A stretch of DNA of 64,000 nucleotides, taken from positions 1 through 64,000 of the forward strand of contig CABYQR010000004.1 of assembly GCA_902521155.1 (NCBI GenBank), read 5' to 3'. The position numbers and the translations under genes were made by a program. Origin of the DNA: an uncultured Alphaproteobacteria bacterium (GTDB lineage Bacteria > Pseudomonadota > Alphaproteobacteria > HIMB59). The notes under the pieces were generated by a model. It did no database searches, was not told the DNA's origin, and worked only from the letters and a program-made list of their open reading frames with translations. Below, piece after piece: positions 1 through 64,000 of this stretch (positions are counted from its first letter, which is position 1; each line of letters begins with the position of its first letter).

Positions 1-1263
1 TCTCAAGCTTTTGAAATTGATTATAATATCAACTCATTTATTGATCAGGATACTTTATATATTCCATCTAACCAAGGTTTTGAAAAAATTAACAGTAGAC
101 TAATTCAAAATATAGGCCTCGAGGTAGAAGACGAAACTCCTGAGGGAATAACTTATAGAATTTCAAAAAAAAGTTTTAATCAATCACTCTCGGATATGAC
201 TTTAAACGCAGTAGAAATTGTCAGGTCAAGAGTCGACTTTCTTGGAAATAAGGAATTATCTATTCAAAAAGTAGGTTTGAATAAAATACTTTTAGAAATT
301 CCTGGAAACCTAGATAACAATGTAAAAGAAGTAATTTCAAAAACTGCTAAATTAACATTTCATTTAGAAAAAGATTCATTTGTAAACTCAAAAATATTTA
401 AAAATGAAGATACTGGAGAAGAAATAAGAGTTCAAGAGATACCCAATTTGACTGGTGATTATATCCAAGATGCATCTTTACAGTATAATCAAAATGAACC
501 TATAGTAGCTTTTTCTTTTAATAAAAAAGGTTCTAATTTGTTTGCTCAAATGACTTCTGAAAATGTTGGTACTCGATTTGCTATTGTTTTAGATGGAGCT
601 CTGATTACAGCTCCAGTAGTTAGAGAAGCTATTACTGGAGGAAGTGGGCAAATTTCTGGAGGATTTTCTAATGAGTCAGCTAATAATTTAGCTATTATTT
701 TAAAGTCAGGATCGCTACCAACAGACATTACTATAATTCAAGAAAAGCAAATAGGACCAACTCTTGGTAAAGAGGGAGTTAAAAAAGGTGTTTATGCATC
801 TGTAATTGCCCTTATTGCTATCACCCTCTTTATGATCATTTACTATAAGATATCGGGTCTGTTTACAGTGATTACAATCTTAAGTTGTTTAGGTCTTTTA
901 TTTGCGCTGATGTCATTATTAAAAACTACTTTGACCCTGCCAGGTGTAATAGGAATTGTTCTCACAATTGGCATGTGTGTGGACGCTAACGTATTAATTT
1001 TTGAAAGAATAAGAGAAAACTTTAAAATACAATCAGATAACCCAAAGAGCGATGGGTTTAATGCTGCATATATCACTATTCTAGACTCAAATTTTACAAC
1101 TCTTTTTGCTGCTATATTTCTTTTTGCATTTGGTTTTGGTCCAATAAGAGGTTTTTCAATTTCATTAATAATTGGAATTATATCTTCCTTAATAGTTACC
1201 TATATTATTTTAAAATTTTTTTTAAACGCAACTCCTGAAAAATATCTAGGTCTCCAAAAATGA
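1..1263 (+). CDS. secD: Protein translocase subunit SecD (5'-truncated by window edge)
   Basis: Frame stays open upstream of the 196 Met to base 1; SecD C-terminal sequence (FAIVLDGALITAPVVREAITGGSGQISGGF, GMCVDANVLIFERIREN); followed by secF with overlapping stop/start. Confidence 0.96.
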   Translation, partial: SQAFEIDYNINSFIDQDTLYIPSNQGFEKINSRLIQNIGLEVEDETPEGITYRISKKSFNQSLSDMTLNAVEIVRSRVDFLGNKELSIQKVGLNKILLEIPGNLDNNVKEVISKTAKLTFHLEKDSFVNSKIFKNEDTGEEIRVQEIPNLTGDYIQDASLQYNQNEPIVAFSFNKKGSNLFAQMTSENVGTRFAIVLDGALITAPVVREAITGGSGQISGGFSNESANNLAIILKSGSLPTDITIIQEKQIGPTLGKEGVKKGVYASVIALIAITLFMIIYYKISGLFTVITILSCLGLLFALMSLLKTTLTLPGVIGIVLTIGMCVDANVLIFERIRENFKIQSDNPKSDGFNAAYITILDSNFTTLFAAIFLFAFGFGPIRGFSISLIIGIISSLIVTYIILKFFLNATPEKYLGLQK

Positions 1264-2132
1264 TAAATTTTTACTTATTTAAAAATAAATCTTATATCAT
1301 TTCCTCATTACTTTTAGCACTTACAATAGTTGTTATTTTTTTTAAGGGTCTAAACTTAGGTATAGACTTTAAGGGAGGGTTAAACTTTGAAGTTAAAACT
1401 CAATTAGAAAATAATCAAATTTCTCAAATATTTGATATTGTTGACTCTGATAGAGAAATTTTAATAAAAAAAGAAATAGGTAGTGATGTCTTCACTATTA
1501 GAATTGAGACTGGTCCTGATAATCCAACATTTATTGAAGAAATTAATAAAATTATTAATGAAAATCCTGATATGAAAATTCTCTTATCTGAATATATGGA
1601 ACCAACGTTTAGTAATGAACTAATTAAAAATTCTATATATGCCCTTGCTTCCTCTTTATTAGTAATAGCATTTTATGTTTGGATAAGATTTGACTGGCAA
1701 TTTGCGGCCTCAGGGATTTTTGCCTTAATTCATGACGTCTTTATAGCTATTGGATTTATGTCACTTTTCAATATTGAATTCAATTTAACTATGATTGCAG
1801 CATTGCTTTTAATAGCGGGTTACAGTATCAATGACACCATTGTTCTATTTGATAGGCTGAGGTCTATTACTTCAGATGAAAACAATAAGAATAGTTTTGA
1901 ATTAAATGTAAATAATGCAATTAAACTTAATTTAAGAAGAACTATCTTAACTAGTTTTACAACAGTTCTTGCTTTAATTTGCTTAGTAATATTAGCACCA
2001 GTAAATTTAACAGAAATGCCAATTGTTTTTATATTTGGCGTTTTAATAGGAACTTATTCTTCTTTATTTCTTGCATTAGGAATAGTAGGGGATTTTAATT
2101 ATGAGGCTGTGCTCAGAGCAAGAGATTCCTGA
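1260..2132 (+). CDS. secF: Protein translocase subunit SecF
   Basis: ATGA overlap with secD; motifs GIDFKGG and AGYSINDTIVLFDRLR. Confidence 0.96.
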   Translation: MINFYLFKNKSYIISSLLLALTIVVIFFKGLNLGIDFKGGLNFEVKTQLENNQISQIFDIVDSDREILIKKEIGSDVFTIRIETGPDNPTFIEEINKIINENPDMKILLSEYMEPTFSNELIKNSIYALASSLLVIAFYVWIRFDWQFAASGIFALIHDVFIAIGFMSLFNIEFNLTMIAALLLIAGYSINDTIVLFDRLRSITSDENNKNSFELNVNNAIKLNLRRTILTSFTTVLALICLVILAPVNLTEMPIVFIFGVLIGTYSSLFLALGIVGDFNYEAVLRARDS

Positions 2133-4900
2133 TATTTTTTTAAATAAATACCTGTTTGGTTGCCTTTGCTTTTAATTATGTCCTTAGGTAGACCTTCAAA
2201 AAGTATATGACCACCTTTTTCTCCACCCTCGGGGCCCAAATCGATTATCCAATCACTAGTGTTGACTACATCTAGGTTGTGTTCAATTACAATGACAGTA
2301 TTCCCGTATGATACTAATTTATGAAGAATTTCTAAAAGTTTTTTAATATCATCAAAGTGCAAACCAGTAGTTGGTTCATCTAAAATATAAAGTGTTTTTC
2401 CAGTTTGTCTTTTTGACAACTCCTTGGAAAGTTTAATTCTTTGAGCTTCTCCTCCAGATAATGTAGTTGCGGCTTGACCTATAGAGATATAACCTAATCC
2501 AACTTCATTAAGTGTTTTTAACTTAGAGAATACTTGTGGATTAGATGAAAAAAATTCGCATGCATCATCCACTGTCATATTAAGTATGTCGCTTATATTT
2601 TTCGATTTATACTTAACTGCTAAAGTTTCTTTATTATATCTTTTTCCATCACAAACTTCACATTTTACGTACACTGGTGCTAAGAAGTGCATTTCAATCT
2701 TTTTAAGACCATCTCCTTCACAGCTTTCACATCTTCCACCTTTGACATTAAAAGAAAATCTACCTGGTTTAAATCCTTTTACTTTGGAGTCTGGAAGGTT
2801 AGCAAACCATTCTCTAATAGGAGTAAATAGGCCAACATAGGTTGCCGGATTTGAACGTGGTGTTCTCCCAATGGGTGATTGGTCTATATTGATTACCTTA
2901 TCTACATTTTCAATTCCTTTAATGTCTTGATAGGGAAGTGTTTTAACAATTTTTTCATAAATTCTATTATTTGTAGCCCCATATAAGGTCTCATTGATCA
3001 AAGTAGATTTTCCACTTCCTGAAACACCAGTTACTGAAATAAATTTACCTAAAGGAAATTTTACATCTACTTCTTTTAAATTATTTCCATGAGCTTTTTT
3101 AATTTCAATAAAATCTTTAGATACTTTTTTACTAATTGAGCTTGGATACCTTGTTGTTAATCCTTTTATATAGTCTGCAGTTAAACTATTCGAACTTCTT
3201 AAGATCATATCAAAGTTACCTTCTGCAACTATACTTCCACCATTAATGCCTGCGTATCTACCAATATCAACCACATAGTCTGCTTCCTTAATTATGTCTT
3301 CGTCATGCTCAACAACAATTATTGAATTTCCTAAGTCTCTCAAATTTTTTAGAGTGTTTATCAGTTTTTGGTTATCTCTTTGATGTAAACCTATAGAAGG
3401 TTCATCAAGGACATAAGTTACTCCAGTCAATCCCGAACCAATCTGACTAGCTAGTCTTATTCTTTGAGATTCCCCACCTGAAAGAGTAGAGCTTTTTCTT
3501 GATAAGCTTAAATAGTTTAACCCCACTTCATTTAAAAAATTCAATCGAGAATATATTTCTTTTTTTAGTGGTGCTGCTATGATTTTTTTTTGTTCAGTTA
3601 AATTATTTTCAAATTTATTTATCCATTTAAGTGATTCACTAATACTCAGTGTAGTAAATTCACTAATATTTAATTCATTTACTTTAATACATAGTGCTTT
3701 CTCATTTAATCTCTTACCCACGCACTCTTTACAAATTTTAGAATTTCTAAATTTTTCTAGTTCCCATTGCCTCCACCAACTGGATGTTCCGTCGTAAATA
3801 CTATCCATAATATTAATTAATCCTTCAAAATCTTTTCCTCCATAAAGTACTTCATTTTGAAATACCTTTGGCAACTTTGACCATATTATTTTTTCACATT
3901 TCTTGGATTGAAATAGTTTTTTTAATTTTGGATTTATTCTTGATTTAGCTTTTTCTGACCAAAAGTTTACTGCGTTATCATTAAAACTTAGATTTTTATC
4001 GGGTATTAGAATATCTTCATCAAATGAATCAACCTCACCTAGACCATCACATTTTTTACAAGCACCATAAGGATTATTAAAGCTAAATAATCTTGGTTCA
4101 ATTTCATCAATACTAAAACCACTAACAGGGCACATAAATTTATTTGAAAAATTTATTAAATCCTCATTCTCAACATTATAGACCTCAACACTACCATTGC
4201 TCTCACTTAAACTAATTTCAATACTATTAGCTAATCTATCTCTATTCTCTGGAGAAGGAATAATTCTATCAATTATTACACTAATACTGTGTTTATAATT
4301 TTTACTTAACTCTGGAATTTCATCTTTTTGATAAACTTTTTGATTAATAAAAAATCTTTCATATCCTTTTTTAAAATATTCATCAAATAATTTTTTATAT
4401 TCCCCTTTTCTTCCTTTTATTAAAGGTGACATAATCATTATTTTTTGTTTCAAAAATTTACTTTCAATTTCGTCTATTATTTCAGAGCTTGTTAGACCTC
4501 TAATAGGTTTTCCAGTTGCGGGTGAGTAGGGTATCCCCACTCTTGCATAGAGCACTCTTAGGTAATCATATATTTCTGTTACTGTTCCAACAGTGGATCG
4601 AGGATTTTTTGAAGTTGTTTTTTGATCTATAGAAATAGCTGGAGATAATCCTTCAATTTTATCAACCTTGGGTTTATCCATCATATCTAAGAATTGTCTC
4701 GCATAGGCACTAAGTGATTCGATATATTTTCTTTGGCCTTCTGCGTAGATTGTATCGAAAGCTAAAGTTGACTTTCCTGATCCACTTACACCAGTAATCA
4801 CAACTAATTTATTTTTCGGTAAACTAAGATTTATATTTTTAAGATTATGTTCATGAGCATTATGAACAATAATGTGAGTTAGAGGTGACTGATTTTTCAT
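2099..4900 (-). CDS. uvrA: Excinuclease ABC subunit A
   Basis: 933 aa; two ABC ATPase domains (GVSGSGKSTLAFDT, GVSGSGKSTLINET), zinc-finger cysteines, LSGGEAQRIKL. Confidence 0.98.
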   Translation of the reverse strand: MKNQSPLTHIIVHNAHEHNLKNINLSLPKNKLVVITGVSGSGKSTLAFDTIYAEGQRKYIESLSAYARQFLDMMDKPKVDKIEGLSPAISIDQKTTSKNPRSTVGTVTEIYDYLRVLYARVGIPYSPATGKPIRGLTSSEIIDEIESKFLKQKIMIMSPLIKGRKGEYKKLFDEYFKKGYERFFINQKVYQKDEIPELSKNYKHSISVIIDRIIPSPENRDRLANSIEISLSESNGSVEVYNVENEDLINFSNKFMCPVSGFSIDEIEPRLFSFNNPYGACKKCDGLGEVDSFDEDILIPDKNLSFNDNAVNFWSEKAKSRINPKLKKLFQSKKCEKIIWSKLPKVFQNEVLYGGKDFEGLINIMDSIYDGTSSWWRQWELEKFRNSKICKECVGKRLNEKALCIKVNELNISEFTTLSISESLKWINKFENNLTEQKKIIAAPLKKEIYSRLNFLNEVGLNYLSLSRKSSTLSGGESQRIRLASQIGSGLTGVTYVLDEPSIGLHQRDNQKLINTLKNLRDLGNSIIVVEHDEDIIKEADYVVDIGRYAGINGGSIVAEGNFDMILRSSNSLTADYIKGLTTRYPSSISKKVSKDFIEIKKAHGNNLKEVDVKFPLGKFISVTGVSGSGKSTLINETLYGATNNRIYEKIVKTLPYQDIKGIENVDKVINIDQSPIGRTPRSNPATYVGLFTPIREWFANLPDSKVKGFKPGRFSFNVKGGRCESCEGDGLKKIEMHFLAPVYVKCEVCDGKRYNKETLAVKYKSKNISDILNMTVDDACEFFSSNPQVFSKLKTLNEVGLGYISIGQAATTLSGGEAQRIKLSKELSKRQTGKTLYILDEPTTGLHFDDIKKLLEILHKLVSYGNTVIVIEHNLDVVNTSDWIIDLGPEGGEKGGHILFEGLPKDIIKSKGNQTGIYLKKYQESLALSTAS

Positions 4901-4956
4901 TAATTAAGTTTCAAAAATGTTGAATTAATATATATTATATTTTTATTAAAAAAATC

Positions 4957-5424
4957 ATGGCTGGATCAGTAAATAAAGTAATTCTTCTTGGTAACCTGGG
5001 TAAAGATCCCGACATTAGAGCTACGTCGGCAGGTTCTCGTCTTGCTAGTTTCTCTATTGCTACATCAACAAAATATAGGAATAAAGAGACACAACAGTTA
5101 GAAGACAAGACTGAATGGCATAGGGTAGTCGTTTTTAACGATAAACTAGCTGATATTTGCGAGAAATATCTAAAAAAGGGCTCCAAAGTTTATATTGAAG
5201 GACAATTACAAACTCGTAAATGGACAGATAATAACGGCATCGATAAATACACCACAGAGGTAGTAATCCCAAATTATTCTGGTGTAATGACGATGCTAGA
5301 TTCACGTTCTCAATCTCCAGTCACCGATGAAAATACTAATCAGTTAGAATCTGCAGCTGATGAAGCTTTAGGTGGTTCAGATAACTCTACAGCTGAACAA
5401 CTTGATGATGATATTCCCTTTTAA
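4957..5424 (+). CDS. ssb: Single-stranded DNA-binding protein
   Basis: MAGSVNKVILLGNLGKDPD... N-terminus and acidic C-terminal tip DDDIPF; divergent from uvrA. Confidence 0.97.
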   Translation: MAGSVNKVILLGNLGKDPDIRATSAGSRLASFSIATSTKYRNKETQQLEDKTEWHRVVVFNDKLADICEKYLKKGSKVYIEGQLQTRKWTDNNGIDKYTTEVVIPNYSGVMTMLDSRSQSPVTDENTNQLESAADEALGGSDNSTAEQLDDDIPF

Positions 5425-5433
5425 ATAAAATCA

Positions 5434-8100
5434 TTGGCAAAGAAGAAAAAAACAAATTCAAAGCAGCTAGATGTATTGGACTCCAATGTTTATCCTAACA
5501 TTAGTATTACCGATGAATTAGAAAAAAGTTATTTAGATTATGCCATGAGTGTAATTGTATCTCGGGCTTTACCAGATGTGAGAGATGGATTAAAGCCAGT
5601 GCATAGAAGAATTCTTTATTCTATGTATGAGGCTTCTTATCATCATAATAAACCCTACAAAAAATCTGCAAGAATAGTTGGAGACGTTATGGGAAAGTAT
5701 CACCCACATGGTGATTCTTCAATTTATGAGGCTATGGTTCGCATGGCTCAAGATTTTACTATGCGTCTTCCATTAATTGATGGTCAGGGTAATTATGGCT
5801 CTATGGACGGTGACCCAGCAGCAGCTATGAGATATACAGAAGCTAGACTCGATAAAGTGTCATCATTTATGTTAGAGGAGTTAGAATATGAAACTGTTCA
5901 ACTTCGCCCCAATTATGACGAGACGTTAACAGAACCAAAATTTCTTCCATCAAGATTTCCAAATATTTTCGTTAATGGAGCTAGTGGTATTGCTGTTGGT
6001 ATGGCTACAAACATTCCACCTCATAATTTAGGTGAAATTATTGATGCAACCCTTCTTTTAGTTGATGAACCAGATACGACATCAAAGCAACTTCATAAGA
6101 TAGTTAAAGGCCCTGATTTTCCTACTGGTGCTATTATCTCTGGCACTGCTGGTTTAAATTCAATGTATGAAACAGGTAGAGGGAGCGTTACAGTATTATC
6201 AAAACTTCATGAAGAAAAAATTAAAACCAGAAATGCAATAGTAATTACTGAAATTCCTTATCTGCAAAATAAATCAAAGCTTTTAGAAAGAATTGCTGAT
6301 GTGGTTAATAATAAAACTATTGAAGGGATTAGTGATATCCGTGATGAGTCTAACAAAGAAGGTGTGAGAATTGTTGTAGAATTAAAATCTTCAGCTGTCC
6401 CTGAAATTATTAAAAATCAACTATTTCAATATACTCCATTGAAATCTTCTTTTAGTAGTAACATGCTAGCTTTAAAAGAAACCAAACCTGTAACTATTAC
6501 ATTACAAGATGGTTTATCTTATTTCATAGATTTTAGAAAAGATGTCATTACTAAAAGAACAGTATTTAAACTTAATAAGGCAAGAGAAAAGGCCAACATC
6601 CTAATAGGATTATCAATTGCGGTTAATAACATTGACACAATTATAAATTTAATTAAAAAGTCTAAAAATCCAGCTGAAGCTAAAACAAAATTACTTTCTA
6701 CTAAATGGACTGCAAAATCTAATATTACGCAATATATAAAGTTAATTAATCCTAGTTTTAAATCTTCTTCATCAAAGATTTCTTTAGACGAAGACCAGGC
6801 AAAAGCTATTCTGGAATTAAGATTACAAAAACTTACAGCTCTAGAAAGAGACGATCTCTTTAATAACTTAAAATCATTGGTTGATGATATAAATGGCTAC
6901 TTAAAAATTCTAAATTCTAATAAACAATTATTAAAAGTTTTAAAAGATGAACTGATAGAAATTAAAAATAATTTTGCAACACCTAGAAAAACTGAAATTC
7001 AAAAGCATGACTTAGAAGAAGTTGATACGGAAGATTTAATAGTTGAGGAAGATGTTGTAGTTACAGTTTCTCATCAGGGTTATATTAAACGCGTACTTAA
7101 ATCCTCTTACAAAGTCCAAAAAAGAGGCGGTAAAGGTAAAAATGCTATGACCACAAGAGACGAAGATTTTCTAGAACAGGTTTTTGCGGCTACAACAAGA
7201 GACACAATATTATTCTTCACTTCTGTTGGTAAAGTTTACTCAATGAAAGCATATGAATTACCTGCTGGTACACCTACATCTAGAGGTAAAGCTATAGTTA
7301 ATTTAATACCTATTTCCAAAAATGAAAAACTTTCATCTATTTTAACACTTCCAAAAGACATAGGTGACTTTGAAAACTATAATTTGGTTTTTGCTACTAG
7401 CCTAGGAAATATTCGAAAAAATAAATTAAAAGATGTAGCGATGAGTGGTACACGTAAATTATCTAGATCTGGTAAAACAGCTATTAAACTTAAAACTGGA
7501 GATCGTTTAATCGGCGTAATTTCAGTTATAGAAAATGATGATGTGCAGCTAGCAACTACAAATGGAAAATCTATTCGATTTGCAACTAAAGATTTAAGAG
7601 AGTTCTCTGGTTTAGGTTCTGCAGGCGTAAGAGGAATTAAGTTAGCCAAAGATGACAAAGTAGTTTCTATCTCAAGTCTACTTCATAACAAAATATCAAT
7701 TGATGTTAGAGAGTCTTATTTAAAAGCTAAGAGTGAAGCAAAAAAAGATCCTTCAAAAATTAACAAAAAATTTAAGGAATTAGCTGACACAGAAGAATTC
7801 CTCTTATCTATTACAGAAAATGGCTATGGTAAATTAAGTTCAGCATACGAATATCGTATTACTAATAGAGGGGGTTCTGGAGTTACTAATATTACAATAA
7901 CCCCAAAAAATGGCAGAGTCATTCAATCTCTTAAAGTTAATTTAGATGACAATATAGCTTTGATTTCAGATACTGGTAAATTATTAAGGTGTAATGTGGG
8001 AGAAAATATAAGAGTAGTTGGTCGAGTCTCTCAAGGAGTATCAGTGTTTAAAGTTGACTCTAAAGAAAAAATCGTATCAGTTGCTAGATTAGAAGATTAA
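5434..8100 (+). CDS. gyrA: DNA gyrase subunit A (TTG start)
   Basis: [30 protein letters not shown], catalytic region [12 protein letters not shown]-terminal GyrA-box-like [10 protein letters not shown]. Confidence 0.97.
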
Positions 8101-8101
8101 A

Positions 8102-8590
8102 ATGTCTAAAATTGGAATTTATCCTGGTTCTTTTGACCCTATAACTCTGGGTCATCTCGATATTATTCAACGAAGTCTGAATGTTGTAGATAAGTTGATA
8201 ATAGCAGTATCAGATAATAAATCTAAAAGTCACATGATATCTATAGATGATAGATTAGATTTAACTATAAAAACAATCCAAGCTCTTCCTGATAATCTTC
8301 AAAAAAAGATTGAAATAGAAAAGTTTGATAATTTATTAGTACACTATGTCAAATCAAAAAATGCATCTTTAATTATTAGAGGCTTAAGAGCAGTTTCAGA
8401 CTTTGAGTATGAATTTTTAATGACAGGTATGAATAGAACAATTGACAATGAAATAGAGACCATCTTTTTAATGTCAGCTGAAAAATATCATTTTATTTCT
8501 TCTAGATTTATAAAAGAGATCCATAATCTTGGAGGAGATATTTCAAAAAGTGTTCCTAAACCAGTTCTTGATTTCTTGTCAAAAATTTGA
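8102..8590 (+). CDS. coaD: Phosphopantetheine adenylyltransferase
   Basis: IGIYPGSFDPITLGHLDII and ISSRFIKEI motifs; 162 aa. Confidence 0.96.
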   Translation: MSKIGIYPGSFDPITLGHLDIIQRSLNVVDKLIIAVSDNKSKSHMISIDDRLDLTIKTIQALPDNLQKKIEIEKFDNLLVHYVKSKNASLIIRGLRAVSDFEYEFLMTGMNRTIDNEIETIFLMSAEKYHFISSRFIKEIHNLGGDISKSVPKPVLDFLSKI

Positions 8591-8609
8591 AATGTTCACA
8601 ATTCTATAA

Positions 8610-8685
8610 GGGCCCATAGCTCAGCTGGTAGAGCACCTGACTTTTAATCAGGGTGTCACAGGTTCGAATCCTGTTGGGCTCACCA
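8610..8685 (+). tRNA. tRNA-Lys (anticodon TTT)
   Basis: 76 nt with encoded CCA; acceptor GGGCCCA/TGGGCTC pairs (one G-U), anticodon arm CCTGA-CTTTTAA-TCAGG, T arm ACAGGTTCGAATCCTGT. Confidence 0.97.
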
Positions 8686-8794
8686 CTTTTAAGGTGAGAA
8701 CAATTTACAAATAAAAATAGTTCTATTGTTTTATCGCAGTTACTGAGCAATTGGACTCAACTAAATAGAGTAAATACTTTTTACATTCTGAGAA

Positions 8795-9199
8795 TTATGT
8801 AATACTTTCAATAAAACTATTAAGTTTTAATGAAATATCTTCAGCATCAGATAGTGTAGATGCACCCACTGCAATTTCTAAATTTTCTAAAAATAACTTC
8901 CATGCCATATCATTTGATATTTTATTTTCATTTAATCTATTATCGATTAAATCTGTCAAATTCTCCATATCAGAAACTAATTTTGGATAAATTACATCTG
9001 ATGATATGATTGATTGTTTAAGACATGTTCTTGATTTTGAAAAAAAAGGTTCAATATTTTTACACTCTTCAATTTTTGATAATTCTTTACTATAATTATA
9101 TGAATTTGTGGTGCACGAAATAAGACTAAAAAAAAATATGAAAACAATAAAATTTTTAATAATTTTTACAATTTCAAATTTGTTTATGAATTTATCCAT
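8795..9199 (-). CDS. Hypothetical lipoprotein
   Basis: N-terminal hydrophobic segment followed by lipobox SLISC; 134 aa; overlaps head-to-head with the next ORF. Confidence 0.55.
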   Translation of the reverse strand: MDKFINKFEIVKIIKNFIVFIFFFSLISCTTNSYNYSKELSKIEECKNIEPFFSKSRTCLKQSIISSDVIYPKLVSDMENLTDLIDNRLNENKISNDMAWKLFLENLEIAVGASTLSDAEDISLKLNSFIESIT

Positions 9200-10370
9200 T
9201 TCTAAAGATCTTATTTATTCTGGGTTTTCCCTGCAAGGGAATTTTTCTCATAACAATGTTAATTATCCTATGTTTTCAAAACTATTAAACGAAAATAATG
9301 AAATAAATTTAAAATTGTATGAGTTATTAAAAAATAAATCCAATCTATTAACAAATAAATCTGACGATAACGAAGGATACGTAGTTTCATTTGGACTATT
9401 AACAGAAAATATCAATTTTTATAAAGTCAATAATTTATCAAAAAGTGAATATGTATTATATCCACAAGTATTTATCTATGATAATGAAACAAAAAACTTT
9501 GTAAGTTCAATATCTACAAGATTACATATCCCTATTGCAAGCGAATTAGATAAAAAAAAGAGTATCAATGATGAGGCATTTGAAAATTATAAATTTTTAA
9601 TCTTAAATCCAGATCCTGTAATTACTTATAATGGTAGATGTTCTGATAAAAAGGATATTAAAACATCATTTATGAATATTTATAGTATTTTACTTGATTG
9701 TATTAATTTAAGTGAGATAAATAAATTTAATTTACAAATAAGAAATATTGATTTAGGTGACACTGGTTATACGAATTTACCTTTTATTAAAAATGAAAAA
9801 GATGTTGATGCTTTAAAGTATATGATAGCAAATATTGGGACAGCTATGTCTTCCTCAAGTACATATGAAGACCAATTTTTTATGCTTCCTTATTCTAAGG
9901 AACAATCTATTGCCAATGTCCAAGACAGATTTACAAATACTTTAAATCTTACAGTGAGTCTTCCTGAGCCAGATTTTGTTATAGATATTAAAATTGAAAG
10001 AACAAAAAAAAAGATCATAAATGAAAATAAAGTTGAAGCAAATGTTGGATATTTTATTGGAATTAACTATAAAATTTTAGAACCATTTAGTAACACAGTA
10101 ATTTTTGATAGTGATTTTAAATATGCAATAAAAATTAGATACCCAAAGGATCTATCAACTAATTCTTTAAACTTATCTGATCAAAACAATTTATTTTTTT
10201 ACAACAGAATGTTTGAGGAATTAATCTTTAAAATATCTTCTAATATTTTAATTGAGAAACTAAGTAAGGATAATAAAAAGTGGTTAAAAAAACATTCAAA
10301 GAACTCTGAGACTTATAATAAATCATTGAAAATGCATAATAATATAGCCAAAACTTTCTTCAATTTTTAA
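9138..10370 (+). CDS. Hypothetical secreted protein
   Basis: Signal peptide MKTIKFLIIFTISNLFMNLSIS from the internal ATG at 9138; tightly coupled downstream genes. Confidence 0.75.
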   Translation: MKTIKFLIIFTISNLFMNLSISKDLIYSGFSLQGNFSHNNVNYPMFSKLLNENNEINLKLYELLKNKSNLLTNKSDDNEGYVVSFGLLTENINFYKVNNLSKSEYVLYPQVFIYDNETKNFVSSISTRLHIPIASELDKKKSINDEAFENYKFLILNPDPVITYNGRCSDKKDIKTSFMNIYSILLDCINLSEINKFNLQIRNIDLGDTGYTNLPFIKNEKDVDALKYMIANIGTAMSSSSTYEDQFFMLPYSKEQSIANVQDRFTNTLNLTVSLPEPDFVIDIKIERTKKKIINENKVEANVGYFIGINYKILEPFSNTVIFDSDFKYAIKIRYPKDLSTNSLNLSDQNNLFFYNRMFEELIFKISSNILIEKLSKDNKKWLKKHSKNSETYNKSLKMHNNIAKTFFNF

Positions 10371-10397
10371 TTGATCATCTTTTTAAAAACTGTTCTT

Positions 10398-11477
10398 ATG
10401 CACAATATGAAATATATTTTAGCATTTTTAATATTATTTTTATCAATAATTAATCAAACTCATTCATACGAACTTAAAGTAAGTGGCAATTATAAATATG
10501 GGAATTGGGGTTTGAAAGAAGAGGACAGGAATGAAGCAGAGTTAGATCTTAAAAAAGATGCTATTAAAAAATATGTTAATGAAAAATTCAAAGGAAATAA
10601 ATCAGGTTATAGAGATTTTAAAAAAGTAGAAGATCAGGTACTTCAGAATATAGATGATTTTGTAAATATAGTTTCATTTTTAGTTGATGACAATGATAAG
10701 AAAAATAAAACTCTTAAACTTACAGCTAAAATAGAAATCAATGAAATGGAATTAGATTTTCTAATTTCTGATTCATCTGCAATTGGAAATGCCATGCCTT
10801 CAGAGGAGTCTGACATAGCAATAGTTACAATTACGGCAAAACTTAAAAAATTAAATTCTTTTAAAGATAAAATTACAGACGTTTCAAAGAGTAAAGATGA
10901 AAGCTACTCAGCAGAGTCTAGTCAAGTTGATGATACTGGTGCAGAAATTTCAATTATTAATGAATCTGAAAGTGTCTCTCAGACTGGGGGTAGTACAGAA
11001 ACTAAATTATCAAATATAGAGTATGGTCCTATTCAAGGTCTAGATGAAGAGCTTTTTGCAAGAGCTGCTCAAATATTTAATGACAATATGTTTAATCCAA
11101 TTGATGCATCCCAGTTTTTAGATACCACTAAAATTTTGAATGAGTATTTATCTGGAGAGTCATTAAGTAGGGATACAAAAAATGAAATTTATAAAACAAT
11201 AATAGATTATGAAATTCCTTATCTTATTATTTCAAAATTAAAGGTAGACGGTATGAGTACTGATCCTGCAACAGGTAAGAAAGAGGCATCTTTAAGAGCT
11301 ATCTCAGAGGTATTTAAATGCGAAAAATTTTGTAAAAGTATAGCCACTGTAGGCCCGGTTAGAGCTAACCAAATAGGTTCATCCGAAAATGAAGCAATAA
11401 CAAATTCACTATATTATGCAGTTGAGTCTGCAACAGAACAGTCTGTTAACATGATGAATGCCAAAGGTGTGAGATAA
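10398..11477 (+). CDS. Hypothetical secreted protein
   Basis: Hydrophobic N-terminal signal (MKYILAFLILFLSIINQTHS); ORF track starts at TTG 10371, internal ATGs at 10398/10407 more likely; stop overlaps next ATG. Confidence 0.75.
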   Translation: MHNMKYILAFLILFLSIINQTHSYELKVSGNYKYGNWGLKEEDRNEAELDLKKDAIKKYVNEKFKGNKSGYRDFKKVEDQVLQNIDDFVNIVSFLVDDNDKKNKTLKLTAKIEINEMELDFLISDSSAIGNAMPSEESDIAIVTITAKLKKLNSFKDKITDVSKSKDESYSAESSQVDDTGAEISIINESESVSQTGGSTETKLSNIEYGPIQGLDEELFARAAQIFNDNMFNPIDASQFLDTTKILNEYLSGESLSRDTKNEIYKTIIDYEIPYLIISKLKVDGMSTDPATGKKEASLRAISEVFKCEKFCKSIATVGPVRANQIGSSENEAITNSLYYAVESATEQSVNMMNAKGVR

Positions 11478-12445
11478 TGAGAATACTAATTATCTTTATA
11501 TTATTAATTTTTAGCTTCAATATCATTTCAATTAAAGCTGAAGGTATTTTTGGTGATATTCTTGGAAATGCCCTAGATGAAATGGGTAAACAATTAGAAA
11601 ATGCCCAGAATAATGACTCTTCAGGAAACTTTAATGCCGATGGCTCGATAAACCTTGAACAAGCCTTTGAAAATTCTAAAAATACAGAGGTTCAATGGTC
11701 ACCACACACTTGGATAAGTGTAGGGGCCCCAAAGCATTGTCCTAATTGGTTCAGCGCTTACTTTGAAGAGAGGCAAGATGCAAAAAAAAGATACCCTACA
11801 GAATCTAGATGGTATTTTGATTGTCATCAATATTATCCAGATGCGAAGAAGCCTTTTATAGATTATGAAGCTCAGTGTGAAATTCTTGGACCAGAAGATT
11901 GTGCTGTAGCGAAGCAATATAGAAAAGTAGGCAAAGAACGTCGTCAAAATATTTTGGAATACAGCACAGCTTTAGTCAAAATAGCCGAGGCAATTGGACT
12001 TAAAGAAAATGCATCTGATCTTTCAGCGACTATCGAATATCTAAAAAGTGAGGGAATAGAGGGAACAAGAGAATATGATGAAGGTATTGAGGTGGCATGG
12101 GTTGAGACACAAAATCTCGCTGATGAAATCGTAAATACTTTAGGCAAAGGCTATGTTCCATCAGACTCTGAAACGAAGTTATTACAAGAAGCTGTGAAGT
12201 TAAGTAACAGTGCAGTATTAAGTTGGACTAGGGCATCCAAAGAAAGAGATAAATTAGAAAAAATGGGAGGTGGTTTGGGGTCTATTCTTACCTCCTTTAG
12301 TTTAGTTGAAGGATTTCCAGACTTAGCAAGAAGAGTAGAAGAAGCACTTATCCAATATGAAAATACAATATCTTTAAATACGGGTAAGGACTTAGATTTA
12401 GAAGATGCTAATTTAGATGATGAATTAGATAGTTTTGAATTTTAA
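11477..12445 (+). CDS. Hypothetical secreted protein
   Basis: Signal peptide MRILIIFILLIFSFNIISIKA; TAATG overlaps on both sides. Confidence 0.78.
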   Translation: MRILIIFILLIFSFNIISIKAEGIFGDILGNALDEMGKQLENAQNNDSSGNFNADGSINLEQAFENSKNTEVQWSPHTWISVGAPKHCPNWFSAYFEERQDAKKRYPTESRWYFDCHQYYPDAKKPFIDYEAQCEILGPEDCAVAKQYRKVGKERRQNILEYSTALVKIAEAIGLKENASDLSATIEYLKSEGIEGTREYDEGIEVAWVETQNLADEIVNTLGKGYVPSDSETKLLQEAVKLSNSAVLSWTRASKERDKLEKMGGGLGSILTSFSLVEGFPDLARRVEEALIQYENTISLNTGKDLDLEDANLDDELDSFEF

Positions 12446-13728
12446 TGATTTTTCCTCATAGAGAAAAATTTACAATAAGATTATTAAAAACTTTTTTTTC
12501 TATAACCTTTTTTATCTTCTCTTTATCCAGTTTAAAAGCTGAAGTAAAATATATAACCTTAAATGTTTCAGCTTCTGGTAATACTGAAGAAATAGCTATT
12601 AATAATGCATTAATAGAGTCTTTGAGCCAAGTCAATGGATCAAAAATTGAAGGTTCGGTCACTATAAAAGAGTTTGAAAGTGTAAAACAATCAAATAGTT
12701 CCCAAGATTATTTTTATTCAGAAAATTATTCAAAAGATATAAGTAAGTTTACAAAAGGTATTATTGAAAATTATCAAATTATAGATTCAGATAATGGTAA
12801 TTTTGGTGAATGGAACGTTGAAGTATCAGTAACAATTGCTAAATATGCCTTAAGTAATCAAACTAAAAGAAAAAGAATAGCTGTTTTGCCTTTTAGAATT
12901 ACAGATACAAGGAGTTTAGAAGTTCAAAATAAAAAAATAGATAAACGCAGAGTTTTGGGTTTGCTAAATCAGTCTTTAGTAACTTATTTTACTCAGACTA
13001 GAAAATTTTTTGTAGCCGATAGAGATTTTGTTGATGAACTTTATATAGAAAGAGACTTTTTAAAAAATGAAGATGTACCTTTAGCAGAAATTTCAAAACT
13101 TGGTAATGACCTTGGCGTAGATCTTATATTAGTTGGGGTAATAGAGGATTTTAATACTAAATCAATTAAAAAAAAATTTGAAAATCTTAATAAAACTTTT
13201 GTCTCCACAAAGGGAATAGTTGAAATATCTTATAGAGTTATTGATGTTGCTACACGTCAAATTAAATATGCTAATCTTTATTTATCGGACAGTGGTACAG
13301 ATAATATCAACGCAGATACACAAATGATACTTGATGCAGTTTCTAAAATTGGAAATGATATTTTATTTGCTATATATCCTTTGAGAGTTGAAAAAATTGA
13401 AGGTGAGATTATTTATCTTGGTCAGGGAGGTACTCAAATTAACGTAGGCGATAAGTTCGGTGTATTTCGTTTAGGAGATGAGATCAATGACTCTTATACA
13501 GGTGAATCACTAGGTCAAATTGAGGAACGTATAGGAACAGCAATAATAACAAGTCGAACATCAAAAATTAGCTCTGCAAAGTTGGAACTTAATGAGGATA
13601 TCTATATTGACTCAAAAACTGAATTAATATTGAGAAATATTGAAGAAAAGGTAGAATACAAAACATTAGTAAGTGATAAAATAAAACAAAAGAAGGAAGA
13701 AAAAGATGAAGATGAAGATATTTGGTAA
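12445..13728 (+). CDS. Hypothetical secreted CsgG/LpoB-like envelope protein
   Basis: N-terminal signal; KRKRIAVLPFRITDTRS...LGNDLGVDLILVGVIEDF resembles the CsgG-type fold; C-terminal beta-rich segment GTQINVGDKFGVFRLG. Confidence 0.65.
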   Translation: MIFPHREKFTIRLLKTFFSITFFIFSLSSLKAEVKYITLNVSASGNTEEIAINNALIESLSQVNGSKIEGSVTIKEFESVKQSNSSQDYFYSENYSKDISKFTKGIIENYQIIDSDNGNFGEWNVEVSVTIAKYALSNQTKRKRIAVLPFRITDTRSLEVQNKKIDKRRVLGLLNQSLVTYFTQTRKFFVADRDFVDELYIERDFLKNEDVPLAEISKLGNDLGVDLILVGVIEDFNTKSIKKKFENLNKTFVSTKGIVEISYRVIDVATRQIKYANLYLSDSGTDNINADTQMILDAVSKIGNDILFAIYPLRVEKIEGEIIYLGQGGTQINVGDKFGVFRLGDEINDSYTGESLGQIEERIGTAIITSRTSKISSAKLELNEDIYIDSKTELILRNIEEKVEYKTLVSDKIKQKKEEKDEDEDIW

Positions 13729-15040
13729 ACAAACATTATTTATTTTAAGTGTTTTATTTTTTTTTTCACCATCCTATGTTCATTCATTTGATCCATTTGA
13801 AAATAGTGGTTTACCCTCAGATGCAGCAAATGATTACATAAACTCTCTTGGATATAATACTAATGAACCTCAAAAACTACCTGATGGAAGTTATGCTGTA
13901 TTTTTAACTGGTATAGCTGAAATTAAAGCTGATCCTCAAAATCCAAAGTTTATTGAATCAAGATCCAATGCTTTTGATAGTGCTGTTTTAAACGCAAAAT
14001 CAGAATTTGCTAAGTATCTTGAAAGAAAAATTCAAGGAGAGATTAAATTAACTATCAATTCTGGCAATTTCCCCTCTAAAGAGGATACCTCATCTGCTCT
14101 TGAGAATACTGTCCTAGGATATTTAGATAGAGCTAACATGTTAATTATGTCTGAACTTGACAAAAGACTTTTAGAAAATGGAGTTGACATAAATTCTATT
14201 CAAGAAAAATCAGCTGATAGAAAAAAAGAGTTAGAAGCTGTAGCCGCTCTAGCTGAGAAAACATTAAGCACCACTGAGTTTTCTCGTGCTATAGAATTAA
14301 CAGCCAATAGGTTTGTCTCAGGAGTTCAAATACTTGGAGTTTTTGAGGATTTTTCAATTGGAGAAACTAAAGGAACAATTGCCGTTGCTGCAGTTTATAG
14401 TGACAAAACACTCAAAATTGCGCAATCTATTTTAAGAAATGATCCCAGTTTAGCTCCTGAACCTAATGTTCTTAACCCCGGTATGTCTATTGAGGATACT
14501 ATTAAGGATTTTGGTAAAGGTATTTTAACTTTCCAGGGTGCTAAGTTAATAATCAATGAAAGAGGAGAGCCTGTTATTTTAAGCTTTGCTCAAACTGGTC
14601 TTCCTAAAAACAGTACCACAGCTAAATTAATTGCCGCAAAAAAAGCAAATTTAATCGCTGACAGCTATATTGATCAATTTGTTGGTGAGATGGTCTCAGC
14701 TTTTGAAGCCATAGAAGGTAAAGAAACTTTCAAAGATCTCACAGATGGTGAACACTATAATTATGAAGAGGGTTTTAAGCAGGATATAACCTCAAATTTT
14801 GGTGGCAATAACATTTCAGGCGTTAAAAAAGTTGTTGAATGGATACAACCACACCCTCTAACAGATCAAACAATTGTGGGTGTAGTTAGGTCTTGGTCTC
14901 CTACATCCGCTTATCTAGCAGGTAAGGCAAAAAAAGGCAAATTATCAAAAGATCCTGAACCAAAAAGCGTCATTGAAAGCTCATCTGAAGTTAAAGAAGA
15001 TTACTCCTCATCTGGGGTAACATCTAATACTGACTTTTAA
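13706..15040 (+). CDS. Hypothetical secreted protein, operon-terminal
   Basis: Signal peptide KQTLFILSVLFFFSPSYVHS; overlaps previous CDS by 23 nt; stop codon lies inside a tRNA-Lys-derived repeat. Confidence 0.75.
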   Translation: MKMKIFGKQTLFILSVLFFFSPSYVHSFDPFENSGLPSDAANDYINSLGYNTNEPQKLPDGSYAVFLTGIAEIKADPQNPKFIESRSNAFDSAVLNAKSEFAKYLERKIQGEIKLTINSGNFPSKEDTSSALENTVLGYLDRANMLIMSELDKRLLENGVDINSIQEKSADRKKELEAVAALAEKTLSTTEFSRAIELTANRFVSGVQILGVFEDFSIGETKGTIAVAAVYSDKTLKIAQSILRNDPSLAPEPNVLNPGMSIEDTIKDFGKGILTFQGAKLIINERGEPVILSFAQTGLPKNSTTAKLIAAKKANLIADSYIDQFVGEMVSAFEAIEGKETFKDLTDGEHYNYEEGFKQDITSNFGGNNISGVKKVVEWIQPHPLTDQTIVGVVRSWSPTSAYLAGKAKKGKLSKDPEPKSVIESSSEVKEDYSSSGVTSNTDF

Positions 15041-15054
15041 TCAGGTTGTTACAG
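15030..15054 (+). repeat. Direct repeat of the tRNA-Lys anticodon arm to T-stem start (att-like remnant)
   Basis: CTGACTTTTAATCAGGTTGTTACAG versus tRNA 8637-8661 CTGACTTTTAATCAGGGTGTCACAG: 23/25 identical, first 16 exact, same orientation. Confidence 0.85.
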
Positions 15055-15109
15055 ATTTTTAATAGAAAACCTAAACTAAAAATTTTTTTAAAAATAAATA
15101 ATAAATAAA

Positions 15110-15556
15110 ATGATCAAAGTATATTTAGCTGGTGAAATTCATAGTAATTGGCGAGAAGAAGTAATTAGTCTTTGTGAGGTAGATAAACTAGATATTAAGT
15201 TTACCTCTCCTGTAACAAATCACGAAAATTCTGATAATTGTGGTACAGAAATATTAGGTACTGAAGAAAAAATTTTTTGGAAGGATCAAAAAGGTGCTAA
15301 TATTAATTCTATAAGAACTAGAAAGTATATTCAAGATTGTGACGTTGTAATTGTTAAGTTTGGAGAAAAATATAAGCAATGGAACGCTGCTTTTGATGCA
15401 GGATATGCAGCAGCTCTTAATAAATCAATAATTGTCATACATAATGAAGATCAACAGCATGCTTTAAAAGAAATAGATGCCGCTGCTTCCGCAGTTGCCT
15501 CTAATACAAAACAAGTGGTTCGAATTCTTAAATACATAATTCAAGGAGAGTTATAA
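15110..15556 (+). CDS. ytoQ: YtoQ family protein
   Basis: MIKVYLAGEIHSNWREEV..., FWKDQKGANINSIRTRKYI; 148 aa. Confidence 0.8.
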   Translation: MIKVYLAGEIHSNWREEVISLCEVDKLDIKFTSPVTNHENSDNCGTEILGTEEKIFWKDQKGANINSIRTRKYIQDCDVVIVKFGEKYKQWNAAFDAGYAAALNKSIIVIHNEDQQHALKEIDAAASAVASNTKQVVRILKYIIQGEL

Positions 15557-15558
15557 AA

Positions 15559-16539
15559 TTGAAATTTAGAGAATTTTCTGATGTTGGATGGAAAGTATCT
15601 GAGGTTGGTCTTGGATGTTGGGCTATTGGTTCAGAGTGGGGTGATGTATCAAAAGAGGATGCCACTGAAGTTTTAAAATCATCTTTAGATCATGGAATAA
15701 ATTTTTTTGACACTGCTGATGTTTACGGTGATGGTAGAAGTGAAAGATTTGTAGGTGAGTTATTAAAATCCACAAATGAAAAAATTTATATTGCTACAAA
15801 ATCAGGTAGAAGATTAAACCCACATACATCTAATGGATATAATTTAAACAATATAGAGAGTTTTATTGATCGATCTTTAATAAATCTTGGGGTGGATTGT
15901 ATTGATTTATTACAACTTCACTGTCCTCCTTCTGATGTTTGTTCAAAAAAAGAAACTTATGAAATGATGGATGAAATAGTAAAAAAAGGAAAGATTTCTT
16001 ATTACGGAGTGAGTGTTGAAAAAGTTTCTGAAGCTATGGATGCAATTCAGTTCTCAAATGTAAAAAGCATTCAAATCATCTTTAATATGTTTCGTCAAAA
16101 GCCTGCTGAAGAATTTTTTCAAGAAGCTGCTAAAAAAAATGTTGCGATAATTGCCAGAGTTCCCTTGGCGAGTGGTTTGTTAACTGGTAAAATGACAGAA
16201 AGTTCATCTTTTCCTGCTAATGATCATCGTAATTATAATATTAAGGGTGAGGCCTTTGATGTAGGTGAGACTTTTTCTGGCGTAAATTTTGATAAAGGTC
16301 TTCAAGCTGTAGAGGAAATAAAGAAACTAATACCTAATAATTTTTCATTAACAGACTTGGCTCTCAAGTGGATATTGATGCATCAAGAAATTACTGTTGC
16401 TATACCTGGCGCAAAAAAAAATCATCAATTATCTAAGAATGTTAATGCTGTTCATTTAGATGATATTTCCTCCCTCATGCCCTTAATAAAAGATGTTTAT
16501 AGCCAATATCTAAAAGAAGACATTCATCACCGTTGGTAA
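15559..16539 (+). CDS. Aldo/keto reductase
   Basis: GLGCWAIG, FFDTADVYGDGRSE, IYIATKSG, VAIPGAK motifs. Confidence 0.92.
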   Translation: MKFREFSDVGWKVSEVGLGCWAIGSEWGDVSKEDATEVLKSSLDHGINFFDTADVYGDGRSERFVGELLKSTNEKIYIATKSGRRLNPHTSNGYNLNNIESFIDRSLINLGVDCIDLLQLHCPPSDVCSKKETYEMMDEIVKKGKISYYGVSVEKVSEAMDAIQFSNVKSIQIIFNMFRQKPAEEFFQEAAKKNVAIIARVPLASGLLTGKMTESSSFPANDHRNYNIKGEAFDVGETFSGVNFDKGLQAVEEIKKLIPNNFSLTDLALKWILMHQEITVAIPGAKKNHQLSKNVNAVHLDDISSLMPLIKDVYSQYLKEDIHHRW

Positions 16540-16570
16540 TTAAAAATAATTTATTTTAAAAATAATTTTT

Positions 16571-17236
16571 ATGTTTTCTTTTTTTAATTTTTTGAAGATC
16601 AAAGATATACCTAAAAAATCATGGAGCTCAGATAGCCCTTTAAATTTTAAGCCTAAAATTCAAACTCTATTTTTTTTATCATTGGGCCTTTTTTGTTTTG
16701 GCTTAGGCGAGGCTTTAATTTTGATTTCATCAACCGGAAATTCACCATGGCTTGTTTTATCTGAGGGAATGTCAATTATAACAGGCCTCTCTGTAGGAAC
16801 TACAACCTTTATAATCAGTCTGATTGTTTTATTTTTATGGATATTTTTAAAACAAAAACCAGGTATAGGAACTATTTTAAATGTTTTTATTATAGCTATT
16901 GTCATAGATGTAACCTCTTTTTACTTTGATCCTCCCACATCAGTTTATCACCAATATTTATTGACTATTGTTGCAGTTCTCCTAGTTGGCTTTGGAAGTG
17001 GTGTTTATTTAGTAGCAAATTTAGGCCCAGGCCCTAGAGACGGTTTAATGATAGGCTTAACAAGAATTACTAACTATCCTATTTCTTTTGTTCGCGCCTC
17101 TCTTGAAATTACGGTTGTATTTGTAGGGTGGTATCTTGGAGGGACTGTGGGCTTGGGAACTTTAATATTTGCTTTTGGAATAGGCCCTGCTGTATCTTTG
17201 GGCTTATCTATTGTTAAGAGTCATATGAGTAAATAA
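16571..17236 (+). CDS. YczE/YitT-like membrane protein
   Basis: Multi-TM; GNSPWLVLSEG...GPGPRDGLMIGLTR. Confidence 0.7.
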   Translation: MFSFFNFLKIKDIPKKSWSSDSPLNFKPKIQTLFFLSLGLFCFGLGEALILISSTGNSPWLVLSEGMSIITGLSVGTTTFIISLIVLFLWIFLKQKPGIGTILNVFIIAIVIDVTSFYFDPPTSVYHQYLLTIVAVLLVGFGSGVYLVANLGPGPRDGLMIGLTRITNYPISFVRASLEITVVFVGWYLGGTVGLGTLIFAFGIGPAVSLGLSIVKSHMSK

Positions 17237-17279
17237 TATAATATGAGGAAACAGCATTAGTATGTGGCTTTTTATAAAT

Positions 17280-17831
17280 TTATTTCTTATTAACTTTTAA
17301 TAATAGTCCATAAACCATTACTATAGCTAATATAGCTTTGAATAACTCACTATATATTAGTGGCAAAAAACCAATCATAAATGCTTCTTTAAATCCTATA
17401 AAAAAAGAGAGATGACATACACCAAAAAAATAAATAGTAAAAGTACCAGATAAAATAGCTACACTAATTTTAGTAAGATTAATCTTCAAACTCTTTTTAA
17501 GAATATAAGAAATAACAAAAGAAGCCAAAACCATACCATATAAAAAACCATACATGGGAGATGCTAAATATTCCAAACCTCCACCATTAGTAAATAAAGG
17601 CAAACCTAGAGTCCCTAATATTAAATAAATTAAAACTGAGTAAAAACCAAAGATACCCATGAAAGAAGAAATAAAATATACAATTAGTGTTTGCAAGGTC
17701 ATAGCTATTGGAAAGAAAGGTATAGATATTTTTGATGTTACAGTTAGTAAAATAACACCAAGTATTACTAGATAGTACTTTGCAAAAAATTGTTTACCAA
17801 AAATATCATCAGAAATAAGTTTATTTGCCAT
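17280..17831 (-). CDS. bioY: Biotin transporter BioY
   Basis: ISIPFFPIAMTLQTLIVYF, ILGTLGLPLFTNGGG..., multi-TM S-component pattern. Confidence 0.9.
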   Translation of the reverse strand: MANKLISDDIFGKQFFAKYYLVILGVILLTVTSKISIPFFPIAMTLQTLIVYFISSFMGIFGFYSVLIYLILGTLGLPLFTNGGGLEYLASPMYGFLYGMVLASFVISYILKKSLKINLTKISVAILSGTFTIYFFGVCHLSFFIGFKEAFMIGFLPLIYSELFKAILAIVMVYGLLLKVNKK

Positions 17832-17837
17832 AAAAAT

Positions 17838-18605
17838 TTATTTTGCTGTCCATCCACCATCTATAACTAAAGATGATCCTGTCATCATTGATGAGGCATT
17901 AGAAGCCAAATATACAACAGCTGTGGCTATATCACTTTCAGTGGCAAATCTACCAAGAGGAATGTTTCCTAAAGTTTTCTTTTTAAAACTTTTATCTAGA
18001 AAAAACTTTTTAACCATAGGTGTCTCAACAAAAGTAGGACATATAGAGTTCACTCTAATATTATTAGAAGCTAAATCTATGGCCATGCCCTTAGTTAATC
18101 CCTCAATTCCAAACTTCGTCATGTTATAGGTACTCCTATTAGGAGCTCCAACTTTGCCTAATTGAGAAGACATATTAATGATACTTCCTCCAATAGATTT
18201 TCTATTTTTTGATTTTAACATTGCATTAGATGCTAATTGAGCTATTTGAAAAGCTGCTTTGATATTTAGATCAACCATATAATCCATATCTTGCTTTTTA
18301 ATTTTTGTAAAATGTGAAGGTATATTCGTTCCAGCATTATTTACCAGAATATCAAGTTTCTTAATTTTACTGAAAATATCAACTATTTGATTGTTATCAA
18401 ATAAATCGCATACTAAAAATTTACATCTTCTTTTCAATTTCTTTATTTCTTTTTCTACTTTTTTAAGATCTGACTCAGTTCTACTTAAAATAATTAAATC
18501 TGCACCAGCTTCAGCAAGAGCTATTGCTGACGCTCTTCCAATGCCTTTTCCTGCACCAGTGACTAGTGCTATTTTATTTTTTAAATTAAAACTTTTTAAA
18601 TACAT
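17838..18605 (-). CDS. SDR family oxidoreductase
   Basis: ALVTGAGKGIGRA, NNAG, YNMTKFG, C-terminal VIDGGWTAK. Confidence 0.93.
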   Translation of the reverse strand: MYLKSFNLKNKIALVTGAGKGIGRASAIALAEAGADLIILSRTESDLKKVEKEIKKLKRRCKFLVCDLFDNNQIVDIFSKIKKLDILVNNAGTNIPSHFTKIKKQDMDYMVDLNIKAAFQIAQLASNAMLKSKNRKSIGGSIINMSSQLGKVGAPNRSTYNMTKFGIEGLTKGMAIDLASNNIRVNSICPTFVETPMVKKFFLDKSFKKKTLGNIPLGRFATESDIATAVVYLASNASSMMTGSSLVIDGGWTAK

Positions 18606-18618
18606 GATTATATTTTAC

Positions 18619-19941
18619 TTATTTTTTAATTTTAGATACAGGTTTTCCGTAGCCAACATTAATACCACCGTATCTTCTTGCACGAACATTACATTGTTCC
18701 GCATGACCTATAAAGCCCTCTAAATGAGATAGTCTAGAGCCATATTCTGCTATTTTTGTTGCCGCTTCGTCAGTTGTAATCTTTTGATAAGTATGAGTTT
18801 TAATAAATTTTCCAACCCATAATCCACCAGTGTATCTTCCAGCTTTTTTAGTAGGCAAAGTATGATTGGTTCCTATTACTTTATCACCGTTAGCAACATT
18901 GGTCCTGGCACCTAAAAATAGTGCCCCATAAGAAGTCATATTTTCTAAAAACCAATCATCTCTGTCAGTCATCACTTGAACATGTTCAGAGGCAATTTCA
19001 TTAGCTTTAAACAACATTTCCTCATATGTTTCGCAATAAATTACCTCACCATACTCGCTCCAGCTTACATTTGCTGTATCTTTTGTAGGTAGAATTTCTA
19101 AAAGCCTATCTATTTCTTTGAGAGTTTCTTGTGCTAATTTTTTAGAATTTGTTATCATTATTGCAGGGGAATTATATCCATGCTCTGCTTGACCTAGCAA
19201 ATCTGTAGCGCAAATTTCTGCATCCACAGTGTCATCACAAATAACCATCGTTTCTGTGGGTCCTGCAAATAAATCAATGCCAACTCTCCCATACAACTGT
19301 CGTTTAGCTTCAGCAACATATGCATTCCCTGGTCCAACGAGCATATCGACGGGTTTTATAGTTTCTGTTCCAATAGCCATAGCACCAACTCCTTGCATAC
19401 CTCCTAAAACATAAATTTCATGCGCCCCTCCCATTTTCATAGCTGCAACTACTGCTGGATTTGGTCTTCCTTGAAAAGGGGGAGTGGTAGCTATAATTCT
19501 TGGTACGCCAGCAACTGATGCAGTAACAACTGACATATGAGCAGAGGCTACCATTGGAAATTTCCCAGCAGGTACATAGCAGCCTACAGCCTGAACAGGA
19601 ATATTTTTATGACCAAGTATAACACCTGGTTGAGTTTCTATTTCTATTTCATTTAATGTTTTTAATTGTGCTATGGCGAATGACCTAACTTGTTCTTGAG
19701 CAAATTGGATATCCTCAATATCGTCATTAGATACTTCATTAACTAATTCATTAATCTGTTCTTCTGATAACTGAAAGTGAGAAGGGGAGTAATTATCAAA
19801 TTTCTCTGAAAGTTCTCTTATGTAGTTGTCACCTCTTAGCTCAATTTCTTTTAAAGTATTTTCAACAATCTCCTTAACTTTTTTGTTATCATCAGACCTT
19901 TGTTTTTCATTGGTACTTTTTTTTATATATTCAATTGCCAT
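18619..19941 (-). CDS. HisD-family dehydrogenase (histidinol dehydrogenase-like; possibly HpsN-type)
   Basis: [36 protein letters not shown]; located in a catabolic cluster, not with his genes. Confidence 0.85.
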
Positions 19942-19943
19942 AG

Positions 19944-21038
19944 TTACTTTTTATGTATCAAATTTAAAACATCAACATCCAACTGATACAAAATATGAGC
20001 TATATCAATTGGTACCCAATTTTCTCTAATTAATCCTTCATGGTGTAAATAAAAATCCATCACTCTCATTGTTACTATTTTTTTAGTTGCTTCATAGCCA
20101 AGCCAATCACTTGATCCATGAACACATTGAATGCTATGCCATCCACCAGTCATAGAAAAATTACCATCACCTATTTCTATATAATGCCCAATTTTCCAGT
20201 AATCTCTTTCTTTAAAAGTTAATCTAAATGGCAATTGATGATGTTCAACAAAACCTTTTAATCCCCTGGCTGTTCCTATACCGCAAGGACCGTACCACAT
20301 CATTTTTGGGTGCCAGTAATCTTTTTGAGGGTGGTCAATTAATTTTTCTCTCACATAATCCTTAGTAGCTTCAGGATCGGTTTCTGGTTTAATATTAAGA
20401 CTTCTTTGCATTGTTAAACCTTGGTCTAGAGAGGCAACTGACAGATTTAAATCTAAGTTTTCAAATGTTGTTCCTTCACCAGTAATGGGACCGGGCCACA
20501 TTTCTTCAATACCTAATGAGGGGTTAACGGGCCAAAATCCAGCCTGACGAATAAAGTCCATAATATCAATTAAGATATGAGAATTAATAATTTTTTCCTT
20601 TTCTATTTGATGCACTTCACAAATTCTCAAATGAATAGTTTTGCCACTAGTAGGTACATTTAACCAAGGGTTAGTATAAGTACCTGTTAAATGTCCAACT
20701 GTTGCAACATAAACTCTATCTTGAAAGCTTCCTCCAATAACTAAATTATCTCTTCTTTCTAAATCTGGAAACGAGTGTAGAAGAGGTTTCCAAAGTTTAT
20801 TTGTAATATCTGAAATTCCCTCTAAATCATTAATTGGATGAAAGGCATTAATTGTAGCATTCTCATGATATGCATTATTGATATTTTCACTTAAACTTTG
20901 ATCATTGGACTCAACTATATTTTTTAATAAATTTCTTATCTTTTTTTTATTTAATATGTTTGTTTGAGGGTCCAACTTTATAATTTTTGTATTACTATCC
21001 ATTGGAATTCCTGTTGTAAAATTTTCAATTTTGCTCAT
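19944..21038 (-). CDS. NTF2/SnoaL-like protein, two domains
   Basis: Two SnoaL-like halves; motif [22 protein letters not shown]; paralogous to 25668-26675. Confidence 0.75.
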
Positions 21039-21098
21039 AGAATATTTCCTTTATTTATTCACAATTAATATAATATTAAATTGATTTATTCAATATTA

Positions 21099-21111
21099 TG
21101 AATAATATTCA
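21099..21111. promoter_or_regulatory. Candidate LacI-family operator 1
   Basis: TGAATAATATTCA, palindrome TGAATA-A-TATTCA, in a divergent intergenic region. Confidence 0.5.
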
Positions 21112-21141
21112 TAAAAAATGAATAAAATAATATTCTAAAAA

Positions 21142-22113
21142 ATGACAGTAGATATCCAAAATCGTTTAGTAAAATTTAAAGATCTTATTCCCAGTGAAGT
21201 TCCTTTTGTCGAAGGTAAATTAAAAGGTCATCAAGATAGGTCTAATTATTCTATAGTTGGCCCAGGCGTTAGTGAAGATACTAAACAAAGTGTCAAAATT
21301 GCAGAAGAACATGGTTTTAATATTGGTGCTGTTCGAGCTGCTCCCATGAATGGCTCAGGTCTTCACAGTCATACTACAGCTGAGGTTTTTCTAATTTTTT
21401 CTGGATCCTGGAGATTTTATTGGGGTACTGAAGGTAAGGAAGGAGAGGTTGTCTGTAACGCAGGGGATGTAGCTTCTTTCCCAACTAATATGTTTAGAGG
21501 TTTTCAAAATGTCAGCGACCAAGACGCCCACTTATTTGTGGTTTTAGGTGAGAACGATCCAGGTGTAATTACATGGACACCATCATTACTAAAAAAAGCA
21601 AAAGACTCAGGAATGGTTCTTTTAGATGATAATTCCTTAATAGATTTAGATAAAAATAGTATTCCAGAGGGTAAGAGTGCTATAAAACCAATTCAAGATA
21701 ACGAATTAGATAAATTTGATAATTATACTTCTGAGGAAATAGAAAAGTTTGTAATCCGTGCAAAAGATCATGATAAATACCTTCAAGACGATGGACATTT
21801 TAATTCTAATACAATTTTAAATTATATTGATAATTTCAAAATTCATGAAAAAGATCTAAGCCCTTTAATTGAACATAACACTGGATTTGGACTAACTTTA
21901 TTAAAAGGAGAAAATTCTCATATTCACCCATATACATTAGCTGAGTCTGAAATATTTCTATGTTTAGAGGGAGAGTGGGAAATTACCTGTAATGATCAAA
22001 AAGTTATTATTGGATCTAAAGATACTTTTTCTTCTCCTAAAAATTCAACTCGAAGTATTAAAAATATCAGTGGTAAAGATGGAAGTGTCTTTATAGTTCG
22101 CCAAAAAAACTAA
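21142..22113 (+). CDS. Cupin protein with two cupin domains
   Basis: Two cupin-like segments: GLHSHTTAEVFLIFSGSWRFYWG and NSHIHPYTLAESEIFLCLEGEWEI. Confidence 0.82.
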   Translation: MTVDIQNRLVKFKDLIPSEVPFVEGKLKGHQDRSNYSIVGPGVSEDTKQSVKIAEEHGFNIGAVRAAPMNGSGLHSHTTAEVFLIFSGSWRFYWGTEGKEGEVVCNAGDVASFPTNMFRGFQNVSDQDAHLFVVLGENDPGVITWTPSLLKKAKDSGMVLLDDNSLIDLDKNSIPEGKSAIKPIQDNELDKFDNYTSEEIEKFVIRAKDHDKYLQDDGHFNSNTILNYIDNFKIHEKDLSPLIEHNTGFGLTLLKGENSHIHPYTLAESEIFLCLEGEWEITCNDQKVIIGSKDTFSSPKNSTRSIKNISGKDGSVFIVRQKN

Positions 22114-22120
22114 TTTTATT

Positions 22121-23092
22121 ATGGAAGGTTTTAATAAGAAGTTTAAAGATTTTCCTGATTATATTTTGAAGATAACCTACCAAATCTGGGAAGAAAAAGA
22201 TGTAGAATCAATCATGCAATATTATGCTGAAGGAATACCAGTAAGATTTCCAGATGGTATAATCTACGGTCCAGAAACTGTTGTTAAAGCTACCTATGCA
22301 ACTTTAAAAGAATTCCCAGATCGTCAATTATTGGGTGAGGATGTTATTTGGATCGGCAATGATACCGAAGGCTATCTTTCTTCTCATAGAATTTTATCTA
22401 GAGCAACACATGCAAATAATGGTGTTTATGGTGAGGCTACAGGTAAGAAGCTTACTTACAGAGTAATAGCTGATTGTGCTTGTAAAAATAACCAAGTTTA
22501 TGATGAGTGGCTTGTAAGAGACCAAGGTTCAATAATTCGACAATTAAACTTAGACCCTAAAACCTATGCAACTCAATTAATTGATCATCAAGGGGGATTA
22601 GATAATTGTCCAACTCCTTTTAATAAAAATACAGATCCTGATTTAAAATATACTCAAATAAAATTACCCGATCAAAATATCGGCTATGAATATGCTGATA
22701 TTTTAAAAAATATTTTTAGTAAAAATTTAGATATAATTGAAAATTGTTACGATAGAGCAATTAATCAGGAACAACCTGGTGGTTTTACAGGTTATGGATG
22801 GCAGGATGTTAAAACTTTTTGGTCATCTCTTTTGTCCGCATTTCCAGATGCAAGTTTCAAAATAGAACATGTAAGTTTTCTTAACGAACCTAACGAATAT
22901 GCTAAAGCTGCTGTAAGATGGTCCTTGAGTGGAATACACTCTGGATCTGGTAATTTTGGTGAACCGAGTCATGCTGATGTATATGTAATGGGTATTTCTC
23001 ATGCTGAATTTGGTCCGCGGGGTATTAAAAACGAATGGGTATTATTTGATGAAACTAGTATTTGGAAACAAATTTTGTTAAAAACTGGTTAA
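22121..23092 (+). CDS. NTF2/SnoaL-like protein, two domains
   Basis: Paralogous to 26795-27940 (IWEEKDVESI...DVIWIGN.. / IWEEKNIGYI...EVIWAGD..). Confidence 0.75.
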   Translation: MEGFNKKFKDFPDYILKITYQIWEEKDVESIMQYYAEGIPVRFPDGIIYGPETVVKATYATLKEFPDRQLLGEDVIWIGNDTEGYLSSHRILSRATHANNGVYGEATGKKLTYRVIADCACKNNQVYDEWLVRDQGSIIRQLNLDPKTYATQLIDHQGGLDNCPTPFNKNTDPDLKYTQIKLPDQNIGYEYADILKNIFSKNLDIIENCYDRAINQEQPGGFTGYGWQDVKTFWSSLLSAFPDASFKIEHVSFLNEPNEYAKAAVRWSLSGIHSGSGNFGEPSHADVYVMGISHAEFGPRGIKNEWVLFDETSIWKQILLKTG

Positions 23093-23805
23093 TGAATAAC
23101 CCCATTAAACTTTCTTCTAAAGAAAAAAAAATTATTAATTTTATAAGAAAGTTCGACACTCCAACTGTTTCTAACTCTCTTGAAATAATTGACCCCTTAC
23201 TTCGTCAAAAAGGTTTTACAAGTAAAACAATGATCAGTTCTAATCCTAAGCTTAAACCTATAGTTGGCTTTGCTAAAACAGCTATCATTACTTCTAGAAA
23301 GAAGAAGAATACTGATATTAATAAAAATAGAGAAAATTATTATGAATACATGCATGAAGGCACAGATCCAAAAATTTGTGTAATAGAGGATAAAGATAAA
23401 ACCAACACTATTGGTGCCTGGTGGGGGGAGGTTAATGCAACAATTCACCATCGTTTTGGCTTTGAGGGTGCTGTAACCAATGGAGCTGTGAGAGATTTAG
23501 GTTCAATCGATAAAAAATTTCAAATTTTAAGTGGAGAAATTAGAGTAGGTCATGGATATAATCAAATTCATAAAATAAATTGTAAAGTCAATATTTTCGA
23601 TATGGAAGTGTCACCTAATGATCTAATTCACGCAGACCTTCACGGTGCTGTTGTTATCAAAAGAGAAAACTTAGAAAAACTACCTGATGCCATTTCAAAA
23701 TTAATAAAAAAAGAAAATATCATTTTTGATTATTTAAGTAAGAATAAAAAAATCTCTATAAAAAAATTTAAAGAGAAATATAGAAATTTCATGGGTAAAA
23801 AATAA
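23092..23805 (+). CDS. RraA-like family protein (aldolase/dehydratase fold)
   Basis: GAWWGEVNATIHHRFGFEGAVTNGAVRDL; start at 23092 ATG (TAATG overlap) preferred over the track start 23062. Confidence 0.8.
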   Translation: MNNPIKLSSKEKKIINFIRKFDTPTVSNSLEIIDPLLRQKGFTSKTMISSNPKLKPIVGFAKTAIITSRKKKNTDINKNRENYYEYMHEGTDPKICVIEDKDKTNTIGAWWGEVNATIHHRFGFEGAVTNGAVRDLGSIDKKFQILSGEIRVGHGYNQIHKINCKVNIFDMEVSPNDLIHADLHGAVVIKRENLEKLPDAISKLIKKENIIFDYLSKNKKISIKKFKEKYRNFMGKK

Positions 23806-23816
23806 ATATCTTAAAT

Positions 23817-24947
23817 ATGACTTCATCCATACTCACTACTCATGTTGGAAGTCTACCTCGTTCTAAAGAATTATCTGAATTACTTTTTGCAAAAGATAAA
23901 AAAGAAACCTTTGACAAACAAAAATTTGATTTTGAAGTTAAAAAAAATGTCGAAAATGTCGTTAAGCAACAATTAGAAGTAGGTATAGATATTATTAGTG
24001 ATGGTGAAATGAGCAAAATTAGTTATGCAACTTATATCAAAGATCGTCTTAAAGGCTTTTCAGGGGAAAGTGAAAGAAAAGCTCCAGCTGATCTCGATGC
24101 TTTTGAAGAATATAAAATAAAAATTGCAAAAAGTGGAGGTACACCTACCTATGTAAGACCTTGTTGTACGAGCGAATTAGAAATTCAAGATGAAGAGTCT
24201 CTTAAATCTGATATTAAAAACTTCACAGATGCTTTAAAAAAATTCAATCATTCTGATGGTTTTATGAATTCAGCATCTCCTGGGGTCATAAATATTTTCA
24301 TGCCAAACAAATTTTATAAAGACGATGACGAATATTTAGAGAAATTATCTAATATGATGTCTCTTGAATACCAAGCCATTATCAAAAGTAATTTGCATCT
24401 CCAATTAGATTGCCCAGATTTAGCACTTGCTAGACATATGAATTATAAGCATCTTTCTGATAATGAGTTTTTAAATAGAGCTGAAAGACAGGTTGAGGCA
24501 CTTAACTATTCTTTAAAAGGCATCCCTTCAGATCAAATAAGAATGCATATTTGTTGGGGAAATTATGAAGGACCTCACACTTTTGATATTCCTCTTGAGA
24601 AAATATTGCCGATTATTTTAAAAGCTAATGTTAAATATTTATTAATTGAATCCTCTAATCCTAGGCATGCTCATGAATGGAAAGTCTTTGAAAATATAAA
24701 ATTACCTTCAGAAAAAATTGTTGTGCCTGGGGTAATTGACTCTACTTCAAATTTTGTGGAACATCCTGATCTAGTATCAGATAGGCTTATTCAATTTTCA
24801 AAAGTTGTTTCAAAAGAACAAATTATGGCTGGTGCAGATTGTGGTTTTAGTACTTTTGCTGGTTTTGGTAAAGTTGATGAAAAAATTTGTTATGAAAAGT
24901 TAAAATCTCTAGTAGACGGAACTAAGATAGCATCTAAAAAAATTTAA
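23817..24947 (+). CDS. MetE C-terminal-like (core) cobalamin-independent methyltransferase
   Basis: TTHVGSLPRS N-terminus; zinc-ligand pattern RMHICWGN and GADCGFSTFAG; 376 aa, no MetE N-terminal domain. Confidence 0.85.
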   Translation: MTSSILTTHVGSLPRSKELSELLFAKDKKETFDKQKFDFEVKKNVENVVKQQLEVGIDIISDGEMSKISYATYIKDRLKGFSGESERKAPADLDAFEEYKIKIAKSGGTPTYVRPCCTSELEIQDEESLKSDIKNFTDALKKFNHSDGFMNSASPGVINIFMPNKFYKDDDEYLEKLSNMMSLEYQAIIKSNLHLQLDCPDLALARHMNYKHLSDNEFLNRAERQVEALNYSLKGIPSDQIRMHICWGNYEGPHTFDIPLEKILPIILKANVKYLLIESSNPRHAHEWKVFENIKLPSEKIVVPGVIDSTSNFVEHPDLVSDRLIQFSKVVSKEQIMAGADCGFSTFAGFGKVDEKICYEKLKSLVDGTKIASKKI

Positions 24948-24948
24948 C

Positions 24949-25641
24949 TCATTTCAGAAAATCTAATAAAGTTTTATTAAATATCTTTGGTTTTTCTATC
25001 ATTGCAAAATGAGAACTATTTTTTATCGTCTTTAGCCTAGAATTTTTAATTTTTTCTTTTAATTCTTTACTCATACTTAAAGGAGTAAGTTTATCCTCAG
25101 AGCTATTTATTATTAGAGTCTTAGATTTTATTTTTTTTAAATTTTGTAATTGATTTGGCCTATTTAGTATTAAATTAGTTTGATTTTTAAATGTTTGATA
25201 TCCTAAATTTTTAGTCATTTCATAATATTCATTTTGATATTTTTTATTATCTAAATAATTTTTTGAAAATGAAATATTGAAGTGAAGTTTATAAAACAAA
25301 TCTGCAAAATTCTTTTGATTAGACTCCATTAAATATTTATTTAGTTTTTTCTCTCTTATTTTGGAAATACCTCTACCATTAGAGGAAACTATGACTAATT
25401 TTTTGATAATTTCTGAATGTTTTATAGCTAACTGCAGTGAAATAAATCCTCCCATTGAAAAACCAATTATTGAAGTATCAATATCTATATGTCGACCAAT
25501 ACTTTTTGCTGCTTCTTCAACTGTTTTGTAATTCTTTAAAGAGGGTATTATTAGTTCATAATTATTTTTGAACGTTTTTATAGTAGATTGCCATATTGTT
25601 TCATCACACATATAGCCTGAAATCAAAATTATTTTGGACAT
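24949..25641 (-). CDS. Alpha/beta hydrolase
   Basis: IIGFSMGGFISLQLA nucleophile elbow, C-terminal SSHFAMIEKP. Confidence 0.88.
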   Translation of the reverse strand: MSKIILISGYMCDETIWQSTIKTFKNNYELIIPSLKNYKTVEEAAKSIGRHIDIDTSIIGFSMGGFISLQLAIKHSEIIKKLVIVSSNGRGISKIREKKLNKYLMESNQKNFADLFYKLHFNISFSKNYLDNKKYQNEYYEMTKNLGYQTFKNQTNLILNRPNQLQNLKKIKSKTLIINSSEDKLTPLSMSKELKEKIKNSRLKTIKNSSHFAMIEKPKIFNKTLLDFLK

Positions 25642-25667
25642 ATTTTTCTTTTGTTACTTCTAAAATT

Positions 25668-26675
25668 TTATTTTCTAGAGATTGATTTGTTTTTCTCTAA
25701 GAGATCTATTCCTAGTAGTTTTAAAAAATGAAGATGATCAATAAAAATCCAATTTTCTGCAATTTTATCCCCATCTCTTCTATATAAATCCACCACACGC
25801 ATTTCTGACTCAATATCGCTTGGGCTAGTTAAACCAAGATAGCCTCCTTTTGATTTCATAATAAGGTTTGGCCAGCCAAACCAACCACCTAAATCATCTT
25901 CAGCACTGCTTAAAACATGTCCATTAAATTTAACAAACTCCAAACCCTCTTCAAAAGGTTTTGTATGACCTCTGGTATAACCATCTATTGTATATGAAGC
26001 GCCAATTCCACCAGGTCCCCACCAAATCATATCTTTTTTCCAATCCAGTTCTAATTCTTCCTTAAATGATTTCATTTTAGATCCTTTGACTAATCGATCA
26101 CGCATTCTATGAATGAGATCAAGAGTTTTAATACTTTCACCATTGTCAGATAATTCAAATTTTAATCCTTTATGATTCATTGGACCAGGTGTTACACAAA
26201 CGAGACCAGTTGATTCTGGAATAAAGGAAAGACCTAATTGTTGCATGAAATTGAAAATGTCTAAAAAAATAGCACCTTCTGTAATTTTATTATTTTCAAC
26301 TTTGTAAAATTCAGCAAATCTTAAAAGTGATGATTTGTAATTAGGTTGTATACCAAAAAAACTTTTATTAAAAACACCCATTAAATGACCCATGGATGAA
26401 ATCCATACATCTTGATTTTCTTCCAATGAGTTTATCCCAGCATAGAAGATATCTAATCTTCTTTGAATTGGTTTAAAGGAGTCTCTAATTGGTAACCATA
26501 ATTGATTTGCTACATTTTCTGGCCCCTTTATTTCATTAAAAGGATGTGTGCATCTCATATGAAAATTCTCTGATGTATGATTAGATATTATCTCTGCTAA
26601 ATCTTCATTTTTGCAATTATCAACATCATTAAAATAATCTAAAACTATTGTTTTTTCATTTTGTAAATTCTGCAC
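25668..26675 (-). CDS. NTF2/SnoaL-like protein, two domains
   Basis: MIWWGPGGIGASYTIDGYTRGH; paralog of 19944-21038. Confidence 0.75.
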   Translation of the reverse strand: MQNLQNEKTIVLDYFNDVDNCKNEDLAEIISNHTSENFHMRCTHPFNEIKGPENVANQLWLPIRDSFKPIQRRLDIFYAGINSLEENQDVWISSMGHLMGVFNKSFFGIQPNYKSSLLRFAEFYKVENNKITEGAIFLDIFNFMQQLGLSFIPESTGLVCVTPGPMNHKGLKFELSDNGESIKTLDLIHRMRDRLVKGSKMKSFKEELELDWKKDMIWWGPGGIGASYTIDGYTRGHTKPFEEGLEFVKFNGHVLSSAEDDLGGWFGWPNLIMKSKGGYLGLTSPSDIESEMRVVDLYRRDGDKIAENWIFIDHLHFLKLLGIDLLEKNKSISRK

Positions 26676-26705
26676 AGCTATAAGTTATATTAATTTTTAA
26701 ATAAC

Positions 26706-26733
26706 AATATTCATTTATTTGAATATTAATTCA
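26706..26733. promoter_or_regulatory. Candidate LacI-family operator 2
   Basis: AATATTCA-TTTATT-TGAATATT inverted repeat, overlapping TGAATATTAATTCA (26720-26733), in a divergent intergenic region. Confidence 0.55.
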
Positions 26734-26794
26734 TTAAATTGAATTATTTTAATTGTATCTGTTAAAATAAATATTATTTTTATCTTCATCCATT

Positions 26795-27940
26795 ATGAAT
26801 AATAAATTAAATAAATTAAAAAATAAAAGACCTGATGATTTAAAAGATCATCATATGCCTCAAAATTTCGATATTTCATTAAAAGCCTATGGAGGAGGGG
26901 GTACCTCAAAATCATTGAACCCTTCTCCAAAAAAATTAAATCCTCAACCAATGAATGGTTTTGAAACACAATATAAAAATATAATCGACTATATTGTAAG
27001 AATTACGCACACTATTTGGGAAGAAAAGAACATTGGTTATATTTATGACACATATAGCCCTGATTGCCTTGTATGGGATGAATTTGGACTACAATCTGGA
27101 TCAGAAAAAATAGTATCTGATACCATTCATACAAATAATGCATTCCCTGATATTAGATTATTTGCAGATGAAGTGATTTGGGCTGGAGATGAAAAAACTA
27201 GTTTCCATACCTCTCATAGAACTATAATTACGGGAACCAACACAGGTTTTAGTAAGTTTTCAAAACCAACAGGTAAAACTGTCAGATTATTTTGTATCGC
27301 AAATTGTGTAGCTAAAAATAATGAAATTTATTATGAAAATGTTGTCTATGATACAGCAGGTCTAATAAAACAGTTAGGTCTAGACTTACATGAAGTTGCA
27401 AAACAAATTGCCAATGAAGGAGTAAGGGGTCCCTTTGCACCTGATTTTAAAAAAACAAAACCCAAAAGAAAAATATCAAAACTAAAACCAATTAGTTATG
27501 AAATTCCTAACAATATTAAAAATCTCAGAGAGTTTGTTCATGCAGTTTATGATACCATTTGGAATAGAAGAAATTTTTCAGCCCTAAATAGTGCCTATTC
27601 TAATAACGTAGAATTTGAGGGATCGACTGGAAGAAAGTTTAAAGGAATAAGCAAACTTAGAAATTTTATTATTTCAATGATCTCCTGCTTTCCTGACCTT
27701 GCACTTAGTATTGAAGATCTATATTGGATGGGCAATGCTAAAGATGGTTATTTAGTATCAATTCGTTGGGGTGCTGTTGGAACCCACAAAGGAAATGGTA
27801 TATATGGTGCTCCAACTAATAGAGATTGTTACCTTTGGGGTATCACACAATGGGAAATCAAAAACAATAAAATTATTAAAGAATGGACAGGTTTTAATGA
27901 ACTTGCAATTTTAATTCAATTATTAGGAGATAAAAAATGA
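26795..27940 (+). CDS. NTF2/SnoaL-like protein, two domains
   Basis: ITHTIWEEKNIGYIYDTYSPDCLVWDEFG...; paralog of 22121-23092. Confidence 0.75.
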   Translation: MNNKLNKLKNKRPDDLKDHHMPQNFDISLKAYGGGGTSKSLNPSPKKLNPQPMNGFETQYKNIIDYIVRITHTIWEEKNIGYIYDTYSPDCLVWDEFGLQSGSEKIVSDTIHTNNAFPDIRLFADEVIWAGDEKTSFHTSHRTIITGTNTGFSKFSKPTGKTVRLFCIANCVAKNNEIYYENVVYDTAGLIKQLGLDLHEVAKQIANEGVRGPFAPDFKKTKPKRKISKLKPISYEIPNNIKNLREFVHAVYDTIWNRRNFSALNSAYSNNVEFEGSTGRKFKGISKLRNFIISMISCFPDLALSIEDLYWMGNAKDGYLVSIRWGAVGTHKGNGIYGAPTNRDCYLWGITQWEIKNNKIIKEWTGFNELAILIQLLGDKK

Positions 27941-28356
27941 ATATCAGTGAAAGTAAAAAATTATTAGAAGACATGTATGAAGCCTTAAATACACAAGATC
28001 TAGAGGCACATCATAAATATTGGCATGATGATATGGTTTGGCATGGACCTCCAGGTTTTGGAGACATTCATGGTATAGAGAATTTCAAATATAAGGTTTT
28101 AAAACCTTTTTATGAAGCATTTCCAGACTATCATGTAAAAAATGATATTGTTGTAGCAGAAGGTGAATGGATAAGTGCAACGGGTTTTTTAACCGGAACA
28201 CATAGTGGAACTTATCTCGGTGTAGAACCTACAGGCAAATCAATTAAGATGCAGTTTTCAGACTTTTGGACAATCAAAGAGGATAAATTTTTAGATAATT
28301 ACGTCATGGTAGATAATCATGGTGTTTTTGAACAAATGGGACTTAAATTTAAATAA
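27937..28356 (+). CDS. NTF2/SnoaL-like (ester cyclase) protein, single domain
   Basis: MVWHGPPGFGDIHGIENFK...FLTGTHSGTYLGVEPTGKSI; ATGA overlap with previous gene. Confidence 0.82.
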   Translation: MNISESKKLLEDMYEALNTQDLEAHHKYWHDDMVWHGPPGFGDIHGIENFKYKVLKPFYEAFPDYHVKNDIVVAEGEWISATGFLTGTHSGTYLGVEPTGKSIKMQFSDFWTIKEDKFLDNYVMVDNHGVFEQMGLKFK

Positions 28357-28369
28357 TAAAATATTAAAT

Positions 28370-29371
28370 TTATCTTGTTGTTTTTCTTTTAATTAAACTA
28401 CCACGAACTATATGATTTATGGTTTCATAATCTGGATCTCTAATATAGTCCTCTATTAGTTGAGTGGTTAACTTAGACATTTGTCTAATAGGTTGTTTGA
28501 CTGTTGTTAAATCATATGACTTCCAATTTGACATTGAAATATCATCATAGCCAATTAATTCTAAATCTTTAGGAATTTTTATTTTTGTATTTTTTTTTAT
28601 GTAATCGAGGCAGCCAAATGCCATTGTGTCATCCGCACAAAATATAGCACTAACATCTTTATTTTTTAAAATTTTTTGACTAGCTTGATAGCCACCATCA
28701 TAAGTAAAAAAACCTTTCTCATTAAAAATTTTAATTCTTTTATTATTTTTAAAAAATTCCTTAAAGCCTTTTATCCTCTGATCACTGACAAATGAACCCT
28801 TAGGTCCCTCAATCAACCCAATTTTTTGATGATTATTTTTCATAAAATATTCTGCAACCATTTCTCCACCGTTTTTATGATCACAAGCTACTGAACTTAG
28901 AGTGGGGATGTTCCATGATCTATTATATGCAATAAATTGAATTCTTTTTGCATTACAGCTCTCAACAAAACTTTCTGTTGGTTTTGTCGCTGAAATTATA
29001 GCTATTAATTTTTCTTTTAAATAGGGTTGAACTAACTTTTCATCTAACTCTTCACCGTCATCAGTGGTTATTAGTAAAACTCTGAAACCACCTAACTTAA
29101 GAGCTTCGTGTAACTCTGTTAATACTTCTGGGTAATATCTACTTGTTACATAAGGAAGTATAACGCCAACTAATCCAATATCTTCATTTGACAGCTTATT
29201 TTGAGAGATATTTGGTGCTTTGTATTTTAATTTTCTAGCTGCCTCTAAAACTCTTAGTTTCGTTCTACTTGAAATACTTGCTCCTTTAGTAAAACATCGG
29301 GAAACGGCAGATTGTGATACTCCAGCCAGTTTAGCGACGTCCTGTGATGTCGCAGTCTTATTAAAATTCAT
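28370..29371 (-). CDS. LacI family transcriptional regulator
   Basis: TSQDVAKLAGVSQSAVSRCF HTH; periplasmic-binding-like effector domain; start at 29371 rather than track start 29428. Confidence 0.93.
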   Translation of the reverse strand: MNFNKTATSQDVAKLAGVSQSAVSRCFTKGASISSRTKLRVLEAARKLKYKAPNISQNKLSNEDIGLVGVILPYVTSRYYPEVLTELHEALKLGGFRVLLITTDDGEELDEKLVQPYLKEKLIAIISATKPTESFVESCNAKRIQFIAYNRSWNIPTLSSVACDHKNGGEMVAEYFMKNNHQKIGLIEGPKGSFVSDQRIKGFKEFFKNNKRIKIFNEKGFFTYDGGYQASQKILKNKDVSAIFCADDTMAFGCLDYIKKNTKIKIPKDLELIGYDDISMSNWKSYDLTTVKQPIRQMSKLTTQLIEDYIRDPDYETINHIVRGSLIKRKTTR

Positions 29372-29403
29372 AACTTTATCCCCTGTTTCATTATTCAAAC
29401 TAT

Positions 29404-29417
29404 TGAATATTAATTCA
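29404..29417. promoter_or_regulatory. Candidate LacI-family operator 3
   Basis: TGAATATTAATTCA, identical to 26720-26733, between lacI-type gene and SBP. Confidence 0.55.
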
Positions 29418-29501
29418 TAATATTGCAATATTTAGTTATATTAATATAAAGGATATATACTCAATTGTGAATTTCACATTTTGAATAAGAAAAGGAAATA
29501 T

Positions 29502-30737
29502 ATGAAAAAACTAATAATAGCTTTATTGCTATCATTTATGACTTCAGGTGCTTACGCAGGTAGTCATTCACCTTGTGGACCTACAGAAGGTTCAATTAAC
29601 ATTCTAGCTAATGAATTTAATACATACAGAATTTTTATGGATGAAGTAAAAAGCTGTGCTGGGTCTGATGTAGATTTTAGTGTTACGCACTCTGTTGACC
29701 ACAACAAATTGCAAGTAGCAGCATTGTCAGCAAATCCTTCAGAATTTTCAGCTAAACTAGTTACAAATGGTTCAATAACACCTTTGATGAATGACGGTCT
29801 ATTACGTCCACTAGATGACTTAGTCGCAAAATATGGTGCCAACTTGAATGATAACCAAAAAATAACCATAGATGGAAAAATCTATGCAGTAGCTTTTATG
29901 GCTAATGCACAACATCTTTGGTATAGAGAGAGCATTCTTAATGAATTAGGAATAGCGGTACCTTCTACTTATGAAGAAGTTATAGCAGCTGCTCAAAAAA
30001 TTAAAGACTCTGGAAAAATGGCCAACCCATATGGTGGTGCATTCAAATCAGGTTGGAATCTTGGCCAAGAGTTTGTAAACATGTACCTAGGTCATGGTGG
30101 AGAATTCTTTAAATCAGGATCAGCTCAGCCTAATGTAAATAATGCAAAAGGTGTTGCTGCACTAAACGTTATTAAGAGTTTAACTGAATTAAGTAATCCA
30201 GATTTTTTAACTCAAGATACAAATGCAGTTAAAGAAGAGTGGGAGTCTGGTAACCTTGCACTAATGCACGTTTGGAACTCTGGAGCTTCTTCTTTACTTG
30301 ACGACGAAGGTGATCAAGCAGTTAGAGCTGACACAAGATTAGCCCCTTCCCCTAGCGTAGGTGGTGGAAGCATGCCTGCAACTACACTTTGGTGGGATGG
30401 TATTGCTATTGCTACTAATACATCCGCTGAAAATGCTGAAGCATCTTTTAGAGCATTAGTAGGAGCTGCTTCTTCAGCTGAATTAGCTAATAATTATGCA
30501 GATGCAACAGTTTGGTTAATCAAAGACTATAAAGGCGGTAATACTGCCGGACCTGTTGTTGACGCTGCAAGCAGAGGCGCTTCTCCTTATCCAAGCTTTC
30601 CACATATGAGTTTAATGCACGGTGCATTAAGTACTGAATTAGTGGAATTCCTTCAAGGTAATGAATCTGCTGAAAAAGCCTTAGCTGATGTTGAAGCTGC
30701 TTATATAGCAAAAGCTACTGAGCAGGGTTTTTTATAA
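29502..30737 (+). CDS. Extracellular solute-binding protein (sugar-type, family 1)
   Basis: Signal peptide MKKLIIALLLSFMTSGAYA; RBS aaagga; two ABC permeases downstream. Confidence 0.9.
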   Translation: MKKLIIALLLSFMTSGAYAGSHSPCGPTEGSINILANEFNTYRIFMDEVKSCAGSDVDFSVTHSVDHNKLQVAALSANPSEFSAKLVTNGSITPLMNDGLLRPLDDLVAKYGANLNDNQKITIDGKIYAVAFMANAQHLWYRESILNELGIAVPSTYEEVIAAAQKIKDSGKMANPYGGAFKSGWNLGQEFVNMYLGHGGEFFKSGSAQPNVNNAKGVAALNVIKSLTELSNPDFLTQDTNAVKEEWESGNLALMHVWNSGASSLLDDEGDQAVRADTRLAPSPSVGGGSMPATTLWWDGIAIATNTSAENAEASFRALVGAASSAELANNYADATVWLIKDYKGGNTAGPVVDAASRGASPYPSFPHMSLMHGALSTELVEFLQGNESAEKALADVEAAYIAKATEQGFL

Positions 30738-30760
30738 ACCAAATATAAATTATTTTTGAT

Positions 30761-30796
30761 AGGGTGGATCATTATTATGGTCCACTCTTTTTTTTT
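30761..30796 (+). terminator. Rho-independent terminator-like hairpin between SBP and first permease
   Basis: AGGGTGGATC...GGTCCACTCT followed by a long T-run. Confidence 0.75.
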
Positions 30797-30807
30797 AGAA
30801 AAATATA

Positions 30808-31836
30808 ATGCCTCATAAAACTTTTTTTTGGTTCTTTTTCCCAACTGGTTTAGCAATGATATTATTCATTGGCTTACCAATTGTTTCTAGTTTTTTTCAA
30901 TCCCTTCATATTGAAAATCAGCAAATTTTAATGGAAGTAGAGAATTGTGATCCATTTGGATGCACAACAAATGTTCGTGTGGATGTAGAGGCTACTGAAA
31001 AATTAAAAGAAGAAAATCCCTTAGGTAGGTTTAATGGATTTGGCACATATACTGATAGAAATCATTTGGCTTTTGATGAAATAAAAGAGGCATGGAACAC
31101 TTCATCTTCTACTAGTGAGTTTAAGGATATTGTTTTAAATCTTCCTTTTTATAAAGCTGTATTATTTACGTTAACTTTTTGTTTTGCAGTTACTCCACCA
31201 GTTATAATTTTAGGTTTTATTGTAGCTTTAAGTATTAATACATTAGTTAAAAGCCTAAAAGGTCTTGCAATATTTGGAGCAATTTTACCTATGATAGTTA
31301 CACCATTAATTGGGTCTCTGGTTTTATTTTGGATGATCGACTCTCAAGGAATTATAGGAGCTACTATTAAAATTCTTTTTGGCGACCCTAATCTTTCTTT
31401 GAAATCTTCAAGTACTTTAACTTGGATTACTCTTATTATTTATGGAATATGGCATAATACACCTTTTGCCTTTATTGTTTTTTATGCTGCATTACAAACT
31501 GTACCCCAAGATCCAATAGAAGCAGCTCTTATAGATGGAGCTTCAAGATTTCAGCGAGTGCGTTTCATCGTAATTCCTCATCTTTATCCTGTTGCAACTT
31601 TTATAATGCTAATCTGCTTAATGGATAATTTTAGAGTTTTTGAACCGATCATTGGTTTTTCTGCTGAAGGAGTAGCTCAATCTTTATCATGGATGATCTA
31701 TCAAGATCTAAGGAATGAAAATAAAATGCTTTTTGGATCTGCGGGAGCCACTTCAATGTTAACAATAATAGGGATAGCCATTTTACTCACTCCTGTTTTA
31801 TTAAGAACTTGGAAAGAGTTTAGAACCGAGAGATAA
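30808..31836 (+). CDS. Sugar-type ABC transporter permease (MalF-like)
   Basis: EAALIDGASRFQRVRFIVIPHL EAA loop; multi-TM. Confidence 0.9.
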   Translation: MPHKTFFWFFFPTGLAMILFIGLPIVSSFFQSLHIENQQILMEVENCDPFGCTTNVRVDVEATEKLKEENPLGRFNGFGTYTDRNHLAFDEIKEAWNTSSSTSEFKDIVLNLPFYKAVLFTLTFCFAVTPPVIILGFIVALSINTLVKSLKGLAIFGAILPMIVTPLIGSLVLFWMIDSQGIIGATIKILFGDPNLSLKSSSTLTWITLIIYGIWHNTPFAFIVFYAALQTVPQDPIEAALIDGASRFQRVRFIVIPHLYPVATFIMLICLMDNFRVFEPIIGFSAEGVAQSLSWMIYQDLRNENKMLFGSAGATSMLTIIGIAILLTPVLLRTWKEFRTER

Positions 31837-32718
31837 ATGGAATCGCAAATTAACAGATACTCTAAACAACTTATTATTTTTAATAGTATTTTTATATTAA
31901 TTTGGCTAACAATTTCAATTTTTCCTTTTCTATGGACTTTATGGGGTTCCTTTAAAGTAAAAGCAGATTTCTTCACAAGATCTGATTGGACTTATGCATT
32001 AAGTGGTTTCAATACTTTAATAGAAACAGGAGCTACAACTACTGTTAAAGCCTATATTGAATCATGGACAGAAGGGGAGTTTTGGAGAGCAACGTTGAAT
32101 ACAATGATAGTGACTGTTTCAGTTGTTACAATATCATTATTTCTTGGAACTTTAGGTGCTTACGCTCTTTCAAGATCGACATTTAAATATACTTTTTATA
32201 TTTTGATTGCTGCATTGATATTTAGAGCAATGCCTCATATTACCTTGGTCTCAGGTTATCTATTTCCATTTTTTCAATTAAATATTTGGGGAATACTCCC
32301 AACAACTATTATTGTTTTGGTGGCTATTAATCAACCTTTTACACTCTGGTTGCTTTATTCATTTTTCAAAACCGTTCCTAAAGAACTTGATGAAAGTGCA
32401 TTAATAGATGGATGTTCTTACTTTCAAGCATTTCGTTTTATAATTATGCCAGTTATGTGGCCAGGAGTTGTTACTGCTGGTTTGTTTAGTATGATGTTAG
32501 CTTATAATGATTTTACTGTGACAGCTTTACTGCTTAATCAAGAAAATTATACAATGGTTCCAAAAATTAACGCTTATCTTGGTACGATTGAATATGGAGG
32601 TAACTATATGTGGGCAGTATCAAGTGTTGTTTCAGCAACTGCACCTTTATTTATGATTATATGGTTTTTCCAACGTCAACTTATTAGTGGTTTGACTGCT
32701 GGTGCTGTAAAAGGATAG
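31837..32718 (+). CDS. Sugar-type ABC transporter permease (MalG-like)
   Basis: ESALIDGCSYFQAFRFIIMPVMWPG EAA loop; multi-TM. Confidence 0.92.
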   Translation: MESQINRYSKQLIIFNSIFILIWLTISIFPFLWTLWGSFKVKADFFTRSDWTYALSGFNTLIETGATTTVKAYIESWTEGEFWRATLNTMIVTVSVVTISLFLGTLGAYALSRSTFKYTFYILIAALIFRAMPHITLVSGYLFPFFQLNIWGILPTTIIVLVAINQPFTLWLLYSFFKTVPKELDESALIDGCSYFQAFRFIIMPVMWPGVVTAGLFSMMLAYNDFTVTALLLNQENYTMVPKINAYLGTIEYGGNYMWAVSSVVSATAPLFMIIWFFQRQLISGLTAGAVKG

Positions 32719-32766
32719 AGAATAGTTTTATACCAAAAAATAAAAGTCGAATATCTATAACAAGTT

Positions 32767-34116
32767 TCAAGTAGCTTGATTTATAAATTTAATCCCTACA
32801 GCTAGGCCATTTTTCTTATTTTCCCTATTTTTAATTATTAGTTCTCCGTTATGTATTTCACATATTGCTTTTACCATCGACAATCCAAGGCCATAGCCAC
32901 CACCTTTAGATTCTCGTTTTAGTCTATACATTGGTTCAATCACTTTAGACATTAAATTTAGGGGTATCCCAGGACCTTCATCTTCAATTAAAATTTGATC
33001 TGGACCGAAAGTGATTCCAATAATGGTGTCTTTTTTTGAATATTTGAGTGAATTTTGTATTAAATTTGTTACTAAAATAAAAATTAAATCTTTGTCTAAT
33101 TTTATTTTACTACCATCAAAAGAATTATAATAAGTCTTAAAACCTCTATCTTCAATTACAGGCCCATAGGTTTCAAAAATTTCCTTTCCAAAATCGATTA
33201 ATTTAATTTTTTTAAATTTTTTTCTTTCTGAACCACTTTGAATTCTTGCTATTTTTATAATAGTATCAAAAATATTAATTATATGGTCAATTTGCAAAAT
33301 TGACTCCCTAATTGACTTTTTATTAAGCTTATTTGATGAAATTTTTTGCTCTAAATTTAATCTCAAAGAGGTTAAAGGTGTTTTTAAATCATGAGCTAAG
33401 TTAGCAGACTGATTTTTAAACTGCTCCATTAGGTTTTCTAATTGTTGTGTTGTTTCGTTTATAGAATTTGAAACTCGAACTAAATCATCATCTCCTTTAA
33501 GCTTAATTCTCGTTTTTAATCTTCCCGATTTAATATAATTCAAATTCTTTTCAATATTGGATATTTTGATTTGAGTATTTCTAGCTATACTGAATAGTCC
33601 GATAGTTATAAAAATTGCAGAAAAAATAAATGATACTAAAAATATTTGGTTAATAGTTTTATTAATTTGTATTAGTGTAGTAAGTGATTGTGCAGAAACA
33701 AACAAATCACTATTGATCTTTGATAATAAGGCTCTAGCGCTTAATCTTTTTCCTTTTTCTCCAATCAATTCAACATTATGAAAGCCCTCTTTAAGATTAA
33801 TAATATTTTCTGGAAAAATAGCCCCTTTAACTATCCTTCCTACGTAGCCATATGAATTTGGTGCAATCATATAATAGCTATCTTTTGAAGATCTTAGAGT
33901 AAGTTTTTTTTCTGACTGCCACACTAAACTTATGGATTCAATATCGTAAGATAATTTTTTATCTATGTTCTCAATTATTTTTTTTTCTATTAATAAATTT
34001 GTAATTAACCAACAAAGTAAAAAAATTAAGGTATATATATTTATTAAAACAAAAGCTTGCCTTATAGCTGACATTCTCCAGTATTTCTTGTATAAATTAC
34101 TTAGATTTATAAACAT
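32767..34116 (-). CDS. Sensor histidine kinase
   Basis: LAHDLKTPLTSLRLNLEQ H-box, LVTNLIQNSLKYS N-box, IEDEGPGIP; two TM helices. Confidence 0.93.
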   Translation of the reverse strand: MFINLSNLYKKYWRMSAIRQAFVLINIYTLIFLLCWLITNLLIEKKIIENIDKKLSYDIESISLVWQSEKKLTLRSSKDSYYMIAPNSYGYVGRIVKGAIFPENIINLKEGFHNVELIGEKGKRLSARALLSKINSDLFVSAQSLTTLIQINKTINQIFLVSFIFSAIFITIGLFSIARNTQIKISNIEKNLNYIKSGRLKTRIKLKGDDDLVRVSNSINETTQQLENLMEQFKNQSANLAHDLKTPLTSLRLNLEQKISSNKLNKKSIRESILQIDHIINIFDTIIKIARIQSGSERKKFKKIKLIDFGKEIFETYGPVIEDRGFKTYYNSFDGSKIKLDKDLIFILVTNLIQNSLKYSKKDTIIGITFGPDQILIEDEGPGIPLNLMSKVIEPMYRLKRESKGGGYGLGLSMVKAICEIHNGELIIKNRENKKNGLAVGIKFINQAT

Positions 34117-34795
34117 ATCCTGAACTTCTAATAGTGCTAATTAACTTATCATTGAAAGGTTTTTCAATTTTAGATCTTAGCCTACTAATATGTGTTTCCA
34201 CAATACTCGTAGTAGGATCGTGATTTATATTCCAAACTAATTCTAAAAGCATAGATTTAGTTAACTTCTGTCCCTCAAAACGAATAAAATATTCTAAAAT
34301 CATCAGTTCCTTGTTATTGAGTTCAATTTTTTGTTTTTGCCTAAAACATTGCCTATTTGTTAAATCTATTTCTAGATCACCAGACCTTAAAAAATCACTT
34401 GATGCTTTATTTTTTTTAAAGTTAGTTCTTTTACTAAGAGCATTAATTCTAGAAATTAACTCTTCTAATGCAAAGGGTTTAGATAAATAATCATCACCTC
34501 CTGCATCAAAGCCCTGAATTCTATTATCAATATCATTAAGTGCAGTTAAAAATATAGTTGGAGTATCAATACCTCTTTCTCTAATATTTTTAATCATTTC
34601 TAGACCGTCTAAACCCGGAACCATCCGATCGATTACCATTATGTCATATTGAATCTTTAATCCAGCGATTAGAGCTTTGTCCCCATCTGTGAATAAATCA
34701 ACTGAATTACCTATTTTGTTTAAGTTTTCTTTTAACCAGGGACCTAAAGAACCATCATCTTCTAGTAATAAAATTTTCATCTTATTCCTTTTCAA
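34097..34795 (-). CDS. OmpR-family response regulator
   Basis: MVIDRMVPGLDGLEMI receiver, GDDYLSKPFALEEL, C-terminal winged helix. Confidence 0.95.
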   Translation of the reverse strand: MKRNKMKILLLEDDGSLGPWLKENLNKIGNSVDLFTDGDKALIAGLKIQYDIMVIDRMVPGLDGLEMIKNIRERGIDTPTIFLTALNDIDNRIQGFDAGGDDYLSKPFALEELISRINALSKRTNFKKNKASSDFLRSGDLEIDLTNRQCFRQKQKIELNNKELMILEYFIRFEGQKLTKSMLLELVWNINHDPTTSIVETHISRLRSKIEKPFNDKLISTIRSSGYVYKSK

Positions 34796-34899
34796 TCCTA
34801 TGTTTTGAATTCTTACAAAATTGTAAAGTTAAATAAATATGCATGTCAGGTATATAATATAATATTTATATTTAGAATGTCATAAAAAGGAGGAATTTT

Positions 34900-35859
34900 A
34901 TGAAATCATTACTTTCAAAGATTGTTGCAGTTATTTTTTTAATGGTAATTGCTTCAACTAATTCATATGCGGATAAAATCCGTATTGCACTAGCAGAGAC
35001 ACCATCAGATGAATTAGCAGCATTTTTTGTTGCTCTTGATCGTGCTAAAGCTAACGGACTGGATTATGAATGGACTGCTTTTGCGGATGAAGAATTAGCT
35101 ATTCAATCAATATTAAGTGGTCAAATGGATATTGGTTTTGGAACACCTTATTCTGCAATGCAAAAATCTAAGGCTCCAATTAGAATTATATTTCAATTGT
35201 CTAAGTTAAAGTTTTTTCCTGTAACTACTTATGACTATGATAAACTTGAAGACCTCAATGGCGAACCAATTCTTCTTCACTCACGTGGAGGCGGTACAGA
35301 CTCTATCGCTAACGTGATTGAGGACAAACTTGGAATAAAATTTGGTGAAAGATCTTATATTTCTGGTTCTTCAAATAGAGTTGCCGCATTACTCGCTAAT
35401 CAAGCAAAAGCAACAATAATTGATTTATCTAATAAAAATAAAATTACAGCTTCTCATGGGGATCAATTTCATGCACTTCCAATGTTTGATGTTGATGCAA
35501 GTGATGAGGCATTATTTGCAAATTTAGATTGGATTAAATCTAATTCTGCAGATGTAGATATTTTTGTTAAAGCTCTATTAAGTGTTTATAGAGATATGGC
35601 TAATGACCCAACTATTATTAGAAGAGAGACTAATCCTGATGGACCTATCGGTGAATTACCTGAAGAAGTTTTAGGTGAGTTAGATGGTTTTTATGCTGAT
35701 GCAGTCGCTGGTGGCCTTTACGATGTCAATGGTGGTGGTGCAGTTGCGGCTAATGCTGACATGGAATGGTATCATAAAGCTGGCCAACTAACTGGGGACT
35801 TTGGTGACTTAGATATCAATGATTTCTGGTATCTTAAACCACTTCAAGACGCTAATTAA
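34900..35859 (+). CDS. NitT/TauT-type ABC transporter substrate-binding protein
   Basis: Signal peptide; IQSILSGQMDIGFGTPYSAMQ; followed by permease-ATPase-permease. Confidence 0.87.
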   Translation: MKSLLSKIVAVIFLMVIASTNSYADKIRIALAETPSDELAAFFVALDRAKANGLDYEWTAFADEELAIQSILSGQMDIGFGTPYSAMQKSKAPIRIIFQLSKLKFFPVTTYDYDKLEDLNGEPILLHSRGGGTDSIANVIEDKLGIKFGERSYISGSSNRVAALLANQAKATIIDLSNKNKITASHGDQFHALPMFDVDASDEALFANLDWIKSNSADVDIFVKALLSVYRDMANDPTIIRRETNPDGPIGELPEEVLGELDGFYADAVAGGLYDVNGGGAVAANADMEWYHKAGQLTGDFGDLDINDFWYLKPLQDAN

Positions 35860-35875
35860 AAAAAAATATGTATTT

Positions 35876-35910
35876 AAGAGTTAGCTGCTAAACTAGCAGC
35901 TAACCTCTTT
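35876..35910 (+). terminator. Hairpin between NitT-type SBP and permease
   Basis: AGAG-TTAGCTGCTA-AAC-TAGCAGCTAA-CCTCT inverted repeat. Confidence 0.6.
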
Positions 35911-35916
35911 ATAAAA

Positions 35917-36675
35917 ATGCTATCTAGATCTTTTTTTCTTAAAATATTGTCAGGAGCGCTCATATTTGGTGCCTGGGAATATGCTGGTAGAGTTGGAGTT
36001 AATTACGCACTACCAACTTTCCTAGAGTCTATGAAAGCATTAATAGACATGACCATTAGCGGTTTAATTTTCCAAGCTTATGCAGACACATTAAGACCAC
36101 TAGTCGTAGGAGTTCTTATTTCAGCTTTTATAGGAATAGGTATTGGAGTATGGGTAGGTTTAAGTGAAAAATTTGATTGGTTAATTTCACCTATATTTAT
36201 AATTATGCAAGCGGCTCCATTAGCAGCATTAATACCACTTCTGATAATGGCTTATGGTATTGGTCTCACTTCAAAAGTTTTTGTTGTTTGTATCATGGCA
36301 ATGCCTGTAATTGTTCTTAATACTAGTGTTGCTGTTAAAAATACACCTTCCTCTGTTAAAGAAATGGCTCGTTCTTTTCTTGGAAGCAGAAAGGATGTTA
36401 TTCTAAAAATTATTATTCCGTCAGCTTCTCCAGTAATATTTGCTGGATTAAGATTAGGCGTCTCCGCTGGTTTCATAGGTGCTATTTTAGCTGAATTAAA
36501 AATCACACCAACTGGCGTAGGGGATATTATATCCTATAGCCGAATGACAGCTGATTACCCTAGTATGTATGCTGCTATATTTTCTATAATTCTATTAGCT
36601 GTCATATTTTTAAATATTTTGGAAAAAATTGAAGATGTTTTATTTAAAGGAAATAATCAAGGTTATATATCTTGA
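35917..36675 (+). CDS. NitT/TauT-type ABC transporter permease
   Basis: Multi-TM; IKIIIPSASPVIFAGLRLGVSAGFIGAILAEL. Confidence 0.9.
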   Translation: MLSRSFFLKILSGALIFGAWEYAGRVGVNYALPTFLESMKALIDMTISGLIFQAYADTLRPLVVGVLISAFIGIGIGVWVGLSEKFDWLISPIFIIMQAAPLAALIPLLIMAYGIGLTSKVFVVCIMAMPVIVLNTSVAVKNTPSSVKEMARSFLGSRKDVILKIIIPSASPVIFAGLRLGVSAGFIGAILAELKITPTGVGDIISYSRMTADYPSMYAAIFSIILLAVIFLNILEKIEDVLFKGNNQGYIS

Positions 36676-36699
36676 TCAATAAAAAGGAGATTAAAGGAT

Positions 36700-37470
36700 A
36701 TGTCTAATGATCAAATTGAAAATGCTGTAACAGTTAAAAATGTTTATAAAAACTATGGTGATGTTGAGGCTTTAAGAGATTTATCATTGGAGTTTCCAAA
36801 AGGTCAATTAACTTCTCTTTTAGGTCCTTCTGGTTGTGGTAAAACAACACTTTTAAAGATTATAGCTGGACTTCTTCCTGCTACACAAGGTGAAGTATTA
36901 GTTAATGGACAGCCAGTAAATAAACCCGGTCCAGATAGAGCATTTGTTTTTCAGGATTTTGCTCTAATGCCTTGGGCAAGTGTAATTAGAAATGTAGCTT
37001 TTGGATTAGAGCTAAGGGGTGTAAATAAATCTGAAAGAGAAAGCATAGCTACTAAATATATAAAAGATGTTGGTCTTACTGGTTTCGAACATAGTTTTCC
37101 CCATGAATTGTCTGGTGGTATGAGACAAAGAGTAGGTTTAGCAAGAGCATTAAGTGTAGATTCTCCAGTGCTCTTAATGGATGAGCCTTTTTCTGCAGTT
37201 GATGAGCAAACTAGAAGAAAATTTCAAGAAGATTTACTTAATCTAGTTAAAAATGAAAATAAAACTTTTATATTTGTAACACATTCTATTGAGGAAGCTG
37301 TTTACGTATCTGATCAAGTAGCATTACTATTACCTCGTCCTAGTAGAGTGTCAGAAATTATAAAGCCAAGTAGTTTTAAGAATAAAGATATTAATAGTAT
37401 ACGAAAAGATAGTGAATATTTAGATACAGTTGAAAGAATTTGGAAATCATTGAGATCATATGTTGAGTAG
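36700..37470 (+). CDS. NitT/TauT-type ABC transporter ATP-binding protein
   Basis: LLGPSGCGKTTLLKI Walker A, LSGGMRQRVGLARAL signature, LLMDEPFSAVD Walker B. Confidence 0.96.
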   Translation: MSNDQIENAVTVKNVYKNYGDVEALRDLSLEFPKGQLTSLLGPSGCGKTTLLKIIAGLLPATQGEVLVNGQPVNKPGPDRAFVFQDFALMPWASVIRNVAFGLELRGVNKSERESIATKYIKDVGLTGFEHSFPHELSGGMRQRVGLARALSVDSPVLLMDEPFSAVDEQTRRKFQEDLLNLVKNENKTFIFVTHSIEEAVYVSDQVALLLPRPSRVSEIIKPSSFKNKDINSIRKDSEYLDTVERIWKSLRSYVE

Positions 37471-37479
37471 AATTTTATA

Positions 37480-38235
37480 ATGTATTTATTTGGTTATAGA
37501 TTACCTGGTATGTCCTCTTTAATTCTTTGGGGATTGTTATGGGAAATCTTAGGTCAAATGGAAGTTTCTTTTTTTCTCCCTCCGTTGACAGCAATATTTA
37601 GTACACTGGGAGAAATTTATAATTCTAAAGCTTTTATAAGGGCCTTGTACGAGACGGGCTACTCATTTTTAGCTGGTGTCTTTTTTGCTGTAATAATTGG
37701 AATTCCCACTGGTATCTTAATGGGAAAAAATAAATTATTAGATGAACTTCTCCTTCCTTGGGTTAACACTTTCATGAGTGCACCTTTGACTGCATTAGTT
37801 CCAGTTTTAATGGTCCTTTTTGGTTTCGGACTTAAATCTATTATTATTACAACTACACTATTTGCTATCTGGATTATAATTTTAAACTCAAGAGCGGGTG
37901 TAATGCAAATTAATCGCTCATTAGTTGACATGGCTAATTCTTTTGGTGCTTCTCCTATAGATGCTTTTATTAAGATTTACTTTTGGGCTGCTTTACCTGA
38001 GATATTAGGTGGGGTTCGTATAGGATTTATTAGAGCTGTCAAAGGAGTTATTATTGCTCAGCTTTTAATATCTATAGTAGGATTTGGTGCTCTATTTGAG
38101 CTCTATTCGTCTAGGTTTTTAATGACTCACTTTTGGGCCGTTATCATTGTTTTGTTTGCATTAGCATTCACTTTGTCAGAGCTTTTAGGAGTGCTGGCAA
38201 GAAAAGTTGATTACTATGCATCAAAACGTAATTAA
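37480..38235 (+). CDS. NitT/TauT-type ABC transporter permease (second)
   Basis: Multi-TM; IYFWAALPEILGGVRIGFIRAVKGVIIAQLL. Confidence 0.9.
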   Translation: MYLFGYRLPGMSSLILWGLLWEILGQMEVSFFLPPLTAIFSTLGEIYNSKAFIRALYETGYSFLAGVFFAVIIGIPTGILMGKNKLLDELLLPWVNTFMSAPLTALVPVLMVLFGFGLKSIIITTTLFAIWIIILNSRAGVMQINRSLVDMANSFGASPIDAFIKIYFWAALPEILGGVRIGFIRAVKGVIIAQLLISIVGFGALFELYSSRFLMTHFWAVIIVLFALAFTLSELLGVLARKVDYYASKRN

Positions 38236-38257
38236 TTATAATAAGGAGAAGAAAAAA

Positions 38258-38944
38258 ATGTCTAATTTAGTAATCCCTGCACCTAAGCAGATTACGATAC
38301 CAATTAAAGGAAGCGATCAAGAATTTCCTGTAAGAAGAGTTTATTGCATAGGTAGAAATTATGCTGCGCACACTATAGAAATGGGCTTTGATCCTGATAA
38401 GGAACCCCCATTCTTTTTCCAAAAGAATACAGATAATATTGATACCTCTGGTGAGTTTCCATATCCTCCCGAGTCAAATGATGTTCATTATGAATTAGAA
38501 TTAATAGTAGCTCTTAAAAGTGGGGGCTCAAACATTTCTGAAGAAAATGCATACGATCATATATATGGTTTTGGAATAGGATTTGATATGACCAGGAGAG
38601 ACTTACAAGGTGTTTGTAAAAAAATGGGCCGACCTTGGGAAATAGGAAAAGCATTTGAAAGATCTGCTCCAATGGGAACAATTACACAAATTAGTGAAGC
38701 TGGTAATATGGAAAAAGGAAATATAAAACTATCTGTTAATGGTGTAACACGCCAAGATGGTGATTTGGATATGATGATTTGGAAAATTCCAGAACAGATA
38801 GCTCATTTATCTAAATATTATGATATTAGTGCAGGTGATTTGATTATGACCGGTACCCCAGCTGGAGTGGGACCCATAATTAAAGGTGATAAACTTATTG
38901 GAACCATTGATAATCTTGAGACACTTGAAATAGTTGTAATTTAA
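38258..38944 (+). CDS. Fumarylacetoacetate hydrolase family protein
   Basis: YCIGRNYAAH, ELELIVAL, GFDMTRRDLQ, MTGTPAGVGP; start at 38258 with AAGGAGAAG RBS. Confidence 0.92.
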   Translation: MSNLVIPAPKQITIPIKGSDQEFPVRRVYCIGRNYAAHTIEMGFDPDKEPPFFFQKNTDNIDTSGEFPYPPESNDVHYELELIVALKSGGSNISEENAYDHIYGFGIGFDMTRRDLQGVCKKMGRPWEIGKAFERSAPMGTITQISEAGNMEKGNIKLSVNGVTRQDGDLDMMIWKIPEQIAHLSKYYDISAGDLIMTGTPAGVGPIIKGDKLIGTIDNLETLEIVVI

Positions 38945-38989
38945 ATATTACAATTTAATTTATTTTTAATGTTTTAAGGGATAGTTAAA

Positions 38990-39835
38990 ATGACTAATTA
39001 TGAAATTAATAGCCTAACTCCAACTATTGGAGCTGAAATATCAGGCATAGATTTATCTAACAATCTTAACTCACAAGTCCTTGATAATATTTATAAAAAC
39101 TTAATAGACCATAAGGTTATATTCTTTCGCAATCAGAATTTAAAACCAGAGGACCATGTTGCTTTTGCTAAAAGTTTCGGAGATATTGAACCTCCTCATC
39201 CAATCTATCCACATGTAGAAAATTTTCCTGAAATTACTTTGTTGGAAAATGATCCAACAAACCCACCTGATACAGATGAATGGCATACTGATGTAACATT
39301 TAAAACAGAACCTCCTTTCACTTCTATTTTATATAGTAAAGAAATACCTCCATCTGGTGGTGATACTTTATGGTGCTCCTTAATTGCTATTTACGACGCA
39401 CTACCTAATAATATTAAGACAGAATTAGAATCAAAGAGGGCTATTCATGATATGGGAGCTTTTAGAAATAATTTTAGTAGTGAAGATAATGAAGAATATT
39501 CTAAAAAATTAAACGCTGGTTTTGAAAAATTTGGTAACGCAGTTCACTCTGTTGTAAAAGTGCACCCAATTTTAAATAAAAAGTTTTTATATATTAATCC
39601 TAGTTTTACTCGCCATATTATTGGTATGGATATGACTGACTCTAATAATTTACTATCTTATCTTTTTAATTTTATGACTAAGCCCCAGTTTCAAGTGAGA
39701 TTTAAGTGGACACCAAATACGTTAGCTCTTTGGGATAATAGATGTACCATGCATTATGCAATTGGAGATTACATGCCTCATCGAAGAGTTATGAATAGAA
39801 TAACTGTTTTAAATGACAAAAGAGATAAATCTTAA
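38990..39835 (+). CDS. TauD/TfdA family Fe(II)/2-oxoglutarate-dependent dioxygenase
   Basis: VIFFRNQNL, EWHTDVTF (HxD), WDNRCTMHYAIGDY (distal His/Arg). Confidence 0.94.
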   Translation: MTNYEINSLTPTIGAEISGIDLSNNLNSQVLDNIYKNLIDHKVIFFRNQNLKPEDHVAFAKSFGDIEPPHPIYPHVENFPEITLLENDPTNPPDTDEWHTDVTFKTEPPFTSILYSKEIPPSGGDTLWCSLIAIYDALPNNIKTELESKRAIHDMGAFRNNFSSEDNEEYSKKLNAGFEKFGNAVHSVVKVHPILNKKFLYINPSFTRHIIGMDMTDSNNLLSYLFNFMTKPQFQVRFKWTPNTLALWDNRCTMHYAIGDYMPHRRVMNRITVLNDKRDKS

Positions 39836-39885
39836 ATATCTTTTAATATTTTAAACTTTTAATTTTATATGATAATAATTCACCT

Positions 39886-41316
39886 ATGATTGATAAAAAA
39901 AAATTTTATATAAATGGTGAATGGGTAGATCCAAGCGTACCAAATGATCACAAAGTCATAGATCCTTCAAATGAAGAACCATACGTTACAATCTCTTTAG
40001 GAGGTACTGAAGATACAAACAAAGCTGTGTCAGCCGCTAAAAATTCATTTAATACTTGGAAGAATTCTTCTAAAGAAGAAAGATTGAGCCTTCTGGAAAA
40101 ATTACTAAAGATTTATATTTCTCGTTCAGAAGAAATGACCAAAGCTATATCTATTGAGTTAGGTGCTCCCATGGATTGGGCTTCATCTGCTCAAATGTCT
40201 TCAGGGCAGTCACATATAGAGGATTTTATTAAAAGACTTAAGGAATTTGAATTTGAGTCAAAATTTGAAGATGGTTCAAATAATCATATTGTTTATGAAC
40301 CAATTGGTGTTTGTGGACTAATTACCCCATGGAATTGGCCTATTAACCAAATAGCCCTAAAAGTAATACCAGCTTTTGTTACTGGCTGTACAATGATATT
40401 AAAACCATCTGAAATGGCGCCATTATCAGCCATGTTATTTACCGAAATGATACATGAAGCGGGATTTCCTCCTGGTGTGTTTAATTTAGTTAACGGTGAT
40501 GGAGCAGGCGTAGGTACTCAAATTTCAAGTCATCCTGGTATAGATATGGTTTCATTTACAGGGTCAACGAGAGCTGGAAAATTAATTTCTAAAAATGCAG
40601 CTGATACCATTAAAAGGGTATGTTTAGAGCTTGGTGGTAAGGGAGGAAATATAGTATTTTCAGATGCTTATCCCGAAGCAATAAGAGATGGTGTAAGAAA
40701 TATAATGAGTAATTCAGGTCAATCCTGTGATGCTCCTACTCGTATGTTAGTTGAAAAATCAATTTATGAGAGAGCTGTCCAAGAAGCTGCTGATGAAGCC
40801 AATAAAATAGGTGTTGATTTACCATCTAAATCGGGTGATCACATAGGCCCAGTAATTAACAAAACTCAATTTGAAAAAATACAATCTTTAATTCAAAGTG
40901 GCATTGATGAAGGAGCAACATTAGTTGCCGGTGGTGCTGGTAGACCATCTAATTTTGATAAGGGTTATTATGTTAAACCAACTGTATTTACTAATGTTGA
41001 GAATAATATGAGAATAGCAAAAGAGGAAATTTTTGGACCAGTTTTGTCTATTATACCTTTTGAAACAGAAGAAGAAGCAATAGCAATTACTAATGATACT
41101 CCTTACGGTCTAGGAAACTTTTTACAAACTGAAGATAAAGAAAGAGCTCGAAGAGTTTCTAAGCAATTAAGGGCAGGAGTAGTTCAAATCAATGGCAATG
41201 CTCCTGATGCTGGAACTCCTTTTGGAGGTTATAATCAATCAGGTAACGGAAGAGAAGGGGGTACTTGGGGTTTACATGAATATCTTGAAGTTAAAACCAT
41301 TAGTGGGTGGAAATAA
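39886..41316 (+). CDS. Aldehyde dehydrogenase family protein
   Basis: FTGSTRAGKLIS, CLELGGKGGNIVF, SNSGQSCDAPTR catalytic Cys, EEIFGPVLSI. Confidence 0.95.
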   Translation: MIDKKKFYINGEWVDPSVPNDHKVIDPSNEEPYVTISLGGTEDTNKAVSAAKNSFNTWKNSSKEERLSLLEKLLKIYISRSEEMTKAISIELGAPMDWASSAQMSSGQSHIEDFIKRLKEFEFESKFEDGSNNHIVYEPIGVCGLITPWNWPINQIALKVIPAFVTGCTMILKPSEMAPLSAMLFTEMIHEAGFPPGVFNLVNGDGAGVGTQISSHPGIDMVSFTGSTRAGKLISKNAADTIKRVCLELGGKGGNIVFSDAYPEAIRDGVRNIMSNSGQSCDAPTRMLVEKSIYERAVQEAADEANKIGVDLPSKSGDHIGPVINKTQFEKIQSLIQSGIDEGATLVAGGAGRPSNFDKGYYVKPTVFTNVENNMRIAKEEIFGPVLSIIPFETEEEAIAITNDTPYGLGNFLQTEDKERARRVSKQLRAGVVQINGNAPDAGTPFGGYNQSGNGREGGTWGLHEYLEVKTISGWK

Positions 41317-41703
41317 ATGATTGGCTTTGTAATGGTTGGCACCAACGATTTAGATAAAGCAATCAACTTTTATGACTCTATCTTAGATATAATTGACCTA
41401 AAGAGGGTAGGAAAAACTGATACCTATGCATCTTATGCCCCAAAAAATAATTTAGAGGCTATAGAATTTTATGTGACCACTCCTTACAATAATGAAAAAG
41501 CAACCATAGGTAATGGAACTCAAATTTCATTTTATATTGACTCAAAAGATAAAGTTGACTCTTTTCACTCCTCAGCATTAAGTTTGGGCGCTCAAGATGA
41601 GGGAGCCCCAGGGGAGAGATATGAGGGGGAATATTATTCATATTTAAGAGATTTGGATGGTAATAAAATTTGTGGATACACTTTCTTTAAAAGTAAAATA
41701 TAA
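41317..41703 (+). CDS. VOC/glyoxalase family protein
   Basis: MIGFVMVGTNDLDKAINFYDSIL...DLDGNKICGY. Confidence 0.88.
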   Translation: MIGFVMVGTNDLDKAINFYDSILDIIDLKRVGKTDTYASYAPKNNLEAIEFYVTTPYNNEKATIGNGTQISFYIDSKDKVDSFHSSALSLGAQDEGAPGERYEGEYYSYLRDLDGNKICGYTFFKSKI

Positions 41704-41734
41704 TTTTTACTATCAAAAATAAAATTGAATTACT

Positions 41735-42652
41735 GTGTCTTACTCTAACATAGAGAATAAATTTAGTTCTAACGAATTAGTCATATTAGATGGGGGTATG
41801 GGTTCTGAATTAGAAAAACTTGGTGCCTCTATTGATAAAGATCTTTGGTCGGGAAGATGCTCAATAGATAGTCCAGAAATAGTTCATGAAGTTCATCAAA
41901 ATTTTGTCAACTCCGGAGTAGATGTCATAACAACAAATACCTATGCAAGCACTCCCATTTCTATGAAAGAGTATGGATATGGGGGCTTTATAGACGATTG
42001 GAATAAAGCTAGTGTTAAAATTGCTAGACAAGTTGCTGATATTTCTGATCATGAAATAGCAGTAGCAGGATCTGTATCTACATGCGGAAGTTGGGATAGA
42101 ATTGAACCAGAACACTTAAAACCTGGGTTTGATCAGCAAATAAGTATTTTGTCTGATGCGGGTGTGGATCTAATTATCCTTGAAGCTATGACTTCATCCT
42201 CTAGAACAATCGAAACTATTCTTGAATGCTCTAATAAAACTAACCTACCAGTTTGGCTTTCAATTTCATGTGCTTTGGACAGAGAACAGAATAAATTAAT
42301 GCTTGGCTATCAAGAGAGCATAAATCATTCAAAAGCTTTTTTTTATGAAGATTTTGAAGTAGCACTTAATAAATTTATTAGCATATATGATGGTCCTATA
42401 CTTATTGCTCATACTGACTTTAAAATTACAAATCAAGCAGTTAAAGAGATAAGAAAAAATTACAAAGGAATTATTGGTGCTTATCCAAATAACGGGTTTT
42501 TTGAAAAACCATATTGGAATACAACAGAAGATATTTTACCTAATAATTATTGTGAAGAGGCAAAGCTGTGGATTGAAAGCGGTGCTCAAATAATTGGTGG
42601 TTGTTGTGGTATCGGACCAAGCCATATAAAGGCCTTATCTGATCTTGGGTAA
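41735..42652 (+). CDS. Homocysteine S-methyltransferase family protein (GTG start)
   Basis: LDGGMGSELEKLG, TTNTYAS, zinc motif IIGGCCGIGPSHI. Confidence 0.88.
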   Translation: MSYSNIENKFSSNELVILDGGMGSELEKLGASIDKDLWSGRCSIDSPEIVHEVHQNFVNSGVDVITTNTYASTPISMKEYGYGGFIDDWNKASVKIARQVADISDHEIAVAGSVSTCGSWDRIEPEHLKPGFDQQISILSDAGVDLIILEAMTSSSRTIETILECSNKTNLPVWLSISCALDREQNKLMLGYQESINHSKAFFYEDFEVALNKFISIYDGPILIAHTDFKITNQAVKEIRKNYKGIIGAYPNNGFFEKPYWNTTEDILPNNYCEEAKLWIESGAQIIGGCCGIGPSHIKALSDLG

Positions 42653-42659
42653 GAAAATA

Positions 42660-43790
42660 TTAATTTTTATTTATTAATGACTCTTTGTAGTTTGAAGCAA
42701 TATTCTTTAGACTTTCAATATTGATATCTATTCCAAGACCTGGTTTATCATCTAATTCAATAATACCATTGCTTATGGTAAAATTAGTATTACTAAATTT
42801 TAATGCATGAGGAATATATTCAGGAAAAAATTCTGCCATTTCTGTATTAGGGGAACTTTTACAAACATGAAGCATAGCAGATGCTGCTATAGACATTGAA
42901 TTCCAACAATGAGGTGTAACTTTTACTTCTTTTTTATTAGATAATTCTGCAATTTTTAAAAAATCTATAATTCCTCCAACACCTGCAATATCTGGATTAA
43001 ATATATCTACAGCTTCTGCAATCAACGTTTCAATATAGTGATATACTCCAAATTGTCTTTCTCCTGTTACAATTTTTAAACCTGTTTCATTTTTTATTTT
43101 TTTAAGCATGCTTGTAGCTTCACCTTCAAAGGGTTCTTCAAACCAATAAGGATTAAATTCCTTAATAAGAGGGGCAAATTTAAGTGCAATATTTGGATCT
43201 TTTGGACAAGCAAGATCAAGCATGAGAGGAGTTTTTGGTCCTATTCCATCTCTAATTTTAGAAACACATATTTTAGCCTCCTCAATAGTTCTATTCTGTA
43301 ATGGATATATTTTAATCCCACCATAACCTTGATTTAGTAGTTCAATAGCTCTAGAAGAAATTTCTTCATTGTTTTTATACTTATCACTCCATATCGTTGC
43401 ATAGACTGGTATCTCTTTTTTAGAATTATTTGATAAAACTTTATAAAGGGGTTTATTTTCTTGTTTTCCTTTGATGTCCCATAGGCTCATTTCTATCGCG
43501 CTAGTAGCAGCAGAAAAATCTATACCGCGGTGACCATCTGCAATTATTTTAACTTCATTATGAAAGATTTCAGGGTTTAGGTCATCTATGTTTGATAATG
43601 ATGTAATCAAATCATGTATTATTTGAACAACACCTTTTTCTCTAGTAGGTAAAGTAAATGCTTCTCCCCATCCTTCATAGTCATCAGCAGTAGTGAGTTT
43701 TACGAATAAAAAATTTTTTATTTGCGACCAACCATCGTCACTAAGTTCAGACTTTGTAATCCATGTTTCAACTTTTGATATATTAATCAT
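42660..43790 (-). CDS. Mandelate racemase/muconate lactonizing enzyme family protein
   Basis: GGIKIYPL, MLDLACPKD, WFEEPFEGE, DIFNPDIAGVGGI. Confidence 0.88.
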   Translation of the reverse strand: MINISKVETWITKSELSDDGWSQIKNFLFVKLTTADDYEGWGEAFTLPTREKGVVQIIHDLITSLSNIDDLNPEIFHNEVKIIADGHRGIDFSAATSAIEMSLWDIKGKQENKPLYKVLSNNSKKEIPVYATIWSDKYKNNEEISSRAIELLNQGYGGIKIYPLQNRTIEEAKICVSKIRDGIGPKTPLMLDLACPKDPNIALKFAPLIKEFNPYWFEEPFEGEATSMLKKIKNETGLKIVTGERQFGVYHYIETLIAEAVDIFNPDIAGVGGIIDFLKIAELSNKKEVKVTPHCWNSMSIAASAMLHVCKSSPNTEMAEFFPEYIPHALKFSNTNFTISNGIIELDDKPGLGIDINIESLKNIASNYKESLINKN

Positions 43791-43798
43791 CGTTATTA

Positions 43799-44788
43799 TT
43801 AATTAAATCTTTCAATAAGATTTTTTAAATGATTATGTGTTACACCACAACATCCACCAATAATTTGAATACCATCATCAATTAAATCTATACATGAATT
43901 AGCAAATTCTTCTTCTGAAGAAGTGATAATTGCCTTATGGGTACTGGTATCAAATTTATGAATCTCAGGATAAAACATTATGGGTCCATTCCAATTTTCC
44001 TTTAAAACTCTCAAACCATGAGAACTATCCTGAAACCAAGTATGCATTATTCCATAAACATCTCCTCCAATATTAGTTAGGGTTTTAATAATATCCTCTA
44101 ATAGAATGATTTTATCTTCAGGCAAGAAACTAGGTTGTTCTTTATATTTACTTTCATCGTAAATTAAGGATTTTTCTTTTTCTGCTCTAAAACTCCTACC
44201 TATTACTGTGTTATCAAATTTATTAATACAACAACTCAAACCAACCCATACCGGGAGCCCTGTTTTTAAAGCAGCATTTAATAGCATTTTAGAATGATCA
44301 ATGTCTAATAGCATTTCCAATAATAGAATGTCTGCACCAGAGTCCTTCAATATATGAGCTGCTTCTATGTAATTTTTTTCCTCTTGATTGTATGAAGGAA
44401 TAAATTTTGGGTCGGGAACGAATTCATTTTCTTTTAATGCAAAGAAATTTGATAGACTGCCTGCTATAGCTATTCTATTTTCTTTATTAGTATTTTTAAT
44501 AGCTTTTTTAGCTAATCTAACAGACTCAGATAGAAATTTTACTGTTTCATTTTCACAGCTTAAGCTATTTAAAACATGCCTATTAGTGGCAAAAGTATTG
44601 GCAGTAATAATATCACATCCAGCTTTGATAAAATTTTCATGAACTTGTATTACTATTTCGGGGGATGTCTTTGTTGCTAAGGCAGCAAAAGCTGGACTCA
44701 TTTCCCCACCAAGTTTTTCTATTTCAGATCCATTACCCCCATCTAAAAAAATTTTATTCTTATTTTTTAATTTTTCTTTAAATATCAT
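43799..44788 (-). CDS. Homocysteine S-methyltransferase family protein
   Basis: LDGGNGSEIEKLG, ITANTFATNRH, IIGGCCGVTHNHL. Confidence 0.88.
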   Translation of the reverse strand: MIFKEKLKNKNKIFLDGGNGSEIEKLGGEMSPAFAALATKTSPEIVIQVHENFIKAGCDIITANTFATNRHVLNSLSCENETVKFLSESVRLAKKAIKNTNKENRIAIAGSLSNFFALKENEFVPDPKFIPSYNQEEKNYIEAAHILKDSGADILLLEMLLDIDHSKMLLNAALKTGLPVWVGLSCCINKFDNTVIGRSFRAEKEKSLIYDESKYKEQPSFLPEDKIILLEDIIKTLTNIGGDVYGIMHTWFQDSSHGLRVLKENWNGPIMFYPEIHKFDTSTHKAIITSSEEEFANSCIDLIDDGIQIIGGCCGVTHNHLKNLIERFN

Positions 44789-45681
44789 TAATTTTTAGGA
44801 TTGGGCGCTAATACAACTGCTAATACTCCCCCAAGTACTATCATTGAGCTTCCTATTATTTCACGCCAACCAAAGGGCTCATCAGTAAGAATACCAGAGC
44901 TTGTTACTCCAACTACTATTTCTGATAAAAAAAGAATAGAGCACAAACCTGCACCAAGTTTACTAGGTGACCAAAAAATGACTATACCAGTTGGTATGAA
45001 ATAAAAGACAGATATAACAAATAAGAATGTAAACACTGAAGTAAATGCTTCTATTCCTGGCATTGGTCCTAAATAACCAGAAAGTATGAAACCTGCTGCT
45101 ATGTTAAATAAGCTTCCATAAAAAAAGAATGAAAAAATAGTTGGAAATACACCATCTGTTTTAACTATTTCTAAACGGATCATTCCAGCTGCAAATAAAG
45201 CTCCACCCGCAAGTGCCAACCAATCTCCCATATTTTCAGGAAGAGGGATTATTGTTTGTTTACTGAAAACTACCCACAAGCCACCAAGTGCGAGCCCTAA
45301 CGTTAATGCCCTTTCAAGACCTGGTTTTTTTTTTAAAAATACCATCTCAAATATTGTTGTCCAGATAGGTGTCATATAAAAAAGTATTAAAGCACGAACT
45401 ACATCAGTTAAAAGAAAGCTTAAAGCATAGCAAATGAAACCACCTCCAGCCAATAAACCTGTAATTGGCAATTCTAATCCACTTGTTCTTCCTTTTATCT
45501 TTCGCCAAACAGCAATAGGAGACAATATTAAAACTCCAATTATCATTTGTGCAATTGTACCCCAGCCACCAGTAAGACCACCATCTTCTAATATTCTTTG
45601 AGGTAACCAGTAAATCCCCCAAGCACCTGCTGAAATTGCTAATGCAAACGCTATTTTATAATGGTGTGGGTGTCTCATCAC
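44788..45681 (-). CDS. EamA/DMT superfamily transporter
   Basis: About ten hydrophobic helices with EamA-like repeats. Confidence 0.85.
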   Translation of the reverse strand: MMRHPHHYKIAFALAISAGAWGIYWLPQRILEDGGLTGGWGTIAQMIIGVLILSPIAVWRKIKGRTSGLELPITGLLAGGGFICYALSFLLTDVVRALILFYMTPIWTTIFEMVFLKKKPGLERALTLGLALGGLWVVFSKQTIIPLPENMGDWLALAGGALFAAGMIRLEIVKTDGVFPTIFSFFFYGSLFNIAAGFILSGYLGPMPGIEAFTSVFTFLFVISVFYFIPTGIVIFWSPSKLGAGLCSILFLSEIVVGVTSSGILTDEPFGWREIIGSSMIVLGGVLAVVLAPNPKN

Positions 45682-45684
45682 TTT

Positions 45685-47103
45685 TTAATTTAATAAAGGT
45701 TTATTTTTACTGTAATTAAATACTTGTTCATATTGTTTTGCAAAGGCAAATAACTTTAAATCATCTTTCCTTTTAGCTATGATTTGCATACCCATTGGAA
45801 AACCTTTTTTATTAAAACCAATTGGAATTGTCATTGTAGGCAGTTCTAAAAGACTTGATAGGATAAATATTTCTAACCATCGATGATATGTATCTATATT
45901 TATATGATTAATAGTTTCTGGAAATTGTTTGTACTTATCAAAAGGAAAAACCTGAGCAGAAGGTAAAGCTAAAAAATCATAATTATTAAAAATATTATTT
46001 ATTTGTTGAGTACATTTATTTTTTTGTTCTAAAGCAATATTTAAATCATCATCACTAATATTTTTTCCTAGGTTATATTCCCAAATTGCTTGAAATGTCA
46101 TTGTATCTATATTTTCTATATTCATACTTACTATATCTTCATAAATACCTTTAGATCTAAAGGTAACCCAGCTTTTCCATAAGGCTTCATGGTCAAGATC
46201 AGGTTTTAAAAATTCAGCTTTTAAGTTTAAAGTTTCTAAATTAACTAATGCATTTTCACATAAATCTAAAATCCCATCTTCATATTTGTAATTCCCATTC
46301 ATGTCAGAAAGCCATCCTAATTTATAAGATGAAAAAATATCCCTATTAATATTCTTGCTATTAAAAAAATCAGTTAAATCAAAAGATTGTTTATCAAGAG
46401 CATCACTGCCTATTATTACATCTAATAAAATTGCCATATCTTCTGGTGTTTTAGCAAAACAACCTGGTGTTGTGAGTATTGGTAATTTTTTTTTTGGATT
46501 TCCTCTTTCAACTGAAATTAATCCAGGCGTTGGTCTAAATCCATAAATATTTGCAAAAGCTGCGGGTCCTCTGCATGATCCCATTTGATCCGTTCCATCA
46601 GCAAAAGGCAATAAACCTGCAGCTACAGCTGTACTAGCTCCACCACTTGAGCCAGCTGCCGATTTTGAGAAATCGTAAACATTAGAAGTAGGGCCAAAGA
46701 GTCTATTTATAGTATGTCCACCAACTCCCAATTCTGCCGTATTAGTTTTACCAATTATTAATGCTCCACTTTTAATCAAACGATTAACAAATAAAGTATT
46801 TTTTAAAGGAGTATTATTTTTAGATCCTGGAAAACCATAGGTTGTTTTTAATCCAACAACATCAGTTAAATCTTTTATAGCAATTGGTAATCCATTTAAT
46901 GGTTTATTTTTTTCCTTTAAATTATCTTTTGATATCGCTTCTTTTATTATTAATTCTCTATCTTTTTGTAAAACTATTGCATTTAATTGAGGATTATACT
47001 TATCAATTCTATCGAGATAATACTCAGCAACTTCCTTAATGGAAACTGTTCGATCTTTTATATTATTTAAAATTTCTTGGACTGATAGGTCTTCAAGCAT
47101 CAA
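45685..47103 (-). CDS. Amidase (amidase signature family)
   Basis: GLPIAIKDLTDVVGLKTTYGFPGS, SAAGSSGGASTAVAAGLLPFADGTDQMGS. Confidence 0.94.
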   Translation of the reverse strand: MMLEDLSVQEILNNIKDRTVSIKEVAEYYLDRIDKYNPQLNAIVLQKDRELIIKEAISKDNLKEKNKPLNGLPIAIKDLTDVVGLKTTYGFPGSKNNTPLKNTLFVNRLIKSGALIIGKTNTAELGVGGHTINRLFGPTSNVYDFSKSAAGSSGGASTAVAAGLLPFADGTDQMGSCRGPAAFANIYGFRPTPGLISVERGNPKKKLPILTTPGCFAKTPEDMAILLDVIIGSDALDKQSFDLTDFFNSKNINRDIFSSYKLGWLSDMNGNYKYEDGILDLCENALVNLETLNLKAEFLKPDLDHEALWKSWVTFRSKGIYEDIVSMNIENIDTMTFQAIWEYNLGKNISDDDLNIALEQKNKCTQQINNIFNNYDFLALPSAQVFPFDKYKQFPETINHINIDTYHRWLEIFILSSLLELPTMTIPIGFNKKGFPMGMQIIAKRKDDLKLFAFAKQYEQVFNYSKNKPLLN

Positions 47104-47106
47104 AGC

Positions 47107-48297
47107 CTAACGTGCTTTTTTAATGCTTTGGAGAACAATTGCTTCTAATTCATCTAAAGATGCTTTTTTAGGGTTAGTGGCATATGCTTGATCAAGCATA
47201 GCTTTTTCTGCAATTCTTTTAGCGCAATCTTCTGGAACATTTATTTCACTTAAACTTTTAGGAATATTTACTCTATCAAGTATACTCTCAATATTTTTTA
47301 TGAATGAGTCTACTGAATGATTTTCAAATTGCATCGCTTCTGACATTCTTTGCACTTTTTCTTCCATTCCTATTAAGTTGTAGCGAAGAACAACTGGCAA
47401 AACGATTGCGTTAGTTAATCCATGATGAGTATTAAACTCTGCACCAATCATATGAGAAATAGAGTGAACATTTCCAAGGCCTTTTAAAAATGAAATACCT
47501 CCTAAATAGGAACCCACTATCATTCCACCTCTTGCTAAAAGGTTTTGGGGTTCTTCCACTGCTAGAACTAGTGATTTTGATATTAAATTTAGACTTTCTA
47601 TTGCAGCTCCATCGCAAAGTGGATGGAAACCTGGAACACAATATCCCTCAATGCTATGAACTAATGCATCTACACCTGTCCAAGCAGTTAAATTAGATGG
47701 TAATTCCAAAGTTAATTCTGGATCTACTAGTGTGAAAAGAGGTCTGACATCCGGATGCCAAATACAAAATTTCATACCTTTTTCAAGATGAGTTACCATA
47801 GCCGTTATTTCAGTTTCAGCACCCGTGCCTGCAGTTGTGGGAATTGTAATAATCTTTGGAAAAGCATTTTCTTTTGTTATTTCCTTAGGAGTTTGCTCAA
47901 ATTCTAAATCCCATAAAGGAATTTCACTATTTACAGTTAAACAAATAGCTTTTCCTCCGTCCATGGCACTACCACCACCAATCGCAATAATGGCATCATG
48001 TTGACCATTCTTGAACTGTGCGCAACCTTTAGCTATTTCATCATCTCGAGGATTAGGTGAGATTTCAAAATAAAAGGAACATTTTATATCCTTTTCTGAA
48101 AGTAATGTTTCTAGATTTTTAATAAATGATAAATTCTTACTTCCACTATCTGAAACAATTAAGGGATTTTTAATATTATTATTTTGGCATAATTGACCAA
48201 TTTCTTTAATTCTACCGGGCCCATAAATTGTATCTGTAGGAAAATCCCAATTCTGATTAGATAGGATGTCTGATTCATTGAGCTTAAAGTTTTTCAT
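47107..48297 (-). CDS. Iron-containing alcohol dehydrogenase
   Basis: AIGGGSAMDGGKAI, TTAGTGAETEITAMVT, GNVHSISHMIGAEFNTHHG. Confidence 0.94.
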   Translation of the reverse strand: MKNFKLNESDILSNQNWDFPTDTIYGPGRIKEIGQLCQNNNIKNPLIVSDSGSKNLSFIKNLETLLSEKDIKCSFYFEISPNPRDDEIAKGCAQFKNGQHDAIIAIGGGSAMDGGKAICLTVNSEIPLWDLEFEQTPKEITKENAFPKIITIPTTAGTGAETEITAMVTHLEKGMKFCIWHPDVRPLFTLVDPELTLELPSNLTAWTGVDALVHSIEGYCVPGFHPLCDGAAIESLNLISKSLVLAVEEPQNLLARGGMIVGSYLGGISFLKGLGNVHSISHMIGAEFNTHHGLTNAIVLPVVLRYNLIGMEEKVQRMSEAMQFENHSVDSFIKNIESILDRVNIPKSLSEINVPEDCAKRIAEKAMLDQAYATNPKKASLDELEAIVLQSIKKAR

Positions 48298-48334
48298 TTG
48301 ATCTAATTTTATAACAATTTAAAAATGAAAATAC

Positions 48335-49246
48335 ATGATTAATTTTTTAAGTAATCAAAAAAATACATTCCTTGCAATTACAGCAATGGTAATAGGAGTT
48401 ATATTTATAGATATTCACGGACTCATCGTTAAATTCTTGGGAGGTGAATATTCTACAATTCAATTAGCTCTTTTTAGAAATACTTTTGCAATTATACCAT
48501 TAATATTATTATTAATTTATAATAAAGAAAGCTCATCTCTTTTTAATAACTTAACTAAGAAATTTATTTTATTTTGTATTATTAGAGGTTCCTGTTTTCT
48601 ATTAATTAATGTTCTTTATTACATTGCAATAAATAATATGGAGTTTGCAACAGCTTCAACACTGACATTTTCTTCAACTTTTTTTATAGTCATTTTATCT
48701 ATCTTTTTTTTAAGTGATAAAGTTGGGATATATAGATGGTCAGCAGTAATAATAGGATTTATTGGCGTTGTCATGATAATGAAACCAAATAGTAGTATAT
48801 TTTCTTATTACTCAATATTACCAATACTTGTAGCTTTTTTATGGGCTGTACAGGTTATTGTTTTAAAATTTATACCAAATAACTACTCAACAGGTAAAAT
48901 TCAATTCTATTCACTTTCCTCATCTTTCCTTGGATCTTTGCTCTTAATTTTTTTTACCACTGGTCATACTAATATAGAAAGCCAAGGCGATTTTTTCATA
49001 TTATCTCTAATTGGAATTTTTGGAGGAACTGCAGCTATTCTTTTTATTTATTCATATCGATTAATTGCTGCAAGTAAAATTGCTGTATTTGAATATTTGG
49101 CTATACCTTCATCTTTTATTTTAGCTTGGATATTTTTTGGTGAAGCACCATTTGATCAGTTATTTCCTGGTGTTCTTTTGATTGTATTTGCAGGTTTAAT
49201 AATTATTTGGAGAGATAAAAATAAAAAGGCTAATAAGAAAATATAA
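48335..49246 (+). CDS. EamA/DMT superfamily transporter
   Basis: Ten-TM pattern with repeated EamA segments. Confidence 0.87.
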   Translation: MINFLSNQKNTFLAITAMVIGVIFIDIHGLIVKFLGGEYSTIQLALFRNTFAIIPLILLLIYNKESSSLFNNLTKKFILFCIIRGSCFLLINVLYYIAINNMEFATASTLTFSSTFFIVILSIFFLSDKVGIYRWSAVIIGFIGVVMIMKPNSSIFSYYSILPILVAFLWAVQVIVLKFIPNNYSTGKIQFYSLSSSFLGSLLLIFFTTGHTNIESQGDFFILSLIGIFGGTAAILFIYSYRLIAASKIAVFEYLAIPSSFILAWIFFGEAPFDQLFPGVLLIVFAGLIIIWRDKNKKANKKI

Positions 49247-49255
49247 ATTCTTTAA

Positions 49256-50290
49256 TTAGTTTGATTTCATAGATTTCATAACAATAGTGCGATCTATTTC
49301 ACCAATTAATTCACCTGATTGAGAGTCAATTATAGGATAGGGGGTATCATTCTCACAGATTTGATCAATCAATGTTTCAATTTTAGCATTATCATTAATA
49401 CATTTTGTTTTATCTAAAAAAAGACTCTTTGCTTTTTCTGAACAATCTTTCCTCATAACTTTACCCGCACTTAAAACTTTGTATTTTGGAACATCTTCAC
49501 AAAAATCCTTAACGTATTGATCGATTGGATTTGCGACAATTTCTTCTGGTGTTCCAACTTGAGAAATTTCGCCATCTTTCATAATAGCAATGTGATCTCC
49601 CATCTTAATAGCTTCTAGAAAATCATGAGTAATAAAAACCATAGTACGTTGTAATTTTCTTTGAATATCTAGTAGTTCATCTTGCATTTCTCTTCTAATG
49701 AGAGGATCTAAAGCTGAAAATGGTTCGTCGAATATTAAAATTTCAGGTTCCACTGCCATAGCTCGAGCTAAACCGACTCTTTGTTGCATACCTCCAGATA
49801 ATTCTCTTGGGTAATTATTATGCCATCCTTTTAGGCCTACTAAATTTAAAGACTCCATGGCTTTGTCTAATCTATCTTGTTTTCTTTCTCCTCTTATTTC
49901 CAAACCATAAGATATATTTTCAAGAACAGTTCTATGCGGAAAAAGTCCAAAGTGCTGAAACACCATGCTCATTTTATTTCTTCTCAGATCTAATAATTTA
50001 TTTCTACTTATTTTAGTTACATCAGTATCATCTATTATTACAGAACCTGATGTAGGCTCAATTAATCTTGTAAGACATCTTACTAATGTAGATTTTCCAC
50101 TTCCTGAAAGACCCATAACAACGAAAGTTTCACCTTTTTGGATAGAGAAGCTTACATCTTTTACAGCTACAACATGACCTGTTTTTTCCTGAACCTCGTC
50201 TCTTGATAGTTTAAGGTCGAGATTTTTTAATATATTTTTTTCGTTATTTCCAAATATTTTCCATATATTTTTACAAACTATTTTATCCAT
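49256..50290 (-). CDS. proV: Glycine betaine/proline-type ABC transporter ATP-binding protein
   Basis: GLSGSGKSTLVRCLTRLIEPTSG, LSGGMQQRVGLARAMA, C-terminal regulatory region typical of ProV/OpuAA. Confidence 0.93.
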   Translation of the reverse strand: MDKIVCKNIWKIFGNNEKNILKNLDLKLSRDEVQEKTGHVVAVKDVSFSIQKGETFVVMGLSGSGKSTLVRCLTRLIEPTSGSVIIDDTDVTKISRNKLLDLRRNKMSMVFQHFGLFPHRTVLENISYGLEIRGERKQDRLDKAMESLNLVGLKGWHNNYPRELSGGMQQRVGLARAMAVEPEILIFDEPFSALDPLIRREMQDELLDIQRKLQRTMVFITHDFLEAIKMGDHIAIMKDGEISQVGTPEEIVANPIDQYVKDFCEDVPKYKVLSAGKVMRKDCSEKAKSLFLDKTKCINDNAKIETLIDQICENDTPYPIIDSQSGELIGEIDRTIVMKSMKSN

Positions 50291-50389
50291 AACCTATATA
50301 ACCACTTACTTATTATAATTGTGAATTAATACTTTTAAAATACAAGAATTTTTATAAATTCATATATCGAGGAATTATATTTTTAAATT

Positions 50390-52513
50390 ATGGCTGTTAT
50401 GCAAAACATTGAGGATAAGTATAAATTTAATAAAAATTTAATAGTTTACTTAAGTATATTTGTAGTAGGGGCTATTGCTTACTATCTCTCAATTATTAAT
50501 GAGGATCCCTCGGTATTCCCCAAATCTATTACGGATGAATTCAAATTTACTGCATGGATTAATGCTGGTGAAGATTATCTGAAAGAGAACTATAGATGGA
50601 TTACTAGATTGTTTGCTTCTTTTCTTAAAGCTGGTTATACGGCATTAGAAAATTTCTTTGTCACTTCCCCATGGATATTAGTAATGTCTTTAGTTGCTCT
50701 TCCAGCCTTAGCATATGGCGGTATAAAGCTTTCTTTATTTTGTATTTTCACAGTTTATTTTTGGGGAGCAGTAGATATGTGGGATGTGTCCATGCAAACT
50801 TTATCTTTAATGGGTTTATCTGTAATTTTATCAATAATCTTTGGTGTAACTCTTGGAATATTTAGTTCACAAAGTGATAGATTTGAAAATTTCTTAAAAC
50901 CTATTCTTGATACTATGCAGGTTATGCCAGCCTTTGTTTATCTATTTCCTGCCATGTTCTTTTTTGGCATTGGTGGAGCTCCAGCTATTATTGCAACTTT
51001 AATTTATGCTATGCCTCCTATAATAAGATTAACTAATTTAGGAATTAGACAAGTTTCAAAAGAAACTATTGAGTCCGCAGAGTCTTTTGGTTCAAACAAA
51101 ATACAACTTTTATTTAAAATCAAAATTCCAATGGCATTACCTAGTATTATGATGGGTGTTAATCAAACTATCATGATGGCTTTGGCCTTAGTTGTTTTAG
51201 CTACTTTTATAGGTGCAGAGGGTTTGGGTGGTCAAGTATGGCAAGCAATTAGAAAATTAGATGTGGGTTACGCAATGGAGGCAGGACTATGTATCTTATT
51301 TATGGCAATAATGTTTGACAGAATAAGTAGTGCCATCACTAAAGATAAACAGACTTTGCCAGAGGATGTTCAAAAATTTTATATACTTCCTCAAAATTGG
51401 CAAAGGTACACAATTGCAAATTTAATTGAATTACCCTTTAGATTAATTGTTAAATTAACTTATATAATTTTTTCTAATATCATTAATCTTTTTGCTATTA
51501 CAGTTGATAAATTTATATCTATATTTAAAAAATCTTATAGTGGACTAGTTAGAGATTTTATAATTCAAAGATTTTTTTTATTCTCATCAGTACTAATATT
51601 CATTCTAATACTTTTATTTGATGCATACTTTTACACAATTGGCTCATTCCCTGAAACTTGGGCTATAGACATAGAAAAACCTATCGAGAATGCAGTTAAA
51701 GCTATGACACTAGATCCTGGTTTTATTGCTTTTGCTAAAGGAATGAGGGCATTTGTATATTTGTATTTACTCAATCCATTAAATTTATTTCTTACTCACA
51801 CACCCTGGTGGTACACAATGACAGTTTTTATTATCATAGGTTATTTCACTGTGGGTATAAGATTTGCAATAATCACAGCATTATTATTAGCTTTCATAGG
51901 CGCTAGCGGTATGTGGATGCATTCAATGATTACTTTATCATCTGTCTTGGTTTCCGTTTTAATTTGTTTTGTAATCGGAGTACCTCTTGGAATTATAGCT
52001 TCTTATAATAAGTGGTATAGAGATATACAAAACGTTGTCTTAGATGCTATGCAAACTCTTCCTTATTTTTGCTATCTCATCCCAGTTTTAATGTTTTTTG
52101 GTGGAAATATAGTATCAGCTGTAATTGCCACCGTTATTTATGCTGTACCTCCTATTATAAGATTGACCGCACTTGGTTTATCCCAAGTATCTGGATCCTA
52201 CTCAGAGGTTTCAAGGTCATTTGGTGGAACGGGTATTCAAACCTTAAACAAAGTTAAATTTCCGCTAGCAGTTCCTAGTCTTGTGATGGGCTTCAATCAA
52301 ACTGTAATTATGGCATTTGCAATGCAGATAGTTACACCTTTGATTGGAGGAAAAGGTTTAGGCCTTCAAGTTTTTAATGCTCTTCAAAGATCAGATACCG
52401 GAAGAGGGTTGTCTGCTGGTTTGGCAATAGTACTACTAGCAATTATTATAGATAGAATATCCCATGCCTGGACAAAGAAACAAAGAATAGCTTTAGGATT
52501 AGATAAATCTTAA
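50390..52513 (+). CDS. proW: Glycine betaine/proline-type ABC transporter permease, two fused permease domains
   Basis: 707 aa with two related permease segments (MQVMPAFVYLFPAMFFFGIGGAPAIIATLIYAMPPIIRLT and MQTLPYFCYLIPVLMFFGGNIVSAVIATVIYAVPPIIRLT). Confidence 0.92.
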   Translation: MAVMQNIEDKYKFNKNLIVYLSIFVVGAIAYYLSIINEDPSVFPKSITDEFKFTAWINAGEDYLKENYRWITRLFASFLKAGYTALENFFVTSPWILVMSLVALPALAYGGIKLSLFCIFTVYFWGAVDMWDVSMQTLSLMGLSVILSIIFGVTLGIFSSQSDRFENFLKPILDTMQVMPAFVYLFPAMFFFGIGGAPAIIATLIYAMPPIIRLTNLGIRQVSKETIESAESFGSNKIQLLFKIKIPMALPSIMMGVNQTIMMALALVVLATFIGAEGLGGQVWQAIRKLDVGYAMEAGLCILFMAIMFDRISSAITKDKQTLPEDVQKFYILPQNWQRYTIANLIELPFRLIVKLTYIIFSNIINLFAITVDKFISIFKKSYSGLVRDFIIQRFFLFSSVLIFILILLFDAYFYTIGSFPETWAIDIEKPIENAVKAMTLDPGFIAFAKGMRAFVYLYLLNPLNLFLTHTPWWYTMTVFIIIGYFTVGIRFAIITALLLAFIGASGMWMHSMITLSSVLVSVLICFVIGVPLGIIASYNKWYRDIQNVVLDAMQTLPYFCYLIPVLMFFGGNIVSAVIATVIYAVPPIIRLTALGLSQVSGSYSEVSRSFGGTGIQTLNKVKFPLAVPSLVMGFNQTVIMAFAMQIVTPLIGGKGLGLQVFNALQRSDTGRGLSAGLAIVLLAIIIDRISHAWTKKQRIALGLDKS

Positions 52514-54831
52514 TGGATCATGAGAATGATCTTCCTTTAACAGGATCACATTGGGGAACTTATCGTGCCAAGATAAAAAACGGTAAGATAGAAAAACTTA
52601 TAGGGTGGGAGCATGATACTGATCCTTCTCCTATTGGTTCCGGTATCTTAGATATTCATAATAATTCAACTCGTATTGATGCACCAATGGTAAGAAAAAG
52701 TTGGTTAGAAAGTGGACCAGGATCTAAAAATAACTTAAGAGGTGTCGACTCATATATTGCAGTTTCTTGGGATGAAGCTGAAAAATTAATAGCAGATGAA
52801 TTGAATAGGGTAAGAAATAATTTTGGTAACTCTTCAATATTCGGAGGCTCTTATGGTTGGGCTAGCGCTGGAAGATTTCATCACGCACAAAGTCAGCTCC
52901 ATCGATTTTTGAATTGCATAGGGGGTTATACCAGATCAAAATTCACATATAGTTTTGCGGCAGCAGAAGCAATGGTCCCACATATATTAGGGAGCTATAG
53001 AGCTTATCTTGATACGTGCACTAGTTGGGATTCAATTAAAGAAAACACCGAATTGTTTGTTTGTTTTGGAGGAGTTCCTCTAAAAAATGGTCAGATTTCT
53101 CAAGGTGGAACAGGCAGCCATAATCAAAAAAAAAATATAATCGAAACAGCTGAAGCTGGAATTAAATTTATTAATTTTAGTCCCTTAAAATCTGATCTAT
53201 TAGATGAGGTCAACGGAGAATGGTATGCCTTACGCCCAAATACCGATACTGCAATTATGTTAGGAATTGCCCATACTCTTCATGTAGAAAAGTTAAGTGA
53301 TAAAGAATTTCTACAGAGCCACACAGAAGGTTTTGATCAGTTCCTTGAATATCTTTTAGGTAAAAATGATGGAGTTGAAAAAGATGCAGATTGGGCTTCA
53401 GAAATAAGTGAAATTTCTTCTGATAAAATTAAACAACTAGCGAGAACTATGGTTTCTAGAAGAACAATGATTTCAGTTAGCTGGTCACTGACTCGTCAAG
53501 ATCATGGGGAGCAGCCCTTTTGGGCTGCAATCATGCTAGCCTCGATGATTGGCCAAATTGGTCTACCAGGTGGGGGTTTTGGTTTTGGCTATAGTGCTAC
53601 AAATCATATTGGAGGTCAATTTACTATTATTCCTGGAGCGGCATTTCCCCAAACTGAAAATAAGATTGATGATTTTATTCCTGTAGCAAGAATAAGTGAT
53701 ATGTTGCTTAAACCTGGAGAAAAATTTGATTTTGATGGATCTACCTATACCTATCCAAATATAAAGATAGTTTATTGGGCAGGTGGAAATCCTTTCCATC
53801 ATCACCAAGATTTAAATAGACTAAATTTAGCTTGGCAAAAACCTGATACTATTATTTGCAACGATTGGTGTTGGAACTCTCTTGCAAAAAGATCTGATAT
53901 AGTTTTGCCTTGTACGACCCCTCTTGAACGCAAAGATATTATGATGACGCCTAGAGACCCTTATGTAGTCTCTATGTCCAAATTAATTGAACCACACGGT
54001 AAAGCTAAAAATGATTTTGAAATATTTAAAGGTATTTCTCGGGTTATGGGCTTAGAGCAAGATTTTACAGAGGGAAAAAATCAAGATCAATGGCAAGAAT
54101 GGATATATGAACAAACCTTAAAACAATGCTCTGACTCAAATATTGAGATTCCATCCTATAAAGAGTTTCTTAAAAAAGGATGGTTTAAAGTAAAACCCCC
54201 AAAAGTACACACAATCATGCTAAAAGATTTTCGTAAAGATCCTTTAAATAATCCCTTAAATACTCCTAGTGGTAAAATCGAAATATATTCAAGAACTGTA
54301 GATAGTTTCAAATATGATGACTGTCCGGGACATCCTGTCTGGATAGAACCATGTGAATGGTTGGGAATGAAAAATAAACCTTACCCTCTCCATTTAATTT
54401 CTAATCAACCCAAAGACAAACTACACAGTCAAATGGATCATGGAAGTTTTAGTAAATCATTTAAAATTCAGGGGAGAGAGCCAATTGAAATGAACCCTAA
54501 AGATGCAGAGGATAGAAAAATTAAAAATGGAGATATTGTTAAACTTTTTAACGATAGGGGAGCTTGTTTAGCAGGAGTTAATATAAATAATAAAGTAAGA
54601 AAAGGTGTTGTTCAAATTAGTACAGGTGCATGGTATGATCCAGAAGATCCAAAAAAAATTAATACCCTTTGTAAGCATGGAAATCCAAATGTATTAACTA
54701 GAGATAAAGGAACCTCAAAACTTGGACAGGGTCCTATTGCTCATTCTTGCCTCATTGATATAGAGCTTTTTAAAAATAATGCACCAATAGTTACTGCTCA
54801 TGTACCTCCAATAATTATTCGTGAAAATTAA
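52513..54831 (+). CDS. Molybdopterin-dependent oxidoreductase (DMSO/TMAO/biotin sulfoxide reductase-like)
   Basis: GGSYGWASAGRFHHAQSQLHRFLN, GGQFTIIPGAAFPQ, NDWCWNSLAKRSDIVLPCTTPLERKDI; 772 aa. Confidence 0.88.
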   Translation: MDHENDLPLTGSHWGTYRAKIKNGKIEKLIGWEHDTDPSPIGSGILDIHNNSTRIDAPMVRKSWLESGPGSKNNLRGVDSYIAVSWDEAEKLIADELNRVRNNFGNSSIFGGSYGWASAGRFHHAQSQLHRFLNCIGGYTRSKFTYSFAAAEAMVPHILGSYRAYLDTCTSWDSIKENTELFVCFGGVPLKNGQISQGGTGSHNQKKNIIETAEAGIKFINFSPLKSDLLDEVNGEWYALRPNTDTAIMLGIAHTLHVEKLSDKEFLQSHTEGFDQFLEYLLGKNDGVEKDADWASEISEISSDKIKQLARTMVSRRTMISVSWSLTRQDHGEQPFWAAIMLASMIGQIGLPGGGFGFGYSATNHIGGQFTIIPGAAFPQTENKIDDFIPVARISDMLLKPGEKFDFDGSTYTYPNIKIVYWAGGNPFHHHQDLNRLNLAWQKPDTIICNDWCWNSLAKRSDIVLPCTTPLERKDIMMTPRDPYVVSMSKLIEPHGKAKNDFEIFKGISRVMGLEQDFTEGKNQDQWQEWIYEQTLKQCSDSNIEIPSYKEFLKKGWFKVKPPKVHTIMLKDFRKDPLNNPLNTPSGKIEIYSRTVDSFKYDDCPGHPVWIEPCEWLGMKNKPYPLHLISNQPKDKLHSQMDHGSFSKSFKIQGREPIEMNPKDAEDRKIKNGDIVKLFNDRGACLAGVNINNKVRKGVVQISTGAWYDPEDPKKINTLCKHGNPNVLTRDKGTSKLGQGPIAHSCLIDIELFKNNAPIVTAHVPPIIIREN

Positions 54832-54863
54832 ATATATAATGATAAAAATTAAAAGTATAATTA

Positions 54864-56063
54864 ATGGGTAACCTTCAAGAAGAGTCTGATTTAAAAAGTA
54901 CTATAACAATTAGTGCTCGTCGATTTGAAGAGTCACCTTTTATTGAACGAACAAATACTCCTAATATGATAAGAGGAGTTTATGCTGGAAGATATTTTCC
55001 AATGCAAATAGATGAGGATCCAATTGAAAAATATTGGCTGCTAAGGCAAAAAGCGGTAATTTTTGATGTTCCAGAAAAACCAATAGAGATATCAGGACCT
55101 GATGCTAGCTCATTCCTAAATAAAGTATTAACGAGAGATATTACAAACGTTCAAGAAGGAAGGGGGTACTACGCTCTTGCCTGTACACCTCAAGGTGGAA
55201 TTTTTATGGATGGGGTTATATTTAAATTTAATGACAATAAGTATTGGTATGTTCAAGCTGATGGTCCTTTTGAAGATTGGCTCATAGCACACAGTTCAAA
55301 CTATAATATCAAAATTACTGATCCTAAATCTCGTGTGTTACAAATACAGGGACCAGCTTCTTTAGAAATAATGAAAAAGGCCTCTAGAGGAATAATAGAT
55401 GAGAACATGAAATATTTTAGATCTGGTTTTTTTGATATCGGAGGACAAAAACTTTATGTTTCAAGGACAGGCTTTACTAATGAATTAGGTTTTGAAATAT
55501 TCTCAGATGGACTAAAAACTGATCATTTGGCTTTGTGGGATCATTTAATGGAATGTGGTAAACCATTTGGAATGGAATTTTCAGCTTCAAGAGCAATGAC
55601 GATAAGACGTATTGAGGGTGGAATATTTGGTAATTTAACAGATATAGATACATCTATGACACCTTTTGAAGCTGGACTTGGTCTCTTTGTAAATATGGAT
55701 AAAAGTGATTTCATTGGAAAAGACTCTTTAAAAGAAAAAGATAAAAGAACCTGTCTTTTTGGCTTAACCTGTGAAAAAGCAGTCCCTGCAGCAGGTTCTA
55801 AAGTGATACTTAAAAATAAAATTGTGGGTTACGTGACTGCTGGTGTTCCATCACCTACATTGCAAATAGGAATAGGATATGTAAGGTTTTATGAACCTGA
55901 CTCATGGATAGGACAAGATCTGTTGTTAGAGCTTCCAGATGGGGATTCATATGAAGCAAAAATAGTTAACCTCCCTTTTATTGACCTAGAAAAAAAAATA
56001 GTTCGTGGTCTAGATCGCTCAATTCCTTCAAAAAAAGAAGAGGTATTATTTAATGGAAAATAA
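54864..56063 (+). CDS. GcvT-family aminomethyltransferase (DmdA/T-protein-like)
   Basis: IEISGPDASSFLNKVLTRDI, SRTGFTNELGFEIF, FEAGLGLFVNMDKSDFIGKDSL. Confidence 0.85.
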   Translation: MGNLQEESDLKSTITISARRFEESPFIERTNTPNMIRGVYAGRYFPMQIDEDPIEKYWLLRQKAVIFDVPEKPIEISGPDASSFLNKVLTRDITNVQEGRGYYALACTPQGGIFMDGVIFKFNDNKYWYVQADGPFEDWLIAHSSNYNIKITDPKSRVLQIQGPASLEIMKKASRGIIDENMKYFRSGFFDIGGQKLYVSRTGFTNELGFEIFSDGLKTDHLALWDHLMECGKPFGMEFSASRAMTIRRIEGGIFGNLTDIDTSMTPFEAGLGLFVNMDKSDFIGKDSLKEKDKRTCLFGLTCEKAVPAAGSKVILKNKIVGYVTAGVPSPTLQIGIGYVRFYEPDSWIGQDLLLELPDGDSYEAKIVNLPFIDLEKKIVRGLDRSIPSKKEEVLFNGK

Positions 56064-56841
56064 TTCTCTCAAAAACAAAAAAATTGTTATTACCGCTGGT
56101 GCTTCAGGTATTGGATTGGCAACAACAAAGTTATGTTTGTCCCGAGGTGCATGTGTATATGTTTGTGATATCAATTTAAAATTTATAGAAAAACTAAAAC
56201 GAAATCCTTTAAACGGAAAAAAATTATTTATTTTTGAATGTGATACTTCACAAGAAGATCAAGTTAAAAGATTTTTTAATAACATTAAAAAGCAAACAAA
56301 AAAAATTGATGCACTTATAAATAATATAGGAATATCTGGTCCTACAGCCTCACTTGAAAAAATAGTCTCAACAGAATGGGATAAAACTCTTAACACAAAT
56401 ATTAATAGTTACTTCTATTTTACCAAATCAGCTATTTCTCTTTTAAAAAAATCTAAGAATGGTTCTATTATAAATATTTCTTCAACAGCAGGAATTTATG
56501 GTTTTCCCAATAGATCTGCTTATGCTGCAAGTAAATGGGCTGTTATAGGTATAACCAAAACTTTAGCAATGGAACTTGGAAAGTTTAATATTAGATCAAA
56601 TGCTATTTGCCCTGGTTCTGTAAAAGGGGATAGAATGAATAGAGTAATTAAAGCTAAATCAAAAGTTACTAATAAAGCTGTTAAGAGTATCGAAAAAGAC
56701 TTTGTATCAATGAGTTCAATGAAACAGTGGATATATGAAGACGATATTGCAAAAATGTGTTCTTTCTTAATTTCAGATGACTCTAGCAAGGTTTCAGGTC
56801 AAATTATTTCAGTAGATGGTAATACAGAAAGAATGGATTAA
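56053..56841 (+). CDS. SDR family oxidoreductase
   Basis: ITAGASGIGLATT, NNIGISGP, YAASKWAVIGITKTLA, SVDGNTERMD. Confidence 0.93.
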   Translation: MENNSLKNKKIVITAGASGIGLATTKLCLSRGACVYVCDINLKFIEKLKRNPLNGKKLFIFECDTSQEDQVKRFFNNIKKQTKKIDALINNIGISGPTASLEKIVSTEWDKTLNTNINSYFYFTKSAISLLKKSKNGSIINISSTAGIYGFPNRSAYAASKWAVIGITKTLAMELGKFNIRSNAICPGSVKGDRMNRVIKAKSKVTNKAVKSIEKDFVSMSSMKQWIYEDDIAKMCSFLISDDSSKVSGQIISVDGNTERMD

Positions 56842-56842
56842 T

Positions 56843-57799
56843 TTATCTTAATTTCTTTTCGAATTTTTTTCTTAACTTTAAGAGTTCAACTAAGTACTCA
56901 TCTCTAATATTTGAAATTTCTGTAACTGATTTTCCTTTAGATTGTCTCTTAGTTCCCTCAACTAATTTATTTACTAATTTTTTCGTTAACTTAGGTGCTT
57001 TTAATTTTGTCCATGGGAGTTTTAAAGCAGGCCCAAATTGCTCTAACATATGGCTCATTCCAGAGTTTCCTCCAGCCAGATGAAAAGTTAAAAAAGTACC
57101 CATTAATGACCATCTTAATCCAGGACCATCTTCTATAGCTCTGTCTAAATCTTGCGTTGTTGCATAACCTTCACTAATTATATGTAGTCCTTCTCTCCAC
57201 AATGCTTCTTGTAATCTGTCCGATAAATATCCTGGTAGTTCGTTTTTGACTATAATAGGGTTCATAGAGATAGATTTGTAAAATTGGAAAGTTTTATTGA
57301 TTATTAATTCTGATGTTTTTTTTCCAGAAACAATTTCTACAGCAGGAAGTAAATAAACTGGATTAAATGGGTGACCTATAATAGTACGTTCTGGATTTTT
57401 ACATTTTGAATAAATTCTCGTAGGAAGTAAACCAGAAGAACTGGATGAAATAATTGCATTAGTTTTTGATTTTTCACCAATTATTTTCATTAGATTTGTT
57501 TTTAATAAATAGTTTTCACTTACACATTCCTGAATAAAATCAGCTTCTTTTGTTGCTTCTTCAATTGAATGACAATATTTGAGGTTTTGAAGATTGAGTC
57601 TTGTTTTACCAAAAAATTTTTTTACATGCGGCCATGTTCTTTTGATTTCTTTAATTGATTTTTTATGTAATTCAAAATCCTTATCAAAAGTATAGACAAT
57701 TTTATTATGAGCTAAGAAACGAATAATCCATCCAGTTCCTATAACACCGGTTCCTATTACAGCAACTTTTTTAAAATTTTTACTACTTGTGTTTAACAA
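56843..57799 (-). CDS. 3-hydroxyacyl-CoA dehydrogenase family, probable L-carnitine 3-dehydrogenase
   Basis: VAVIGTGVIGTGWIIRFLAHN, GHPFNPVYLLPAVEIV, adjacent BKACE and betaine-type SBP. Confidence 0.82.
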   Translation of the reverse strand: MLNTSSKNFKKVAVIGTGVIGTGWIIRFLAHNKIVYTFDKDFELHKKSIKEIKRTWPHVKKFFGKTRLNLQNLKYCHSIEEATKEADFIQECVSENYLLKTNLMKIIGEKSKTNAIISSSSSGLLPTRIYSKCKNPERTIIGHPFNPVYLLPAVEIVSGKKTSELIINKTFQFYKSISMNPIIVKNELPGYLSDRLQEALWREGLHIISEGYATTQDLDRAIEDGPGLRWSLMGTFLTFHLAGGNSGMSHMLEQFGPALKLPWTKLKAPKLTKKLVNKLVEGTKRQSKGKSVTEISNIRDEYLVELLKLRKKFEKKLR

Positions 57800-58667
57800 G
57801 TTTTAATTTTTCTCTTGTCTCTGAGGGTGTCATAGCTGAAAAACCAAGTTCATTTACAATTCTTAAAGCCTTTTCAACTAATTGGGGGTTTGTTGCAAGC
57901 TTACCTTTAGATAAGTACAAATTATCTTCTAAGCCCACTCTGGGATTACCACCCATTAAAACTGTTTGTGCTACAAAAGGCATTTCATTTTTTGAAATAG
58001 CAAAAGCTGACCATACACCTTCTTGAGGCATAATATCTTTCATGGCAAGCATAGCTAATGTTGTTGCTGGAGCACCCCATGGTATACCTAAACACATCTG
58101 AAACATTGGTGGATCACTTAATAATCCTTCTTCATAAAGTTGCGCACCAAACCACATATTTCCTAAATCAAAAGCTTCTATTTCTGGTTTGACTCCTAAG
58201 TCTTGCAATCTCTTAGCTGCTTTTCGAAGATCATTTGGTGTGTTGACAGCTATTGTTGTGCTATCACCAAAATTAAGTGTACCCGCATCTAGCGTGCATA
58301 TTTCTGGTAGAAGTTTTTCGACGTGAGAAATTCTTTCTGAAATATTGGCCATATCAGTATATGGACCAAAATTCATTGGATCGTTTTCTCCTATGTCTAA
58401 GTCACCACCCATACCTGTTGTTAAATTTAAAATGACATCAGTATCACTAGATCTAATTGTCTCAACAACCTCTTCGTAGAATTCAAATTTTCTACTTGGT
58501 CTTCCATCTTCCTCTCTTACGTGTATATGAACTATAGCGGCACCAGCATTAGCGGATTCTATTGCAGATGTAGCAATTTGTTTGGGTGTTTTTGGAAGAT
58601 CGGGATGTTTTGAAGCAGTATCGCCTGATCCATTAACGGCACATGTTAAAAAAACTTTATTAACCAT
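57783..58667 (-). CDS. BKACE family 3-keto acid cleavage enzyme (DUF849), probable dehydrocarnitine cleavage
   Basis: VFLTCAVNGSGDTASKHPDLPKTPKQIA, AGAAIVHIHVREEDGRPS, GGNPRVGLEDNLYLSKG. Confidence 0.87.
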   Translation of the reverse strand: MVNKVFLTCAVNGSGDTASKHPDLPKTPKQIATSAIESANAGAAIVHIHVREEDGRPSRKFEFYEEVVETIRSSDTDVILNLTTGMGGDLDIGENDPMNFGPYTDMANISERISHVEKLLPEICTLDAGTLNFGDSTTIAVNTPNDLRKAAKRLQDLGVKPEIEAFDLGNMWFGAQLYEEGLLSDPPMFQMCLGIPWGAPATTLAMLAMKDIMPQEGVWSAFAISKNEMPFVAQTVLMGGNPRVGLEDNLYLSKGKLATNPQLVEKALRIVNELGFSAMTPSETREKLKLVKHK

Positions 58668-58801
58668 TTACATAGATATTAATATACTTACCTAATTAAT
58701 AAAAATTAAATCTTTATAATTTCTATTCATTAATGTTTAAAATGCATATTAACTTTTGTTTTTTTTTGCTAAAATAATCCTTTAAATGGGAGGAATAATT
58801 T

Positions 58802-59803
58802 ATGAGAATATCTAAATTACTTATTACTTTTATTCTATCTTCTATGCTCTTTACTATGACGGCATCTAAGGCTAGTGCTGAAAAACTTTTGGCAGCTATA
58901 GCAGACTGGACTGGTGGAGAAATATCATGTCAAGTAGCCGTAAGTATACTTGAAGATGAGCTAGGATATGAAATTGATAGAATTGTATTTGCATCAGGAA
59001 CAGGTCTCTGGGAAGCCATTGCTGCCGGAGATATTGATTTTGCTTGTGAATCTTGGCCTAGTTATGCCGAAGCAGATGAAGTTATGCTTAATGGTGATCT
59101 AATTCACGGAGGAGAAGTTAAGATGACTTATTCTGGTGATGGAAGTGTTAAACTATTAGGAACTGTAGGTATTACTGGAATGTCAGATTACTATGTTCCA
59201 AAATATTGGGCAGACGCTAATCCAGGTTTTTCAGATTACACCAATTTAAATGATTTTAAATCTGATTTTGCAACTATGGAATCTGGTGACAAAGGAAGAT
59301 TAATTGGTTGTCCAGTTGCTGGTTGGAATTGTCATGATCAAAAAAGATTAGATGTACTTGGTCTAGACTTTATCGCTGACGAATTAGGTACCGAAACTGC
59401 TTCTCTTGCAGAAGCTCAAGGTATGTATGATAGAGGTGAACCATTCTTAATGTATCTATGGGAACCTCATTGGTTCTTTGGTGTTAATGAATTAGTTGGT
59501 GTAAAGTTAGCTCCTAATGCACCTTGTGAAACTTTTACCGAAGCTAATAACTGGGAAATATGCGGACCAGATAAGTGGCCTGGAACAGGGTGGGCTGTTG
59601 ATTACCCAATGAATTATGGTAATCCAGAGACTTTTGCAAAACCAGAAAACCAAAAAGCATTAGAATTTTTTGGCAAAATGGCATTATCTAACGCAGATCA
59701 AGCAGCAATGTTAGTTGCAGTTAGAGAAGGCGCGGAACTCAATGATGTAGTTGCTGAGTGGAAAGCTAATAATAAATCCACTTGGGAATCATGGCTTCCA
59801 TAA
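58802..59803 (+). CDS. proX: Glycine betaine/carnitine-type ABC transporter substrate-binding protein
   Basis: Signal peptide; ProX/OpuAC-like ACESWPSYAEAD, GRLIGCPVAGWNCHD, LWEPHWFF. Confidence 0.9.
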   Translation: MRISKLLITFILSSMLFTMTASKASAEKLLAAIADWTGGEISCQVAVSILEDELGYEIDRIVFASGTGLWEAIAAGDIDFACESWPSYAEADEVMLNGDLIHGGEVKMTYSGDGSVKLLGTVGITGMSDYYVPKYWADANPGFSDYTNLNDFKSDFATMESGDKGRLIGCPVAGWNCHDQKRLDVLGLDFIADELGTETASLAEAQGMYDRGEPFLMYLWEPHWFFGVNELVGVKLAPNAPCETFTEANNWEICGPDKWPGTGWAVDYPMNYGNPETFAKPENQKALEFFGKMALSNADQAAMLVAVREGAELNDVVAEWKANNKSTWESWLP

Positions 59804-59820
59804 AATATTAATTCATTTTA

Positions 59821-59847
59821 AGGCTCTGCAATTTATATGCAGAGCCT
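59821..59847 (+). terminator. Hairpin downstream of proX
   Basis: AGGCTCTGCA-ATTTATA-TGCAGAGCCT perfect 10-bp inverted repeat; no strong T-tract follows. Confidence 0.65.
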
Positions 59848-59922
59848 ACTAAATTACCCCTTTTCAAAGTTATTTTTAAATATGAATATTACTTTAGTAT
59901 TCATCCAATATAGTTACTTATT

Positions 59923-61416
59923 ATGAATTCCTTATATTTAAATTTAATTAAACCTAATTTAGATAATGATAAAAACTTCTTATTTGAAGATGATGGAAGT
60001 TCTATCACATATAAAGATTTTATAGCTTTGGCTTCTAAAGTTTCACATAAGTTAACTAACTTAGGCTTAAATACAGGAGATATTATTTCGGTAAAATCTC
60101 CAAAGTCCAAAGAGGCCTTATCTGTATATCTAACCTCTATTCTTACTGGTACTGTTTATTTGCCTTTAAATTCTAGTTATACAATCAATGAAACTATTTA
60201 CTTCATAAAAGATGCCCGTCCTTCTTTTTTTATCTGTGAAGAAAACGATATAGATGAATTAAAGCCAATTTGTGATGAAATTAATTGCAAAATTCTATCA
60301 TTGAACAAGGATGGTAGTGGAAAATTAACTGAGTCTATAAATACTTATTCAAATTACTTTGAACCTATCGAAAGAAATTTAAATGATCTAGCAGCTCTTT
60401 TATATACATCTGGAACCACAGGTAAACCCAAAGGAGCAATGCTTTCTCAAGAAAATCTAGTTTCCAATTCAAAAGCTCTGTGTGATTTATGGGAAATATC
60501 AAATAAAGATCAATTAATTCATTCTCTTCCTATTTATCATACACATGGTCTATTTGTGGCAATTAATACTTCTATGATAGCTGGCGCATCAATTAGATTT
60601 ATAAAAGGGTTTAATTTAGATTTAATAATTGAAGCAATACCAAATTCTACAGTTTTGATGGGAGTTCCAACTTTCTACACCAGGCTGTTAAAAGATAAAA
60701 GACTAACTAAATCTTTAGCTAGTAATATGAGATTATTTATCTCAGGAAGTGCCCCATTACTTGAAGAAACCCATAATCAATTTGAAAATATAACAGGACA
60801 TAAAATTTTAGAACGCTATGGAATGACTGAAACTAACATGAATGCATCAAATCCATTAAAGGGGGAGAGGAGAGCAGGCTCTGTTGGTAAAGCTCTAAAA
60901 GGAACTTCAATTAGAATTACAAGTATTGGAAAAAATAATTTATCAGAAATCAACGAACCAGGCATGATTGAAATTAAGGGACCTAACGTATTTACTGGAT
61001 ATTTGAATAAATCAGAAAAAACAAAGGAAGCATTTACAGATGATGATTATTTTATTACTGGTGACATGGGTTATTTTGATAAAGAGGGTTATTTATTTAT
61101 ATCAGGAAGAAATAAAGATCTAATTATTAGCGGTGGTTATAATTTATACCCAAAAGAAATCGAGGATATAATAAATCAATTTGATGGTATTATTGAATCA
61201 GCTGTATTTGGTCTATCTGATGATGATTTAGGTGAAATTCCAACTGCAGCTATAGTTGCAAATGAAAATAACTTTAATTTAGATGATCTTAAAAAATTTA
61301 TTCAAGAAAATTTGGCTAGATATAAGGTACCTAAAAAATATTTTTTAATCTCAGAGCTTCCAAGAAATGTTATGGGCAAAGTTCAAAAAAATATTCTAAA
61401 AGATCAATATTCATAG
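59923..61416 (+). CDS. AMP-forming acyl-CoA ligase, malonyl-CoA synthetase-like
   Basis: LLYTSGTTGKPKGAMLSQENL, ERYGMTETNMNASNP, ITGDMGYFDKEGYLFISGRNKDLIISGGYNLYPKEIE. Confidence 0.85.
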   Translation: MNSLYLNLIKPNLDNDKNFLFEDDGSSITYKDFIALASKVSHKLTNLGLNTGDIISVKSPKSKEALSVYLTSILTGTVYLPLNSSYTINETIYFIKDARPSFFICEENDIDELKPICDEINCKILSLNKDGSGKLTESINTYSNYFEPIERNLNDLAALLYTSGTTGKPKGAMLSQENLVSNSKALCDLWEISNKDQLIHSLPIYHTHGLFVAINTSMIAGASIRFIKGFNLDLIIEAIPNSTVLMGVPTFYTRLLKDKRLTKSLASNMRLFISGSAPLLEETHNQFENITGHKILERYGMTETNMNASNPLKGERRAGSVGKALKGTSIRITSIGKNNLSEINEPGMIEIKGPNVFTGYLNKSEKTKEAFTDDDYFITGDMGYFDKEGYLFISGRNKDLIISGGYNLYPKEIEDIINQFDGIIESAVFGLSDDDLGEIPTAAIVANENNFNLDDLKKFIQENLARYKVPKKYFLISELPRNVMGKVQKNILKDQYS

Positions 61417-61417
61417 C

Positions 61418-61666
61418 TTATATAAGCCAAAATAAAATAAAACAAATACTTCCATATATAAGACTATAAAAAAAAATTTTTTTAAAACCCTTTGGTTTAT
61501 CTTTTTTCTTATCAATATAAATGAATGCTATAGCTAATAAAATTGCTATTCCATAACATATGAAAAATAATTCTATTGTTGAAGCGTTATCTATCGGAAT
61601 GAATACAGCTAGCCAAATAATTAGTCCAAATAAGACTAGTAAACCTAATTTCGAGATAATTTTCAT
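61418..61666 (-). CDS. Hypothetical small membrane protein
   Basis: 82 aa with three hydrophobic segments. Confidence 0.5.
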   Translation of the reverse strand: MKIISKLGLLVLFGLIIWLAVFIPIDNASTIELFFICYGIAILLAIAFIYIDKKKDKPKGFKKIFFYSLIYGSICFILFWLI

Positions 61667-61702
61667 ATTTATTTATTATTATATTTAAAATAAATTATTT
61701 TA

Positions 61703-62359
61703 ATGAAAATAGCTTTAGTTTTTGGATCAACTGGTTTGGTTGGTAATCAATTAGTTAATTTATTAATTGAAAGCCCTAATTACGGTAAAGTTAAGTTATT
61801 TGTTCGTTCTCCTGTTAATTTTGATAACGCTAAAATAGAGGTTATTCAAACAGATTTTCATAATCTAAGTAATCATGCTGATGATATTCAAGGAGATGAT
61901 TGTTTTTATTGTATGGGAACAACTAAAAAAAACTCCCCTGATAAAAGTGAATATAAGAGAGTAGAATTAGAAATACCCAAAGAGATTGCCCAAATATCTA
62001 AATTAAATTCTGTTAAAACATTTACATTTATTTCTTCTGGTTACGCTAATCCAAAACATTCAGGGGATTATCTAAGATACAAAGGTCTAGTTGAAGAAGA
62101 ACTAAAAAAATTGAAATTTGATAAGCTTGGTATCCTACGACCATCATTTTTAATTGGTGACAGAGAGGAAAGTAGAATAGGGGAAAAAATAGGAATAATT
62201 ATTTTTAAAATATTATCACCTATTTTTATAGGTTCTTTAAAAAAAATGAAACCTATACAAGCACAGATAGTTGCTAAAGCTATGCTTAATATTTCTAGAA
62301 ATGATTTAACTAAGAATACTTTCGAGTCAAACGAAATAGTAGAATTAAGTAAAAAATAA
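61703..62359 (+). CDS. NAD(P)-binding Rossmann protein (HTATIP2/YbjT-like)
   Basis: MKIALVFGSTGLVGNQLVNLLIE; DDCFYCMGTT; LGILRPSFLIGDREESR. Confidence 0.82.
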   Translation: MKIALVFGSTGLVGNQLVNLLIESPNYGKVKLFVRSPVNFDNAKIEVIQTDFHNLSNHADDIQGDDCFYCMGTTKKNSPDKSEYKRVELEIPKEIAQISKLNSVKTFTFISSGYANPKHSGDYLRYKGLVEEELKKLKFDKLGILRPSFLIGDREESRIGEKIGIIIFKILSPIFIGSLKKMKPIQAQIVAKAMLNISRNDLTKNTFESNEIVELSKK

Positions 62360-62369
62360 AAAAAATATA

Positions 62370-62582
62370 TTATTTCGTCTTATTATCATCCTTGTAGAAT
62401 CTAGGATCAAATTCATCAAGCTTTATACCTCTGAATGTCTTATAAAATGAATTGAACTGATATCCACCTAGTTTCTCAAGAGGTGTGCTTACAAATTTAG
62501 CTTTTGCCTCTTCTTCAGATTCAGCTTCGATAGTTACTTGAAAATCATATGACATAGTCATATCAATTATAAATTTTCTCAT
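62370..62582 (-). CDS. Hypothetical small protein
   Basis: 70 aa with RBS (AGGAGTAAAAA) 5' of ATG. Confidence 0.6.
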   Translation of the reverse strand: MRKFIIDMTMSYDFQVTIEAESEEEAKAKFVSTPLEKLGGYQFNSFYKTFRGIKLDEFDPRFYKDDNKTK

Positions 62583-62761
62583 TTTTTACTCCTTAATTTG
62601 TTATTTAATATAAAATCTGAAAAGAATATTAGCTTAATTATTTAATAAATGAACATACAAATTGTCATTATTTTATTTAAGGGACTGCTTTAACATATTT
62701 TAAATATTCTTTTTATTACTTTGTTGGGTTTAAGATTTTATTTGATATAAAATAGTAAATT

Positions 62762-63193
62762 ATGTCAAAAAAAGTTCTTATAATAAATGGCCCTAACTTG
62801 GAGATGTTAGGTAAAAGAGATAAATCGAAATATGGTGATTTTTCTCTAGATGGATTAATGAAATTGGTTTCTGAAGAAGCGTCTAAACTTAACTGTGAAG
62901 TTGAATTTTTTCAAAGCAATATAGAAGGTGAAATTATAAATAAGATTAATGGATTAGATAAAAGCTATAATGGAATTATTATTAACCCAGGAGGTTTGAC
63001 CCATACTTCTGTGTCTCTTCACGACTCTTTGGAAATTAAAAACTGCCCTAAAATTGAAGTTCACATATCTAATATTTATTCTAGAGAAGAATTTCGACAA
63101 AAATCTATCATTTCTCATGCTTGTACATCTTCTATAATTGGAATGGGTAGCAATGGATACCTTTATGCTTTAAGGCAAATTTCTAAATTATAA
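62762..63193 (+). CDS. aroQ: Type II 3-dehydroquinate dehydratase
   Basis: INGPNLEMLGKRDKSKYG, FQSNIEGEIINKI, INPGGLTHTSVSLHD, VEVHISNIYSREEFR-like segment. Confidence 0.95.
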   Translation: MSKKVLIINGPNLEMLGKRDKSKYGDFSLDGLMKLVSEEASKLNCEVEFFQSNIEGEIINKINGLDKSYNGIIINPGGLTHTSVSLHDSLEIKNCPKIEVHISNIYSREEFRQKSIISHACTSSIIGMGSNGYLYALRQISKL

Positions 63194-63337
63194 TTTTTAT
63201 CCACATCTTTTATCTTAAAATCAATATAAATTTCATCTAATTTTAACAATTTCAAATTAATAATTTTCTAATTCACTTAGTTCTAAGTTGACTTTAACTT
63301 ATAATGATTGCTTAGAAATATCCTATAGGAGGAACAA

Positions 63338-64000
63338 ATGAAAAAAATTATAAGTATTTTTGTACTTTTAATTTCATTTACTTTTACATCAAACAGTTAC
63401 AGTAAAACCGAAATTCATTGGTGGTATGGTAACAGTGGTTTCTTAGGAGATGTAATTATAGAAATAGCTAACAGATTTAATGACTCTCAAGATGAGTATA
63501 TGGTTATTCCTACTGGTAAAGGAAGTTATGAGGATAACATGGCTGCAACTATCGCTGCTTTTAGAGCTGGTGATCAGCCTCACTATTCACAGGTTTACGA
63601 TGCGGGTGCTGCGATCATGGTAGCTCAAGTTAAAAATGGTGTCGTAATTGGTTTTGAAGAGATGGCAGAAAAATATGGAATTTCAGTAGATGCTGATAAT
63701 TATATTCCTGGTATTAAAAACTTCTACGCTGATGAGAATGGAAAAATGATTGGTGTACCTTTCAATAGTTCAACTTGTTTAATGTATGCAAATATGGATA
63801 TTTTAAACGAAGTAGGTATTGAAGAAGTTCCAAAAACTTACGAAGATTTTGAAGCAATGGCACAAAAAATAGCAGATGCTGGATATATTCCTCTTCTACA
63901 AAGTCATAGCCCATGGATTTGGACAGAAAATTTCTTTTCAAGACACAATTTACTCATGACTGATGGTAATAATGGTTACGATGCTGTTCCAACAAAAACT
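63338..64000 (+). CDS. UgpB-like extracellular solute-binding protein (3'-truncated by window edge)
   Basis: Strong RBS aggagg; signal peptide MKKIISIFVLLISFTFTSNSYS; TEIHWWYGNSGFLGDVIIEIANRFNDSQDEYMV...; open to window end. Confidence 0.88.
   Translation, partial: MKKIISIFVLLISFTFTSNSYSKTEIHWWYGNSGFLGDVIIEIANRFNDSQDEYMVIPTGKGSYEDNMAATIAAFRAGDQPHYSQVYDAGAAIMVAQVKNGVVIGFEEMAEKYGISVDADNYIPGIKNFYADENGKMIGVPFNSSTCLMYANMDILNEVGIEEVPKTYEDFEAMAQKIADAGYIPLLQSHSPWIWTENFFSRHNLLMTDGNNGYDAVPTKT

Follow-up and report, generated by a model that had tools for sequence, protein, structure and literature searches.

A probably immobilised cargo island at a tRNA-Lys insertion hotspot between coaD and ytoQ in the HIMB59 order

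How did a 6.4-kb block of genes come to lie between an intact tRNA-Lys gene and a short piece of the same gene in an uncultured, small-genome marine alphaproteobacterium of the HIMB59 lineage, and can it still move? The window (the whole stretch of 64,000 nucleotides that was analysed; GenBank assembly GCA_902521155.1, contig CABYQR010000004.1, positions 1 to 64,000) contains a single tRNA gene, identified by ARAGORN as tRNA-Lys (ttt). A first-pass annotation, made from the letters alone, had described a possible island bracketed by this gene and a repeat of its positions 8637-8661 at 15030-15054 in the same orientation; sequence comparison confirmed this repeat. The bracketed DNA holds a five-gene exported/CsgG-type operon and a small lipoprotein-like gene. 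Taken together, the results described here indicate that the window island probably occupies a tRNA-Lys hotspot made by integrases between coaD and ytoQ and has become immobile there (Table 1).

Table 1. Positions of the genes, the tRNA sequences and the island end described in the text, numbered along the window.
Feature	Positions	Strand	Remarks
coaD, left flanking core gene	8102..8590	+	Pfam CTP_transf_like; 12.8% divergent from G046
Intact tRNA-Lys(ttt), integration site	8610..8685	+	ARAGORN; anticodon loop CTTTTAA 8641-8647
Left-end signature, inverted repeat	8679..8700	+	tRNA CTCACC (8679-8684) + ACTTTTAA + GGTGAG (8693-8698)
Cargo ORF with lipoprotein-like signal, 134 aa	8795..9199	-	no Pfam match; lipobox judged by eye
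Cargo gene 2, 420 aa (ATG 9141), exported, family unknown	9108..10370	+	G024 ortholog 32% identical
Cargo gene 3, 368 aa (ATG 10398 likely), exported	10371..11477	+	orthologs 39% identical
Cargo gene 4, 322 aa, exported	11477..12445	+	orthologs 41% identical
Cargo gene 5, 427 aa, CsgG domain	12445..13728	+	PF03783 23.3 bits, cut-off 20.8
Cargo gene 6, 444 aa, DUF6844-like	13706..15040	+	PF20891 25.8 bits, below cut-off 27
Partial displaced tRNA-Lys 3' half (probable decayed right attachment site)	15030..15054	+	23/25 identical; overlaps end of cargo gene 6; 46-nt counterpart in G046
ytoQ, right flanking core gene	15110..15556	+	PF11071; first 231 nt 10.8% divergent from G046

The site was surveyed in 40 members of the genus (window genome included) in which the tRNA-Lys gene is assembled; these genomes are mostly incomplete drafts. 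coaD was found upstream of tRNA-Lys in all 40. The site is empty, with tRNA-Lys directly beside ytoQ, in 28 genomes (in one of them, G045, ytoQ is divergent), and 12 genomes carry cargo, which in 11 cases is unlike that of the window. This other cargo comprises a 587-aa ORF (G006), a Big_5/autotransporter protein of ~830 aa (G023, G019 and G009, the G009 copy being split by a stop), a KAP NTPase together with an ATP-dependent DNA ligase (G011), metabolic genes (G013 and G024), a small ORF (G002) and other kinds elsewhere. Since most relatives are empty and several hold other genes, the locus is a genuine slot of cargo turnover. A displaced tRNA 3' half of 46 nt lies beside ytoQ in G006, G023 and G046, and one of ~46 nt was found 3.3 kb downstream in G044. 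Empty sites or different cargo in relatives had been proposed at the outset as support for an island, and the survey, with these four displaced halves, provides it. An operon syntenic at this position in all relatives, which had been named as speaking against an island, was not found: of the 162 genomes of the order, 8 have the CsgG-like gene, and in the relatives examined it never lies beside tRNA-Lys.

The G011 cargo (L079, G011:C14:18500-27309, 3222-8579) gave a KAP P-loop NTPase match of 122.9 bits and matches to the PADLOC models PDC-S20 and PifA, and it includes unknown genes as well; this island is possibly defence cargo.

The sister genome G046 (DNA identity to the window 97.6% for gyrA and 98.1% for akr) carries at the same tRNA-Lys a different island of 7.5 kb with cargo unrelated to that of the window. 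The tRNA is followed by what is left of a P4-type integrase (89 aa; PF13356 arm-binding domain, 36.6 bits), then by the cargo, the 46-nt tRNA half and ytoQ, and the arm repeats (GGTGGACTGA...) are paired at both ends of the island. A second integrase remnant, also at tRNA-Lys, was detected in G015. A search of 52 genomes, many of which are incomplete, revealed N-terminal remnants only and no intact P4-type integrase at tRNA-Lys. Intact P4-type integrases of the genus (L195-L200) lie just 3' of tRNA-Arg(tct) and tRNA-Asp, so that enzymes of this family, and their preference for tRNA genes, are established for the genus. Each of these tRNA-Arg and tRNA-Asp integrases has its own paired repeats upstream, e.g. 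GGGTACACATAGGGTACACAG. The integrase G015:C116 was considered as a helper and rejected, its upstream repeats being unlike the tRNA-Lys arms.

Inspection of ORFs and Pfam matches revealed no integrase gene (PF13356 plus PF00589) within the window island, and neither a P4-type integrase nor PF13356 was detected in the window genome (G000, 78% complete). Two PF00589 hits in this genome (frames of 329 and 245 aa) were rejected as P4-type integrases; their class is present in nearly every relative and was read as XerC/XerD. The initial description of an island without integrase, whose mobility would be in trans or ancient, agrees with these searches and with the N-terminal remnants at tRNA-Lys elsewhere.

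The window fragment represents 25 of the ~46 nt of the tRNA 3' half, in the orientation of the intact tRNA. The 16-mer CTGACTTTTAATCAGG occurs at two sites only (tRNA and fragment) in the 1.11-Mb genome, even when 2 mismatches are allowed, and from base composition ~1e-8 matches to the 25-mer with at most 2 mismatches are expected in 6.4 kb. Between the core ACTTTTAATCAG and the ytoQ ATG lie 77 nt, both in the window and in G046, G023 and those empty sites whose clade shares this ytoQ type; other clades have 54-56 nt. On the grounds of composition, spacing and the uniqueness of the 16-mer, a chance origin of the fragment was rejected.

Part of the match has another origin. The last codons of cargo gene 6, GAC TTT TAA (15032-15040), coincide with the anticodon-loop sequence, and the protein ends in ...SNTDF-stop (ACT GAC TTT TAA). 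Orthologs of this gene in G015 and G024, located elsewhere in the chromosome, end in ...SSSN[M/I]DF-stop (GAT TTT TAA) and those of family f2 in ...DDDF-stop. Since the C-terminal DF-stop is conserved in orthologs, GACTTTTAA (nine of the 25 matching bases) belongs to the gene's own coding sequence and does not by itself point to a tRNA origin. The part that needs explanation is therefore TCAGGTTGTTACAG, directly after the gene end: given the Asp-Phe-stop end of the last gene, these next 14 nt match the tRNA at 12 positions (P ~9e-7). The original interpretation, which took the whole 25-nt match as a tRNA fragment, needs amending for the nine bases of the gene end.

Past the fragment, the 24 nt that follow agree with the native end of the tRNA at only 6 positions, although the total length is conserved. 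This drop in identity is abrupt (P 5e-4 for the difference, against uniform decay) and does not fit uniform neutral decay of the displaced half. The trailer that follows shows no clear homology to the native one; the tail may have been replaced, or the changed bases may go back to earlier events in the lineage of the donor.

At the left end, the 15 nt just after the tRNA (CTTTTAAGGTGAGAA, 8686-8700) recur unchanged at the left ends of the islands in G006 and G023. GGTGAG or GTGAG, which pairs with the CTCACC of the tRNA, was present at 8 of the 12 filled sites and at none of the 28 empty ones. The left end of the window island was also sought in 51 relatives and was not found. A short, 86%-identical copy of part of it (window ~8806-8839) was seen on another contig of the same genome (G000:C9:27279-27314, E 8e-5).

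Paired arm repeats at both island ends were found in G006, G023 and G046. The window island showed no clear pair; the G006-type pattern is absent from its genome and the right arm region is missing. By eye only, a faint repeat pair is visible near 8745-8770. At the right end of the window island, the stop codon of the operon meets the tRNA fragment without spacer and without arm repeat, whereas complete islands at tRNA-Lys have ~100 bp or more, plus arm repeats, between cargo and tRNA half. Because GACTTTTAA is also the end of the last operon gene, conserved in its orthologs, the right junction falls within the 9-mer common to gene and tRNA, and the right arm has been lost.

These observations suggest the following history. 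Elements with a P4-type tyrosine integrase would have inserted at the anticodon loop of tRNA-Lys(ttt), each insertion rebuilding the tRNA and pushing the native 3' half to the far end beside ytoQ, and later occupants would have lost the integrase and kept the cargo. The right arm of the window island may have been lost by a deletion between 9-bp direct repeats, GA[C/T]TTTTAA at the gene end and GACTTTTAA in the displaced anticodon loop, and this deletion would have frozen the island. Between close lineages, islands may now pass mainly by homologous recombination through coaD and ytoQ. We favour a hotspot because relatives show empty sites, other cargo, full tRNA halves and integrase remnants, and because the window itself combines the left-end signature, a partial displaced half at the 77-nt spacing and a divergence peak in both flanking genes.

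Other readings of these ends were considered. The ends of the G006 and G023 islands (L071, L068) are 92-94% alike over 130-150 nt and carry GTGAACCA arm-repeat pairs; their cargo is different and no integrase was found in them. We regard it as a tentative, rather unlikely possibility that tRNA-Lys hosts a family of non-autonomous cargo elements of this kind (G006, G023, partly G009 and G019), which have conserved ends and arm repeats, differ in their cargo or have it rearranged, and depend on a P4-type integrase, as yet unseen, that acts in trans, and that the window island is an immobilised relative whose right attachment site is fused with the stop codon of the gene. Alternatively, the end of the last gene could itself have been the crossover site: GACTTTTAA resembles the 7-nt anticodon-loop overlap, and an integrase could have joined it to the tRNA with no later deletion. 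A junction located exactly in GA[C/T]TTTTAA, with no spacer, and the presence of GATTTTTAA in the orthologs would be expected from such an event, but the distance of ~100 bp or more and the arm repeats that separate cargo and tRNA half in complete islands make it improbable. Because the left end of the window island bears the normal signature of an element, an ordinary element followed by a deletion is the simpler explanation.

The preferred reading, an immobilised occupant of a hotspot, includes a recent exchange through the flanking genes. Comparison of the window with G046 revealed 62 differences in 486 positions of coaD and 63 in 2664 of gyrA (P 4e-20), and 25 in 231 of the 5' part of ytoQ against 19 in 978 of akr (P 1.5e-8). 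gyrA, akr and yitT all diverge by ~2% (gyrA, next to coaD, 2.4%; akr, behind ytoQ, 1.9%). Between distant relatives, coaD (~20%) and gyrA (~18%) are about equally divergent. The two peaks of divergence, one in coaD and one in the 5' half of ytoQ, suggest that the island was recently exchanged, probably by homologous recombination through these flanks. No donor of the exchanged segment was identified among the relatives compared. The flanks of G006 are mosaic too, with a coaD 96.9% identical to that of G003 and a ytoQ 97.1% identical to that of G001 and 76% to that of G023. The ytoQ of the window is of the kind seen in the G003/G023 clade, but the akr behind it has relatives only in G040, G043, G044 and G046; the G003/G023 clade has sdr-hisD at the place of akr. 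These different affinities of ytoQ and akr (15110-16539) indicate that the right flank of the window is also mosaic.

Such flanks raise the question of whether homologous recombination at a variable slot explains the locus entirely, an integrase never having acted on the operon and the 25-nt match being a chance convergence on an Asp-Phe-stop gene end. The divergence peaks, the mosaic flanks of G006 and the native coding origin of nine of the 25 bases fit this view, and a phosphate island of the HIMB59 order has been ascribed to homologous recombination (PMC10734472). We nevertheless consider it quite improbable, given the 12/14 match past the stop codon at the ancestral spacing, the 15 nt that the left end has in common with true islands, and the integrase remnants and full tRNA halves at tRNA-Lys in relatives. 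That the window island can still move as a non-autonomous element, with an integrase encoded elsewhere carrying out excision and insertion in trans, is extremely improbable: G006 and G023 do retain conserved ends and arm repeats around different cargo without an integrase, but in the window island the right arm is missing, as is the greater part of the right tRNA half, and no P4-type integrase was detected in its 78% complete genome.

A virus was rejected as donor. In IMG/VR, the matches to the tRNA-Lys 3' half are nearly all intact tRNA-Lys genes on other, mostly higher-GC contigs; the 33-nt host version of this half had no match in IMG/VR, and the last operon gene had none in phage records.

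Islands at tRNA-Lys hotspots are of a known kind, apparently unreported in this clade. In 'Ca. Methylopumilus' (Methylophilaceae), the additive flexible genomic island fGI-2 is located at tRNA-Lys(ctt) and has tRNA-Lys fragment repeats (PMC10872708). The two share variable cargo of mostly unknown function, a streamlined aquatic host and the fragment repeats; fGI-2 differs in bacterial class and tRNA-Lys isoacceptor, and its repeats cover the last 20 nt of the tRNA instead of the part from anticodon to 3' end (PMC10872708). Raised variation at the borders was not reported for fGI-2 (PMC10872708), whereas the window borders are strongly divergent. With P4-type tyrosine-integrase islands and prophages in tRNA genes, the tRNA-Lys islands of the relatives share PF13356, paired arms and the displaced 3' half; in the window island, an integrase and clear arms are missing and the tRNA half comprises only 25 nt. 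Replacement flexible genomic islands, including the HIMB59 phosphate island, resemble it in constant position, different content and divergence at the borders, but the phosphate island, for which homologous recombination was inferred, was described as having no tRNA at its boundaries (PMC10734472), whereas a tRNA and a fragment of it flank the window island. Tycheposons, known from Prochlorococcus and also from Methylophilaceae (PMC10872708), are likewise cargo islands bordered by tRNA in streamlined aquatic bacteria; they have their own tyrosine recombinase, which the window island lacks, and we do not claim membership. The HIMB59-order site would combine two routes, one through attachment sites made by an integrase of which remnants persist, the other through exchange of flanks between sisters, and coaD, tRNA-Lys and ytoQ offer a defined slot in which accessory genes such as exported proteins and defence-like cargo can be surveyed in wild populations.

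The cargo of the window island had been called an envelope operon; its exported proteins, the CsgG domain (PF03783) and the DUF6844-like protein suggest a putative role in envelope assembly or secretion. A sequence comparison of the CsgG-like protein with solved structures gave no match, and a wider scan of contigs returned only two operon orthologs, both already known. Cargo gene 2 and the 134-aa ORF overlap on opposite strands. The GC content of the island (29.4%) is only slightly lower than that of the left (30.6%) and right (31.6%) flanks. The last two operon proteins (window 12445-15040) have acidic C-termini with a final aromatic residue (...DEDIW and ...NTDF), and their orthologs (L085, L086, L213-L217) end in ...DDDW and ...DDDF, a possible conserved C-terminal signal.
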